A stretch of DNA of 56,056 nucleotides, taken from positions 1 through 56,056 of the forward strand of contig JAQTUQ010000008.1 of NCBI GenBank assembly GCA_028707255.1, read 5' to 3'. The notes under the pieces are model-generated. The model was not told the DNA's origin. It saw only the letters and a program-made list of their open reading frames with translations, and searched no databases. Position numbers and translations under genes: made by a program. Source of the stretch: Dehalococcoidales bacterium. GTDB lineage: Bacteria > Chloroflexota > Dehalococcoidia > Dehalococcoidales > UBA5627. Positions 1-56,056 of this stretch are shown piece by piece (within the stretch, counting starts at the first letter, position 1; every line of letters starts with the position of its first letter).

Positions 1-380
<380 letters not shown>

Positions 381-424
381 TTAACTTAATTTTCAGAATT
401 TATTGAACCTTCCTCTCGCTATCC

Positions 425-440
425 AATTGTTAAGGTACTC
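425..440 (-). promoter_or_regulatory. boxA-like antitermination element in the 16S leader
   Basis: The minus strand reads GAGTACCTTAACAATT between the predicted transcription start and the 16S 5' end. It resembles the bacterial rrn boxA core (CTCTTTAACAATT), which recruits NusB/S10 for antitermination. The match and position are seen directly; the function is inferred. Confidence 0.45.
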
Positions 441-453
441 TGTAACAGGGACT

Positions 454-482
454 ATAATACCATACTCAAAACGCCTTGTCAA
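454..482 (-). promoter_or_regulatory. sigma-70 type promoter of the 16S gene
   Basis: On the minus strand a perfect -35 TTGACA (482-477) is followed by a 17-base spacer and the -10 TATTAT (459-454), one mismatch from consensus. Transcription would start near 447, giving a leader of about 65 bases before the mature 16S end. The near-consensus boxes and optimal spacing fit a strong rRNA promoter. Confidence 0.75.
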
Positions 483-705
483 TTTGCTTTTTGAGCTTGT
501 TAACGCAACATTATAAAGCATGGTTTTTAGATATGAATCGCGGGAACCATACCCTCATTACCTGTATATTATACCATAAAATTATTTTTTGTAAAAAGCT
601 TTTAGAGAGAATTTTTGGGATACCCTGTTATCCCCTGCACAGGACACCGATTACCTGAATAAAAGCTGAATATTATTGTCATGCGTGATATAAGGATATA
701 TCATA
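483..705. other. AT-rich gap between rRNA promoter and two-component operon
   Basis: This stretch has no convincing gene; a 60-codon open frame at 476-658 lacks a ribosome site and overlaps the rRNA promoter. A possible promoter for the downstream operon is TTGTCA (676-681), 17 bases, TATCAT (699-704). It would leave almost no leader before the start codon, so it is weak evidence. Confidence 0.35.
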
Positions 706-711
706 TTGGTT

Positions 712-1389
712 ATGAGAATACTGATTATTGAAGATGACAAGCATCTGGTCTGGTCGATAAAGTCCAAACTGGAAAAGAACGGCTATCCGGTAGATTTTGA
801 AACCGACGGATTGGCGGGGCAGGAACGGGCTGTTAGCTTTTTATATGACCTGATAATTCTCGATATTATGCTGCCGAAAGCCGACGGCTTCTCGGTATGT
901 GAATACATCCGCAGGAATGGGATAGACACGCCAATTCTGATGCTCACCGCCCGTGATTATATAGGAGATAAAGTGCACGGCCTGGATTGCGGGGCGGACG
1001 ATTACCTTCCCAAACCCTTCAGCTACCCTGAACTGTATGCCAGAATCCGCGCCCTGATAAGAAGAGCTAACGGCCACCCGGGAGTAGAAATAATTATTAA
1101 AGACCTGTGCATAAATACATCAAAAAAGACGGTAGGTTATGCGGGAAACAACATTACGCTGACATATAAGGAATACGCTATTTTGGAATACCTCGCGATA
1201 AACAAGAACGGAATAGTGACACAGGAAATGCTGGAAGAGCACGTCTGGGGGTCGGATAACCATATATTTTCCAATGTTTTGGAAGTCTTTGTCAGCCGCA
1301 TACGCAAGAAGTTAAACCCAGACGACCGGGAAGCGGTCATCAAGACCGTGAATGGATTGGGATATGTTATCAAAGATGAAAAGCCTTAG
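712..1389 (+). CDS. OmpR/PhoB-family response regulator
   Basis: Cytoplasmic transcription regulator of a two-component system, about 225 residues. The N-terminal receiver domain has the acidic pocket EDD, the phospho-acceptor Asp in LIILDIMLP (about residue 51), the switch Thr in LMLTARD (about 79) and the conserved Lys in DDYLPKPF (about 101). The C-terminal half is a winged-helix DNA-binding domain that ends with VSRIRKKL and the KTVNGLGYVI hairpin typical of OmpR. Start: ATG 712 gives the standard MRILIIEDD start. A TTG at 706 is two codons upstream and has the better-spaced AAGGA (692-696), so the start is uncertain by two residues. The downstream kinase gene overlaps its end, so the two are co-translated partners. 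The signal sensed cannot be told from sequence. Confidence 0.93.
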   Translation: MRILIIEDDKHLVWSIKSKLEKNGYPVDFETDGLAGQERAVSFLYDLIILDIMLPKADGFSVCEYIRRNGIDTPILMLTARDYIGDKVHGLDCGADDYLPKPFSYPELYARIRALIRRANGHPGVEIIIKDLCINTSKKTVGYAGNNITLTYKEYAILEYLAINKNGIVTQEMLEEHVWGSDNHIFSNVLEVFVSRIRKKLNPDDREAVIKTVNGLGYVIKDEKP

Positions 1390-2797
1390 CGTTAAAATAA
1401 CGCTGGTTTATGTATTTTTTACGCTGCTGATGATTATCGGCATACTGAGTTACGTAGAATATCATGCCGCCGAAGCTGATGAATGGAATGTTCATTTAAG
1501 AATGGAAACAAGTTTCGCCTATATCAATGGAGCAACCCCGGCTGAGTATAACAGTCAACTTGGAATACTCAGTGATATATTCAACAGTTATCATATTACT
1601 CCCAGATTTGTGCTCGACAACTTTACTCCATTAACGGAAAGTTCTTGGAGTGGTGTTACTGTTAATGAACTGGGGAAAATTTCCGGTGATGGTCATAATT
1701 ATTACTCTCTCGAGCTAGGAACATCTAAAGTGGGCGTACTTATTATAAGCGAACAATCTTTTAATGATACCCTCGATACGTTCACCGGTTATGGTGGATG
1801 GCGAAAATTTTATTACATGCCCATTGAGGGTTATGACGACGTCATTATATTAGCCACTCTCGATAATTTTTTCTCTCTTGGCAAGAGCTGGCCGGAAAGG
1901 GTATGGTATGATTTGACTCCGTCTTTTCCTGTTATACTACTGCTTTCCCTGTTGACAGGATTCCTTATATCTTTGCTTATTGTCAGACCTGTCAGGCATA
2001 TCGCCAAAAGCGCCGAAGCCCTGGGGAAACACAATCTTGACCGGAGGGTAAAGGTCAATTCGAACGATGAAATAGGCAGCCTGGCTAAATCCTTCAACCG
2101 TATGGCAGACAGCATTCAAAACACGATAGAATCGCAGAAAAGGTTCATCTCCGATGCCGCTCACGAGTTAAAAACCCCGCTGGCTTCGATGAAAACTACG
2201 GTTACCGGAGCAATGGACAGCGAAAAAAGTCCGCAGGAATGCCAGGAACTGCTTTCATTTTTATCGGGGCGTATCAATACACAGGAAGAACTAATCGGCA
2301 GCCTGTTGTTTTTGGCTAGAGCGGACGAAGGTCGGCTGCCGCTGGATATGAAAGCAATCAACCTGCCGGATGTAATACGCGAAACGGAAGATGCCTTCAG
2401 GTACCTGTACGAAGATAAAAATGTGGAACTGCAAACAGAGATGGAAGCAGAAATACCTTTAATGGCGGACTCTAAAATGCTGTTCCAGCTTTTCTCCAAT
2501 CTGCTGGACAATGCTTTAAAACATACCCCTTCGGGAGGTTCGGTATTTATTAAAGCCGTTAACGAAAAAGACAGCGTATCAATAGAGGTAAAAGATACAG
2601 GAGAGGGCATACCCGAAGAACACCTGCCGCACATCTTCGAACGTTTCTACAGAGTGCCGGGGACAAACGATAACGGCTTCGGGCTGGGAACGGCCATATG
2701 CAAGAGCATAGTCGAGGCGCACGGAGGCGATATCAGCGTAAAGAGCGAACAGGGAAAAGGAACGGTTGTCAGGATAAGGCTGCCGTTAATAAATTAA
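1376..2797 (+). CDS. Membrane sensor histidine kinase (HAMP-HisKA-HATPase)
   Basis: Partner kinase of the preceding response regulator, about 473 residues. In order: a first membrane helix at about 6-24; an extracytoplasmic sensor region of about 160 residues with no recognised fold; a second membrane helix near 186-206; HAMP; HisKA with the phospho-accepting His in DAAHELKTPL (residue 263); and an ATPase domain with N box NLLDNALKH, G1 DTGEGIP and G2 GFGLGTAICK. All catalytic motifs are intact, so it should be active. ATG 1376 is preferred because it puts the first helix at the usual distance from the N-terminus; in-frame ATGs at 1352 and 1364 also exist. It overlaps the regulator gene by 14 bases. 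Confidence 0.92.
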   Translation: MKSLSVKITLVYVFFTLLMIIGILSYVEYHAAEADEWNVHLRMETSFAYINGATPAEYNSQLGILSDIFNSYHITPRFVLDNFTPLTESSWSGVTVNELGKISGDGHNYYSLELGTSKVGVLIISEQSFNDTLDTFTGYGGWRKFYYMPIEGYDDVIILATLDNFFSLGKSWPERVWYDLTPSFPVILLLSLLTGFLISLLIVRPVRHIAKSAEALGKHNLDRRVKVNSNDEIGSLAKSFNRMADSIQNTIESQKRFISDAAHELKTPLASMKTTVTGAMDSEKSPQECQELLSFLSGRINTQEELIGSLLFLARADEGRLPLDMKAINLPDVIRETEDAFRYLYEDKNVELQTEMEAEIPLMADSKMLFQLFSNLLDNALKHTPSGGSVFIKAVNEKDSVSIEVKDTGEGIPEEHLPHIFERFYRVPGTNDNGFGLGTAICKSIVEAHGGDISVKSEQGKGTVVRIRLPLIN

Positions 2798-2817
2798 GAA
2801 TTCGATAAGTAACTGGC

Positions 2818-2914
2818 GGACGACCAATGGTCGTCCCTACGTATTTATAAATAAAGACAAGAACTACCACACCGTAATTCTCTTCCTTTAGCAAAGGGAG
2901 ATTAAGAGGGATTT
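2818..2914. repeat. Direct repeat, copy 1 (97 bases, palindromic head)
   Basis: Begins with the near-perfect palindrome GGACGACCAATGGTCGTCC, followed by CTACGTATTTATAAATAAAG and a tail containing AAAGGGAGATTAAGAGGG. The same order of parts recurs at 3091-3188 with scattered substitutions. The tail of this copy is also inverted relative to AATCTCCCTC...CCCTCTTTT at 2951-2972. Confidence 0.8.
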
Positions 2915-2962
2915 TGCAAGTTTCCAGAATTGATGGAGCAATTGGCAGCAAATCTCCCTCAC

Positions 2963-2983
2963 GCCCTCTTTTCCAAAGAGGGC
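2963..2983. repeat. 9-bp perfect hairpin
   Basis: GCCCTCTTT and AAAGAGGGC flank a 3-base loop. No T-run follows on either strand, so it is not a good intrinsic terminator. It is the outer end of an inverted arrangement with the tail of the 2818-2914 repeat. Confidence 0.6.
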
Positions 2984-3090
2984 AGGTACCTGATTACAAT
3001 GCTGAGTGCAATAAAGAATCTGATATAAACTGCGAAGGGACGATTTAGAAATCTTTATCGAATAGCCTTATTGTCATTTGTTATTCATGA

Positions 3091-3188
3091 GGAGGACCAA
3101 TGGCCGTCCCTACGTTTTTGTAAATAAAGGCAAGAACCACCACTCCGCGATTCTCTCACTTTGAAAAAGGGAGATTAAGAGGGATTTT
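3091..3188. repeat. Direct repeat, copy 2
   Basis: Second copy of the 2818-2914 element in the same orientation, starting GGAGGACCAATGGCCGTCC and ending AAAGGGAGATTAAGAGGGA. Its head palindrome is less perfect than that of copy 1. Confidence 0.8.
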
Positions 3189-3208
3189 AATACAATTCAA
3201 TATTCGAC

Positions 3209-3243
3209 GCCGTTATGGTTCGACAAGCTCACCACGAACGGCT
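3209..3243. repeat. GCCGTT/AACGGC hairpin repeat, copy 1
   Basis: GCCGTTATGG, a 13-base loop TTCGACAAGCTCA, then CCACGAACGGC. The outer six bases and an inner TGG/CCA are complementary. Related copies lie at 8846, 18362 and 22944. Confidence 0.85.
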
Positions 3244-3298
3244 TGGTTGTTATCATGCTGAATTCGTGTCCTTCGTCATGCTCAGAATGAGCGGATAT

Positions 3299-3567
3299 TA
3301 TTAGAGTCCCGATAAATCGGGATTTCGTTCCAGCTTGCCGAAACTCAACATCCGGGGAGGGGTGGGGTAGTCCCGACTTGTCGGGATGGCATTCTGGTAA
3401 ATGACAGATGAGGGCTGATATTATCGCCTGTTGCCGCAGATACCTTTGTAACGCTGAGTTCGTACATTAGCTGCGCTAAGTATAAATGAAGAACGAAGTT
3501 CCGATCTATCGGAAATTCTCCCCACCCCCCGGATCCTTCAATCACCCCTCGTGATTTCAGGATGACA
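3299..3567. repeat. Composite repeat cluster with three palindromes
   Basis: Contains TCCCGA-TAAA-TCGGGA (3307-3322), TCCCGA-CTTG-TCGGGA (3371-3386) and the variant TTCCGA-TCTA-TCGGAA (3499-3514). A G-rich arm ATCCGGGGAGGGGTGGGG (3350-3367) is inverted relative to CCCCACCCCCCGGAT (3520-3534). The cluster ends with a TGTCATCCTGA-type unit read on the minus strand (to 3567). This is a nested inverted arrangement of the same modules found elsewhere in the window. Confidence 0.75.
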
Positions 3568-3608
3568 AATTATTAAACTACTAACGTCTGCCCTATGATA
3601 TATCTCGA

Positions 3609-3637
3609 TTGACTGCAATCTGTATTTCGCTTAAACT
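3609..3637 (+). promoter_or_regulatory. Possible promoter of the tldD operon
   Basis: TTGACT (3609-3614), a 17-base spacer, then TAAACT (3632-3637). The -35 is one mismatch and the -10 two mismatches from consensus. It lies 50 bases upstream of the tldD start codon. Confidence 0.4.
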
Positions 3638-3687
3638 GGTATATACATATATACACTTGATTAAAATAATCCCACGGGAGAAATATA

Positions 3688-5064
3688 TTGTCACAAATCG
3701 AAAACATTGCCGAAGAAGCATCAAAAATCATAAAAAAATACGACGCCGACTATATCGAAGCGCATTTTGAGGAATCCACTTCCAGCCATATCTCTTATCG
3801 CGGCAAAAAACTGGACTCCATCGATTCCAGCCGCAGCATCGGCGGCAACATTCGCGCTAAAGTTAAGGGGGGATGGGGTTTTACCAGCTTCAACAACCTT
3901 AAAGACCTGTCATCCAGAATTGAACAGGCTATCAGCCAGGCTAAATTCATATCACAGGGAGATATCGAGCTGACGACGGCTGAGCCGATTGTGGACAAAG
4001 TAATACTGGATGAAGATAAAAATCCGTTTAAAATCCCGCTCTCCGAAAAGAAGGAACTGGCAAGCGAATACAACGATATCATCTGGCAGACACCCGGCCT
4101 GCAAACCTCCGTCGTCAGCTACGGAGACAGCGTCAAGAAATCAATTTTCATCAACTCCATCGGCAGTTTTATAAGTCAGGAAAGAGCTGATATCACCATT
4201 TACCTGATGGCGGTCGCAACTAACGGCAAAGAAGTACAGCAGTCCAGCCTCAGCATGGGCAGCCGCGGCGATTTTGGACGCATCAAAACCCTGCATCCGC
4301 AGGTTAAGGAAATGGCGGATAAAGCGGTTGCTCTTCTGGCAGCTCCGCAGGCTAAGGGCGGCGAATACACGGTAGTGCTCGACCCGGTGCTGGCGGGAGT
4401 CTTCGTTCACGAAGCCTTCGGGCACCTCTCGGAAGCCGATTTCGTCTATGAAAACGAAAACCTGCGCCGGCTTATGACACTGGGTAAAGAGTTCGGCACA
4501 GAAGAACTGAATATAGTAGACGGTGCGGCAGTGCCGGGCTTACGCGGCAGTTTTAAATATGATGATGAGGGAACTCCGGCAACCAAAACCTATCTTATAA
4601 GGGAAGGTAAATTGACGGGCAGGCTGCATTCAAGAGAAACAGCCGCCAAAATGGGGGAACGGGCAACGGGGAATGCACGCTCTATCAGTTACCGCTTTCC
4701 GCCCATCGTCCGCATGACGAATACCTATATAGAACCCGGTGCCACTACTTTCGAGGAGATGATAGCCGATATCAAGGAAGGCATTTATGCCAAAAACTGG
4801 TACGGCGGTACCACCAGCATGGAAATGTTCACCTTTTCTGCAGGGGAAGCCTATATGATAAGAAACGGAAAAATTGCAGAACTGATACGTCCGGTGATGC
4901 TTACCGGCAACGTTTTCGAAACCTTGAAAAATATAGATGCCATCGGTAATGACCTGGATATGAATGAAGGGGGAGGCTGCGGCAAAGGGGGGCAATCCCC
5001 CCTGCCCGTTTCTAACGGCAGCCCGCATATCCGTATCCGTCACTGCCTCGTAGGAGGCGCATAA
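3688..5064 (+). CDS. tldD: TldD-like metalloprotease subunit
   Basis: 458 residues, the normal length for TldD. The TldD/TldE pair forms a cytoplasmic heterodimeric metalloprotease that degrades unfolded peptides and matures some modified peptides. The zinc motif HEAFGH (residues 241-246, pattern HExxxH) sits in VFVHEAFGHLSEAD, so this is the catalytic partner. The start is TTG 3688, seven bases after GGGAG (3676-3680); no ATG fits better. It overlaps the next gene by one base (TAATG), which indicates translational coupling and 1:1 production with TldE. Family assignment is firm; substrates are not predictable. Confidence 0.93.
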   Translation: MSQIENIAEEASKIIKKYDADYIEAHFEESTSSHISYRGKKLDSIDSSRSIGGNIRAKVKGGWGFTSFNNLKDLSSRIEQAISQAKFISQGDIELTTAEPIVDKVILDEDKNPFKIPLSEKKELASEYNDIIWQTPGLQTSVVSYGDSVKKSIFINSIGSFISQERADITIYLMAVATNGKEVQQSSLSMGSRGDFGRIKTLHPQVKEMADKAVALLAAPQAKGGEYTVVLDPVLAGVFVHEAFGHLSEADFVYENENLRRLMTLGKEFGTEELNIVDGAAVPGLRGSFKYDDEGTPATKTYLIREGKLTGRLHSRETAAKMGERATGNARSISYRFPPIVRMTNTYIEPGATTFEEMIADIKEGIYAKNWYGGTTSMEMFTFSAGEAYMIRNGKIAELIRPVMLTGNVFETLKNIDAIGNDLDMNEGGGCGKGGQSPLPVSNGSPHIRIRHCLVGGA

Positions 5065-6368
5065 TGGAAAGAATACTGGAACAGGCCAAAAAGGTAGTTG
5101 AAGCCGCCGAGGTATTCATGGTATCTACCGAGCAGACGCCGGTGAAATTCGAAAACAATCGCCTTAAACATATCCTTAGCAAGCAAAGCCAGACCGTAGC
5201 ACTGAGGATTATTAAAAAAGGTAAAATCGGTTACAGCGCAACGAATGATTTGGATGATGTTACAATGCTGGTTAATTCTGCCGTAGAGACAGCCGAATTC
5301 GGCACGGCGGCAAAGTTCGAATTCCCCGCCGCTTCGAATTATCCGCAGGTAGACGTATACGACCCGGCAATCGAATCAGTCTCAATGGAACAGATGCTAA
5401 AGCTTGGGGAAGAGATGATAGATATCATCAGAGGACATACCCCCGATATCGCATGTGAGGGCGGACTTACCAAAAGCACTACCACTATAAAAATACTCAA
5501 TTCGACAGGAGGATGCGCGGAATATCGGAAAAGTGCTTTCAGCATGAGGCTCGAGGGAACAGTCATACAGGATACCGATATGCTGTTCGTCGGAGAGGAC
5601 GAAAGCTCCTGTCATCCGTTAACCGATACCAAAACGATAACCTCGTCCGTCATCAGGCAACTGGAATGGGCTAAAGAGCAGGCAGAAGCGCCAGATAAGG
5701 CATTGCCGGTTATCTTTACTCCAAACGGCGTTGCCAGCGCTCTGGTCTCGCCCTTGGTATCCGCATTCAACGGTAAAAACGTATACGAGGGGTCGTCTCC
5801 GGTCGGTGACAAACTGGGAAAAGCCGTCTTCGATACTAAATTCTGTCTCAGGGACGATGCCTCGATTCCTTTTTGTCCGGGCAGCCGCCCTTTCGATGAT
5901 GAAGGAGTAGCTACCAGATGTACAACACTGATTGAGAATGGCATGCCTGCCGCTTTCTATTATGATTTACAGACCGCGGCTCTTGCCAATACTCAAAGTA
6001 CCGGAAACGGCGAACGCAACGGCGGCAGACTTCCATCGCCTTCCGCCTCAGTTTTCGTGATTAAACCGGGCAACACTTCTTTTAACGAGATGCTGGCCGA
6101 TATCAAGGAAGGGCTGGTCATAGAATATGTCATGGGAGCGGAACAGGGCAACGTGCTGGGCGGCGATTTTGCCGGTAACGTGCTCTTGGGATATAAGATA
6201 GAAAATGGTAAAATAACAGGTAGGGTTAAAAACACCATGGTTTCCGGCAATATTTACCAGGTATTGAAAGATATTGCCGCCATCGGCAGCGATTCCAAGT
6301 GGATTGGGGGCTCGTTCAGCACGCCTTCGCTGTACATTCCTGTTCTATCGATATCCTCAAAAAAGTAA
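5064..6368 (+). CDS. tldE: TldE/PmbA-like metalloprotease partner subunit
   Basis: 434 residues, PmbA/TldE family, the non-catalytic half of the TldD/TldE heterodimer. The HExxxH motif of TldD is absent, as expected. Family regions include the Glu/Lys-rich N-terminal fold (KIGYSATNDLDDV), the central AFNGKNVYEGSSPVGDKLG and the C-terminal GLVIEYVMGAEQGNVLGGDFAG split by family-typical Gly turns. The ATG shares a base with the tldD stop and follows TAGGAGG (5051-5057), a strong ribosome site. The C-terminal ISGGSF-like end WIGGSFSTPSLYI matches the conserved end of PmbA proteins. Confidence 0.92.
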   Translation: MERILEQAKKVVEAAEVFMVSTEQTPVKFENNRLKHILSKQSQTVALRIIKKGKIGYSATNDLDDVTMLVNSAVETAEFGTAAKFEFPAASNYPQVDVYDPAIESVSMEQMLKLGEEMIDIIRGHTPDIACEGGLTKSTTTIKILNSTGGCAEYRKSAFSMRLEGTVIQDTDMLFVGEDESSCHPLTDTKTITSSVIRQLEWAKEQAEAPDKALPVIFTPNGVASALVSPLVSAFNGKNVYEGSSPVGDKLGKAVFDTKFCLRDDASIPFCPGSRPFDDEGVATRCTTLIENGMPAAFYYDLQTAALANTQSTGNGERNGGRLPSPSASVFVIKPGNTSFNEMLADIKEGLVIEYVMGAEQGNVLGGDFAGNVLLGYKIENGKITGRVKNTMVSGNIYQVLKDIAAIGSDSKWIGGSFSTPSLYIPVLSISSKK

Positions 6369-6412
6369 TCAAAAACAAGACCCGGCATTTTTAAATGCGG
6401 AGGTAGAATTAT

Positions 6413-7210
6413 ATGGTAACCGATTTGGTAAAAATAATTGCCCGGCCGAAATTGAATGCGCCCAATATGCTGGCAGCCTGGCCGGGTATCAGTAACGTAG
6501 CTATGATTGTTGCTACTTATTTGGCGCGCAAACTGGAGTTAAAAGACCTGGCGGCGGTCAGACCGGCTAATTTCTTCGACCCGATCGGGGTGCTGGTAAA
6601 GGATAACCTGATTGAAGACCCTCAGTTCCCGCAGAGCAGGTTCTACTACTGGAAAAACAAGACGGGCGATAACGACCTGATACTTTTTATCGGGGATGCC
6701 CAGCCGGCAGCCAAGGGATACGAGCTGGCTCACTGTGTTCTCGATGTGGCAGCCAGATTCAGGGCAAACAGAATCTATACCTGCGCCGCCGCGCTGACGC
6801 GTATCCATCATACCGAACAGCCAAGGGTTTGGGGCGTGGGAACCACTCAGAACATTGCCCAGGAACTGGCCGCCCGCAACCTGTTAAAAGGGGGTAACCT
6901 GCAGATATCCGGTTTGAACGGCCTGCTTTTGGGCGTGGCGAAAGAACGGGAGATGGAGGGTGTTTGCCTGCTTGGAGAAGTCCCGTCGTATGCTTCGAAA
7001 CTGCAAAATCCGATGGCGGCTCTGGCAATTATCAATGCATTAAAAGAGTTGCTTGGTATAGATATAAATACAGAAGAGCTGTCGCACTTTGCCAACGAAG
7101 CCAGGGAACAGATGAAACAGGTAGCCGCCGAGGCTATGGAAGAGTACATAGACTACTTTACCGAACCTATCTGGGAAAAAGACGAGGAAGGTAACGAGGA
7201 CCTGGATTAA
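6413..7210 (+). CDS. PAC2 family protein
   Basis: 265 residues. Recognised as PAC2 (proteasome assembly chaperone 2-like) from the N-terminal AAWPGISNVAMIVATYL, the DNDLILFIGDAQPA segment and the GLNGLLLGVAKEREMEGVCLLGEVPSY block, which together form the conserved Rossmann-like core. Bacterial members occur with and without proteasomes and their role is largely unknown. GCGGAGG lies 10 bases before ATG 6413. It follows tldE by 44 bases and precedes the HEAT-repeat gene by 1 base, so it probably belongs to the same operon. Its pairing with a protease suggests a role in protein quality control; that is inference. Confidence 0.85.
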   Translation: MVTDLVKIIARPKLNAPNMLAAWPGISNVAMIVATYLARKLELKDLAAVRPANFFDPIGVLVKDNLIEDPQFPQSRFYYWKNKTGDNDLILFIGDAQPAAKGYELAHCVLDVAARFRANRIYTCAAALTRIHHTEQPRVWGVGTTQNIAQELAARNLLKGGNLQISGLNGLLLGVAKEREMEGVCLLGEVPSYASKLQNPMAALAIINALKELLGIDINTEELSHFANEAREQMKQVAAEAMEEYIDYFTEPIWEKDEEGNEDLD

Positions 7211-7211
7211 T

Positions 7212-8171
7212 ATGACAGCTGATGCAGAACGGCTTTCGATAACCGGACAAATAATAACGGGACTGGCAGACGAAGAGAAACCGCTTGCCAACAAGCAACT
7301 GGTCGAACTGACCGATATTAAAGCCGAAGACCTTGTTTTTTTTGACAGGGTTTGGAAGCAGCTCAGCCCAAAGCGGCAATTAAACCTGATAAACCGCCTG
7401 ATAGAGTTGGCAGAAGACTCGGCGGAACTGAATTTCGATGCCATTTTCAGACATCGCCTGTACGACCCCGAAGAAGAAATACGCTGCAAGGCGATAGAAG
7501 GACTCTGGGAAAACGAGGATTCTACACTGATTGAACCCCTGATTAGAATAATGCAAAACGACCCGTCACCAAAAGTCAGGAGTGATGCCGCTATGGCGCT
7601 CGGCAGATTTGCCATGCTGGCAGAACACAAAAAGATAAACCCCGATTACATGCCGCTACTGTGCAAAACCCTGCTGGAAACGTATAACTATAGCGATGAT
7701 ATCGACATAAAAAGACGAGCGCTGGAATCCGTTTCCCCTCTCAGCCTGCCGCGCGTGGAGCAGGCCATCCTGGAAGCCTATAAAAGTGATGATATCAAGC
7801 TCAAGGCCAGCGCCATCTTTGCCATGGGAAGAAATTGCAATCCGAACTGGATAAACTGCCTGATCAGCGAACTTTCCAGCCCGCTGGCCGAATTACGCTA
7901 TGAAGCGGCAGGCGCCTGCGGCGAACTGGGAGAAGAAGCTGCCGTTCCATACCTGATTGAAGTGGCGGACGACGATGATACGGATGTCAGAATCGCCGCT
8001 ATTGTGGCCATCGGAAAAATCGGCGGTGATGAAGCACAGGGATACCTTGAAATGTGCTTAAAAGACGAGAGCGAAGCCATACGGGAAGCCGCTCAGCAGG
8101 CATTGGACGATATCGATGTTATGAAGGACCCTGGTTCTATTCCCTGGTTCGATTTACGGAGAGCGGAATAA
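7212..8171 (+). CDS. HEAT-repeat protein
   Basis: 319 residues, no signal peptide or membrane helix. From about residue 80 on there are tandem helical units such as IRCKAIEGLWENEDSTLIEPLI, VRSDAAMALGRFAM, LKASAIFAMGRN, LRYEAAGACGELGEEAAVPYL and VRIAAIVAIGKIGGDEAQGYL (motifs abbreviated), characteristic of HEAT/PBS-lyase-like repeats. Such proteins act as protein-binding scaffolds. The start ATG is one base after the PAC2 stop, so the two are translated together and may form a complex. The stop overlaps the next gene by one base. Confidence 0.88.
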   Translation: MTADAERLSITGQIITGLADEEKPLANKQLVELTDIKAEDLVFFDRVWKQLSPKRQLNLINRLIELAEDSAELNFDAIFRHRLYDPEEEIRCKAIEGLWENEDSTLIEPLIRIMQNDPSPKVRSDAAMALGRFAMLAEHKKINPDYMPLLCKTLLETYNYSDDIDIKRRALESVSPLSLPRVEQAILEAYKSDDIKLKASAIFAMGRNCNPNWINCLISELSSPLAELRYEAAGACGELGEEAAVPYLIEVADDDDTDVRIAAIVAIGKIGGDEAQGYLEMCLKDESEAIREAAQQALDDIDVMKDPGSIPWFDLRRAE

Positions 8172-8716
8172 TGATTGAAAATATACGTATTATGTTATGC
8201 AAAAAACAGCTGGATGATGCGGTAAACGATTATACATGGAAAACAGACCCCGAACTGGCAAGGCTGGACGCCTGTCTGCCGCTGGATATGTCATTTAACG
8301 AATACCTGTTTCTGTATATCAACGAATTGCAAATGTCCCCTGTTGTCAAGCTGGAGTTCGCCATCGAGACCTTGAACGGAGAGCATATCGGCAATTGCGC
8401 CTATTACAACATCAACAGGTTCAAAGGCGAAGCCGAGGTCGGCATTCTGCTCGGGAACCGGCAATACTGGAATAAAGGATACGGCACCGAGGCGATGATA
8501 TTACTGGCGGACTATATCTTCAACAGGCATAACTTCAAGCGTGTTTACTTAAAAACGCTCGACTGCAACATCAGGGCTCAAAACTGTTTTTTAAAGTGCG
8601 GTTTCACCCCCTGCGCTAATAAAAAGCTGGACGGATACAACTTTATCGTCATGGAACTTTCGCGCGAAAGATGGCAATCATTAAGGGAAAATATTGTCGC
8701 CGTCAATCGTGACTAG
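8171..8716 (+). CDS. GNAT-family N-acetyltransferase
   Basis: 181 residues. The acetyl-CoA binding core is visible as AEVGILLGNRQYWNKGYGTEAM (motif V/A region, abbreviated), followed by VYLKTLDCNIRAQNCFLKCGF, as in RimJ/RimL-like acetyltransferases that modify protein N-termini or small amines. The start is ATG 8171, sharing one base with the upstream stop (TAATG); the open frame extends to 8054 inside the HEAT gene, but that start is not plausible. It is the last gene of the tldD run. The substrate is unknown. Confidence 0.87.
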   Translation: MIENIRIMLCKKQLDDAVNDYTWKTDPELARLDACLPLDMSFNEYLFLYINELQMSPVVKLEFAIETLNGEHIGNCAYYNINRFKGEAEVGILLGNRQYWNKGYGTEAMILLADYIFNRHNFKRVYLKTLDCNIRAQNCFLKCGFTPCANKKLDGYNFIVMELSRERWQSLRENIVAVNRD

Positions 8717-8845
8717 AGTAAGACAGCATACTTTCCAACCAAAATTTCCTTTCAAAACGCTTCTGCCGCCCCCTGCTACTTGGCAACTGTTACTCTGAGT
8801 GAAACGAAGAGTCTTGTATGTTATTCGTCGCGCTCTAGATTCATC

Positions 8846-8880
8846 GCCGTTATGGTTCGACAAGCTCACCACGAACGGCT
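8846..8880. repeat. GCCGTT/AACGGC hairpin repeat, copy 2
   Basis: Identical to the copy at 3209-3243 over the hairpin: GCCGTTATGG, loop TTCGACAAGCTCA, CCACGAACGGC. Confidence 0.88.
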
Positions 8881-9122
8881 TTTTTACTGCCCGCAACGAT
8901 AGTTGTCGTTATCCCCTTCTATGATTTCGGAGAAGGGGGACAGGGGGATGAGGTATTGAGCTTTTTACCTCGCCTTTAACCCCTCTCCGCTGGCCAAGAG
9001 GGGAACTATCATTGCAATATCCCACGCTTCATCGGCAAAAGAAAGAGCAGCGAATTATTGATTATATCTACCTTCCTCAGCAAGAAATTCTTGCCGTTTT
9101 TACACCACAATTCCAGCGATTA

Positions 9123-9131
9123 TGATATAAT
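9123..9131 (+). promoter_or_regulatory. Extended -10 promoter of ABC exporter genes
   Basis: TGATATAAT, a perfect TATAAT with the upstream TG of an extended -10. No good -35 sits at 17 bases. It lies 30 bases before ATG 9161, with AAGGAGG between. Confidence 0.45.
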
Positions 9132-9160
9132 TCAGCCAGTAATATCAAGGAGGGGTAAAG

Positions 9161-10123
9161 ATGGTAACGGAAAACCCTTTATCTGTCAGAAAACCCGATG
9201 ACTCTTTTGCCATTCAAACATTCGATCTGACGCGAATATTCGGCAAAATCCTAGCCGTAGACGGCATCAACCTCGACGTTAAAAAAGGCGAGCTGTTTGC
9301 TTTCCTGGGGCCCAACGGAGCCGGTAAAACGACTACCATAAGCATGCTCTGCTGCCTGCTCAAACCTTCCAGCGGAACGGCGCTGGTAATGGGAAACGAC
9401 ATCAATAAAGACCCTTACAAGGTCAAGGCGACAATCGGCATATCGCCGCAGGATACCACCCTCTCCGACCATCTTAACCCGATAGAAAACCTGGAACTCT
9501 TCGGCAATCTGCATAAACTGCCCCCTAAAATCGTTAAACAGAGAGCCAGGGAACTGGTTGAAACGATGGGGCTGGAAGACAGGGCCAAAGACCAGGTGAG
9601 AAAGTTCTCCGGCGGCATGAAAAGAAGATTGAATATAGCTATGGCGCTTATTAACGACCCGCAGCTGGTCATACTGGACGAACCGACACTGGGTTTGGAC
9701 CCTCAATCGAGGCGTGTCGTCTGGAAATATATCGCCCGGCTGAAAAAAGAGAAAACCATCCTTTTAACCACACACTATCTGGAGGAAGCCGACTTTCTGG
9801 CAGACCGTATCGGCATTATCGATGAAGGCAAAATCGTTGCCCTCGGCACAGGTCTAGACTTGAAAACAAGCATGATAGATACGCACACCATAATCATCAA
9901 GGCCTGGAATCTTACCCAGAAGACGATTATGGAAATGAAAGAAAAATATGAAGACGTGCAGATAACAGACGGCACGATGACAATTACCGACAAGCGGGTC
10001 GACTTTAAGGAAATCGTAAATTATTTACAGGATGCCGGAACGACCATACGCTCGGCATACATTAAGGAACCCACCCTTGACGATGTCTTTATCAGGATTA
10101 CGGGAAAGGAGTTAAGGGAATGA
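9161..10123 (+). CDS. ABC transporter ATP-binding protein (DrrA-like)
   Basis: 320 residues, the nucleotide-binding subunit of an ABC-2 type exporter. Walker A GPNGAGKTT (about 50-58), Q-loop region SPQDTTL, signature FSGGMKRRLNIA, Walker B LVILDEPTLGLD and H-loop TTHYLEEAD are all intact. The C-terminal extension of about 90 residues is typical of DrrA-type subunits. AAGGAGG precedes ATG 9161. The stop overlaps the permease start in ATGA, so the two are translated together. The substrate cannot be inferred; related systems export lipids, drugs or polysaccharides. Confidence 0.93.
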   Translation: MVTENPLSVRKPDDSFAIQTFDLTRIFGKILAVDGINLDVKKGELFAFLGPNGAGKTTTISMLCCLLKPSSGTALVMGNDINKDPYKVKATIGISPQDTTLSDHLNPIENLELFGNLHKLPPKIVKQRARELVETMGLEDRAKDQVRKFSGGMKRRLNIAMALINDPQLVILDEPTLGLDPQSRRVVWKYIARLKKEKTILLTTHYLEEADFLADRIGIIDEGKIVALGTGLDLKTSMIDTHTIIIKAWNLTQKTIMEMKEKYEDVQITDGTMTITDKRVDFKEIVNYLQDAGTTIRSAYIKEPTLDDVFIRITGKELRE

Positions 10124-11217
10124 GATTCTGGAGTCTTTTTAAAAGAAATATCAAGGAAACCTCCCGTGATGCTTTGGCCCTCGGTTTTCTGCTGGCGTTT
10201 CCACTGGTTTTCATGCTGCTTTTCGGGGTTGCTTTCGGCGGTGACATGTCTGCCAGTTATGGTATTGGCATCGTAGATAACGACCGCAGCGAAGTATCGC
10301 AGGCTTTTATCGACGAGGCTCTGCCGGCGACCTCGGTCTTGCATGTAAGTAAATACAGCGATACTGATTCTGCTCTGGAAGCCCTGAGACTGGGTAATAT
10401 TTCATCTTATGTCGTTATACCGGAGGGATTCGGGGAACAAGTCGCCCTGTTATGGCAAAAAGCATCCGGCGATATCGTGCTCTATATCACCTATGATGAA
10501 AGCAATCTGTCGGTATCATCGAACATTATTTCAATCGTAAACTCGGTAACGCGCTCGTATGCCGGAATCGAAATACCGATTACAATTAATACCAACCCGA
10601 TAAATATCGAATCCAAGATAACCCAGATGGATTTTATCGCCCCGGGTATCATCGTATTCGGTCTTTTAATTATGATACCGACTGCCGGACGCATTATGCT
10701 GCGTGATAAAGAGTCGAGGTTCCTGCACCGCATGATGACTACCCCCACCCGTCCCTGGGAATTCATTGCCAGCTACTCATGTAGCATGACGATTATCGCC
10801 ATCATACAAATAATACTGTTTATACTGCTTGGCTGGCTTTTCGGCATGGATATCATCGGCAATATCTGGCTGGCATTCGCTATCTTCGCATTAACCGGAA
10901 TATGCAGTATCGGTATCGGCATGGTGGTTGCCTCACTTGCCAAGTCGGAGAACCAGGGTGAGCCTTTGAGCTGGCTGTTTTCGATGCCGCTTGCCATGTT
11001 ATCGGGCGTCTGGTTTACCAGCGATTTCCTGCCGTCATACATCAGGACATTTGCCGACCTGTTCCCCTATTCGCACGCCGTCAACGCCTCGCGCGCCGTT
11101 ATTACCAGGGGTGTCGGCATGGAAGCCATAAGCGGGGATTTCTGGTTCCTGGTTATCTGGTCGGTTGTTATCTTTATTATCGGCACCTTCCTCTTCCAGC
11201 GCAGTATGAGGAGTTAA
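10120..11217 (+). CDS. ABC-2 type transporter permease
   Basis: 365 residues, the membrane partner of the preceding ATPase. One N-terminal helix (LALGFLLAFPLVFMLLFGVA, about 20-40) is followed by a soluble extracytoplasmic domain of about 120 residues and then five or six helices from about residue 170, including IAPGIIVFGLLIMIPTAG, TIIAIIQIILFILLGWLFG and the C-terminal VIWSVVIFIIGTFLFQ. The SMPLAMLSGVWF segment, a typical ABC-2 core motif, is present. Four-base overlap with the ATPase. No terminator is evident; a TGTCATTCTGAG repeat hairpin follows within 10 bases of the stop and may stabilise the mRNA end. Confidence 0.92.
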   Translation: MRFWSLFKRNIKETSRDALALGFLLAFPLVFMLLFGVAFGGDMSASYGIGIVDNDRSEVSQAFIDEALPATSVLHVSKYSDTDSALEALRLGNISSYVVIPEGFGEQVALLWQKASGDIVLYITYDESNLSVSSNIISIVNSVTRSYAGIEIPITINTNPINIESKITQMDFIAPGIIVFGLLIMIPTAGRIMLRDKESRFLHRMMTTPTRPWEFIASYSCSMTIIAIIQIILFILLGWLFGMDIIGNIWLAFAIFALTGICSIGIGMVVASLAKSENQGEPLSWLFSMPLAMLSGVWFTSDFLPSYIRTFADLFPYSHAVNASRAVITRGVGMEAISGDFWFLVIWSVVIFIIGTFLFQRSMRS

Positions 11218-11226
11218 AATAAAAAA

Positions 11227-11309
11227 TGTCATTCTGAGAGAGTGGAACGACCGAAGAATCTAAAGCCTTTCGAGTTGCATTTAGACTCTTCGCTTTGCTC
11301 AGAGTGACA
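11227..11309. repeat. TGTCATTCTGAG-family repeat, inverted pair
   Basis: TGTCATTCTGAG (11227-11238) pairs with CTCAGAGTGACA (11298-11309), and an inner GAAGAATCTAAA (11253-11264) pairs with TTTAGACTCTTC (11280-11291). The element fills the whole gap between the ABC permease and the restriction enzyme; the latter's ribosome site AAGGGG begins at its last base. Confidence 0.8.
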
Positions 11310-11319
11310 AGGGGTAAGA

Positions 11320-14052
11320 ATGAATAAAGATGAAGCCAAAGCAAAAATAGCAGAGCTTGTTATAAGATATAATAACCTCAGTAACAAAGAAAAAAAGGAT
11401 TTGAATGAAGCAAAAACAAAACAGTCCTTCATCGAGCCCTTATTTAAAGCACTGGGTTGGGATACAAGCGATTACAAAGAAACCTCAATGGAGGAAAATG
11501 TTCCGCTAATCGGTCGCGTCGATTACGCCTTAAAAATAAACGGCGTCTCTCGGATATATATAGAAGCTAAAAAACTGGGTGCCGATTTAAATAACCCCGA
11601 TTATATCAAGCAGGCTGTCACCTATGCCTACAGCAAAGGTATTAATTGGGCATTGCTAACCAATTTCGCCGAAATTCACCTTTTCAATGTTAATGAGTCA
11701 AGAGATAAATCCCCTATTCGTTTTTCGCTCGAAGATTATGAGAGTGAGTTTGACAGGCTCTGGCTGTTATCGAAAGATTCTATAAGTCAGGATTTACTTA
11801 ATAAAGAAGCAGTTAAATGGGGTTTTGTTGCACAGCCTATACCTATTGAGGAACGGCTTTTCAAGCAATTACGGCAATGGCGTGAAACACTTTTTAATCA
11901 AATTTTACATCATAATGAATGGCTTAAAGAAGAAAATATAGATGAGATAATACAGAAACTCTTCAACAGATTGATATTTATTCGAACTGCCGAAGATAGG
12001 AAACTCGAAGACCCGCAACTACGTTCAGCTATACATTACTGGGAGAGCAACGGGCGTAAAAAAGATGAATTGAAGACAAGGCTCAATGAGACATTTAGCT
12101 ATTACAGAACGCACTATGATAGTGAATTATTCGAATATCACTTATTAGAGGATTCCCGGTTATGTATATATGAAGACACCATAGCTGAAATTATTAACAG
12201 ACTATATGATATACCCGGAACCAGAGCTTGTTATAACTTTAACATGATTGATGCCGATGTATTGGGGCAGGTTTATGAACAATATCTCGGTTATATTAAT
12301 AAACATATCGTAGAAAAGGCAAAACAAGCACAAATTAGGATGTCTTTAGGTGGTACTTTCGATACCGATTACAAGCTGGTGGAAAAGAAACAGCACCGCA
12401 AGGAACAGGGTATTTACTACACTCCCAAATTCGTAACGGATTATATTGTCAGGGAAACAATAGGCCGTTTTATATCCGAAAACAGGCACGATAATTATAA
12501 TAAAATCTTGAATATGAAGATTTTAGACCCCGCTTGCGGTTCCGGTTCGTTCCTTATCCGCGCCTATGACGAATTGCTGAACTATCATGCCGATGTGCGC
12601 GGTAAAAAGCCGTCCGAATTGCCGCAAGCCGACCGTATGCCGATACTTACCGGCAACATCTTCGGGGTGGATTTGGACAGGCAGGCAGTGGAGATTGCGC
12701 GGCTTAACCTGTTACTGCGTGGATTAGCATCACAAGGTATTCTTAAACCATTAAAAGATAACATCAAGCAGGGCAATTCCCTGATTTCGGGCACGGATGA
12801 AGAATTAATGGGTTATTTTGGGGATAACTGGCGCGATAAACACCCCTTTAACTGGGATTATGAGTTTAAGGATATTATGGCTAATGGTGGTTTCGATATT
12901 GTAATAGGCAATCCGCCGTATGGTGCGGAATTTGATGAATACGATAGGAATTATATTAACGACTATTATCAGCACAGCAAAAATAATAAAAATAGTGCTA
13001 TGGTTTTTATTGAAAGGGCATTACAGCTAATAAAACCAGGCGGTTATCTTGGTTTTATTATTCCTAAATCTCTTGCTTACAGCCAGAAATGGGTCACTGG
13101 ACGTAAACTTATACTTGAAGACTTAGGAATAGCCGTTGATACAAGCAAAGCTTTTAGAGGTGTTTTGCTTGAGCAAATGGTCGTTGTTATTTCTAAGCAA
13201 TTTGCCTCTGAACACTCATTTTATGCATTAAACTTAGATACAAATGGAATTACAAAACAAGTTTATGTAACCAAAGAAACGGCACAATCTACAGATACGA
13301 TACCGATGGGAATAAATGAAAAAGAATTAAAAATCTTTAATAAGATGACATCTTCTAAATTATTTATGAAAGATATTAGTCAAACAACAAGAGGGATTCC
13401 TTTTCAAAAACACCTGACTAATAATGCTACTGGGATTCCTACCTATCGTGGAGACCACATCTCAAGATATTCTCTAAATAAAACTAAGGAATTTTTACCA
13501 GAGGCTATTTTATCAGGCGCAGATAAAAAAATATCTTTTCTTAGCCAACCTAAAATTCTATCGCAACAAATAATTGCTCACGTCATGAAACCATATGATC
13601 ATATAGTTTTAATGTCAACTTATGACGGAAAAGGTATTTTAACCTTAGATACAATACAGAATACTATAATCACTAATAAAGCATTCTCTTATTATTTTAT
13701 TACTGGTTTATTAAACTCCAAACTTTGGGCTTGGTATGCCTACAATTTTATATTCAGTAAAGCTATAAGGACAATGCACTTTGACGAATATTATCTTACC
13801 AAATTCCCGTTGGCAGCTATCGACTTCGATAATCCTTCCGAAAAGGCAATGCACGATAAGCTGGTATCGCTAGTCGAAAAGATGCTGGAGCTAAATAAAA
13901 AACTGGCGCCGATTCGCGATGTTTTCTCCAATGAAAAGGATGAACTGGTAAAAGAAATCGAAAAAACCGATAGGGAAATCGATGAGCTGGTCTATAAACT
14001 TTACGGGCTGACACCGGAAGAGATTGCGATAGTGGAAGGGAAGGCTAAATAA
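11320..14052 (+). CDS. Single-polypeptide type IIG-like restriction-modification enzyme
   Basis: 910 residues joining nuclease, adenine methyltransferase and target recognition. N-terminal PD-(D/E)xK-like site: VDYALK with Asp about 68 and IEAKK with Glu 82 and Lys 84, as in the HsdR N-terminal fold. Methyltransferase motif I DPACGSGSFL (about 402) and motif IV NPPYGA (about 531) identify an N6-adenine enzyme of the Eco57I/TaqI class. The C-terminal part (about 680-880) has the fold expected of a TaqI-like specificity domain and ends in a helical spacer. All motifs are present, so it should be active, and no separate HsdS is needed. The segment 12950-13790 is visibly more AT-rich than the flanking methyltransferase core and C-terminus, suggesting specificity exchange. 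RBS AAGGGG five bases before ATG 11320. Confidence 0.88.
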   Translation: MNKDEAKAKIAELVIRYNNLSNKEKKDLNEAKTKQSFIEPLFKALGWDTSDYKETSMEENVPLIGRVDYALKINGVSRIYIEAKKLGADLNNPDYIKQAVTYAYSKGINWALLTNFAEIHLFNVNESRDKSPIRFSLEDYESEFDRLWLLSKDSISQDLLNKEAVKWGFVAQPIPIEERLFKQLRQWRETLFNQILHHNEWLKEENIDEIIQKLFNRLIFIRTAEDRKLEDPQLRSAIHYWESNGRKKDELKTRLNETFSYYRTHYDSELFEYHLLEDSRLCIYEDTIAEIINRLYDIPGTRACYNFNMIDADVLGQVYEQYLGYINKHIVEKAKQAQIRMSLGGTFDTDYKLVEKKQHRKEQGIYYTPKFVTDYIVRETIGRFISENRHDNYNKILNMKILDPACGSGSFLIRAYDELLNYHADVRGKKPSELPQADRMPILTGNIFGVDLDRQAVEIARLNLLLRGLASQGILKPLKDNIKQGNSLISGTDEELMGYFGDNWRDKHPFNWDYEFKDIMANGGFDIVIGNPPYGAEFDEYDRNYINDYYQHSKNNKNSAMVFIERALQLIKPGGYLGFIIPKSLAYSQKWVTGRKLILEDLGIAVDTSKAFRGVLLEQMVVVISKQFASEHSFYALNLDTNGITKQVYVTKETAQSTDTIPMGINEKELKIFNKMTSSKLFMKDISQTTRGIPFQKHLTNNATGIPTYRGDHISRYSLNKTKEFLPEAILSGADKKISFLSQPKILSQQIIAHVMKPYDHIVLMSTYDGKGILTLDTIQNTIITNKAFSYYFITGLLNSKLWAWYAYNFIFSKAIRTMHFDEYYLTKFPLAAIDFDNPSEKAMHDKLVSLVEKMLELNKKLAPIRDVFSNEKDELVKEIEKTDREIDELVYKLYGLTPEEIAIVEGKAK

Positions 14053-14059
14053 ATATAAA

Positions 14060-14106
14060 TGTCTTTGCGAGGAATCCCGACAAGTCGGGATGACGCGGCA
14101 ATCTCT
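14060..14106. repeat. Left arm of inverted repeat flanking GIY-YIG gene
   Basis: TGTCTTTGCGAGGAATCCCGAC... to ...GGCAATCTCT (abbreviated). It contains the palindrome TCCCGACAAGTCGGGA (14075-14090). The complementary right arm is at 14397-14437; the ends TGTCNTTGCGA and GCAATCTCT and the core palindrome match. Confidence 0.85.
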
Positions 14107-14110
14107 ACCG

Positions 14111-14398
14111 ATGAATAAACAATACTATGTGTATATGATAACCAACGATAATAATACCGTAATCTATACAGGCATAACCAATGACCTGAGAATAAGGGTT
14201 TACCAACATAAAGAAAAACTGGTTAAAGGGTTCACAAAGAGGTATAACGTACATAAGCTGGTATATTATGAAATCGCTTACGACCCGATAAGTGCAATAT
14301 CCAGAGAAAAACAGATTAAAGCCGGTTCGAGATTAAAAAAAGTAGCCTTGATAGAAACAATGAATAGAAATTGGCAGGACTTATACTACAAGATATAG
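14111..14398 (+). CDS. Small GIY-YIG nuclease-family protein
   Basis: 95 residues, essentially one GIY-YIG domain (UPF0213/YhbQ-like). It has YYVYMITN at the N-terminus (the GIY element), VIYTGITNDLRIRVYQH (the YIG element with the catalytic Arg), FTKRYNVHKLVYYE, the metal-binding Glu region AISREKQIKAGSR and LIETMNRNWQDLY. ATG 14111 is chosen: an ATG at 14090 lies inside the repeat arm and would add seven repeat-coded residues. No clear Shine-Dalgarno. The gene fills the interior of an inverted repeat: the left arm ends at 14106 and the stop codon overlaps the first bases of the right arm. Function could be repair, repeat processing or mobility; the arrangement suggests it travels with the repeat. 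Confidence 0.88.
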   Translation: MNKQYYVYMITNDNNTVIYTGITNDLRIRVYQHKEKLVKGFTKRYNVHKLVYYEIAYDPISAISREKQIKAGSRLKKVALIETMNRNWQDLYYKI

Positions 14399-14437
14399 AG
14401 ATTGCTTCATCCCGACAAGTCGGGATTCGCAATGACA
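14397..14437. repeat. Right arm of inverted repeat flanking GIY-YIG gene
   Basis: AGAGATTGCTTCATCCCGAC... to ...CGCAATGACA (abbreviated), the reverse complement of the 14060-14106 arm with a few differences. It contains the same TCCCGACAAGTCGGGA palindrome (14410-14425). The first two bases overlap the GIY-YIG stop codon. Confidence 0.85.
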
Positions 14438-14483
14438 GTGGCTATGCGAATGGTTGCCCCTTTCCTCTATAAATTCCCAATTA

Positions 14484-14492
14484 TGCTAAAAT
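14484..14492 (+). promoter_or_regulatory. Extended -10 element upstream of zinc-ribbon gene
   Basis: TGCTAAAAT, one mismatch from TATAAT with the extended TG. No clear -35. It lies 28 bases before ATG 14521. Confidence 0.35.
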
Positions 14493-14520
14493 AGAAGAAT
14501 CAATTCTTGAGGAGAAGGCT

Positions 14521-15408
14521 ATGCCATACTGCAATCAATGCGGAAATGAGTTGAAAGGAAACGAGCAGTTCTGCGGAGTGTGCGGAGCAAAGCGGGGGCA
14601 GAAACCGGCGGAGGAGCCGGCAACGGTAAAACAGGCTTCAGCTTCTGCTATGCCTCCACCCGCAACCCCGGTTTCCGTTAATCAGCACCCCCCGCAAAAG
14701 AGCGGCGGCACAGGCGTCTGGAAGATGATTGTTATGGCAGTGCTGGCAACCGGGCTTATCGCTGTCGGAGTTCTTTACGGTATTGAAAACAACTATTTAA
14801 ATAAGGCAAAAGCGAATATAGCAGACCTCGAAAATAACATAGCTGCAATGCAAACACAGCTGGCGGCAGAACAGGCCAACGCCGCTGCCCTGCAGGCTCA
14901 ATTGACAGCCACAATCAGTGATTTGAATGCCTCCCGCGCCGAGGTCGCTCAATTGGAAGTGAATCTGGCTGATTCCGAGCTGAGGATTATAAACCTTGAA
15001 ACCGAACTGGAAGAAGCGAATACGGAACTGGCACAGGCTTATGCCGAAATTGACGGCTTGACAGCTTCAAATACTGCCCTTTCCACAGAACTCGATTCGA
15101 TAAAAGACCCGAGGCATTTCGATTCGCTTGAGGAACTGGAAACATGGCTTGAAAACGACGACACCGATACCAATGACGCTTATTCTGCGCTGACACCCCA
15201 GGCTAAAGCCTATGTTTTGCAGGTCAAAGCCTTGAGAGACGGCTATCTTCTTTCAGCCTGTATCGATTGGGATTCAAATTATATTTATTCATGGAATATA
15301 GCCATTATAGGAAAAGCCATATATTCGATAAATGCGGAAACTGACGCCATAAACGCCGGGCCTTCCTTTTACGATGAAATGCCGCTCCATCCGCTACCTC
15401 TGTCCTGA
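14521..15408 (+). CDS. Zinc-ribbon, single-span membrane protein with coiled coil
   Basis: 295 residues. An N-terminal zinc ribbon (CNQCG at 4-8 and CGVCG at 18-22) is followed by a Pro/Ala-rich linker, one membrane helix (about 68-88, MIVMAVLATGLIAVGVLYG) and a long heptad-rich coiled coil (about 93-195, many ADLE/AQLE repeats). The C-terminal domain of about 90 residues (SLEELETWLENDD..., LRDGYLLSACI..., SWNIAIIGKAIYSINAETD, abbreviated) resembles transglutaminase-like domains of membrane proteins in related genomes, but the expected catalytic Cys-Asp pair before the ALRDGYLLS helix is not there, so it may be a degenerate, binding-only version. That likeness is from memory of the family. 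GAGGAGAAG gives a strong start, and a terminator follows at 15422. Confidence 0.75.
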   Translation: MPYCNQCGNELKGNEQFCGVCGAKRGQKPAEEPATVKQASASAMPPPATPVSVNQHPPQKSGGTGVWKMIVMAVLATGLIAVGVLYGIENNYLNKAKANIADLENNIAAMQTQLAAEQANAAALQAQLTATISDLNASRAEVAQLEVNLADSELRIINLETELEEANTELAQAYAEIDGLTASNTALSTELDSIKDPRHFDSLEELETWLENDDTDTNDAYSALTPQAKAYVLQVKALRDGYLLSACIDWDSNYIYSWNIAIIGKAIYSINAETDAINAGPSFYDEMPLHPLPLS

Positions 15409-15421
15409 TTCGGATAACATT

Positions 15422-15449
15422 AGAGGGGGCTTTTCAGCCCCCTCTTTTT
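15422..15449 (+). terminator. Intrinsic terminator after zinc-ribbon gene
   Basis: AGAGGGGGC, loop, GCCCCCTCT, then TTTTT. It lies 14 bases after the stop codon on the plus strand, between two convergent genes. The minus-strand reading has no T-run after the stem. Confidence 0.88.
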
Positions 15450-15473
15450 AATACTTTCTAACTCTTAATTTCC

Positions 15474-16628
15474 CTACCAGATAGCCGGAACAGCATCCTT
15501 CGGATTATTATGACCCGATATCCCGGGCAATGTATCAATCCCCCTTTGCACCGCACCCAGGTAATCCGGTTCAACAGTCCACCAGTACGAATTATAACCG
15601 CCGTCGGAATCGGCATCGTCATAATCATTGTACATCGATACCCGGAATAAACCATCGGGCCTGCCATCATTTACGCCCCAGCTGTTCAGCATAATCCAGT
15701 AGTGATTTGCCGGGTCGGGGTCGCTGTCGTCATATCCCACGCACAGTACCGCATGCCCGCCGCCTTCCTCGTTATTCCACTCTTTCCCATCGGAAAATCC
15801 CTGATTCCAGATGGAAGATTCCGGTTCATATTTCCAGAAATCGTAAAATTGGCGCCAATCCTCATCATCCGCCAGATAAAAAGCAAAAAATATACCCTTG
15901 TCTTGATTCAAAATATTCTTGATTCTCGTTATAGCGGTGTCTTCACCGACCCTGTGTGTTCTTATCAATCCGTAATCCACACTGTCGATGAGATAGCCCG
16001 AATTCTCGGCGATTTTCTCGGAAGATATGGTAGCGTTGTTTCCGGCGTTATAATCCTGGTAATAGGCATTTATATTCGACCAGGATATTATCATTTGATG
16101 CGCGTCATAAAAATCGGCAAACTGTGCGGCAGTACCGCCGTTGCCTGCCCAATCATCCCCAAAACCGTCATTGTAGAGTGAATCGAAGTATTGAATAGAC
16201 AACCTGTCGGTAATGCCCAGTTGTACGTTCAGCGCAATTTCCATGCAACCCGTTCCAGCCCAGACCCAGCAGTTGCCGATACGTCCCTGGTTGCGTTCTT
16301 CCGGAACGTAATATAAATGTGAAAGCAGGTTGAAACTATTCCCAGTCTCATATGACTGCAATTCTTTTTGGATTTGCCGGTCGATGATAGCTTCGGGTAC
16401 AGATAAAAACAGCTCGCTTTGCAGGGCTTTCTCCTGCTGTGTAATCGGCATTATAGGATAGCTGTTAACAGACGCCGCATCGATGGCAACAGAAGAGGAA
16501 AAAACGGAGCATAATACGAAAAGGAAGGACAGAAAAACGGCCAAGAGACGATTATGTAAAGGAAGATTTGACTGCCCCTTCAGTTGATTCCAGCGATGTG
16601 ATGCTTTATCTGCGGGAAATATTCTCAT
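15474..16628 (-). CDS. Secreted papain-family (C1) cysteine protease
   Basis: 384 residues. A positively charged N-terminal stretch of about 25 residues precedes a hydrophobic signal segment (RLLAVFLSFLFVLCSVFSSS), so the protein is exported. The catalytic domain has the oxyanion Gln and nucleophile in NQGRIGNCWVWAG (Gln 114, Cys 120), the active His in GGGHAVLCVGYDD (292) and the Asn in MLNSWGVNDG (315); all four key residues are present. About 70 residues before the Cys site may be a propeptide. ATG 16628 follows GAGGAGA; a TTG at 16643 would destroy that ribosome site. It overlaps the small upstream gene by 23 bases, so both are translated from one mRNA. Confidence 0.9.
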   Translation of the reverse strand: MRIFPADKASHRWNQLKGQSNLPLHNRLLAVFLSFLFVLCSVFSSSVAIDAASVNSYPIMPITQQEKALQSELFLSVPEAIIDRQIQKELQSYETGNSFNLLSHLYYVPEERNQGRIGNCWVWAGTGCMEIALNVQLGITDRLSIQYFDSLYNDGFGDDWAGNGGTAAQFADFYDAHQMIISWSNINAYYQDYNAGNNATISSEKIAENSGYLIDSVDYGLIRTHRVGEDTAITRIKNILNQDKGIFFAFYLADDEDWRQFYDFWKYEPESSIWNQGFSDGKEWNNEEGGGHAVLCVGYDDSDPDPANHYWIMLNSWGVNDGRPDGLFRVSMYNDYDDADSDGGYNSYWWTVEPDYLGAVQRGIDTLPGISGHNNPKDAVPAIW

Positions 16629-16899
16629 AACTGTTCTCCTCAATCCTTCCGTTTATTATACGTCCAGTCCATATAGTATCACCGTTATTATGCTCGGCTT
16701 TTATATTATAGATTCTTTCAGGTGTTACCGAACGCCCGATGCTGATATTCCAGCCGCTTCCGCTGTAAACACTTCTGCTATATCCGGGAGCTCTTTTACC
16801 TTCGGAACTTACAGTAAAACAGCTGTAATCCTCTAAAGGCACTGCGGCTTCGGGATGATTTTCCCTTATGTAGTCCAATACTGTTTTTAATACATCCAT
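16606..16899 (-). CDS. Small hypothetical protein overlapping the protease gene
   Basis: 97 residues from ATG 16899 (a TTG at 16935 would add 12). No signal peptide, no membrane helix and no family recognised. Visible features are an N-terminal amphipathic helix (MDVLKTVLDYIRENHPEAA) and a following beta-rich stretch with YSCFTVSSEGKR, WNISIGRS, ERIYNIKAEH and TIWTGRIINGRIEENSYE. It is cotranscribed with the secreted protease and overlaps it by 23 bases. A cytoplasmic inhibitor or chaperone of the protease, as staphostatins are for staphopains, is possible but rests only on the arrangement. No clear Shine-Dalgarno precedes either start. Confidence 0.65.
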   Translation of the reverse strand: MDVLKTVLDYIRENHPEAAVPLEDYSCFTVSSEGKRAPGYSRSVYSGSGWNISIGRSVTPERIYNIKAEHNNGDTIWTGRIINGRIEENSYENISRR

Positions 16900-16946
16900 T
16901 ATTAGAGTATAATGTGCGCTTGTGCAATCAATCAATATAATATTTA

Positions 16947-16955
16947 ATTATAGCA
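16947..16955 (-). promoter_or_regulatory. Extended -10 promoter of the small ORF-protease pair
   Basis: The minus strand reads TGCTATAAT, a perfect extended -10. No good -35 at 17 bases. It lies about 48 bases upstream of ATG 16899. Confidence 0.45.
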
Positions 16956-17052
16956 TGACATTCCGGTTTTTATAGTATATGTTGTTACAGCCTGGCGACA
17001 AATCCTGCAATAATTAACGGATTATTATAAAGCCATCTAAAAATACGGATTG

Positions 17053-17061
17053 TGGTACAAT
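17053..17061 (+). promoter_or_regulatory. Extended -10 upstream of methionine synthase-like gene
   Basis: TGGTACAAT, within GTGGTACAAT, 35 bases before ATG 17096. The same ten bases precede the gene at 18781. Confidence 0.35.
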
Positions 17062-17095
17062 AGAATTAATTTAATTAAAGGGAAATACGTTTAAG

Positions 17096-18121
17096 ATGAA
17101 AGATACCGGTTTTAGCTTACTGCCAACTATGATAGGAAGTATGCCGTATAAAGACGCCGGAGAAGCCTGCTCTGTAATCGCGCGCTTTTTAAAGGATATC
17201 CCCTGCTGGCCGCAATTGCCGAACCGCTCCCCCAAAGAAGGGATGGCAGTACAGGTCGGTGACGGTTTTCCGGGCATTGTTGAAAAAGGCAACGACCTGC
17301 TTATAGATGAAACGACAGACCACAGCGGCGCTCTCGAACAGCTGTATATGGCCTACCTTGAAAATGACAGCGATAAATTCCCTATTACCGAGGAATATGC
17401 TTCCGGGCTATATGAACTTTTAAAGCAGCCGGATTTATCCCCGCTTGCCGTTAAAGGGCAGTTAATCGGCCCGATAAGCTGGGGACTGAGCGTCAAGGAT
17501 AACAGCGGAAAAGTAATCCTCTACAACGAGATTCTTTCCGATGCCGCCGCCAAGCTGATAAGGCTCAAAGCGGGATGGCAGGAAAAGATACTGTCGCAGA
17601 TTTCTAAAAATACGATTATATTCATCGACGAGCCGGCTATGACCTCGTATGGTTCGGCCTTCTTTTCACTGCCGAAAGAGAGGGTAATTGCCCTGCTGCA
17701 GGAGGTTCTGGACGGAATCAGCGGACTGAAAGGGATTCACTGCTGCGGCAATACCGACTGGTCGCTCATATTAAGCACCGGCATCGATATTCTCAATTTC
17801 GACGCCTATAACTTTGCCGAGAGCCTGACGCTCTATCCTTCGGAAGTGAAAGCCTTTTTAGACAGAAACGGCGCTATCGCCTGGGGAATAATACCGACAG
17901 ACGAAACCAATATTCAAAAAGAAACCGTTGCCAGCTTGAAAGACCGGCTGGAAGAGGCAATGGCTACCTTTACGCGTAAAGGAATAGCCATTAAACAACT
18001 GGTAGAACACGGGCTGCTTACACCCAGCTGCGGATTGGCGGGAGTTAAGGAAGAAGTCGCCGTACTCGCGTTGGAGTTGTTAACAGGATTATCTCGCGAG
18101 ATGAGAAGGGTTTACGGATAA
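17096..18121 (+). CDS. Core (folate-independent) methionine synthase, MetE C-terminal type
   Basis: 341 residues, matching only the catalytic half of MetE and lacking the N-terminal folate-binding half. The zinc and homocysteine site is visible: GIHCCGN (His 215, Cys 217), FDAYNFAES with a candidate Glu at 242, and LTPSCGLAG (Cys 312). Such core enzymes (the Mes families) take methyl groups from corrinoid proteins rather than methyl-folate; the MesB family is found in anaerobes with the Wood-Ljungdahl pathway, and this protein probably belongs there. It lies 2.3 kb upstream of ahcY and metK on the same strand, so methionine, SAM and SAH recycling genes are gathered here. The general UROD/MetE fold leaves a small chance of another methyltransferase. 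AAAGGGA precedes the ATG. Confidence 0.8.
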   Translation: MKDTGFSLLPTMIGSMPYKDAGEACSVIARFLKDIPCWPQLPNRSPKEGMAVQVGDGFPGIVEKGNDLLIDETTDHSGALEQLYMAYLENDSDKFPITEEYASGLYELLKQPDLSPLAVKGQLIGPISWGLSVKDNSGKVILYNEILSDAAAKLIRLKAGWQEKILSQISKNTIIFIDEPAMTSYGSAFFSLPKERVIALLQEVLDGISGLKGIHCCGNTDWSLILSTGIDILNFDAYNFAESLTLYPSEVKAFLDRNGAIAWGIIPTDETNIQKETVASLKDRLEEAMATFTRKGIAIKQLVEHGLLTPSCGLAGVKEEVAVLALELLTGLSREMRRVYG

Positions 18122-18130
18122 CAGGTTTAT

Positions 18131-18331
18131 ATGGATTGTAATATCAAGGCAAACATGGCAAGGTGCAACTGCACTTACGAACCCTGCCCGCGAAAAGGCA
18201 AATGCTGCGAATGCATAGCATATCACCGGCAGTTTAACGAACTGCCTGCCTGCTTTTTCCCGGCAAAAATAGAAAAGACAGGGGAACGCTCCTACCGGCG
18301 TTTTGCCGAATGGGTGTTGAAAGGAAAATGA
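18131..18331 (+). CDS. Small cysteine-rich protein (DUF6485-like)
   Basis: 66 residues starting 9 bases after the methionine synthase stop. Conserved-looking cysteines: MDCNIKANMARCNCTYEPC and KGKCCECIAYHRQ (Cys 3, 12, 14, 19, 25, 26, 28), then LPACFFP. The spacing suggests a bound metal or iron-sulfur cluster. The pattern recalls the uncharacterised DUF6485 family of anaerobes; the name is from memory. Its position directly behind the core methionine synthase suggests a functional link, perhaps in corrinoid or metal handling. No membrane segment. Confidence 0.7.
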   Translation: MDCNIKANMARCNCTYEPCPRKGKCCECIAYHRQFNELPACFFPAKIEKTGERSYRRFAEWVLKGK

Positions 18332-18361
18332 CTTATGCAGTTTGTGGCGGGATTCTCCATC

Positions 18362-18396
18362 GCCGTTATGGTTCGACAGGCTCACCACGAACGGCT
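18362..18396. repeat. GCCGTT/AACGGC hairpin repeat, copy 3
   Basis: Same as copies 1 and 2 except for one loop base (TTCGACAGGCTCA). The stems are unchanged. Confidence 0.87.
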
Positions 18397-18418
18397 ATAA
18401 AAAACAAGGAATATCCTT

Positions 18419-18434
18419 TCCCGATGCATCGGGA
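18419..18434. repeat. TCCCGA-TGCA-TCGGGA palindrome
   Basis: A perfect 16-base palindrome, one of eight full-length copies of this module in the window. It stands alone here, not inside a longer unit. Confidence 0.8.
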
Positions 18435-18506
18435 CTCAGGACGAACGGATTTATGATTTATAAAATAAAAGTCAAGATAGATGCTAACAGGAATAGCAAT
18501 AAAAAT

Positions 18507-18612
18507 TGTCATGCTGGAGTCCCGACGGGTCGGGACGAAGCATCTTGGGCGAGGGGGGAATAATAACCCCTCCCCCGGGATTCTTCGGTCGCGGAGTTTA
18601 TACTGAGCAACG
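18507..18612. repeat. Composite inverted repeat of the TGTCATNCTGGAG family
   Basis: Left arm TGTCATGCTGGAG, palindrome TCCCGACGGGTCGGGA (18520-18535), GAAGCATCTTGGGCGAGG. A short AT spacer follows, then the right arm CCCCTCCCCC...GATTCTTCGGTCGCGG...ACTGAGCAACG in reverse sense. The G-run and C-run ends can pair. Confidence 0.75.
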
Positions 18613-18694
18613 CGAATGCACTCCCTCCGGAAAGACAATTTAAAGAGCAGGCTGGTTTATCCAGCGTATTAAAAATTATATAAAAACCGGATTA

Positions 18695-18722
18695 TTCACA
18701 AAATGTTTTTAAGTGGTACAAT
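18695..18722 (+). promoter_or_regulatory. Promoter of the APH-kinase fusion gene
   Basis: TTCACA (18695-18700), 16 bases, TACAAT (18717-18722), with the extended TG just upstream. It lies about 60 bases before ATG 18781. Confidence 0.5.
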
Positions 18723-18780
18723 CAATAGATATACTCTTTAATCAGCGGAGAAAAACCGAAAGGATTTTTATTACAGATAG

Positions 18781-20340
18781 ATGAATAATCTCCCCGAAAT
18801 AGCACAGGCGCTTCTTAACCCCGAAATATACCCCGAGCCGACAAAAACAGTACGGCTGGAACAAACGCAGATGTCTTTCGTATTTATTACCGACAGGTAT
18901 GTCTATAAGACAAAAAAAACTATTAATCTGGGTTATGTGGACTATACCTCTCTCGAACAGCGCAAGTTCTTCTGCGATAAGGAAGTCGAGTTAAATAAAC
19001 GGCTTTCCCCCGACACTTATATCGGAGTTATCCCGATTACTAAAAATGATAACGGATATGCCCTGGGCGGTGACGATGAAATCGTGGAATATGCCGTCAA
19101 AATGAAAATACTCCCCTTCGAGCGCATGCTGGATGTGCTTTTGAAAGAAAACAGTGTTACCGACGATATGATGCCGAGAGTCGCTAAAAAGATGTCTGAT
19201 TTCCACAGCCAGGCGGATACCGGCGGGGTTATCGATGATTTCGGGAAAATAGAGTTGATAAACCATAACAACGAGGAAAACCTGGCTCAGATGGCTCCTT
19301 ATATAGGGAGAACGCTGACCGGTCTTGAACACAGAAAAATAGCAGATTTCACACGCAGTTTTATAAAAGAGAATGCCGCCCTGCTCAAAAAAAGAATCAT
19401 CGATAATAAAATCAGGGACTGCCACGGCGATTTACATGCCGCCCATATCTGCTTCGAAGACGGATTGATAATCTACGACTGCATCGAGTTCAACGACCGC
19501 TTCAGATACTCCGATGTCGCCTCGGAAGTGGCTTTCCTGGCAATGGATTTGGACCACAACGGCCGGGCGGACCTGGCGCGCAGCTTCGTTAACAGCTATA
19601 TCGAATACAGCGGCGATACTGATATTAAAAAACTGCTTAATTTCTACAAGTGCTACCGCGCTTGCGTCAGGGGCAAGGTTGCCTGCTTCAAGCTGGACGA
19701 CCCGTATATCTCGGAGGAACACAAGCAAGAGGCGCACTACAACGCCGAAAGTTATTTCGACCTGGCGTGTGCCTATACCAACCCCGACCCTACACTTTTC
19801 ATTACAAGCGGCCTGACCGGCTGCGGCAAATCGGCAGTGGCCGGAGAACTGGCAAAACGGCTGGGACTGGTTCTGCTTTCTTCCGATATTACCCGTAAAA
19901 AGCTGGCAAATATCAGCATAAAGGAACACTGCTTCAATTGCTTCGATAGCGGAATATATTCTCCGGAATTCACCAGGAAAACTTATGACGCCTTATTTAG
20001 CGAAACTGAAAAAATACTGAAGGACGGCGGTTCAGTCATCATAGATGCGACATTCGTCAGGGCTGACGACAGGAAAGAGGCAAAAAAGCTGGCGGAAGAT
20101 GCCGGCGCCAGGTTCTTCGTTATCGAATGTACGCTGGATGAAGAAACAGCCCATAAAAGGCTCGATAACAGGCTAAGTGAATGCACGGCATCGGACGGAC
20201 GCTGGGAAGTGTACCTGGCACAGAAAAAGAATATGGAACCCGTCGTGGAAATACCGCCGCAGAGCCATATTAAAATCGATACTTTAAAATCGATAGAAGA
20301 TAACGTAAATACTATACTCGACGCGATAGGAAATATCTAA
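18781..20340 (+). CDS. Fusion of aminoglycoside phosphotransferase-like and P-loop kinase domains
   Basis: 519 residues in two parts. Residues 1-320 are an APH/choline-kinase-like phosphotransferase: catalytic loop RDCHGDLHAAHIC and metal loop IYDCIEFNDRFRYSD, the HGDLH and D...D pairs being intact. Residues 335-519 are a P-loop kinase: Walker A GLTGCGKSAVAGEL (about 343-350), SSDITRKKL, VIIDATFV and the lid-like AHKRLDNR. This pairing (COG2187 plus COG0645) is widespread in bacteria and uncharacterised; it is not evidence of drug resistance. A weak AAAGGA lies about 16 bases before ATG 18781. Transcribed alone from 18695-18722. Confidence 0.85.
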   Translation: MNNLPEIAQALLNPEIYPEPTKTVRLEQTQMSFVFITDRYVYKTKKTINLGYVDYTSLEQRKFFCDKEVELNKRLSPDTYIGVIPITKNDNGYALGGDDEIVEYAVKMKILPFERMLDVLLKENSVTDDMMPRVAKKMSDFHSQADTGGVIDDFGKIELINHNNEENLAQMAPYIGRTLTGLEHRKIADFTRSFIKENAALLKKRIIDNKIRDCHGDLHAAHICFEDGLIIYDCIEFNDRFRYSDVASEVAFLAMDLDHNGRADLARSFVNSYIEYSGDTDIKKLLNFYKCYRACVRGKVACFKLDDPYISEEHKQEAHYNAESYFDLACAYTNPDPTLFITSGLTGCGKSAVAGELAKRLGLVLLSSDITRKKLANISIKEHCFNCFDSGIYSPEFTRKTYDALFSETEKILKDGGSVIIDATFVRADDRKEAKKLAEDAGARFFVIECTLDEETAHKRLDNRLSECTASDGRWEVYLAQKKNMEPVVEIPPQSHIKIDTLKSIEDNVNTILDAIGNI

Positions 20341-20415
20341 TATAATATACAGGTTTATATATCTGAATTAATAATAAAAAAAGCGAATTGTAACAACACA
20401 AAGGACGGCTTGTAA

Positions 20416-21678
<1,263 letters not shown>

Positions 21679-21692
21679 AGAAGGAGAAATTA

Positions 21693-22898
21693 ATGAGCAA
21701 CTGTTTCGAAAGTTCACCGAAATTCATGTTTACATCCGAATCCGTGACCGAGGGGCACCCGGATAAACTCTGCGACCAGATATCGGATGCCATACTGGAC
21801 GACATTATGGCTAAAGACCCCAACGGCAGGGTTGCCTGCGAGGTAGCCACGACTACCGGACTGGTTGTGGTCATGGGTGAAATCACCACTAAATGTTATG
21901 TCGATATGCCTACAATAGTAAGAAACGTCGTCAGGGATATCGGCTATACCAAACCCGAATACGGTTTCGACAGCAATTCAATCGGCGTCATTGTCTCTGT
22001 CAAGGAGCAGTCTACCGATATAGATATGGGCGTCAGCAAATCCGCCGAAGCTAAAAGCAGCTCCGCCGATGATTTCGATAAAACCGGCGCCGGCGATCAG
22101 GGTATGATGGTAGGTTATGCCTGCAATGAAACCCCGGAGCTGATGCCGTTCCCGATTCTTTTAGCGCATAACCTCTGCCGCAGGCTGGCTAAAGTCAGGA
22201 AAGACGGTATTCTGCCCTACCTCCGCCCGGACGGCAAGTCGCAGGTTACCGTGGAATATGCCAACGGCAAAGCAAAAAGAATCGACAGCGTCGTTATCGG
22301 CGCTCAGCATGATGATAATGTTAGCCAGCAGCAAATCAGAGAAGACATCATCAAAAATGTTATTAACGAGGTTGTTCCGGCAAAACTGATCGACAGCGAT
22401 ACTAAATATTATGTAAACGCCACCGGTCGTTTCGTCATCGGCGGACCGGTATCGGACACCGGATTTACCGGCCGCAAGATTATTGTCGATACCTACGGCG
22501 GCTTCGGACGCCACGGCGGCGGCGCATTCTCCGGCAAGGACCCCACCAAGGTCGACCGCTCCGCCAGCTATATGGCACGCTATATCGCCAAGAACCTGGT
22601 TGCCGCAGGTGTTGCCGACAGAATCGAAATACAGGTATCCTATGTCATCGGCGTCGCCAGACCGTTATCCGTTTGCATAGAAACATACGGCACTGAAAAA
22701 ATTGAGCGTCAAAAAATCAAGGAACTGGTTGACAAACATTTCGACTTAAGGCCGGCAGCCATTATTAAATATCTCGACCTGCGCCGTCCGATTTACCGTC
22801 AGACGGCAGCTTACGGACACTTCGGCAGGACGGATATCGACCTGCCCTGGGAGAAAACGGATAAAGCAGAAATGTTAAGGAAAGAGGCGGGATTATAA
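21693..22898 (+). CDS. metK: S-adenosylmethionine synthetase
   Basis: 401 residues. Makes S-adenosylmethionine from methionine and ATP. Signature motifs: [20 protein letters not shown] at the N-terminus, [12 protein letters not shown] (the ATP-binding loop) and [19 protein letters not shown]. Ends with an [17 protein letters not shown] tail typical of the family. AAGGAGAAA lies seven bases before ATG 21693. With ahcY and the core methionine synthase at 17096, it completes the methyl cycle within 6 kb. Confidence 0.97.
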
Positions 22899-22943
22899 GT
22901 AAGGATTATTATCAATCATGGTTGCTGTGGATAAAAATTCGAT

Positions 22944-22979
22944 GCCGCTATGGATTCGACACGCTCACCACGAGCGGCT
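22944..22979. repeat. Hairpin repeat, copy 4, with compensatory stem change
   Basis: GCCGCTATGG, loop ATTCGACACGCTCA, CCACGAGCGGC. Relative to copies 1-3, stem base T changed to C and its partner A changed to G, so the stem still pairs. Confidence 0.88.
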
Positions 22980-23007
22980 ATGTTTTTCCTCTTCCACTCG
23001 CCCTGAG

Positions 23008-23023
23008 TCCCGACCTGTCGGGA
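23008..23023. repeat. TCCCGA-CCTG-TCGGGA palindrome
   Basis: A 16-base palindrome of the same module as at 18419 and 14075, with C and G at the covarying pair. Confidence 0.8.
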
Positions 23024-23129
23024 AAGGGTCTAAGAGCGAAAGCAACTAGGATTGATAAAATATTAACTAAGTAATCGATATTTTACGACATAATACCTCT
23101 CCCGTAACCGGGGGATAAGAGAGGCTTAT

Positions 23130-24560
23130 TTGGTTAACAATCCTATTAAATTCGGAACCGACGGCTGGCGCGGGATAATCGCCGAAGATTTCACCTTCGA
23201 TAATGTACGCATCTGCGCTCAGGCGGTCGCCCTGTATCTTTACAAGACACAACTGGCAAAACGCGGGCTGGTTATCGGTTATGATACCCGTTTCGCTTCC
23301 AGAGAGTTCGCATCTGCCGCCGCTGAAGTAATTGCCGCAAACGGCATAAAGGTTTATCTCTGCAACAAGGCAGAGCCAACCCCTGTGATAAGCTACGGCG
23401 TTGTAGCAAAAAAAGCAGGTGGAGCAATTGTAATCACTGCCAGCCACAATCCGGGGAAATGGAACGGATTCAAAATCAAATCGGAAAACGGCGCCAGCGC
23501 GCCTACCGAAGTCATTTCCAAAATCGAGGAGAATGTCAGGACAGTCATCGAGTCCGGCAAAATAAACCGCCTGCCCCTGACTGAAGCCATCGACAAAGGG
23601 CTGGTAGAATATATCGACCTCTATCCTGCGTACCGGGCACAAATTGCCAAACTCGTCGACCTCGACGGGATGAAGAGCAGGAAGCTCAAAATCGCTGTCG
23701 ATTCGATGTTCGGCTCAGGTGCCGGATACTTCAAGGCTCTGTTGAAGGATAGCGCTTTTGAGATTATTGAAATTAACGACCTCCCCAACCCGGCATTCCC
23801 GGGAATGAAACAGCCGGAGCCGATAGCAGTTAATCTGGCAGGACTTTCGGAGTTGATAAAAAACAGCAAATCCGACGCAGGACTGGCAACGGACGGCGAT
23901 TCCGACCGCATCGGTGTTATGGATGAAAACGGCAATTTTTTGACCCAATTACAGATATACGCCCTCTTAGCACTATACCTGCTGGAAGTGAGGAAAGAAC
24001 GCGGGGCAATTATAAAGACGATTACGACTACCGCCATGCTGGATAAACTGGGAAAGATTTATGATGTACCCGTTTATGAAACGAAGGTTGGCTTTAAATA
24101 CGTAGCACCCTTAATGCTTGAACATGACGCCATGATTGGCGGTGAGGAGAGTGGAGGATACGGTTTGAGAGGACACGTCCCCGAGCGCGACGCCCTGCTG
24201 GCAGGACTGTGCTTTTTGGATTTTATGGTTAAAACCGGCAAGAAACCTTCTCAGCTGTTGAAAGACCTGTACGACATGGTCGGAGAACATTATTACGACC
24301 GGTTGGATATCGAGTTCCCGGAAGACCGGCGGGATATTATCATCGAACGTGTTAGAAACAGCCATCCAAAGTCGATAGATAATACGGGAGTTGTCAAAGA
24401 GGACACCATCGACGGATTCAGGTATACTTTAGCAGACGGCACCTGGCTGTTAATCCGCTTTTCAGGAACGGAACCGCTGCTGCGGATTTATACCGAAAGC
24501 AACAGCCTCCAGAGAGTCAAAAGACTTTTGGAAATCGGTAAAAAAATAACCGGAGCATAA
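23130..24560 (+). CDS. Phosphoglucomutase/phosphomannomutase family protein
   Basis: 476 residues, alpha-D-phosphohexomutase superfamily; interconverts hexose 1- and 6-phosphates. All four family loops are present: catalytic serine in VITASHNPGKWNG (Ser 105), metal loop TDGDSDRIGV, sugar-binding loop GGEESGGYGLRG and phosphate loop RFSGTEPLLRIY. Starts at TTG 23130, five bases after AGAGG; no ATG nearby fits. It is followed after 4 bases by a phosphoglucose/phosphomannose isomerase, so the pair feeds glucose- and mannose-phosphate into sugar nucleotide synthesis. Exact specificity (glucose or mannose) cannot be read from sequence. Confidence 0.93.
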   Translation: MVNNPIKFGTDGWRGIIAEDFTFDNVRICAQAVALYLYKTQLAKRGLVIGYDTRFASREFASAAAEVIAANGIKVYLCNKAEPTPVISYGVVAKKAGGAIVITASHNPGKWNGFKIKSENGASAPTEVISKIEENVRTVIESGKINRLPLTEAIDKGLVEYIDLYPAYRAQIAKLVDLDGMKSRKLKIAVDSMFGSGAGYFKALLKDSAFEIIEINDLPNPAFPGMKQPEPIAVNLAGLSELIKNSKSDAGLATDGDSDRIGVMDENGNFLTQLQIYALLALYLLEVRKERGAIIKTITTTAMLDKLGKIYDVPVYETKVGFKYVAPLMLEHDAMIGGEESGGYGLRGHVPERDALLAGLCFLDFMVKTGKKPSQLLKDLYDMVGEHYYDRLDIEFPEDRRDIIIERVRNSHPKSIDNTGVVKEDTIDGFRYTLADGTWLLIRFSGTEPLLRIYTESNSLQRVKRLLEIGKKITGA

Positions 24561-24564
24561 CTCG

Positions 24565-25632
24565 ATGATAGATTTAAACGATTTAAATGTCTACACTGAA
24601 TACGACCTGCAAAAAATGATTAATCATCTTAATAACTTCCCCGAACTGTGCCGCGAAGCATGGCGTAAGGCGATGCTGCTGGAACTGCCGCAGGATTACA
24701 GCGATATCGACCGCGTCATGGTTCTGGGGATGGGCGGCTCGGCGATTGGCGGAGACCTGATTTCGCGTTTAATCGTTAACGAAGCTAAAATTCCGATAAC
24801 GGTGAACCGCAGCTATAACCTGCCTGCCTATGTAGATAAAAGAACGCTTATTATCGCCTGCAGCTATTCGGGATATACCGAAGAAACGCTTTCAGCCCTA
24901 GCACAGGCTCTGGATGTCGATGCCAAGTGCATGGTTATTTCCACCGGCGGCAAACTGAAAGAAATTGCCGAAGAAAAGCATCTGCCCTTATTTACCTTCG
25001 ATTACGATGCCCAACCCCGCGCCACCCTGCCCTTCAGCTTCATGGCGGTCTACTGTACGCTGCAAAGGCTCGGTATTATCTGCGACAAATCGGCGGACAT
25101 TGCCGAAACTATAAAGATTCTGGAGCAGCTCTCGCAGCAACTGGATATTACAATTCCGTTGGAAAAGAACCAGGCCAAGCAAATGGCGGAAAAACTCTAC
25201 GGTAAATTTATATTCATCTACGGTTCGGAAATTACTTCTGAAATTGCTTACCGCTGGAAAACCCAGTTCAACGAAAACAGCAAGAACTGGGCAGCCAACG
25301 AATCGTTTTCGGAGCTGAATCATAATACCATTGTCGGCTATCAATACCCGGCTGATTTTGCCCAAAATGCCTTGATTATCCTGTTGCGCTCGTCACTGAT
25401 ATCGAAACCCATCCTGGCGCGTTATCAGGCAACCTGCCGCATTCTGGAACAGGGTAAAATCAAGCACAGTATAGTAGACGTCGGCGGGGAGAATGCGCTG
25501 GCACAGATGCTGAGCCTGGTGCTTTTAGGAGACTATATCAGCTACTACCTGGCCATCTTAAACGAGGTCGACCCTACCCCCATCGAGACTATCGATAAGC
25601 TGAAGCACGAACTCAGGAAAGACCAAGCCTGA
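24565..25632 (+). CDS. Bifunctional phosphoglucose/phosphomannose isomerase
   Basis: 355 residues with two SIS domains, a compact PGI/PMI enzyme known from archaea and some bacteria rather than the long classical PGI. Seen: MGGSAIGGDLISRL and CSYSGYTEETLSAL in the first SIS domain, YGSEITSEIAYRWKTQFNENSKN near the second (abbreviated), and the conserved SELNHNTIVGYQ with the catalytic Glu/His. Isomerises glucose 6-phosphate and mannose 6-phosphate to fructose 6-phosphate. Four bases separate it from the mutase stop. No terminator is seen after it; a short AT-rich gap leads to the ABC exporter. Confidence 0.92.
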   Translation: MIDLNDLNVYTEYDLQKMINHLNNFPELCREAWRKAMLLELPQDYSDIDRVMVLGMGGSAIGGDLISRLIVNEAKIPITVNRSYNLPAYVDKRTLIIACSYSGYTEETLSALAQALDVDAKCMVISTGGKLKEIAEEKHLPLFTFDYDAQPRATLPFSFMAVYCTLQRLGIICDKSADIAETIKILEQLSQQLDITIPLEKNQAKQMAEKLYGKFIFIYGSEITSEIAYRWKTQFNENSKNWAANESFSELNHNTIVGYQYPADFAQNALIILLRSSLISKPILARYQATCRILEQGKIKHSIVDVGGENALAQMLSLVLLGDYISYYLAILNEVDPTPIETIDKLKHELRKDQA

Positions 25633-25719
25633 AAAACTCCTTAAATATTATTGATTTAAATTATTGTCCAATTTACGATATTTATAAGACGCCACTTTGA
25701 TATATAAGGATGTAATCAA

Positions 25720-26640
25720 ATGCTGATTGAGACCTTTAACCTGACAAGAAAATTCGGGGAACGGACTGCCGTCGATAACCTCAACATCACCGCCGAAGAA
25801 GGTAAAATACTGGGGTTTTTAGGACCCAACGGCGCCGGAAAAACCACTACCATGCGTATGCTGGCCGGGCTGATATCCCCTACTTCGGGATATGCCGTCG
25901 TCGACGGAATACGACCGGATAAAGAACCGGAACGCGTTCATGAAATCATCGGAATACTGACCGAATCTCCCGGCTTTTATAACAACATGAGCGCTCAGAG
26001 AAACCTGGAATATTTTGCCGGTTTTTATAATTTAAGCGATGCCTCCGCCCAGATTGAAAAATACCTCAGGCTGATGGGATTATGGGAACGCAGACAGGAT
26101 AAAGTCGGCACCTACTCCAAGGGTATGAAACAGCGTCTGGCTATCACCAGGGCTTTGATTCACAAACCGAAGATTTTGTTTCTGGACGAACCGACCTCGG
26201 GGCTCGACCCCGAGGTCTCGCAGGAAGTGAGAGGATTGATTAAAAATCTCAGCCAGGAAGGTTATACCGTTATACTATCCACCCATAACCTCAGCGAAGC
26301 CGAGCAGTTATGCCAGCGTATCGCCGTCATCAGAACCGGATTGGTAGCGCTGGATGCTCCCGCCAACCTGAGACAGCGCCTCTTCCGCCACCAGACCATG
26401 ATAAAACTGGAAGAAATAGATGAAAGGCTGATTGGCGCAATATCGAAGCTGGACTTTATAAAAAATCATAGCCGTGAAGAGAATACCCTGTTTATAGAGC
26501 TTGCAGACCCGTCGAAACACCAACCGGAATTGATAAAGAGCATCGTGGAGGCAGGCGGCAGAATAATCGAGGTTACCGATAAAAAACACTCTCTCGAAGA
26601 TATTTATCTCAGCCTTTTAAACGAAGAGGAAAAGATATGA
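25720..26640 (+). CDS. ABC transporter ATP-binding protein
   Basis: 306 residues, ATPase of a second ABC-2 exporter. Walker A GPNGAGKTTT (about 35-44), Q-loop region TESPGFY, Walker B ILFLDEPTSGLDPE and H-loop STHNLSEAE are intact. The signature is YSKGMKQRL with Lys in place of the usual second Gly, a tolerated variant in this subfamily. The C-terminal 80 residues (RHQTMIKLEEIDERL...) are the usual regulatory tail. AAGGATG lies nine bases before ATG 25720. ATGA overlap with the permease. Confidence 0.93.
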   Translation: MLIETFNLTRKFGERTAVDNLNITAEEGKILGFLGPNGAGKTTTMRMLAGLISPTSGYAVVDGIRPDKEPERVHEIIGILTESPGFYNNMSAQRNLEYFAGFYNLSDASAQIEKYLRLMGLWERRQDKVGTYSKGMKQRLAITRALIHKPKILFLDEPTSGLDPEVSQEVRGLIKNLSQEGYTVILSTHNLSEAEQLCQRIAVIRTGLVALDAPANLRQRLFRHQTMIKLEEIDERLIGAISKLDFIKNHSREENTLFIELADPSKHQPELIKSIVEAGGRIIEVTDKKHSLEDIYLSLLNEEEKI

Positions 26641-27449
26641 CAAAGCAGCGCATCTACAATATACTGAAAAAAGAGTGGCAGGTAATGTTTACCGAAGTTA
26701 ACAGCCTGATGCTGGTGACATTACTGCCGGTTATAATACTGGCGCAGGGGCTGTTATATGTCTGGCTGATTGATAAATTCGGCGGCGAATCTATGATAAG
26801 CAGCGCCTTTTTCCAGTCCGTGCTGCAAAAAATCAGTGAGATAATGCCGGCGGTCAGCGTATTGACAATCCCCGAACAATTGCAGGTTTTTCTGCTTTCA
26901 CAATTCAATTTCTACCTGCTCCTGATTCCGGTAATGATAGCCGTCAGTTTTGCCACTTTCAGCATCGTCGATGAAAAACAAACGCGCAGCCTTGAGGCTC
27001 TATTGGCAACACCGGTCAGGACCTGGGAACTGCTGCTGGGGAAAGCCCTATCCGGAGCCATCCCTGCCATTATAGTAACCTGGATTTGCGGCTTGCTACT
27101 GCTTTTGGGGGTGCAAATACTGGGGTGGGGACATCTGCTGGAGTATTTCCTCAATCCGGCATGGTTTATCATACTTTTCCTGCTGACGCCTGCCATATCC
27201 ATACTCAGTTTCCTGCTGGGTGTTATCGGTTCGGCCCGCGCTAAAGACTCCAAGAGCGCGCAAAACCTTGTATTATTGATTGTCTTACCCGTCCTGATGC
27301 TAATCGGAATACAGATTAGCGGCTTGGTCTGGTTTACCACAATTCTGACGCTTGTTCTGGCTATAGCCATAGTTGTTATTGATTTCTTTGTCTTAAAAGT
27401 GGCGGTACGACTATTTAGTAGGGAATCCATAATCATAAGCTGGCGGTAG
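26637..27449 (+). CDS. ABC-2 type transporter permease
   Basis: 270 residues, six predicted membrane helices beginning at about residue 21 (MLVTLLPVIILAQGLLYVW), with others near LLIPVMIAVSFATFSIVDE, AIPAIIVTWICGLLLLLGV, FIILFLLTPAISILSFLLG, LVLLIVLPVLMLIG and VLAIAIVVIDFFVLKV. The cytoplasmic EKQTRSLEALLATPVRTWELLLGK (abbreviated) is the ABC-2 coupling motif. Four-base overlap with the ATPase indicates a single complex. Last plus-strand gene before the convergent ribosomal block. The substrate is unknown. Confidence 0.92.
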   Translation: MTKQRIYNILKKEWQVMFTEVNSLMLVTLLPVIILAQGLLYVWLIDKFGGESMISSAFFQSVLQKISEIMPAVSVLTIPEQLQVFLLSQFNFYLLLIPVMIAVSFATFSIVDEKQTRSLEALLATPVRTWELLLGKALSGAIPAIIVTWICGLLLLLGVQILGWGHLLEYFLNPAWFIILFLLTPAISILSFLLGVIGSARAKDSKSAQNLVLLIVLPVLMLIGIQISGLVWFTTILTLVLAIAIVVIDFFVLKVAVRLFSRESIIISWR

Positions 27450-27485
27450 ACTACGCTATGCCTATTGCGAGAAGTGCCCCTATGC

Positions 27486-27647
27486 TGTCATCCTGGAGGG
27501 AGTAAAACGACCGAAGGATCTGGGGGGAGGATAAAAGGCTTCCCTTGGGGGAAGCTGTCGAACGGAGTGAGACTGATGAGGGATAGTGAAGGGGATTTCC
27601 ACCCCGCTCAAGATGTTTCGTTTGACCGTCACGAACTCAGCATGACA
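27486..27647. repeat. TGTCATCCTGGAG-family inverted pair
   Basis: Left arm TGTCATCCTGGAGGGAG...CGACCGAAGGATCTGG (27486-27522, abbreviated); right arm CCACCCCGCTCAAGATG... to ...CTCAGCATGACA (27599-27647) in reverse sense. Between them is a GCTTCCC/GGGAAGC hairpin with a 4-base loop (about 27538-27555). Confidence 0.7.
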
Positions 27648-27655
27648 AATGAGAA

Positions 27656-27829
27656 CGTCGTTGCGAGGACGACGCAGGAGGACGAAGCAATCCCTACAAT
27701 GCAACCTAATTACCCCACCCTACATATGATAAGAATATCGTTACCTGTAATAAATTAGTCGCATCAATGAAAGACTTCAATCGTTGAGATTGCTTCGCCT
27801 TCCCTTCGGGAATGGTCTCGCAAAGACAT
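27656..27829. repeat. TTGCGAG...GAAGCAATC inverted pair without a gene
   Basis: Left arm ACGTCGTTGCGAGGAC...GACGAAGCAATCCCT (27656-27695), right arm TGAGATTGCTTCGCC...TCTCGCAAAGACA (27785-27829). The same family as the arms around the GIY-YIG gene, but enclosing only about 90 non-coding bases. Confidence 0.75.
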
Positions 27830-27831
27830 TT

Positions 27832-27882
27832 CCACCCCGCCCAAGATGCTTCATCCCGATTTATCGGGACTCCAGAATGACA
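27832..27882. repeat. TGTCATTCTGGAG unit with TCCCGA-TTTA-TCGGGA palindrome
   Basis: On the minus strand TGTCATTCTGGAG, palindrome (27854-27869) and GAAGCATCTTGGGCGG. It matches the left arm of 18507-18612 apart from the palindrome centre and a few bases. Confidence 0.78.
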
Positions 27883-27890
27883 GAAAGACT

Positions 27891-27930
27891 TAAATAAAAA
27901 AGGCCGCAAAGCTTGTAGCCTTGCAGCCTT
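27891..27930 (-). terminator. Intrinsic terminator of the ribosomal block
   Basis: On the minus strand AAGGCTGCAAGGCT (27930-27917), loop ACA, AGCTTTGCGGCCTT (27913-27900): 14 pairs including two G-U, followed by TTTTTATTTA. It lies 27 bases beyond the rpsI stop. Confidence 0.9.
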
Positions 27931-27957
27931 CTCTCTTTTAAATTTAATCGCAGGAAA

Positions 27958-28353
27958 TTAACGCTTGGTATACTGAGGCGCTTTGCGGGCACGCTTGAGA
28001 CCCGGTTTCTTTCTCTCTTTGGCACGCGAATCACGCGTTAAAAGTCCGTCCCCTCTTAATGCCGCCTTAAATTTCTCGTCTTCTTTTAACAGGGCACGCG
28101 AAATACCCATCGATATGGCTCCGGCCTGTCCGGAAACACCGCCGCCGTCCACAATGACCGAAACATCGAATTTACCCATTGTCTCGGTAACCATAAAAGG
28201 TTGGACAATAGACTTGCGATGCTCGAAACTGGTGAACCGTTGTTCATAGGGCATCCCATTTATCAATATTTCTCCGCTACCCGGCATAATCCTTACCTGA
28301 GCGACGGCTGTTTTACGCCTGCCTGTTCCCTGCGAATAAGTCTTCTTTTTCAA
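27958..28353 (-). CDS. rpsI: 30S ribosomal protein S9
   Basis: About 131 residues. Small-subunit protein whose C-terminal tail touches the P-site tRNA. Seen: TYSQGTGRRKTAVAQVRI at the N-terminus, GDGLLTRDSRAKERKKPG and the basic end KAPQYTKR. TTG 28353 is preferred, five bases after GAGGG; a GTG at 28365 would add four residues but has no ribosome site. Last gene of the minus-strand block, 27 bases before a strong terminator. Confidence 0.96.
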   Translation of the reverse strand: MKKKTYSQGTGRRKTAVAQVRIMPGSGEILINGMPYEQRFTSFEHRKSIVQPFMVTETMGKFDVSVIVDGGGVSGQAGAISMGISRALLKEDEKFKAALRGDGLLTRDSRAKERKKPGLKRARKAPQYTKR

Positions 28354-28380
28354 AGTTACCCTCACACACTATTAACCGAT

Positions 28381-28803
28381 TTATTTTTTGGCAGCCACCT
28401 GTGCTGCATGGGGATGGGTATCCCCGGCATATACCTTTAATTTTTTTATCATGCTGTTACCAAGACGGTTATGGGGCAACATCCCCTTAACAGCATGCTC
28501 TATTACAAATTCCGGCTTGTTTTTCAGCATTTCGTCAAGCGAGATCGTTCTGAAGCCGCCGGGGTAACCGGAATGCCGGTAGTAGAACTTGCCTGTTCCC
28601 TTGTTCCCGCTGGTGCGGATTTTCTCTGCATTGATGATAACCACATAATCACCAGTATCTATATTACGGGTGAACATTGCTTTGTTCTTACCCATAAGCA
28701 AACGGGCAACCTCCGTCGCCAAGCGACCCAGCACCTGGTCCGTAGCATCGATAACATGCCATTCCCGTTTAATATCCGAAGCTTTTGCACTATATGTTTT
28801 CAC
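28381..28803 (-). CDS. rplM: 50S ribosomal protein L13
   Basis: 140 residues, an early assembly protein of the large subunit. Recognised from [51 protein letters not shown] and the [13 protein letters not shown] segment. GTG start; overlaps truA by 14 bases. truA-rplM-rpsI is a common trailing group to the alpha operon. Confidence 0.96.
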
Positions 28804-29596
28804 TATTTTCTTCCCCTAAGGATTTATTATAATCAACTTTCATCAGGCACAACCCTTTGGCAGGAGCCGCAGGACCGGCCAAACCAAGTTTTCTCGCTAA
28901 CATTATACTATGAAACTCTTCCCCAGTCATCTTCCCCTGCCCCACCCTGACAAGAGCTCCAATGGTGTTACGCACCTGGTGCGGCAGGAAAGAGTTGGCT
29001 GTTATATTAAAGACGACCATTTCTCCGTCCCTGTCGAAACAGGCTTTGTAAACGCGGCGTATGGTACTTTTTAATTCCACTCCCAGGTTACTGGTAAACG
29101 AAGCGAAATCGTGCTCGCCGACAAGTTGCCCTGCCGAACTATTCATCGCTTCGATATCCAACTCTCCGTTGACAAGAAAGGAATAATCCTCCAACAGCGG
29201 AGACCTCACCAGGCTGTTCAATATGTAATATTTGTATTCGCGGCTTACAGCCTTTCTTCTAACGTTGAATGAATCTTCAACCCTGTAAACCGCCTTAACT
29301 GCTATATCAGCCGGCAGATAATAATTCAAACCGCTTACAAACCTGTCTGGCGCTATCGCCGATTTCGTTTTAAAGCTGACTACCTGCCCTTTAGCATGCA
29401 CACCGCTATCGGTTCTGCTGGCCGATGCCACCCTTGTTTTATCACCGGTTAAGCGGTACAGCGCTCTTTCCAGTTCACCCTGTACGGTGGGAAGTTTCGC
29501 CTGTAACTGGAACCCGAAATAATTGCTTCCCTTATACTCGACAATCAGAACCAGCCTTCTGATTTCCTGATCTTTCGGAGAGGAATTCTCCCCCAT
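28790..29596 (-). CDS. truA: tRNA pseudouridine(38-40) synthase
   Basis: 268 residues. Converts uridines 38-40 of the tRNA anticodon arm to pseudouridine. Catalytic Asp lies in [19 protein letters not shown]; other family regions are [27 protein letters not shown] and [14 protein letters not shown]. Starts with ATG 29596, 31 bases after rplQ, and runs into rplM. Length normal. Confidence 0.95.
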
Positions 29597-29627
29597 TACT
29601 TATAACCCTTATTCAAATTTTAAAAAA

Positions 29628-29990
29628 TTACTTGGCTTTCTCAACCAGTTCCAGCTGAACCATGCTTGCCCCGTCGCCCTGCCTCGGCCCCAATTTGGTA
29701 ATGCGGGTATATCCGCCCGGACGCTCTGCAAACCTCGGTGCAATATCGGAAAACACCTTTTCTACTACCTTTTCATTGTAAACAAAGGTTAACATCTGTC
29801 GCCTGGCAACCAGGTCGTTGCGTTTTCCCAGCGTGATGGTTTTCTCAGCCAAGCCCTGGATTTCCTTGGCCTTGGCTTCGGTGGTGACGATTTTTTCATA
29901 ATCCAGTAGATCGGTCACCAGGTTGCGGAACATGGCCATCCTGTGTGACGAATCCCTGTCGAACTTTCTTCCAGATACTTTATGCCTCAT
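29628..29990 (-). CDS. rplQ: 50S ribosomal protein L17
   Basis: 120 residues: [37 protein letters not shown] and [18 protein letters not shown]. Follows rpoA by 23 bases as in the standard alpha operon. AGAGGC ribosome site. Confidence 0.96.
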
Positions 29991-30013
29991 TTTTGCCTCT
30001 TCCTGCTTGATAC

Positions 30014-31018
30014 CTATTCGGCAGATTCTTTCTTTTTATTCTTTTTGGGCGCGGAAACCTCTTCTTCTTCATCTTCTCCCCCATCCATGCTGATGGAGAA
30101 ATTAAGACCGAGCGCCTTGAGACGGTCCTGTACTTCCTGACGCGACTTCTGCCCGAAATTACGTAAGCCTAAAAGCTCCTTCTCGCCGGTGCTGACCAGC
30201 TCTCCGACGGTGCTGATGCCGCTGCGGCGCAGACAGTTCATCGCCCTGACGGAAAGGTCAAGTTGCTCTACCGGCATGTTAAACAGATCCTGCGGAATCG
30301 ATGCCCTTAAAGCCTTCTTTTCCTCTGCAATCTGCGAAATCTTGCTGTATTCGACAAACGGCGTTATCTGCTCAACCAGGATAGATGCAGCATTGCTCAT
30401 AGCATCCGAAGGCGCAATAGTCCCGTCCGTCCATATTTCGAGCACCAAACGCTCACGGCTGGAGGTCTCACCCACATGCATCGGTTGTATATTGAAATTA
30501 ACCCGGCGTACCGGTGTAAATATGGCATCTATAGGGATAGTGCCCACCGACAGATTATCAGTCGATTCGGCGGCTTTAAAACCCATACCGATTTCCACAT
30601 CGAAATCCACATAGAAGCGTGCTTCCGGCGAATCTACGGTTGCCAGATATAAATCGGGATTCACAATCTCAAAATCCAGTGACGGATTGATATCACTGGC
30701 ATAGATCGGACCTTCTTTCTGTTTCTCCAGCGATAACCTGGCCGGCCTGTCCGAGAGCGTCTTCAAACGCAGCGCCTTAACATTCAGTATGAACTCCAGC
30801 ACATCCTCTTTTACATAGGGGATGGGAGCGAATTCATGCTGAACACCCTCTATTCTTATTTTAGTAACGGCAGCTCCGGGAAGGAATCCCAGAAGTACAC
30901 GGCGCAAAGCATTGCCCACGGTAGTCCCGAACCCTTTTTCCAGCGGTTCGACTACGAAACGCCCGTAATTATCGTTACCTTCTACACATTCAATATTAGA
31001 TATAGCTAAACCAAACAA
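30014..31018 (-). CDS. rpoA: RNA polymerase alpha subunit
   Basis: About 334 residues. N-terminal assembly domain ([39 protein letters not shown]) and C-terminal DNA- and activator-binding domain ([34 protein letters not shown]) are both present, joined by the usual linker. A charged tail of about 25 residues ([18 protein letters not shown]) extends past the C-terminal domain. TTG 31018 is preferred since AAGGAGG lies six bases before it; an upstream TTG at 31036 would translate that ribosome site. Confidence 0.95.
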
Positions 31019-31041
31019 ACGCCACCTCCTTGCCAACCCGC

Positions 31042-31665
31042 CTATCTTGAGTAGTACTCAACTACAGACGCTATATTATATTTCGCCTCGATATCATCGG
31101 GCGTCGGCAAAGATAATACCTTACCAACGATTTTTTCCTTATCCAGGTTCAACCATCCCGGAACTGTCTTGCTGCCAAGAGCCTTTGACATCATCTTGTA
31201 ATACTCGCTCTTGATGCTTTTACCATGCCAGCTGATTACGTCCCCTTCTTTTACAAAACAGGACGGAATATCGGTCTTTTTGCCGTTAAGGTCGAAATGA
31301 CCGTGCTGTACCAGCTGGCGAGCCTGAGCCCTCGAATCGGCAAACCCGAGTCGATAGACTACATTATCGAGACGCCTCTCAAGCAATACCAGCAGATTTT
31401 CACCGGTGATACCGGTTTTCCTCTCAGCCTCTGCGAATATACGCTTGAACTGCCTTTCCAATACTCCATAGCTGTAACGTACCTTCTGCTTCTCACGTAA
31501 CTGCTCACCGCGGTCGGAGAGACGGCGACGGCGCCCGAGCTGAGGCCCGGGAGCTTTGGGGCGCTTATCCAGTGTACACTTGGCAATACACCTGCTGCCT
31601 TTAAGCATTAACTTATCGCCACTGCGTCTGCACAAACGACATACTGCTTCTGTATATCTAGCCAT
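31042..31665 (-). CDS. rpsD: 30S ribosomal protein S4 (zinc type)
   Basis: 207 residues. Primary binder of 16S rRNA. The N-terminal Cys cluster (Cys 9, 12, 26, 30) marks the zinc-binding form. The S4 RNA-binding domain is seen as RLDNVVYRLGFADSRAQARQLVQHGHF (abbreviated). Gap of 3 bases to rpsK. AGGAGAG ribosome site. Confidence 0.96.
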   Translation of the reverse strand: MARYTEAVCRLCRRSGDKLMLKGSRCIAKCTLDKRPKAPGPQLGRRRRLSDRGEQLREKQKVRYSYGVLERQFKRIFAEAERKTGITGENLLVLLERRLDNVVYRLGFADSRAQARQLVQHGHFDLNGKKTDIPSCFVKEGDVISWHGKSIKSEYYKMMSKALGSKTVPGWLNLDKEKIVGKVLSLPTPDDIEAKYNIASVVEYYSR

Positions 31666-31668
31666 TCT

Positions 31669-32067
31669 TTAGACTCTCCTCCTTTTAGGCGCACGGCAGC
31701 CGTTATGAGGTATGGGGGTTATATCCCTGATACTGGTGATATATAACCCCGAAGCCTGCAAGGCACGCACAGCCGCTTCGCGACCGCTGCCTGGTCCTTT
31801 AACATATACTTCCACCTGGCGCAAACCGTGCTCCATAGCCTTATGGGCAGCATTGGTAGCCGCCATCTGCGCTGCAAACGGCGTACCTTTGCGCGAACCC
31901 TTAAAACCGGCTGCTCCGGCGGAGGCCTGCGAAATAACGTTACCCGCAGGATCGGTTAAGGATATTATCGTATTGTTAAAAGTTGCCTGCACATAAGCCC
32001 TTCCGCTCGGAATAGACTTTCGGTCTTTTTTACTTACTTTTGTTTTTACTTTCTTATTAGGTGCCAT
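31669..32067 (-). CDS. rpsK: 30S ribosomal protein S11
   Basis: 132 residues. Platform protein of the small subunit: [57 protein letters not shown] and the terminal [13 protein letters not shown] (motifs abbreviated). ATG 32067. Confidence 0.97.
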
Positions 32068-32089
32068 ATGTTTTGTTTCTCCCTTAATA

Positions 32090-32479
32090 CTACGTCTTAG
32101 CCATGCCGCGCTTCTGTCCTCTGCCGGCTACTGTCTTCTTCTCGCCCTTCTTGGTACGCGCATTGGTGCGTGTTCTCTGTCCGTGCGCCGGAAGATTACG
32201 GCGATGCCTTAAGCCGCGGTAGCTACCGATATCTATAAGGCGTTTAACATTTAAAGTAACTTCTTTGCGAAGTTCTCCTTCGGTCCTGTACTCACGGTCG
32301 ATTATTTCACGAAGGCGATTATTCTCCGCTTCCGTCAGGTCATCCGTTTTTGTCGTCGGATCGATTCCAGCCTTCTCCAATATCTTCATACTGTAGGTCG
32401 GACCTATACCGTGAATATACTGCAATGAATATTTAATCTGCTTATTTTTAGGGATATCAACCCCGGCTATACGTGCCAT
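32090..32479 (-). CDS. rpsM: 30S ribosomal protein S13
   Basis: 129 residues. [38 protein letters not shown], and the C-terminal [20 protein letters not shown] are classic. AAGGAGG ribosome site before ATG 32479. Confidence 0.97.
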
Positions 32480-32503
32480 TCATTCCTCCTTATAGACACC
32501 CGT

Positions 32504-32617
32504 CTAACCCTGACGCTGCTTATGCTTGGGATTTGTGCAGATATTTCTGACCACGCCGCGTCTTTTAACTATCTTGCATTTTTCACACCGTGTTTTTATT
32601 GATGCTCTAACTTTCAT
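32504..32617 (-). CDS. rpmJ: 50S ribosomal protein L36
   Basis: 37 residues from ATG 32617: [20 protein letters not shown], then [17 protein letters not shown]. Cys 11, 14, 27 and His 32 form the zinc site, so this is the zinc-binding form. It lies in its usual place between rpsM and infA. Too short for ordinary ORF thresholds. Confidence 0.96.
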
Positions 32618-32653
32618 TATAACCTCTTACTCACCTTGCCCGGATAAAACCGC

Positions 32654-32872
32654 CTATTTCAAACGGTAAGTTATCCTCCCGCGATTTAAATCGTAGGGCG
32701 ATAACTCTATAAGCACCTTATCACCGGGTAATATTCTAATATAATGTACTCTTATTTTACCAGAAATATGGGCTAAAACTCTATGTCCGTTTGCCAGCTC
32801 TACATTGAACGTAGCATTCGGTAGAGCCTCAACGACCACACCTTCAACCTCAATCGCTTCTTTTTTACCCAT
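32654..32872 (-). CDS. infA: Translation initiation factor IF-1
   Basis: 72 residues, one S1/OB fold: [40 protein letters not shown] and the C-terminal [15 protein letters not shown]. Sits in the usual map-infA-rpmJ order, 11 bases after map. Confidence 0.96.
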
Positions 32873-32883
32873 AACATCCAGCC

Positions 32884-33648
32884 TTATAATACGGTGAGCA
32901 CCTCGGGCTCACCGTCGGTAATAGCAATAGTATGTTCGAAATGAGCCGATAAACTGCCATCGGCAGTATATACAACCCATCCGTCCTTACCGGGTTTGGT
33001 ACGCCAATCCCCGATATTAACCATCGGCTCGATAGCCAGCGTCATCCCTTTTTTCAATTCTATGCCGCTTCCCCGGGTACCGAAATTGGGGATCAGCGGG
33101 TCTTCGTGCATCTGTTTTCCGATACCGTGCCCGGTATATTCACGCACCACCGAAAAACCCCTTGCTTCGGCATATTCCTGTATGGCTGCCCCGATATCGC
33201 CTAATCTGGCTCCGTCACGGGCAGCAGATATACCGGCGCCAAGCGCACCTTCGGTAACCCTTAAAAGTTCAGCCGCTTTAGGGCTGATATCCCCGACTCC
33301 GACTGTTAAAGCCGCATCACCTTGGTAACCATCATATATCGAGCCGACATCCATAGAAACGATGTCGCCGTTTTTAATAATTTTATCGCCGGGAATACCG
33401 TGAACGATTTCTTCGTTTATCGAAACGCAAAGGCTGGCAGGGAACCTATTATTACCATAGGGAGGATAACCCTTAAAAGAGGGTATCGCTCCCAGCCTTT
33501 TCAATTCTCTTGCAGCTATCACATCCAGTTCCTTTGTTCTCATTCCCGGTTGCACGCTGTTTTTTAACACCGACAATACTTCAGCTACAATCCGTCCGGC
33601 TATTCGCATTGTGGCGATTTCCTTCTCGGATTTTAATCTTATACTCAT
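32884..33648 (-). CDS. map: Methionine aminopeptidase, type I
   Basis: 254 residues. Removes the initiator methionine. Metal ligands of the pita-bread fold are seen: [17 protein letters not shown] (two Asp), [14 protein letters not shown] (His), TLAIEPMV (Glu) and [15 protein letters not shown] (Glu). The short N-terminus without an SH3 motif is the bacterial type Ia form. Nine bases separate it from adk. Confidence 0.96.
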
Positions 33649-33657
33649 TATTTATTT

Positions 33658-34308
33658 TCAGGCTTTCCTGCGAAGAGCCTCGATAATCCTCTTTGTTATT
33701 TCCCCGACTTCCCCTTCTCCGTCAACCTCGATTAACCTGCCTGAATCCCGATAGTATTCTATCAAGGGGGAGGTCTCGGTGAAATAGACCTTAAGCCGGT
33801 TTTTTATTGTTTCCAGGTTGTCATCCGGTCTCTGATAGAGCTCACCGCCGCATTTGGAACACTTTTTCTGTTCTTCGGTTAAAGTTCCTTCAATGCTGTA
33901 AGGTGACTGGCAACTGCGGCAAACCCAGCGACCACCCAGTCTCCGTATCAGTTCAGTCTCTTCAACTTTTATATATACAACGCTGTCTATATTCTTCTGT
34001 TGTTTCTTGAAAGCCTCATCAAGGGCTTCCGCCTGCCCCAGATTTCTGGGAAATCCATCGAGGATAACCCCGTTTCGGCATTCGGGTGCCGACAGTTTAT
34101 TTAAAACCATCTGCACTGTTATCTCATTGGGGACCAAAGCCCCCTTTTCCATATATTCCTTGACCTTTTCCCCCAGGTCGTCTCCGCGCTCTACCGCCTG
34201 ACGGAACAAATCCCCCGTTGCTATGGAGACCAAGCCAAATTCTTCAGCGACACCGCTAGCCTGAGTGCCTTTGCCGGCACCCGGGGCTCCAAGGAATATA
34301 ATATACAA
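33658..34308 (-). CDS. adk: Adenylate kinase (zinc-LID form)
   Basis: 216 residues. Interconverts AMP+ATP and 2 ADP. Walker A GAPGAGKGTQ, AMP-binding ATGDLFRQA and ILDGFPRNLGQAEAL are present. The LID carries CRSC...CSKC, a four-Cys zinc site found in Gram-positive-like and anaerobic lineages. Starts at TTG 34308 behind AAGGGG. In its usual place between secY and map. Confidence 0.96.
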   Translation of the reverse strand: MYIIFLGAPGAGKGTQASGVAEEFGLVSIATGDLFRQAVERGDDLGEKVKEYMEKGALVPNEITVQMVLNKLSAPECRNGVILDGFPRNLGQAEALDEAFKKQQKNIDSVVYIKVEETELIRRLGGRWVCRSCQSPYSIEGTLTEEQKKCSKCGGELYQRPDDNLETIKNRLKVYFTETSPLIEYYRDSGRLIEVDGEGEVGEITKRIIEALRRKA

Positions 34309-34333
34309 CTTCTATTCCCCTTGCTTCCCTTTA

Positions 34334-35638
34334 TTATTTTATAAACCCTTCATAACGTCTCATGGAAAGCTGTGCTTCCATCTGCTTCATGGTATCCAGC
34401 ACGACACCGACAACAATCAGTAAACCGAAACTGGACAAAACCATGTTGCTGACAGTACTTACCAGGCTGACGATGAAAGGCATTATTGCTACAACAGCTA
34501 AAAAGAGCGCTCCGCCCCAGGTTATGCGTTCTATCACCCCGGTCAGATAAGTGGCCGTTTGCTTCCCCGGCCTGATGCCCGGCACAAAACCGCCCTGCCT
34601 CTGAAGAACACCCGGAAGGTCCTGCTGCTGGAATATTACCATGGTATAGAAGAACGCAAAAGCAAATACCAGTACAAAATACAACGCCCAGTATATAATT
34701 CCTAAAGGTAAAGCCGTATCGGCGCTGAATATCTGCGCTACCCAGTACCAGAAGTTCTGGGCTTCGACATCCTGAAAATAACTGGCAATAATTCCGGGGA
34801 ACATCACCAGCGCCATAGCAAATATCAAGGGTATCATACCGGCGGTATTAACCCTCAAAGGAATATGGCTGGCGCCCGACTGCCGGTACATGCGCCCGCT
34901 CTTGAAGACGCTCTTGGCATATTGTACAGGAATACGCCTGTGAGCTTCAGTAAAGATAACAATAAGTATTGTCGTTGCCAGACCTACTACGAAGAAAGTA
35001 AGTAATCCGGCAAGCTGTCCCTGTTGCGCCGCCAAAACGGAATCTCCTACCATCTCCGGTAATCCGGCAACTATGCCGGCAAAAATTATAATGGAAATAC
35101 CGTTACCGATACCGTATTCGGTGATTTGCTCACCCAGCCATACCAGGAACATCGTTCCGGCTATCATCGTCATAATCATGGCTACGGTTAACAGGGGCTC
35201 GGCAACAGCTACTGCCCCGGCATTCTGTAAAACAACCAGTTGTCCGTAACCGGCAAGCCCGGCCAGCGGAATTGTCAACCAGTGGGTTATACGACTTATT
35301 TTGTTTTTACCGGCTTCCCCTTCCTGGGATATAGCCTGCAATTTGGGAATAACCGGCGTCATTACCGTCATGATAATAGAAGCCGTAATATAAGGATAAA
35401 CACCCATGGCAGCAACACTGAAATTCTTCATGGCCCCGCCGCTGAAGAGGTCCATCATTCCCAAAAGAGCATTATTTTCAAACAATGCCGAAAGAACAGC
35501 AGAATCTACTCCGGGGAGAGGAACATGCGCTATAAGTCGGAATACTACCAGTATACCGAACGTAACCAGAAGGCGCCGCCTCAAATCGGGCAGTCTGAAG
35601 GCATCGATAGCTGCCTGCAGAAGCCTCGGCTTAGCCAT
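34334..35638 (-). CDS. secY: Preprotein translocase subunit SecY
   Basis: 434 residues with ten predicted membrane helices; the channel of the Sec pathway. Family segments: [27 protein letters not shown] (abbreviated), the plug-region [27 protein letters not shown], and [12 protein letters not shown] in the cytoplasmic loop that contacts SecA and the ribosome. Overlaps rplO by 8 bases. Confidence 0.97.
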
Positions 35639-36086
35639 TCGCCACCTCTAGCGCCTTACCGCCTGCAGCTTCTATTTTGGCTTTGGCAGCTGCTGAGAAT
35701 TTATCCGCTTTAACCGTCAGGGATTGATTTAAATCCCCGCGTGAAAGAATTTTTACCGGTTTTTTAGTATTCTTTATAATTCCGGCCTCTACCAGTTTAT
35801 CTGATGTAATCTCGCTACCTGCCTCAAAAACATTGAGGCTGCTCAAGTTTACCACTTCATATTCAATTCGGAAAATATTGGTAAAACCGCGTTTTCGCGG
35901 AAGACGTTTAATTAAAGGCAACTGTCCGCCTTCAAAACCTGGCCTGACCTTGTTATTTCCGGCACGCGATTTCTGCCCTTTGCAGCCCTTGCCGGAATAT
36001 GTGCCATGCCCGCTGCCGTTTCCACGGCCGACGCGTTTACGGTCCTTTTTTGACCCAGATGCCGGTGATAATAATTCCTGCCTCAC
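35631..36086 (-). CDS. rplO: 50S ribosomal protein L15
   Basis: 151 residues. N-terminal basic glycine-rich stretch [20 protein letters not shown] and [19 protein letters not shown] are typical. GTG 36086 shares a base with the rpmD stop; GGAGGA lies upstream. Long overlap with secY (8 bases) supports coupled translation. Confidence 0.96.
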
Positions 36087-36268
36087 TAGTTTGCTTCCTC
36101 CACTTTAACCAGGTGCCTTACTTTCTGAATCATACCCCTGACAGCATAGGAATCTTCAAGCACAACACTCTGATTTAATCTTTTAAAACCCAGAGCGGTT
36201 AAAGTTCTTTTCTGGTCTTCGGCATAACCGATACCGCTTTTAACCAGTGTAATACGCAACCTAGACAT
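36086..36268 (-). CDS. rpmD: 50S ribosomal protein L30
   Basis: 60 residues from ATG 36268: [20 protein letters not shown], then [16 protein letters not shown] and a C-terminal [13 protein letters not shown]. The open frame continues upstream to 36379 but that part lies inside rpsE; AGGAGG lies just before 36268. Overlaps rpsE by 8 bases. Confidence 0.95.
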
Positions 36269-36803
36269 CGGCAACCTCCTGCGTATCTTTCGGTTCAGTA
36301 ATAAATCCCTTGCGTCGGGAAACCTGCTCTCTGGTATTTTTAAGCTGACTGAGCCCCAAAAGAGTTGCTTTTGCCACATTGGTTTTATTGGCGCTTCCCA
36401 GGGATTTTGTCAGGATATCCTTAATTCCGGCAGCTTCCACAACAGCTCTGACACTGCCGCCTGCAATAATACCGGTACCGGGAGAAGCTGGTTTCAAGAG
36501 AACTTTTGCAGCTCCGTATTTAACAACAGTTTCGTAAGGAATGGTAGTACCCGATAATTTAATCTTAACCAGACTCTTTCTGGCAACAGCGCCGGCTTTA
36601 TTGATGGCATCGGGAACTTCAGCCGATTTGCCCGTTCCGATCCCTACATGACCGTTGCCGTCACCGGCTACTACGAGCGCGCTGAAACTGAGCCGTTTGC
36701 CACCCTTAACAACCTTGGAGACACGGTTAAGATAAATCAGTTTATCGTTCAATACCATTTCCGACGGGTCTATTCTATTTTTTATTACAAGCTTCTTGGT
36801 CAC
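36261..36803 (-). CDS. rpsE: 30S ribosomal protein S5
   Basis: 180 residues. Decoding-fidelity protein. N-terminal double-stranded RNA-binding fold ([27 protein letters not shown], abbreviated) and C-terminal half with [25 protein letters not shown] 36803 behind AAGGAAGG. Confidence 0.97.
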
Positions 36804-36818
36804 TTCAATAACCCTTCC

Positions 36819-37184
36819 TTAGAATTTTATTCCGCCCTTGCGAGCTCCATCGGCCAGAGTCTTGACTCTGCCATGATATTTGTATCCACCGCGGTCAAAC
36901 ACTACCTGTGTTATTCCGGCTTCCAACGCCCGCCTGGCTACTAAAAGACCGACCATTTCAGCCTGATCTGTTTTTTTCTTTCCATCTGTATCCCTGGCAA
37001 TTTCCGGGTCGACAGTGGAAGCTGAAACAAGAGTACACCCTTTAGTATCATCTATAACCTGTGCATAAATATGCTGCAGGCTGCGATATACACACAGGCG
37101 CGGTCTCTCGGTTGTACCGCTTATTTTAGCCCTGACCCTGGTATGCCTTTTTAAACGCCCAGCTCTAGCTACATCTTTGCTCAC
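36819..37184 (-). CDS. rplR: 50S ribosomal protein L18
   Basis: 121 residues, binds 5S r[40 protein letters not shown] and [25 protein letters not shown] (abbreviated). GTG start; shares one base with the rplF stop. Confidence 0.97.
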
Positions 37185-37738
37185 TACTTCTTACCCCCTC
37201 CGGCTTTACCAGTCTTACCGGCCTTAAGACGTACAACCTCTCCGGCATATCTAACGCCCTTTCCCTTGTAATGGTCAGGCGGATGCACTCCACGGATTTC
37301 AGCAGCCAGTTGTCCAACTTTTTCCTTGTCTATTCCCTGTACTTTTATCTTGGTTTGCCCATCCAGTACAATGGATAACCCGGCAGGCGGGACAACTTCA
37401 ACGGCATGTGAAAAACCGATACGCATAACCAGTTTCTGCCCTGACATTTCCGCACGGTAACCGACGCCGACGATTTCCAGGTTTTTCTCGAAACCGTCAC
37501 TGACGCCCTTTACCATGTTATCGAGCAGGGTCCTGGTCAATCCGTGCAGAGCACGATGCTGTCTGCCATCACTGGGACGGGTAACCTTCAGGAAACCATC
37601 CTCCATGTTGATAGACATATCCGGATTGAACGTGCGTTCCAGTGTCCCTTTCGGGCCTTTCACAACAACCCTGCCTTCATCTATTTTTACCTCTACGCCC
37701 TTCGGCATAGCTATTGGCATTTTACCTATCCTAGACAT
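37184..37738 (-). CDS. rplF: 50S ribosomal protein L6
   Basis: 184 residues, two L6 domains. [20 protein letters not shown] and [18 protein letters not shown] with the basic C-terminus are diagnostic. Ends in a Gly/Lys-rich tail [10 protein letters not shown]. Confidence 0.97.
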
Positions 37739-37762
37739 ATATAATCATACCTCAAGATTTCT

Positions 37763-38161
37763 TTACCAGACATAGCACAAAAGCTCGCCGCCAATTCCCT
37801 GGTGCCATGCTTTTTTGCCTGTCATAACGCCCTTAGATGTGGAAATTATGGAAATCCCCAATCCGCCGTAAACGCGAGGAATTTCAGTATTCTGGACATA
37901 AACCCTCAAACCGGGTTTACTTACCCTCTTTAATCCGGAAATCATGGGCTGATTTTTCTCAGCATATTTCAGGATTATTTTTATTTGTCTCTGCGTACGG
38001 CTACCGACAACCTCATAGTCAGCAATAAAACCCTCCTGCTTGAGGATTTTAGTAATATACAGCTTCATCCTTGAGGATGGTATAGGGACCGAATCATGCC
38101 GCGCCATAACGGCGTTGCGTATTCGTGTTAACATATCTGCAATTGGATCTGTGACAGCCAT
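37763..38161 (-). CDS. rpsH: 30S ribosomal protein S8
   Basis: 132 residues. [19 protein letters not shown] at the N-terminus and [19 protein letters not shown] with GGELLCYVW at the C-terminus. A 16S central-domain binder and, in other bacteria, the spc operon translational repressor. Confidence 0.97.
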
Positions 38162-38198
38162 CCCCTGTACTCCTTATTATTACATTTAACCAGTCTGT

Positions 38199-38384
38199 TT
38201 ACCAGCTGGCTTTCTTAACTCCCGGAACCTGCCCTGCCAGGGCTAATTTTCTGAAACATATACGGCATACACCGAACATCCTGATATATGCATGCGGTCT
38301 GCCGCATAAACGGCAACGGTTGTGTTGCTGTACGCCGAACTTGGGAGTGCGCTTTGATTTTGCTATTTTAGATTTCTTTGCCAC
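38199..38384 (-). CDS. rpsN: 30S ribosomal protein S14 type Z
   Basis: 61 residues, the short zinc-binding form: [20 protein letters not shown] with Cys 24, 27, 40 and 43. GTG start; abuts the rplE stop with no gap. Usual spc position between L5 and S8. Confidence 0.97.
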
Positions 38385-38933
38385 TTATTCTTCCTCTTTC
38401 GTAAAAGGCATACCCATCATTTCCAAAAGCTGCCTGCCTTCTTCGTCTGTTCTGGCCTTGGTTACTATGGTAATCTCCAAACCCCTCAACTTATCCACGG
38501 CATCAAAACTGATCTCAGGGAAAACCGTTTGCTCTTTAAATCCGAGTGAATAATTACCAAAACCGTCAAAGCCATACCGCGGCACACCGTTGAATTCCCT
38601 GATACGCGGCAGAACAACATTCATCAGTTTATCGAGGAAATGGTACATCCTTTCGCCGCGCAGCGTTACCTTCAAGCCTATCGGCATCCCCACCCTTAAT
38701 TTAAAGGCGGCAATAGACCTCTTGGAACGGGTAATAACCGGGTGCTGTCCGCAGATAGCTACCAGATCTCTTTCGGCAGCTTCCATCGCCTTGGCATTGG
38801 CAATAGCTTCACCCATACCGATGTTTATAACGACTTTTTCAAGTCGCGGAACACGCATAATATTGGTATATCCGTAGCGTTCCATTAATCCGGGAACGAC
38901 CTCATTCTTATATTTCTCTTTCAGTACCGCCAT
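38385..38933 (-). CDS. rplE: 50S ribosomal protein L5
   Basis: 182 residues, binds 5S r[43 protein letters not shown] and [20 protein letters not shown] identify it (each within family-conserved blocks). Abuts rplX and rpsN. Confidence 0.97.
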
Positions 38934-39245
38934 TTAATCAATCACCTCCTGGCAGGATTTACAGTAACGTACCCTCTTGCCATCCTCCAGGGTTTTAAAA
39001 CCGACACGCACCGGGTTATGACATTTCTCGCAAAGCAGCATGACATTTGAAATATCGATGGATTCTTCACGTTCAATGATTCCGGCCTGTCTTGCCTGAC
39101 CGGTCGGACGGGCATGTCTTTTAATGAAGTTTACACTCTCTACAATAATACGTTTTTTCTTGGGAAAGACAAATCTTACCTTTCCTTTTTTACCCCTGTC
39201 TTTTCCGGCAATTACCAGAACAGTATCGTTTTTTCTGATATTCAT
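38934..39245 (-). CDS. rplX: 50S ribosomal protein L24 (with zinc ribbon)
   Basis: 103 residues. KOW motif region KNDTVLVIAGKDRGKKGKV starts large-subunit assembly. The C-terminal part carries CEKCHNP and YCKSCQE, a four-Cys ribbon seen in some bacterial L24 proteins. Confidence 0.96.
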   Translation of the reverse strand: MNIRKNDTVLVIAGKDRGKKGKVRFVFPKKKRIIVESVNFIKRHARPTGQARQAGIIEREESIDISNVMLLCEKCHNPVRVGFKTLEDGKRVRYCKSCQEVID

Positions 39246-39261
39246 TTCTACAAATAACTCC

Positions 39262-39630
39262 CTATAATACCTCTGGTGCCAGCGAGATAATCTTGGTAAA
39301 ATTCTTATCTCTCAGTTCCCGGGCTACCGGGCCAAAGATTCTGGTCCCTTTGGGATTGCTTTCATCAGCAAGTATAACTGCCGCATTTTCATCGAACTTT
39401 ATATATGAACCATCCGGACGCCTGTAGGGACATGCACAGCGCACAACTACCGCCTTTACCACTTCCCCTGCTTTTACCTGGGCTTCGGGAATAGATTTTT
39501 TGACCGCTGCGACGATTATATCTCCAGCTACGGCATACTTTCTTCCCGTACCACCCAACACATTAATGCACATCAATTGTCTGGCGCCGGTATTATCTGC
39601 AACTTTAAGTCTGGTATAGGTTTGAATCAT
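39262..39630 (-). CDS. rplN: 50S ribosomal protein L14
   Basis: 122 residues. [20 protein letters not shown], the [17 protein letters not shown] block and [17 protein letters not shown] are canonical (shown in part). Confidence 0.97.
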
Positions 39631-39645
39631 TTAAGTATATCCCTT

Positions 39646-39927
39646 TTAGATAATTTCTTGAGGTTTAACCTCGGCCACTTCTTTCCTGGTTATTATTTCC
39701 GACACCCTCCACCTTTTCTCTTTGGAAAGAGGACGCGTCTCGATTATTTTAACCTTGTCACCCAATTTACAGGTATTGTTCTCGTCGTGGACCTTGTATT
39801 TGACCACTTTCTTTATTGTCTTGTTATATAACGGATGATGTTTCAATGTCTCGATTGCAACAATCACCGTTTTATCCATCTTAACGCCAACTACGTGGCC
39901 AACCCTGACTTTCTTGTTAGTTTCCAT
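39646..39927 (-). CDS. rpsQ: 30S ribosomal protein S17
   Basis: 93 residues. OB-fold protein: [37 protein letters not shown] and [18 protein letters not shown]. Ten bases after rpmC. Confidence 0.96.
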
Positions 39928-39936
39928 AGGTCTTTC

Positions 39937-40134
39937 CTACCTTATCCCCAGTTCCCTTTCACGTATAATTGTTTTTAACAGAGCGATCTCTTTCTTAGCC
40001 CTGGGGGGCTCGCGATGATTCTTCAACTGCTTGGTCGCAGCCTGAAAACGCAGGGTAAAGAACTCTTTGTAAGCTTCATCCAGCTTCTTTTTTAATTCCT
40101 CATCCCCGAGAGCTCGTAATTCCTTAGCTTTCAA
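39937..40134 (-). CDS. rpmC: 50S ribosomal protein L29
   Basis: 65 residues, two helices: [36 protein letters not shown] and the conserved [15 protein letters not shown] start; overlaps the end of rplP by 11 bases. Confidence 0.96.
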
Positions 40135-40588
40135 CTTGAGTTAACTCCTTTTGTTCCGAGTCGGTAACAGTTTCGATACCGCTGTCTTTAACCAGGAACT
40201 TGGTATGAATCGGCAGTTTATGTGCTGCAAGGCGCATTGCCTCCTTGGCTAAATCCTCGGGAACCCCACCCAGTTCGAATAATATTCTCCCCGGTTTAAC
40301 AACGGCTACCCAATGGTCGGGAGAGCCCTTACCGCCCCCCTGCCTGGTTTCGGCCGGTTTGGCAGTAACGGGATGATCAGGGAAAATACGTATCCACACC
40401 TTACCACCACGACGAATGTATCGAACCATGGCACGCCTGGCAGCTTCAATCTGCCTGCTGGTGATCCATGCCGGCTCCACCGCCTGTAATCCAAAATCTC
40501 CAAATAATATCGTCGCTCCAGCATGCGCTCTGCCACGACGGTGTCCTTTATGACTTTTGCGGTATTTCACCCGTTTCGGTTGTAACAT
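40124..40588 (-). CDS. rplP: 50S ribosomal protein L16
   Basis: 154 residues. [56 protein letters not shown] and the [11 protein letters not shown] end. The tail of about 15 residues ([19 protein letters not shown], in part) is longer than in E. coli and overlaps rpmC. Confidence 0.97.
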
Positions 40589-40619
40589 TGGTCTCCCCTC
40601 TATCTATCAAATTCGGAGG

Positions 40620-41633
40620 CTAAGCCTCTTCATTTGCTTCCTTTTTCTTTGCTCTTGTCTTGACCGGTTTTTCGATTGTTTCTTCAGCAGTATCCTTTTT
40701 CTTTTCTTTCTTTACCGGTTTTTCGACTACTTCTTCAACATTTTCCTCAGTCTTGGTTTTCCGCTTCGCTTTCGGTTTGTCGGCCTCTACCGTATCCGCG
40801 ACAGGCGCTTCTTCGGTCACCTTTTCTCCGGACTCTTCTGTCTTTTCAACTGCCTTGGCTTTTACAGCCCTTTTAGCCTTCGGTTTTTCCTCTGTCTCCG
40901 CTGCAGCTACGGTCTCTTCACCTGCTTTTGAAACGACTTCCTCCTCATTCATATCCGGCTCACCGATTATACCGAACGGAGATTCTTCAATTACATCGCT
41001 GGGGATTTCAGGAAGAACATCTCCCCTGTATATCCATACTTTTATACCAATGCGCCCCATCGTTGTATGAGCTTCGGTAAAGCCGTAATCCACATCAGCT
41101 CTCAATGTATGCAGGGGAACTCTTCCCTGGTGCATCATCTGGCTGCGAGCAATTTCAGCGCCCGCCAGCCTGCCCGAGCATTTTATTTTCATACCGAGAG
41201 CACCGGCCTGTAAGGTACGAAAGATTGCCTGTTTCATAGCTCTGCGATAAGCGATACGACGCTCAATTTGTTCAGCTATGGACCTGGCTACCAGATAAGC
41301 ATCCAGTTCGGGTTGCCTGATTTCCTGTATATTCAATTGTATCTTTTTATCGATAAGTGATTCCAGAAACCGCCTGACTTCATCAACTCTCTGTCCGCCG
41401 CGCCCGATAACAATACCGGGACGTGCCGTGTATATCGTTACCGCTACCTTGCTCGCCTGACGTTCAATCTCTACCAGCGAAACCCCGGCTTCGGAGTATC
41501 TGTCACGAACAGCCTGGCGGATTTTAACATCTTCCTGCAAGAAATCCGCATAGTGTTTATCGGCATACCATTTAGCCTGCCAATCACGAGTGGTACCAAT
41601 TCTAAACCCGAATGGATGAACCTTACGTCCCAT
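40620..41633 (-). CDS. rpsC: 30S ribosomal protein S3 with long charged C-terminal tail
   Basis: 337 residues, about 100 more than E. coli S3. The core is ordinary: N-terminal GRKVHPFGFRIGTTRDWQAK, the KH domain with PGIVIGRGGQRVDEVR and the C-terminal AGALGMKIKCSGRLAGAEIA. From about residue 225 a tail of low-complexity Lys/Glu/Ala sequence follows, with repeated KPKAKR (twice) and EKPVK (twice) units. The tail would sit near the mRNA entry tunnel. Shares one base with the rplV stop. Confidence 0.96.
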   Translation of the reverse strand: MGRKVHPFGFRIGTTRDWQAKWYADKHYADFLQEDVKIRQAVRDRYSEAGVSLVEIERQASKVAVTIYTARPGIVIGRGGQRVDEVRRFLESLIDKKIQLNIQEIRQPELDAYLVARSIAEQIERRIAYRRAMKQAIFRTLQAGALGMKIKCSGRLAGAEIARSQMMHQGRVPLHTLRADVDYGFTEAHTTMGRIGIKVWIYRGDVLPEIPSDVIEESPFGIIGEPDMNEEEVVSKAGEETVAAAETEEKPKAKRAVKAKAVEKTEESGEKVTEEAPVADTVEADKPKAKRKTKTEENVEEVVEKPVKKEKKKDTAEETIEKPVKTRAKKKEANEEA

Positions 41634-41971
41634 TAAGCCTCCTGCTCCGCAACAATAACGGTAATGTGGCTAGATCTTTTCTTAAAGCGAGCTGCTCTTC
41701 CTCTAGCCGATGCGCGAAATCTTCGTATACTCTTTGCTTCGTCCGCGTATATAGTTACGACCTTTAATTCCGCAGGGTCCAGATGGAAATTGTTTTCAGC
41801 ATTGGCCGCCGCTGACTTTACAGCCTTAGCCACTATAACTGCCTGCGGTGTCGGTGCGAACTTCAATATGTTAAGGGCATCCTCAACCTTCTTCCCTCGC
41901 ACCATATCGATAAGCAGCCTCACTTTACGAGGCGATAATCCTGTATTTCTGGATACTGCTTTAATTCTCAT
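41633..41971 (-). CDS. rplV: 50S ribosomal protein L22
   Basis: 112 residues. GLSPRKVRLLIDMVRGKKVE and the tunnel loop and end RRFRASARGRAARFKKRSSH. Lines the exit tunnel. Usual place between S19 and S3. Confidence 0.97.
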   Translation of the reverse strand: MRIKAVSRNTGLSPRKVRLLIDMVRGKKVEDALNILKFAPTPQAVIVAKAVKSAAANAENNFHLDPAELKVVTIYADEAKSIRRFRASARGRAARFKKRSSHITVIVAEQEA

Positions 41972-42001
41972 AATTAAACCCTGTTTAAAACCTTAAATCA
42001 T

Positions 42002-42283
42002 TTATTTTTTAGCAGATTTATCTGCTTTAGATACATGTCCCCTGAAAGTTCTTGTGGGAGCAAATTCACCCAGTTTATGCCCGACCATATTTTCCGTAAC
42101 AAAGATAGGCACATGCCTTCGCCCGTCGTATACTCCTATATTCAGCCCTACCATCTCAGGCAGTATAGTGGAACTGCGCGCCCATGTTTTTATCAGTACC
42201 TTTTGTTTCGAGGCATTTGCCGCTTCAACCTTCTTCATTAGTTTGGCATTAACGGCAGGCCCCTTTTTTATTGATCTAGACAT
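42002..42283 (-). CDS. rpsS: 30S ribosomal protein S19
   Basis: 93 residues. [40 protein letters not shown] and [15 protein letters not shown] are canonical. Binds 16S with S13 at the head. Confidence 0.97.
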
Positions 42284-42288
42284 ATTTC

Positions 42289-43116
42289 TTATTTACCTCG
42301 ACGTTTAACAATCATCTTATCAGAAGACTTGGATTTTCTGGTCTTGTAACCCAGAGCCGGTTTCCCCCAAGGAGTCTTGGGACCGGGCATGCCGATAGGC
42401 GACCTGCCTTCACCGCCTCCATGCGGATGGTCACGAGGAGTCATTGCCGAACCCCTGACAGTCGGGCGCCAGCCCATAAGCCGTTTTCTGCCCGCTTTAC
42501 CCAGTTTGATGTTCTGATGGTCTACATTACCCACCTGTCCGATGGTTGCCATACAATCACTGCTGACGCGGCGCATCTCACCGGAAGGCAAGCGCAGCAA
42601 AGTATAATCGCCTTCTTTTGCCATAAGCTGTGCCGCAGCACCTGCGCTGCGAACCATTTTTGCTCCGCCGCCGGCAACCAGTTCTATATTGTGAATCATT
42701 GTACCACCAGGCATAAATCTCAATGACATAGCATTCCCCGGTTTGAACTCGGCTCCTTCACCGGTGTTGATGACATCGTTAACCCCAAGTCCGATGGGAG
42801 ACAATATATATCTTTTTTCGCCATCTGCATAAAATATAAGCGCCAGATAAGCGGAACGACCCGGATCATATTCTATGGCTGCCACCCTGCCGGGAACACC
42901 GATTTTATCTCTTTTAAAATCTACAATACGAATACGGTGCTTCATACCGCCGCCGCGATGTCTGACCGTTAACTTTCCCTGGTTATTTCTTCCTCCACTC
43001 TTCTTTACGGACAACAGCAGCGATTTTTCGGGCTTGCTCTTGGTTATTTCCTCAAAGCTTGCTCCGGTCATGTTGCGTCTGCCCGGGGAAGTTGGATTAT
43101 ATGATTTAAGTGCCAC
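42289..43116 (-). CDS. rplB: 50S ribosomal protein L2
   Basis: 275 residues. Near the peptidyl transferase centre. [37 protein letters not shown] and the conserved [20 protein letters not shown], including the catalytically placed His in [11 protein letters not shown] start. Confidence 0.97.
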
Positions 43117-43131
43117 TTCTATATAATCTCC

Positions 43132-43416
43132 TTAAACACCTTCGAATAGTTCTATCTTATCACCGGGTTGAAGAGTAACGATAGCTTTCTTCCAGGCAGA
43201 TTCCGTTACTGTACGATTGCCCATTCTTCTCTGCCTGCCGGATACCCTGATTATGTTTACAGATAATACTTTAACCTTGAAGGCGGCTTCGACAGCCTGC
43301 TTTATCTGCGGTTTCGTCGCTTTATCGGCTACTTTAAAAACATACTTGCCTTCGGCCTGTAATATAGTACCTTTTTCCGTTATCGCTGGTTCGCGTAACA
43401 CTTCATACAAATGCAT
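43132..43416 (-). CDS. rplW: 50S ribosomal protein L23
   Basis: 94 residues from ATG 43416 behind AAGGAGG; the frame opens further to 43440 inside rplD but that would translate the ribosome site. YEVLREPAITEKGTILQAEG, VKVLSVNIIRVSGRQRRMGN. It is the docking site for trigger factor and SRP at the tunnel exit. Confidence 0.95.
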   Translation of the reverse strand: MHLYEVLREPAITEKGTILQAEGKYVFKVADKATKPQIKQAVEAAFKVKVLSVNIIRVSGRQRRMGNRTVTESAWKKAIVTLQPGDKIELFEGV

Positions 43417-43418
43417 TT

Positions 43419-44051
43419 CTAGTCGCCCTCCTTGCCCCATAACTGCTCTACCTGGCGAACCGCCGCTTCGGTCAGTAGCAGTACTTTATGGGAAGTCATA
43501 TCGACTACATTCAACAGATTGGCGGGCACCATTTTTACATCAGGTATATTACGCGCCGACTTGATTACGTTCAATTTCATTTCGCCGGTGGCAACAAGCG
43601 CCGATTTATCGATATTTAAAGCCGATAATACCTTTGCCATCTCTTTTGTTTTAGGCTCGGAAAAATCAAGGTCTTCAAGAATTATCAGTTCATTATCCTT
43701 AAGCTTTGCCGAGAGGACGCTCCTGATAGCCAGGCGGCGCATCTTCTTCGGCATCGACTGTTGATAGCTCCTCGGTTTCGGACCGAATATTACGCCGCCT
43801 CCGCGACGTAGCGGAGATTTAGCATTGCCGGCGCGTGCATTGCCGGTATGTTTCTGACGATAGAGTTTCCGGTTGCTTCCGGCTACTTCACCGCGAGTCT
43901 TGGTGCATGCCGTTCCCTGGCGCGCATTCGCTAACTGCCTGACGACAGCCTGATGAACTACTGCCTCATTAAAAGGTACAGTAAAGACATCATCGCTGAC
44001 ATCAATTTGTTTAATTACTTCCCCTGCCATACTGTAAACTGGAATCTGCAT
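43419..44051 (-). CDS. rplD: 50S ribosomal protein L4
   Basis: 210 residues. The tunnel loop is seen as QGTACTKTRGEVAGSNRKLY and GNARAGNAKSPLRRGGGVIF; the C-terminus has LNVVDMTSHKVLLLTEAAV. In other bacteria L4 represses the S10 operon. Two bases before rplW. Confidence 0.96.
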   Translation of the reverse strand: MQIPVYSMAGEVIKQIDVSDDVFTVPFNEAVVHQAVVRQLANARQGTACTKTRGEVAGSNRKLYRQKHTGNARAGNAKSPLRRGGGVIFGPKPRSYQQSMPKKMRRLAIRSVLSAKLKDNELIILEDLDFSEPKTKEMAKVLSALNIDKSALVATGEMKLNVIKSARNIPDVKMVPANLLNVVDMTSHKVLLLTEAAVRQVEQLWGKEGD

Positions 44052-44054
44052 ATC

Positions 44055-44672
44055 TTATTTACCTGATTTCCCTATAAGTATTATTCCGTTATTTGCACCG
44101 GGAACAGCTCCTCTTACCACGAGGATATTGCGTTCGGCATCAGCTTTGACGACCACCAGGTTGCGAGCCGTAACCCTCTGGTTTCCCATTCGTCCTGCCA
44201 TGCGCATACCTTTTTTAACTCTTCCCGGAGTAGTACCCGAACCGATTGAACCGGGTGCTCTGTGCCTATCGGACTGACCGTGCGTCTTGGGACCGCCCGC
44301 GAAGCCATGGCGCTTTACCACGCCGGCAAACCCCTTGCCCTTCGATATCCCGATAACATCTACGGTATCTCCCGGTTGGAACATGCTGACATCAGCTTTA
44401 TCGCCGATATTGATGCCCTCGATTTCATCCATTCTGAATTCCCTCAGACAGCTAAATTCACCAGTTCCCTTAAGGTGCCCCTTCACAGGGGAACTCAGTT
44501 TCTTAGCTTTTCCGTAACCGAGCTGAACGGCATTATAGCCTTCCTTCCCGACGGTTTTTACCTGTACCACCGCACACGGGCTGGCATCGATAACGGTAAC
44601 CGCCTCAGCTACGCCGTCTTCTCTGAATAGTTGGGTCATCCCTAATTTGCGTCCGATAATTCCCTGTATCAT
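44055..44672 (-). CDS. rplC: 50S ribosomal protein L3
   Basis: 205 residues. Starts [19 protein letters not shown]; the conserved [20 protein letters not shown] and [19 protein letters not shown] are seen. Usual S10 operon position. Confidence 0.97.
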
Positions 44673-44686
44673 AATTTATTACTCTT

Positions 44687-44995
44687 CTATAACTTAATAT
44701 CTATGGAAACGCCCGACGGTAAATTTAAATTTGTCAGGGCATCTATGGTCTTGGAAGTGGTTTCGACTATGTCTATAAGTCTCTTGTGAGTTCTCATTTC
44801 GAAGGCTTCCTGTGAATCCTTGTCGATAAAGGAAGAGCGTATGACGCTGAACCTTCTTATGCGGGTAGGCAGAGGAACCGGACCGACGGTAACCGCTCCG
44901 GTTCTTTCCAGAGCGCCGACTATCTGTTGCGCTGCCTGATCCAGTATTTTATGATCGAAACCCTTCAGCTTAATTCTTATTTTCTGTTTTGCCAT
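44687..44995 (-). CDS. rpsJ: 30S ribosomal protein S10 / NusE
   Basis: 102 residues. [39 protein letters not shown] and [14 protein letters not shown]. Also part of the NusB-boxA antitermination complex, which matters for the boxA-like site in the rRNA leader. Follows fusA by 22 bases with no separate EF-Tu gene between, so tuf lies elsewhere. Confidence 0.97.
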
Positions 44996-45017
44996 TTATA
45001 TTTTGCTCCAGATCTAG

Positions 45018-47102
45018 CTAACTTTCCCCGGCGAGCTTAGATTTTAACTCGCTGGCTAATTGAGCCGGCATCTCTTGATACCGGAAGAATTCCATAGAAT
45101 GTGTCGCCCTGCCCTGTGTCATTGACCTGAGGCTGGTAGTATAACCGAATACCTCTGACAGAGGAACGTGGCAACGAATCGTCATAGTATCCCCGAAAGT
45201 TTCTATATTGTCAACGTTACCCCTGCGGGAACTGATATCCCCGATTATATCACCGAGGAACTGCCCCGGAGTAACCACTTCCAACTTCATTAAAGGTTCC
45301 AGTATTATAGGCTTGCCCTTCTTTACACCGTCCTTGAAAGCCATCGAACCAGCCATTTTGAACGCCATTTCCGAAGAGTCCACCTCGTGGTAACTGCCGT
45401 CATATAAACTTACCTTAATATCAACAACCGGATACCCGGCTACCCCGCCCGTCTCGACGGCCTCACGAATGCCCTGTTCGGCAGCCACAATATACGCCTT
45501 GGATAATACGCCGCCTTTTATGGTATCCACAAACTGGAAACCGCCGCCGCAGTCAAGGGGCTCCATTTCAATACGGACGTGACCGTATTGACCGTGACCG
45601 CCGGACTGTCTGACAAACTTGCCTTCAGCCTTAACGGGGACAGTAATGGTTTCTTTGTAGGCGACTCTCGGCTGCCCGACCTGGGCTTCAACCTTATATT
45701 CGCTTAGTAAACGGCTTACGATAACTTCGAGATGGAGTTCACCCATGCCGGAAATTACCGTTTGCCCGGTTTCGTCATCAAATTTAACTTTAAAAGTAGG
45801 ATCTTCCTCGGTCATTTTTTGCAGCGCTTCGCCCAATTTATCTCTGTCAGCCCTTGTTTTCGGCTCAATAGCTACCGAGATTACCGGTACAGGGAACTTG
45901 ATGGATTCCAGTAAAACCTGGTTTGACATATCGCATAAAGTATCCCCTGTAAAAGTATCCTTGAGACCCATAGCTGCTACAATCGAACCGGTATCGGTCT
46001 CATCTATTTCTTCATGGCGATTGGCATGCATTAAAAGTAAGCGTCCGATACGCTCTTTCCTGCCACGCGTTGAATTGTAAACCTGTGCCCCTGCCTTTAT
46101 CTTTCCGGAATAAACCCTCAGGTAAACCAGACGCCCGACAAAGGGGTCGGCTACGACTTTAAAAGCCAGAGCCGCAAAGGGGGCATCATCCTGAACAGGG
46201 CAAACAATCTCTTCGCCGGTGGATGGTTTCTTTCCCTCTACCGGAGGCATATCCAGAGGCGAGGGCAAATAAGCCTTCACCGCATCCAAAAGCAAGGTAA
46301 CCCCTTTATTCTTCAGAGCGCTGCCGCATAAAATCGGAATAGCTTTATTTGCCAGCGTAACTCTTCTGATAGCAGACCCGATATCGGAAGCAGAGATTTC
46401 AACTCCGTCCAAGTATAAATTCATTATATTATCGTCAAATTCCGATAGACTTTCAATAAGTTCATGCCTGTATTCTTCCAGTCGGGCTTTCTCATTCTCG
46501 GGAATATCCACTTCCTGGGGCTGGTCATCCGGTTTTCCGCTCATAAACCAGGCTTTCTTCTCGATGATATCAATGATACCTTTATATGTATCCTCTTTTC
46601 CCATCGGAAGCTGTATTACAAGGGGTTTAGCTTTCAGCCGGTCTTTAATCATGGAGACACAACGCTCAAAGTTAGCCCCTATTCTGTCCATTTTATTAAC
46701 GAAACAGACTCTGGGAACCTGATACCTGTCTGCCTGTCTCCAAACCGTCTCGGATTGTGCCTCAACACCGGCTACTCCATCAAAAACAACCACTCCACCA
46801 TCGAGCACCCTGAGACTGCGCTCGACCTCGGCAGTAAAATCCACATGCCCCGGAGTATCGATGATATTAATGCGGATATCCTTCCAATGGCATGTAGTGG
46901 CAGCCGAAGTTATGGTAATACCCCTGGCGCGTTCCTGTTCCATCCAATCCATTACCGCGGTACCCTCATGGGTTTCGCCTATTTTATAAGTTCTGCCCGT
47001 GAAATAGAGTATCCTCTCGGTGACGGTGGTTTTACCAGCATCGATATGGGCTATAATCCCTATATTACGTATTTTATCTAAAGGAAAACTTCTGGAAGAC
47101 AT
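45018..47102 (-). CDS. fusA: Elongation factor G
   Basis: 694 residues from ATG 47102, the standard length. G motifs [18 protein letters not shown] and NKMD, the switch [15 protein letters not shown], and domain [15 protein letters not shown] are intact; the C-terminal [16 protein letters not shown]-like segment is present as [15 protein letters not shown]. The frame opens to 47210, but that would add 36 residues not found in EF-G and would skip the AAAGGAA site before 47102. Confidence 0.96.
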
Positions 47103-47190
47103 ACTTGTGGTTCCTTTTTTTAACTCCGCTGCTGTCTGCTCTTTATTTATTTCTTCTTTAATATTTAATGTGGTTGTAATCCCCAAATCA

Positions 47191-47661
47191 TCACCATCTA
47201 TAGTGTGCAAAAGCTCTGTTGGCTTCCGCCATCTTATGAGTATCTTCTCTTTTCTTTACCGCGGCACCCTGCCCCTTGGAAGCATCGATAAGTTCCGCTG
47301 CCAGTTTTTCCGCCATCGATTTACCCGACCGTGCCCTGGCTGATTTTAATATCCACCTGATGGCAAGAGCCGTATTTCTGCCCGGTCTGACTTCCACGGG
47401 AACCTGGTAAGTGGCACCGCCTACACGGCGAGGTTTTACCTCGAGTAACGGAGTAGCATTGCGCAAACCCATCTCCATAACAGCGACAGGTTCTTTGTCC
47501 TCTCGTTCGCCTATAATATCAAGCGCATCATAGACCACACGCTCAGCGGTAGTCTTTTTGCCGCCGATCATTACCTTATTTACCAACCTGCTGATCATTA
47601 CGTTATTAAATTTGGAATCAGGTTGAACTTCTTTTCTCTTAACAACTGCCCGCCTTGGCAT
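47191..47661 (-). CDS. rpsG: 30S ribosomal protein S7
   Basis: 156 residues, head assembly protein. [39 protein letters not shown] and the end [18 protein letters not shown]. In other bacteria it represses the str operon. Spaced 88 bases from the fusA start, the largest gap in the block. Confidence 0.97.
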
Positions 47662-47673
47662 GCTTCCTCCTAA

Positions 47674-48102
47674 CTAGGCTCCCTTAGCTTTCTTTTCCCG
47701 TTTGCTGCCGTATTTACTGCGGCCCTGCTTACGGTTAGCTACGCCACTGGTATCCAGTGTCCCTCTTACAATATGATAGCGGACACCGGGTAAATCCGGA
47801 ACACGTCCGCCACGAATAAGTACTACAGAATGCTCTTGCAGTTCATGACCCTCGCCGGGGATATAAGCTGTAACTTCCATATGATTGGTAAGCTTGACTC
47901 TGGCAATTTTACGTAAAGCAGAATTAGGCTTTTTCGGGGTAGTGGTCTTTACCTGCAAGCAAACACCGCGTTTCTGAGGAGAACCGGCCCCTTTAACCAT
48001 CCTGTTTTTCAATGAATTATAGGTAAACCTAAGAGCCGGTGTCCTGGTCTTCTTAGTACCCTTTGCGCGTCCTTTTCTTACTAACTGATTTACTGTGGGC
48101 AA
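47674..48102 (-). CDS. rpsL: 30S ribosomal protein S12
   Basis: 142 residues from TTG 48102, which gives the family start [12 protein letters not shown] and follows AAGGGGG by five bases; a TTG at 48120 would translate that site. [13 protein letters not shown] has the usual Lys (E. coli K43). At the second streptomycin-related site, E. coli GGRVKDLPG, this protein reads GGRVPDLPG, so K88 is replaced by Pro. The insertion before GSPQKRGVC is shared with Firmicutes-type S12. First gene of the minus-strand block. Confidence 0.96.
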
Positions 48103-48128
48103 CTTATCCCCCTTAGCCAAACAATTTC

Positions 48129-48155
48129 AAAGGATGAGCTTTTGGCTCATCCTTT
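48129..48155 (-). promoter_or_regulatory. 11-bp hairpin in the rpsL leader
   Basis: AAAGGATGAGC and GCTCATCCTTT, perfect stem, 5-base loop, ending 26 bases before the rpsL start codon. No T-run follows on the minus strand (GAAATTGTTTGG), so it is not a terminator. It could be an autoregulatory, processing or ribosome-access element; function unknown. Confidence 0.55.
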
Positions 48156-48227
48156 ACTCGCCAATCTAATCGGCCAGAAAATTATCCAGCCAATTACAAA
48201 TGCTGAGGTGGCTAGCAACAGCATTTT

Positions 48228-48257
48228 AGTCTAACACAGGGACGAACCCTGTGTCAA
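48228..48257 (-). promoter_or_regulatory. Promoter of the str/S10/spc/alpha block
   Basis: On the minus strand TTGACA (48257-48252), 18 bases, TAGACT (48233-48228), with TG just upstream of the -10. Perfect -35, weak -10. Gives a leader of about 120 bases before rpsL. Confidence 0.6.
48234..48254. promoter_or_regulatory. Operator-like inverted repeat within the promoter spacer
   Basis: ACACAGGG, 5 bases, CCCTGTGT: a perfect 8-bp inverted repeat that overlaps the -35 and occupies the spacer of the minus-strand promoter. The position is that of a repressor site; the binding factor is unknown. Confidence 0.5.
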
Positions 48258-48318
48258 TAACCTTGAGCTCGTAAATATTTAAATAATCAAGAGATATGAT
48301 AGCAGAAAATACCCTTCC

Positions 48319-48347
48319 TTGACAAATGTTTTTTACAGTGATATATT
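48319..48347 (+). promoter_or_regulatory. Promoter of the aro operon
   Basis: TTGACA (48319-48324), 17 bases, TATATT (48342-48347), with TG before the -10. Only one base differs from the full consensus. Start of transcription near 48354, about 30 bases before the leader peptide. Confidence 0.87.
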
Positions 48348-48384
48348 CCCCGTATATAAGTGTAGAAGAGAAGCAGGAACAATA

Positions 48385-48468
48385 ATGTTAAATAGGAATA
48401 CCTCCGCTTATTATACATATTACGTGTTTACCTGGTGCCGTAACGGCACCCGGGGGGTATTTGATTGA
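48385..48468 (+). CDS. Aromatic-rich leader peptide of the aro operon attenuator
   Basis: 27 codons from ATG 48385 to TGA 48466-48468, with AGGA seven to ten bases upstream. The peptide starts MLNRNTSA and continues YYTYYVFTWC. Seven of 27 residues are aromatic: four Tyr (48409-48414 and 48418-48423), two Phe and one Trp; the main cluster lies at 48409-48435. It sits between the operon promoter and an intrinsic terminator, which is the layout of trp, phe and similar leader peptides. It is not expected to have a function as a protein; its translation speed is the signal. Tyr codons come first and are most numerous, so tyrosine shortage should be the main trigger. Confidence 0.85.
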   Translation: MLNRNTSAYYTYYVFTWCRNGTRGVFD

Positions 48469-48512
48469 TCTGCTAAAGTATGAATTTATAAGTAAATCTT
48501 TAAAATCCTCCC
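48397..48512 (+). promoter_or_regulatory. Attenuator: alternative RNA pairings of the aro leader
   Basis: Segment 1 AATACCTCC (48397-48405) can pair with segment 2 GGGGGTATT (48453-48461), nine pairs with one G-U. Segment 2, extended to GGGGGGTATTT (48452-48462), can instead pair with segment 3 AAATCCTCCC (48503-48512), ten pairs with one G-U and one bulge. Segment 3 is also the left arm of the terminator. A 7-bp hairpin GGTGCCG-TAA-CGGCACC (48434-48450) lies inside the 1:2 loop. A ribosome stalled at the Tyr codons just after segment 1 would cover segment 1, free segment 2 and prevent the terminator; one that reaches the stop codon at 48466 would cover segment 2 and allow it. Confidence 0.8.
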
Positions 48513-48534
48513 GGTGGGAGGATTTTTTATTTTA
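48502..48534 (+). terminator. Attenuator terminator before aroF
   Basis: AAAATCCTCCC, loop GGT, GGGAGGATTTT: 11 perfect pairs, with TTTTTTATTTTAT at and after the 3' arm. It lies 34 bases after the leader peptide stop and 62 bases before aroF. Confidence 0.92.
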
Positions 48535-48595
48535 TGATATGGATTTTATCCGTGTATAGATATACAATAAAAATGAAGCGGGAGGAACAATCAAT

Positions 48596-49666
48596 ATGAT
48601 AATAATGGAAAAAGGCGCTACCAAAGAACAGATTAATGATGTAATTGCTGAAATCAAAAAGCACGGATTAAGAGTCGATGTCTCTCAGGGCGAATTCAGG
48701 ACGATCATCGGACTTATTGGAGATGAGAGTAAAATATCTTTCGCCAATCTGGCACTGATGCCCGGGGTAAAAGAAGCCAGGATGGTGGAAACACCGTATA
48801 AACTCATTAGCCGCGATTACAGCGAGCCGTTCATCGGGAAAGAAGAAAGCCGCATCGTTAAAGTGGGGGATGTTTGCATCGGAGGAAATGAACCGGTGAT
48901 AATGGCTGGACCCTGCGCCGTAGAAAGCAAGGAGCAGGTTTTCCGCATCGCCAAAGAGGTCAGGGCTGCCGGAGCCCGGATATTGAGAGGCGGTATATAT
49001 AAACCGAGGAGTTCGGTGCATTCATTCCAGGGACTTGGTTCGCGCGGTGAAGCCGAGGCCAGGGAAGCCCTCGAATGGTTACGCGCCGCCGGGCGTGAGT
49101 ACGGAATGCCGGTTATGACTGAGGTCAGAGGAGAATCTCAAACAGAGCTCATAGCCGAATATGTGGATATACTTCAAATCGGCGCCAGAAATATGTACGA
49201 CCAGGACCTTTTGAGCAGGGTCGGCAAGACCGGGAAAGCGGTTCTTTTGAAAAGACATTTCGGCGCCAGCGTCGAGGAATTCCTCTCTTTTTCCGAATAT
49301 ATAGTTGCCGAGGGTAATAAGGATGTCATTCTCTGCGAACGCGGCATTGTGCCGGTAGGCAAGGGAAACAGTTATACCAGGTATACTCTGGACCTGGGAG
49401 CGGTTCCGGTTATCAAACGGGAAACCTATCTCCCAATTATTATCGACCCCAGCCATGCCGCAGGGCGCCGCGATCTGATATTCGATTTGAGCTGCGCCGC
49501 CATTGCCGGGGGTGCTCACGGACTGGTCATAGAAACGCATTACAATCCGAAAGAAGCTATAGTGGACGCCAAGCAGATGATAACGCCGGATGAACTGAAA
49601 GATGTCATCGATGCCTCGCTCCGCATAAGTAAAGTAATTAATGATTATAAAAAGAAAAACAGTTAA
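48596..49666 (+). CDS. aroF: 3-deoxy-7-phosphoheptulonate (DAHP) synthase, type I-beta
   Basis: 356 residues. First step of the shikimate pathway: PEP plus erythrose 4-phosphate to DAHP. An N-terminal ferredoxin-like regulatory domain (about 1-70), as in the Thermotoga enzyme where it binds Tyr/Phe, precedes the aldolase barrel. Catalytic blocks: IMAGPCAVESKEQVF, ILRGGIYKPRSSVHSFQGLG, QIGARNMYDQDLL, VLLKRHFGAS and IIDPSHAAGRRD. GGGAGGA precedes ATG 48596. It is the first gene after the attenuator, so its expression is set by aromatic amino acid supply. Enzyme-level feedback by Tyr/Phe is also likely from the extra domain. One base before aroB. Confidence 0.95.
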   Translation: MIIMEKGATKEQINDVIAEIKKHGLRVDVSQGEFRTIIGLIGDESKISFANLALMPGVKEARMVETPYKLISRDYSEPFIGKEESRIVKVGDVCIGGNEPVIMAGPCAVESKEQVFRIAKEVRAAGARILRGGIYKPRSSVHSFQGLGSRGEAEAREALEWLRAAGREYGMPVMTEVRGESQTELIAEYVDILQIGARNMYDQDLLSRVGKTGKAVLLKRHFGASVEEFLSFSEYIVAEGNKDVILCERGIVPVGKGNSYTRYTLDLGAVPVIKRETYLPIIIDPSHAAGRRDLIFDLSCAAIAGGAHGLVIETHYNPKEAIVDAKQMITPDELKDVIDASLRISKVINDYKKKNS

Positions 49667-50740
49667 ATGAAATCATTAAATGTAGAATTGGGAAACAAAA
49701 GCTACGATATCCTGATAGGCAGCGGTTTGCTCGACCGTACGGCCGACCTGTTATGTGAAGCTGTATTCGCAAAAAAATACATCATCGTTACCAATCCGAC
49801 CGTTGATAAATTATTCGGGAATAAAGTAAAAGAAAACCTGTCCACCAGGAATTTGCCTCTCGACCTGCTGACAGTCCCCGACGGAGAAAAATATAAGTCG
49901 CTGGATAGCGCCGGCAGCTTATATGAGGGGCTTACAGCGTGTTTTGCCGAACGCGGCACGCCGATATTAGCCCTTGGTGGTGGAGTTATCGGAGACCTGG
50001 CAGGTTTTGTGGCAGCGACCTATATGCGCGGGGTGCCGTTAATACAAATCCCTACTACCCTGCTGGCGCAGGTCGACAGCAGCATCGGCGGCAAGGTGGC
50101 GGTAGACCATGGTAAATTAAAAAATAAAATAGGTGCATTCTATCAGCCGCACCTGGTGATATCCGACACGGATACCTTGCGCACTCTTCCGCAGAAAGAG
50201 TTTGCCAACGGCATGGCCGAAGTTATAAAGAGCGCCGTTATCAGAGACATCTCTTTCTTCATTTTTATTAAAGAGAATCTGACTGCCATTATGAAGCAGG
50301 GCGGCGACATTATTGAGGACATGGTTTTCCGGGCAGCCGCTATAAAAGCATCCATAGTAATGCAGGATGAGAGGGATACGGGTTTAAGAAATATACTGAA
50401 TTTCGGGCACACCATTGGACATGCCATCGAATCCGTATCCAAATTCAAAATATCCCACGGACAGGCAGTCGCCATCGGTATGATAGCAGAAGCAAAAATC
50501 GCCAGAAGTATGGGAACATTTGAAAAGTATGAACTGGAAGAGCTTGAGAAATTGATATCGCATTGCGGGTTACCGACAAGGATGCCGGAAATAGATAGAA
50601 GTAGCATCCTGCGGGCAATGCAACACGACAAAAAGATTGCAAGTGGCAAAATCAGATTCGCCCTGCCCCGCAATATAGGGGATGTTTATCTAACCGATAC
50701 AGTAGAACCTGATATCGTCAGGGAGGCAATGGAAGATTAG
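49667..50740 (+). CDS. aroB: 3-dehydroquinate synthase
   Basis: 357 residues. Cyclises DAHP to 3-dehydroquinate; NAD and zinc or cobalt dependent. NAD site LALGGGVIGDLAGFVAATYMRG and the QVDSSIGGKVAVDH core are seen (abbreviated), and metal ligands Glu in NGMAEVIKSAVI, His in LNFGHTIGHAIE and His in ISHGQAVAIGM. Starts directly after the aroF stop and ends directly before aroD. Confidence 0.96.
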   Translation: MKSLNVELGNKSYDILIGSGLLDRTADLLCEAVFAKKYIIVTNPTVDKLFGNKVKENLSTRNLPLDLLTVPDGEKYKSLDSAGSLYEGLTACFAERGTPILALGGGVIGDLAGFVAATYMRGVPLIQIPTTLLAQVDSSIGGKVAVDHGKLKNKIGAFYQPHLVISDTDTLRTLPQKEFANGMAEVIKSAVIRDISFFIFIKENLTAIMKQGGDIIEDMVFRAAAIKASIVMQDERDTGLRNILNFGHTIGHAIESVSKFKISHGQAVAIGMIAEAKIARSMGTFEKYELEELEKLISHCGLPTRMPEIDRSSILRAMQHDKKIASGKIRFALPRNIGDVYLTDTVEPDIVREAMED

Positions 50741-51394
50741 ATGGGAAGCAACCGCATCTGCGCAGCTATTACAAACAGTAACACTGACATTTCGCAAATT
50801 GCCGCAATGGCGGATTTGTTCGAAGTGCGCATAGACTTGATTGGCAACGGCTGGCATGAAACGGCATCGGGACTCCCGAAACCCTGGATTGCCTGCAACC
50901 GCCGAAAAGAAGAAGGCGGCAACTGGCAGGGCAGCGAAGAGCACAGGATTGAAGAGATGTTAAAGGCACTTCCGCTGGGAGCAAAAATAATAGATGTCGA
51001 ACTGGCAACCCCCGGACTGGATAAAATCGTGCCGGCTATAAAACAAAAAGCGGCATGCCTGATATCATACCATAACCTGACTAAGACACCGGAGCTCGAC
51101 GAATTAAAAGACATCGTATCCAGACAGATTGCCGCCGGAGCCGATATCTGCAAAGTAGTTGTCTTTGCCAATAAAGCTGAAGATAATTTGACCGTATTAA
51201 GACTGATTTCTGAATTTACGTTAAAAAGGGTTATTGCTTTCGCTATGGGAGATAAGGGATTACCCAGTCGCATACTTTGCCCGTTGGTAGGCGGCGATTT
51301 TACCTATGCTTCATTGGAAAGAGGGGCGGAATCGGCCGCAGGGCAGATAACGGTAAAAGAAATGTATGAAATATACCGGATGGTGGAAACGTGA
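50741..51394 (+). CDS. aroD: 3-dehydroquinate dehydratase, type I
   Basis: 217 residues, type I Schiff-base enzyme. Catalytic His in LISYHNLTKTP and the Schiff-base Lys in ADICKVVVFAN; the substrate loop is FEVRIDLIGN. Removes water from 3-dehydroquinate. ATG 50741 follows the aroB stop without a gap; GTGA overlap with aroE. Confidence 0.94.
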   Translation: MGSNRICAAITNSNTDISQIAAMADLFEVRIDLIGNGWHETASGLPKPWIACNRRKEEGGNWQGSEEHRIEEMLKALPLGAKIIDVELATPGLDKIVPAIKQKAACLISYHNLTKTPELDELKDIVSRQIAAGADICKVVVFANKAEDNLTVLRLISEFTLKRVIAFAMGDKGLPSRILCPLVGGDFTYASLERGAESAAGQITVKEMYEIYRMVET

Positions 51395-52269
51395 TATCGA
51401 AGATTTCCGCCGCTACCAGAATCTGCGGTCTGATCGGTGACCCTGTAGAACACAGCATATCGCCGGCAATGCATAATGCCGCCTTTAAAAAAGCGGGCTT
51501 GGACTATGTTTACCTGCCGTTTCGAGTAACCGCCAAAAACCTACCCGGAGCCATAGCCGGATTAAAGAGCCTTGATTTACGCGGGATTAACGTTACCATC
51601 CCGCACAAGGTTGCCGTTATCCCTCTCCTCGATGAAATGGAACCTATTGCGGAAAAAATCGGGGCGGTTAACACAATTGTAAACGACAACGGGCATCTAA
51701 AGGGGTACAATACCGATGCCGCCGGATTCCTTAAATCACTATCCGCAAAAGACATAGACCCATCTGGTAAAAGGATAGTCATACTCGGTGCAGGAGGCGT
51801 TTCCAGAGCCGTTTCTTTCATGCTGGCAGAACAGGGAGCGGAAATAGAAATTCTCAATCGCAGCCAGGAGATGGAATGGGCGCAGAAACTGGCTGCAAAT
51901 ATATCACGATATTCAAAAAATAAAACCCGGGCGATGGAGCTGAACGAAACCAACCTTCAACAGGCATTGAAGCATGCCGATATTCTGGTTAATGCCACCA
52001 GCGTCGGTATGAGCCCTGATACAGATAGGACTCTCGTGCCACAGGAGCTGCTAGATCCCGGAATGGTGGTTTTCGATGTTATCTACAACCCGGAAAAGAC
52101 AAAGCTGCTTGAGGATGCCGGGAAAGCAGGAGCGATAGTAATCGGCGGGCTGGATATGCTGGTATGGCAGGGCGCTTTGGCTTTTGAACTTTGGACCGGG
52201 GTCAAAGCTCCGGTAGATACCATGAAGAATACGGTAGTTCAATTGTTAAAAAAGGCTGCTTTAATATAA
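51391..52269 (+). CDS. aroE: Shikimate dehydrogenase
   Basis: 292 residues. Reduces 3-dehydroshikimate with NADPH. Substrate site EHSISPAMHNAAFKKAGLDY, catalytic Lys in GINVTIPHKVAV, nucleotide loop ILGAGGVSRAVSFML, and NATSVGMSPD are present. GTG 51391 overlaps the aroD stop. A 125-base gap follows with a hairpin and a second promoter, so the operon divides here into two transcription units. Confidence 0.95.
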   Translation: MISKISAATRICGLIGDPVEHSISPAMHNAAFKKAGLDYVYLPFRVTAKNLPGAIAGLKSLDLRGINVTIPHKVAVIPLLDEMEPIAEKIGAVNTIVNDNGHLKGYNTDAAGFLKSLSAKDIDPSGKRIVILGAGGVSRAVSFMLAEQGAEIEILNRSQEMEWAQKLAANISRYSKNKTRAMELNETNLQQALKHADILVNATSVGMSPDTDRTLVPQELLDPGMVVFDVIYNPEKTKLLEDAGKAGAIVIGGLDMLVWQGALAFELWTGVKAPVDTMKNTVVQLLKKAALI

Positions 52270-52291
52270 CCATTGTATTATATTATAGTAA

Positions 52292-52320
52292 CAACTTGGT
52301 AATAAATAATTCCCAAGTTG
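52292..52320. promoter_or_regulatory. Inverted repeat between aroE and aroK
   Basis: CAACTTGG and CCAAGTTG, 8-bp perfect arms, 13-base AT-rich loop, no T-run. It lies 20 bases upstream of the aroK promoter. It may be an operator or a weak transcript-end hairpin. Confidence 0.4.
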
Positions 52321-52339
52321 CCTTACCAGCCCGACAAGT

Positions 52340-52368
52340 TTGTGAAACAGAGGCTATGTTATTATAAT
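52340..52368 (+). promoter_or_regulatory. Internal promoter for aroK-aroA-aroC-pheA
   Basis: TTGTGA (52340-52345), 17 bases, TATAAT (52363-52368). The -10 is perfect and the spacing optimal. Start near 52375, about 20 bases before aroK. Confidence 0.75.
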
Positions 52369-52394
52369 ATGTATATATTATCTGGATTGAAAGC

Positions 52395-52925
52395 ATGAAG
52401 ACAAACATAGCGTTAATAGGCTTTATGGGGACAGGCAAGACCACCATCGCAAAAGCGATTGCCAGAAAACTGGGCAAGACGCTCGTTGAAATGGATGTTC
52501 TTATCGAACAAAAAGCAGGCAAGAGTGTTGCTGATATCTTTAAAGACGACGGGGAAATCGCTTTCAGACAACTTGAAATAGATATTACCCGGGAAATCGC
52601 AGAGCGGGATAATCAGGTGATTGCCTGCGGCGGCGGTATAGTATTGAACAGGATTAATATCGACAGGCTGAAGAAAAATACCGTTGTTGTTTTACTTACG
52701 GTATCATTCGATGTCATCGAAAAAAGGGTTTCTGCAGATGCGGGTGTCAGGCCTTTACTTGCGGGTAGCAAAGACAAAGCGCAGACAATCAGAGAGCTCA
52801 TGACGTTCAGGCAACCGTTTTATGAAAGGTCGGCGGATATAACTGTAGATTCGTCGAATCTCGGGATCGAAGCTACAGCGGATTTAATAATAGATAAGGT
52901 CAAAAATTATGAGAGTAAGAATTAA
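52395..52925 (+). CDS. aroK: Shikimate kinase
   Basis: 176 residues. Phosphorylates shikimate at the 3-OH. Walker A GFMGTGKTTIAKAIA, substrate Asp in LVEMDVLIEQKAG, FRQLEIDITREI, CGGGIVLN and the lid Arg region DAGVRPLL. Served by its own promoter. Overlaps aroA by 17 bases. The ribosome site is weak. Confidence 0.95.
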   Translation: MKTNIALIGFMGTGKTTIAKAIARKLGKTLVEMDVLIEQKAGKSVADIFKDDGEIAFRQLEIDITREIAERDNQVIACGGGIVLNRINIDRLKKNTVVVLLTVSFDVIEKRVSADAGVRPLLAGSKDKAQTIRELMTFRQPFYERSADITVDSSNLGIEATADLIIDKVKNYESKN

Positions 52926-54165
52926 TAAAAGTGAATTACGGGGGAGGGCGGCTGTTCCCCCTTCTAAAAGTTATACCATCCGCAGCCTGATGTGCGCTGC
53001 CCTGGCTAAAGGCAAGAGCCGGATTATCAATCCGCTGATATGCGACGATACGGAGGCTGCCAGTGAAGCTCTTGGAAAAGTCGGCATCAAGATAGAGAAA
53101 AACGAAGGCTGCTGGGAAGTAACCGGCAGTCGTTTTCACGCTCCCGAAGGCGATATTTATTGCCGGGATTCCGCGGCAACTTTGAGATTTATGACAACCC
53201 TTGCCTCGATTATCCCCGGGAAATGCCGCATGGTTCCGAGCCCGTCGCTTGCCAAACGTCCTATCGAACCACTGATTACAGCTCTTAATAAACTTAAAAT
53301 TAAATGCTATCTGGAAGATTCGGCAATTGTGGTCGATGAAGGCAGGTTTTTGGGGGGAAATGTAAGCATGACCGGAGATGTCAGTTCCCAATTCGTTTCC
53401 GCTCTCTTGTTTTTATGTCCGCTGGCGGAAGCTGGACTGAACATCCGACTCACCACCACGCCCGAATCCGGCCCTTATATCGAAATGACGCTCGCTTGTA
53501 TGAAAGAATTCGGCGTAGATATAATAGCTTCTCCTACGCTTCAGTTTTTCTCCAGTGATTTCCGCCAATACAAAACAGCCGACTATACGGTTGAGGGGGA
53601 CTGGTCTACAGCTTCATATTTACTTGCCGCAGGAGCGATGACGGGAAGTACCGAAGTGACCGGACTCAACCTTAACAGTATCCAGGGAGACCGGGTAATC
53701 TTGAACCTGCTAAGTAAAATGGGAGCTTCAATATCAGCTAAAAAAGACATTATTACTTCAAGCCGTTCCAATTTTAAAGCCTTTAAGGCAGACCTGACCG
53801 ACTGTATCGACCTGCTGCCGACTATGGCTGCAGTTGCCGCTTTAGCAAACGGACAAAGCCGGCTATATGGAATTCGTCGCGCCAGGTTCAAGGAATCCAA
53901 CCGTGTCAGCGCCATCAGAGAGGGACTGGAAAGAATGAATATTCAGGTAATCGAAGAGGAAGATACCCTCATCATTAACGGAGGGAAACCGTCCGGTGCA
54001 ACTATAGACAGTTTCGGAGACCACCGTATAGCCATGGCATTCAGCCTGTTGGGAGCGGCTGTCGGTAATACCGTTATCGAGGGTGCGGAATGCGTTTCCA
54101 AGACATTCACTAACTTCTGGCAAACCCTCGAAAGCCTCGGCGCAAAGGTAGAAAGCAATGTCTGA
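52909..54165 (+). CDS. aroA: 5-enolpyruvylshikimate-3-phosphate synthase
   Basis: 418 residues. Transfers enolpyruvyl from PEP to shikimate 3-phosphate. Seen: substrate Lys-Ser in [64 protein letters not shown] and [13 protein letters not shown]. The NxGTxxR-like PEP loop of class I enzymes is read here as RDSAATLR, with Ala in place of Gly. Overlaps aroK by 17 and aroC by 8 bases. Confidence 0.95.
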
Positions 54166-55249
54166 CAGCCTCGGCAAACTTTTCACCGTAACCAGTTTCG
54201 GTGAAAGCCACGGCAAACTGATCGGTATCGTTATCGGCGGCTGTCCCGCCGGACTGAAAATCGACACGGACTGTATACAACAAGAACTGGATAAACGCAA
54301 ACCCGGCAACAATGCAGCCTCAACCCCGCGCCTGGAAGATGATAAAGCAGAAATCCTTTCCGGGGTTTTAAACGGATATACCACCGGCGCCCCGATATGC
54401 CTGTCGATCCGGAACAAAGACGCTCATTCGGAAGATTATGACGGGATAAAATTTTTGGCAAGGCCGGGGCATGCCGACTATACATCTTATGTTAAATACG
54501 GCGGATTCGGCGACTACCGCGGCGGCGGACGTTTTTCCGGCAGGATTACAGCCGGATTCGTTGCAGCCGGCGCTGTCGCCCGTGCATTATTAAAAACAAT
54601 CGAAGTCAATATCGTTGCACATACCATCGAGATAGGCGGAATAGCCGCCATGCCGCAGAATATGGATGCTATAAGACGAAACATAGATGACAATCCCCTG
54701 CGCTGCGCCGATTTCGCCGCCGCAGCCCGCATGACGGCAGCCATTGAAGATGCCAGAGCTGGTGGAGACAGCCTCGGAGGAATTATCGAGGGAATAGCCA
54801 TAGGGGTACCGGCAGGGCTGGGCGAACCCGTTTTCGACAACCTCGACGGGGAAATGGCGAAGGCATTGTTCGCCATTCCGTCGGTGAAAGGCGTGGAATT
54901 CGGCGCCGGTTTCGCCGCCGCCCGCCTGAAAGGCTCCGAGAACAACGACCCGTTCGATATAAAAGACGGAAAGGTAATTACCAAAACCAACAATGCCGGA
55001 GGCATACTGGGCGGAATCAGCAGCGGAATGCCGATAGTTTTAAAGGTAGCCGTAAAACCGACGCCATCCATAGCTAAGAAACAGCATTCGGTCGATTTGA
55101 AAAAAATGACCGTAGCAGAACTGGAAATAAAAGGCCGGCATGACGCCTGTATCGTTCCCAGGGCGGTTCCGGTTGTCGAAGCGATGATGGCAATAACGCT
55201 ATGCGACTTTGCTCTAAGGGCAGGATTACTGCCGGGGGTAATAAAATGA
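54158..55249 (+). CDS. aroC: Chorismate synthase
   Basis: 363 residues. FMN-dependent 1,4-elimination giving chorismate. All three family signatures are present: [40 protein letters not shown] and [23 protein letters not shown] overlap with pheA, 8-base overlap with aroA. A 327-codon frame on the opposite strand is a shadow. Confidence 0.96.
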
Positions 55250-56056
55250 ATCTGGATGAACTCAGGCTGCGGGTCGATAAGATAGACAAGGAAATCGTTG
55301 AGTTGATTGCGGATAGAATCAGGCTGGCCGAACAAATAGGCGAACTTAAAAAGAGTCAAGGTCGCCAGATTGAAGACAAGCAGCGCGAAGAGGCAATCAT
55401 CGATAAAATCAAGGCTATGGCTCTCCAAAAAGGACTGAAACAGGCGGATATCGAGCGCATCTACCGCCAGATATTCATCGCTTCCAAAAGCATACAAGGA
55501 GCCTTTGTCGCTTTTCAGGGAGAAATCGGCGCTTACAGCGAGGAAGCAGCCGTTAACTTTTTCGGAGCAGGCATACAGGTCAAACCCTACGAGACACTGG
55601 AAGACGTCTTCAAAGCCGTCGAGCAGGGGGAATCGGGGTTCGGTATTATACCGGTCGAAAATTCGATCGAGGGCAGTATCAGCAAGTCCTACGACCTGCT
55701 GCTGGATTCTCCTTTAAAAGTCTGCGGGGAAATCGAGCTGAGGGTATCGCATTGTCTGATAGCCAACCCCGGGGTAACGCTGGATATGATAAAAGAAATT
55801 TATTCGCATCCGCAAGCTCTGGGACAATGCCAGGCATTTATAAAGCACTTGAAGTGCGAACTGGTGCCCTCTTATGATACCGCCGGCAGCGTCAAGATGA
55901 TAAAAGAAAAGAAAATCATGGACGGAGCCGCCATCGCCGGCAGCCGCGCCGCCGCTATATATAATATGAATATCATCAATTCCGGTATCGAGGATAACCC
56001 CAATAATTTCACGCGTTTCTTCGTGCTGGCAAAAGAAGATGCACCGCCTTCGCGAA
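55246..56056 (+). CDS. pheA: Chorismate mutase / prephenate dehydratase (P-protein), cut by window end
   Basis: 270 codons in view, open at the window end. Residues 1-85 are an AroQ-type chorismate mutase ([41 protein letters not shown]). From about 88 the prephenate dehydratase starts: [49 protein letters not shown] and the catalytic Thr motif NNFTRFFVL. The C-terminal ACT domain that usually gives Phe feedback would lie beyond the window. Starts in an ATGA overlap with aroC. Makes phenylpyruvate, so the operon runs from PEP and erythrose 4-phosphate to the phenylalanine branch. Confidence 0.95.

Follow-up and report, generated by a model that had tools for sequence, protein, structure and literature searches.

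A probable leader-peptide transcription attenuator before the aroF-pheA operon of the Dehalococcoidales

The aroF-pheA operon of an uncultured member of the Dehalococcoidales (class Dehalococcoidia) is very probably controlled by a ribosome-mediated (leader-peptide) transcription attenuator, a reading to which we assign a probability of roughly 0.9. The element occupies positions 48348–48530 of the window, which here denotes the whole analysed stretch of 56,056 nucleotides. Its anatomy, its conservation and its alternative pairings can be followed base by base in this DNA and in that of the close relatives of the host (Dehalococcoidia/Dehalococcoidales MAGs). Similar leaders elsewhere in the class suggest that ribosome-mediated attenuators of a new family occur throughout Dehalococcoidia; the taxon and the regulon appear to be new while the mechanism itself is classic.

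Organization of the Operon and Its Leader

The controlled operon starts with aroF (DAHP synthase, TIGR01361; 48596–49666) and continues on the same, plus, strand with aroB (3-dehydroquinate synthase; 49667–50740), aroD (type I 3-dehydroquinate dehydratase; 50741–51394, best model slightly below its cut-off), aroE (shikimate dehydrogenase; 51391–52269), aroK (shikimate kinase; 52395–52925, best model below its cut-off), aroA (EPSP synthase; 52909–54165), and aroC (chorismate synthase; 54158–55249). The last gene, encoding a pheA-type chorismate mutase/prephenate dehydratase (55201–56055), extends past the window edge, and its real start is probably located farther inside the ORF.

All parts of the leader are likewise found on the plus strand. 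A sigma-70-type promoter (TTGACA-17-TATATT; 48319–48347) matches the consensus at 11 of 12 positions and is the best site of the region; of 68 homologous leaders, 67 carry the exact TTGACA hexamer. By inspection, a weak Shine–Dalgarno sequence (AGGA; 48375–48378) is positioned 6 nt 5′ of a 27-codon leader ORF (48385–48468), which extends from an ATG at 48385 to a TGA at 48466–48468 and encodes MLNRNTSAYYTYYVFTWCRNGTRGVFD. This peptide contains the block AYYTYYVFTW, and aromatic amino acids, a late Phe included, make up 7 of its 27 residues. The control codons (Y Y T Y Y V F T W), identified by translation and by comparison of 68 leaders, span 48409–48435. Segment 1 (AATACCTCC; 48397–48405) forms nine pairs (eight Watson–Crick and one G-U) with GGGGGTATT (48453–48461), and double changes are seen in all nine. 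Pairing and covariation define segment 2 (GGGGGGTATTT, GGGGGG-U-AUUU; 48452–48462), which pairs either with segment 1 or, through 10 pairs and one bulged U, with AAATCCTCCC (48503–48512) in segment 3. Segment 3 (48502–48512), assigned on the same grounds, doubles as the 5′ arm of an intrinsic terminator whose segment 4 and T-run (48516–48528) were located by terminator search; the stem (48502–48512/48516–48526) comprises 11 bp, encloses a 3-nt GGT loop and is directly followed by the T-run. The first Tyr codon (48409) begins 4 nt past segment 1, and the stop codon lies 4 nt past segment 2.

The promoter, the 27-codon Tyr-rich leader, segments 1 to 3, the 11-bp terminator and both 4-nt spacings had been described in an earlier note on this DNA, and every one of them was recovered at the same position. 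An inner 7-bp hairpin (GGTGCCGTAACGGCACC; 48434–48450), nested in the 1:2 pairing, was absent from that description; it is conserved with covariation (86% of cells paired, double changes in six of its seven pairs) and is probably an RNA polymerase pause hairpin.

The minimum free energy of 48354–48540 corresponds to a z-score of −2.65 relative to dinucleotide shuffles. Among 3000 dinucleotide shuffles of 48348–48595, an ATG-initiated ORF with at least six aromatics per 10 residues arose in seven and a comparable terminator in one, and none contained an aromatic-rich ATG ORF followed by a terminator in this order.

Conservation of the Leader

Using the aroF protein of the window as query, 43 orthologs with at least 64% identity were gathered within the order Dehalococcoidales. 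Directly 5′ of aroF, all 43 possess a TTGACA-type promoter, a Tyr/Phe-rich short ATG ORF and a C-rich/G-rich terminator, the latter detected by energy-based search in 42 and by eye only in the remaining one (L026); a strict perfect-stem scan retrieved terminators in only 19 of the 43, owing to bulges and larger loops. The leader frame and its aromatic block are kept in each of these 43 orthologs, and none retains the terminator after loss of the aromatic codons. Peptides such as MLVNTSPRKYYYYFAFTWRWKCAWGALS, MKNNFAPKYYYYYYFGRIKVRLGESL, and MNKHKFYAYYYFYYFFWRSSAGEGLVCMS diverge in sequence yet remain Tyr-rich. The full set of promoter, leader and terminator was not found at DAHP synthase paralogs inside trp operons. 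The same genome encodes a second DAHP synthase (G000:C33:2098-3141, L031) that is 72% identical to the aroF product of the window; upstream of it, too, no such set was found.

Among 68 distinct leaders, the aromatic block begins a median of 24 nt past the start codon and the stop codon follows the end of segment 2 after a median of 3.5 nt. There are always at least five aromatics per leader, a value to be read in light of the fact that the leader ORF of each homolog was picked partly for its aromatic content. Differences within the aromatic block are distributed over the three codon positions as 107/77/185, the third being the most variable. This conservation of the frame suggests that the leader ORF is translated. 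The alignment proposed in the earlier note thus turned out as it had anticipated, with frame and aromatic codons kept while the peptide diverges, third positions varying most and the segments covarying.

In 17 of the 67 leaders with a recognizable promoter, the start codon is located at most 14 nt past the −10 box (6–14 nt; L016, L024, L030, L037, L043, and others), and the corresponding mRNAs may be leaderless or nearly so. According to Morbach et al. (2000), as cited in PMC4046766, the ilvBNC leader peptide of Corynebacterium glutamicum is translated without a ribosome binding site. The seemingly leaderless or nearly leaderless cases, about a quarter of the total, could offer useful natural material for the study of attenuation in the absence of a Shine–Dalgarno sequence.

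Alternative Pairings

The antiterminator (2:3) and the terminator (3:4) are mutually exclusive, and the 1:2 pairing is present in addition. Across the 68 distinct leaders, segments form more stable duplexes with their own partners than with those of unrelated leaders (p = 4e-5 for 1:2 and p = 1e-4 for 2:3), although these p values are inflated through the kinship of the sequences. Compared with dinucleotide shuffles, the mean z-score of the duplexes in the same leaders is only about −1, because G-rich and C-rich segments readily pair through composition. Pair counting in model-fitted alignments (A2/A3), which were fitted to the 1:2/3:4 structure and are therefore biased towards it, found 81% of cells paired and 215 double-change cells for the terminated structure; for the antiterminator 2:3 the values are 90% and 24. 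Neither result was reached in any of 500 shuffles.

The clearest single item for pairing is a concerted change in all four segments. At one alignment position, segments 1, 2, 3 and 4 carry C, G, C and G in 30 leaders and T, A, T and A in six (L016, L018, L070, L074, L089, and L101), which is what the mutually exclusive pairings 1:2, 2:3 and 3:4 demand.

Proposed Mechanism and Constrained Folding

That the ribosome stalls, that transcription terminates, and in which direction the operon responds are predictions from the established trp/phe mechanism. Transcription would start right after 48347 and a ribosome would translate the leader. At low levels of charged tRNA-Tyr (or tRNA-Phe), the ribosome would stall within 48409–48435 and sequester segment 1, whereupon segments 2 and 3 would pair ahead of the synthesis of segment 4 and transcription would read through into aroF. 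With sufficient supply, the ribosome reaching the stop codon at 48466 would cover segment 2, segments 3 and 4 would pair, and transcription would end near 48530. Without translation, 1:2 would form and the terminator would form as well. The control codons and the stop codon are indeed placed such that a stalled ribosome masks segment 1 and a finished one segment 2. Stalls on the four Tyr codons should cover segment 1 wholly or partly; a ribosome stalled on Phe 48427 or Trp 48433 would reside between segments 1 and 2, and segment 2 would presumably be free here too.

Constrained folding, also suggested earlier, switched as predicted. With a ribosome placed on either the first or the final aromatic codon and the RNA extending up to the terminator loop, the 2:3 pairing reached a probability of ~0.98 in 65 of 66 leaders; moving the ribosome to the stop codon gave a terminator probability of 1.0 in all 66. 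Once segment 4 is added, the terminator usually wins at equilibrium even if segment 2 is free, as in the stalled state, and antitermination must therefore be kinetic. The identical calculation for Escherichia coli trpL and pheL yielded much the same pattern. Equilibrium folding is not decisive as a test of switching, since the terminator of E. coli trpL likewise wins and the order of transcription must be included; given this likeness, kinetic control would be expected and no defect. Together with the conservation of the leader and the covariation of 1:2, 2:3 and 3:4, the resemblance in folding to trpL and pheL supports the ribosome-mediated attenuator that the earlier note had proposed.

Distribution and Putative Wider Regulon

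Covariance models trained on the aroF leaders (R1 with 18 and R2 with 68 leaders) were used for whole-genome searches, whose strict filters render all counts lower bounds. R2 matches were obtained in at least 126 of the 156 Dehalococcoidales genomes searched (at least 47 of the 52 of good quality). When the sample was drawn from the whole class Dehalococcoidia, at least 54 of 343 genomes gave a match, 19 of these 54 being outside the order. Applied with strict filters to 301 genomes from the entire phylum, R1 gave no match outside the class. Leader-peptide attenuation would thus be class-wide and apparently old in Chloroflexota, existing beside the Trp T-boxes of these genomes, and it predicts the way in which aromatic amino acids are sensed by hard-to-culture Dehalococcoidia, organohalide respirers included.

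Genes other than aroF are also preceded by such elements. In some genomes of the order, Phe-rich leader attenuators are located directly 5′ of pheS (L220, L223, L225, and L231 in G666, G668, G675, and G042), whose identity was confirmed by TIGR00468 for one of the four examined loci. Fourteen leaders lie before operons in which Liv-type permease genes follow one for an AMP-dependent acyl-CoA ligase. Further targets comprise an acyl-CoA synthetase with an iorA-like gene, CoA-transferases, a HisC-like aminotransferase and operons that begin with aroB. The mean numbers of Tyr and Phe per leader are 4.3 and 2.3 before aroF, 1.0 and 4.0 before pheS, and 0.7 and 2.7 before the ligase gene (p = 2e-9). 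The identity of the control codons hence tracks the product of the regulated gene, with Tyr dominating before aroF and Phe in the four pheS and 14 ligase leaders, and thereby puts the codon-sensing mechanism to an independent test.

On balance, we lean slightly towards a Dehalococcoidia-specific regulon that arose when copies of one ancestral aromatic attenuator, with control codons changed from Tyr to Phe, were retargeted to pheS, the ligase and Liv-type operon, the acyl-CoA synthetase and iorA-like locus, the CoA-transferases, the aminotransferase and the aroB-first operons. If true, charging of Tyr- and Phe-tRNA would be tied to biosynthesis and possibly to aryl-acid salvage, with Trp served by a T-box system of its own. 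The ligase operon might act in aryl-acid salvage towards Phe; as an uncharacterized acyl-CoA ligase/transporter operon with a Phe leader, it may have a role in Phe supply, which is open to testing.

Several individual loci deserve mention. The genome of the window contains a second attenuator recognized by the same model (G000:C41:20902-21060, L132/L165) with the leader MLNKITVTISFTFSKRTEGALGGLCI before acyl-CoA ligase and Liv-type permease genes; its orthologs in other genomes have leaders rich in Phe (KFVFT, FTFTGRT). L184 (G037:C9:54546-54710), L217 and L221 precede the gene of a HisC-like aminotransferase, with a leader that features eight consecutive Tyr codons (MLIYTTAHYYYYYYYYAFTGR), which suggests a role for this enzyme in the synthesis of Tyr/Phe instead of, or in addition to, that of His. 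In L222 and L224 (G668 and G675), a Tyr/Phe leader attenuator is situated directly before aroB instead of aroF, with a divergent pheS attenuator nearby.

Sensed Amino Acids and Alternative Explanations

Tyr is encoded in all 68 aroF leaders (range 1 to 8 per leader), Phe in 67, and Trp in 53. The aro attenuator is most likely a sensor of Tyr in the first place and of Phe in the second, with Trp sensed in only some of the species. The previously suggested general aromatic sensor consequently stands for Tyr and Phe but is too broad with respect to Trp, which is absent from 15 of the 68 leaders and whose biosynthesis genes in the genome of the window are under T-box control. In the same genome, a T-box (102.8 bits) was found ~33 nt 5′ of trpE (G000:C59:49446-49698, minus strand; L032), in agreement with the T-boxes published for Dehalococcoides trpE, trpB-like and ileS (PMC2494555). 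This genome has four T-boxes, and both types of attenuation coexist in it.

The abundance of T-boxes in these genomes, including the one before the trp operon, fits a reading in which these hairpins belong to a riboswitch or a tRNA-binding (T-box-like) attenuator and the leader ORF is incidental. We regard this as very improbable, as the aro element matches no Rfam family at gathering score and no T-box or specifier architecture occurs within about 180 nt. Furthermore, the frame of the ORF, its aromatic block and its placement with respect to segments 1 and 2 are kept in 68 divergent leaders, and the codon type tracks the downstream gene. Still less credit is due to a TnaC-like arrest, in which the nascent peptide would halt its own ribosome in response to a free aromatic amino acid and the motif FTFPGRTRCAW, not tRNA charging, would be the sensor. 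Residues after the aromatic block (FT, GRT, CA) do recur in many leaders; however, their codons lie in the inner hairpin (GGCGCA..UGCGCU), which covaries, and they are missing from many others (e.g., L016, L027, L030, and L040), and the Tyr block varies from 1 to 8 Tyr between leaders. Bacteria commonly possess short leader ORFs, which were proposed to raise translation through reinitiation (PMC4833913), but an ORF serving mainly translation (by reinitiation or as a small functional peptide), with a terminator of fixed read-through and no amino acid sensing, is just as implausible, because the leader stop is ~130 nt away from aroF with the terminator in between, the alternative pairing and covariation, four-segment change included, would have no role, and the Tyr/Phe codon bias fits the operon product.

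Comparison to Known Systems

The leader-peptide attenuator of the aro operon shares with E. coli pheL and trpL the promoter, the ORF with control codons, the 1:2/2:3/3:4 segments, the stop codon adjoining segment 2 and the constrained-folding signature, and both the leader peptide and the CCTCCC/GGGGGG terminator of pheL resemble its own. There is, however, no evidence of shared descent; here Tyr codons come first and the operon encodes the common shikimate pathway. Homology to E. coli pheL was rejected, its R1 score of 20.8 bits being too weak and insignificant at genome scale. Rfam searches of the aro leader at gathering and relaxed thresholds revealed no fitting family: Phe_leader (RF01859) gave only a sub-threshold match on the minus strand (29.8 vs. 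55 bits), none on the plus strand and none in 12 homologous loci.

In E. coli, pheS is preceded by an attenuator with a Phe leader. This pheST attenuator (PMC1262725) is an analogue of the Phe-rich pheS leaders found here, but the latter match the covariance model trained on aroF leaders and look like paralogs of the aro attenuator. The leader of C. glutamicum aroF (aroR), a proposed attenuator, similarly encodes a Phe-Tyr-Phe peptide before a DAHP synthase gene (PMC4046766), and aroF is described as being under negative control by Phe and Tyr in this organism (PMC7356990). C. glutamicum belongs to another phylum (Actinobacteria), its FYF block is short compared to the at least five aromatics observed here, and the likeness is by description only. 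The Dehalococcoides T-boxes (trpE, trpB-like, ileS), present in these same genomes, also sense tRNA charging through the choice between terminator and antiterminator, but a T-box binds the tRNA directly, does not need translation, and here serves trp and not aro. As no Rfam T-box match was obtained in the window, T-box (RF00230) was discarded as the identity of the aro leader.

Leader-peptide systems have been stated to be known only in Proteobacteria and Actinobacteria, with hisS of Firmicutes added (Naville and Gautheret, 2010; PMC2965389). In the literature covered, which does not extend to the survey by Lopatovskaya et al. (2010) that may include the phylum, nothing was found on leader-peptide attenuation in Chloroflexota or Dehalococcoides. 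The statement in the earlier note that none is known for a Chloroflexota aro operon thus holds for the phylum within that literature, but an attenuator of this type before aroF has already been described in Corynebacterium (PMC4046766).

The Divergent rpsL-rpsG-fusA Leader

Divergently from the aro operon, the minus strand encodes rpsL-rpsG-fusA. The 5′ leader of these genes (48257–48100, minus strand) is near-identical throughout the genus, has its own promoter (TTGACA-18-TAGACT) and returned no match in Rfam. Just 5′ of rpsL it contains a 12-bp hairpin (AAAGGATGAGCCAAAAGCTCATCCTTT; 48156–48128, minus strand), which is possibly an autoregulatory site.
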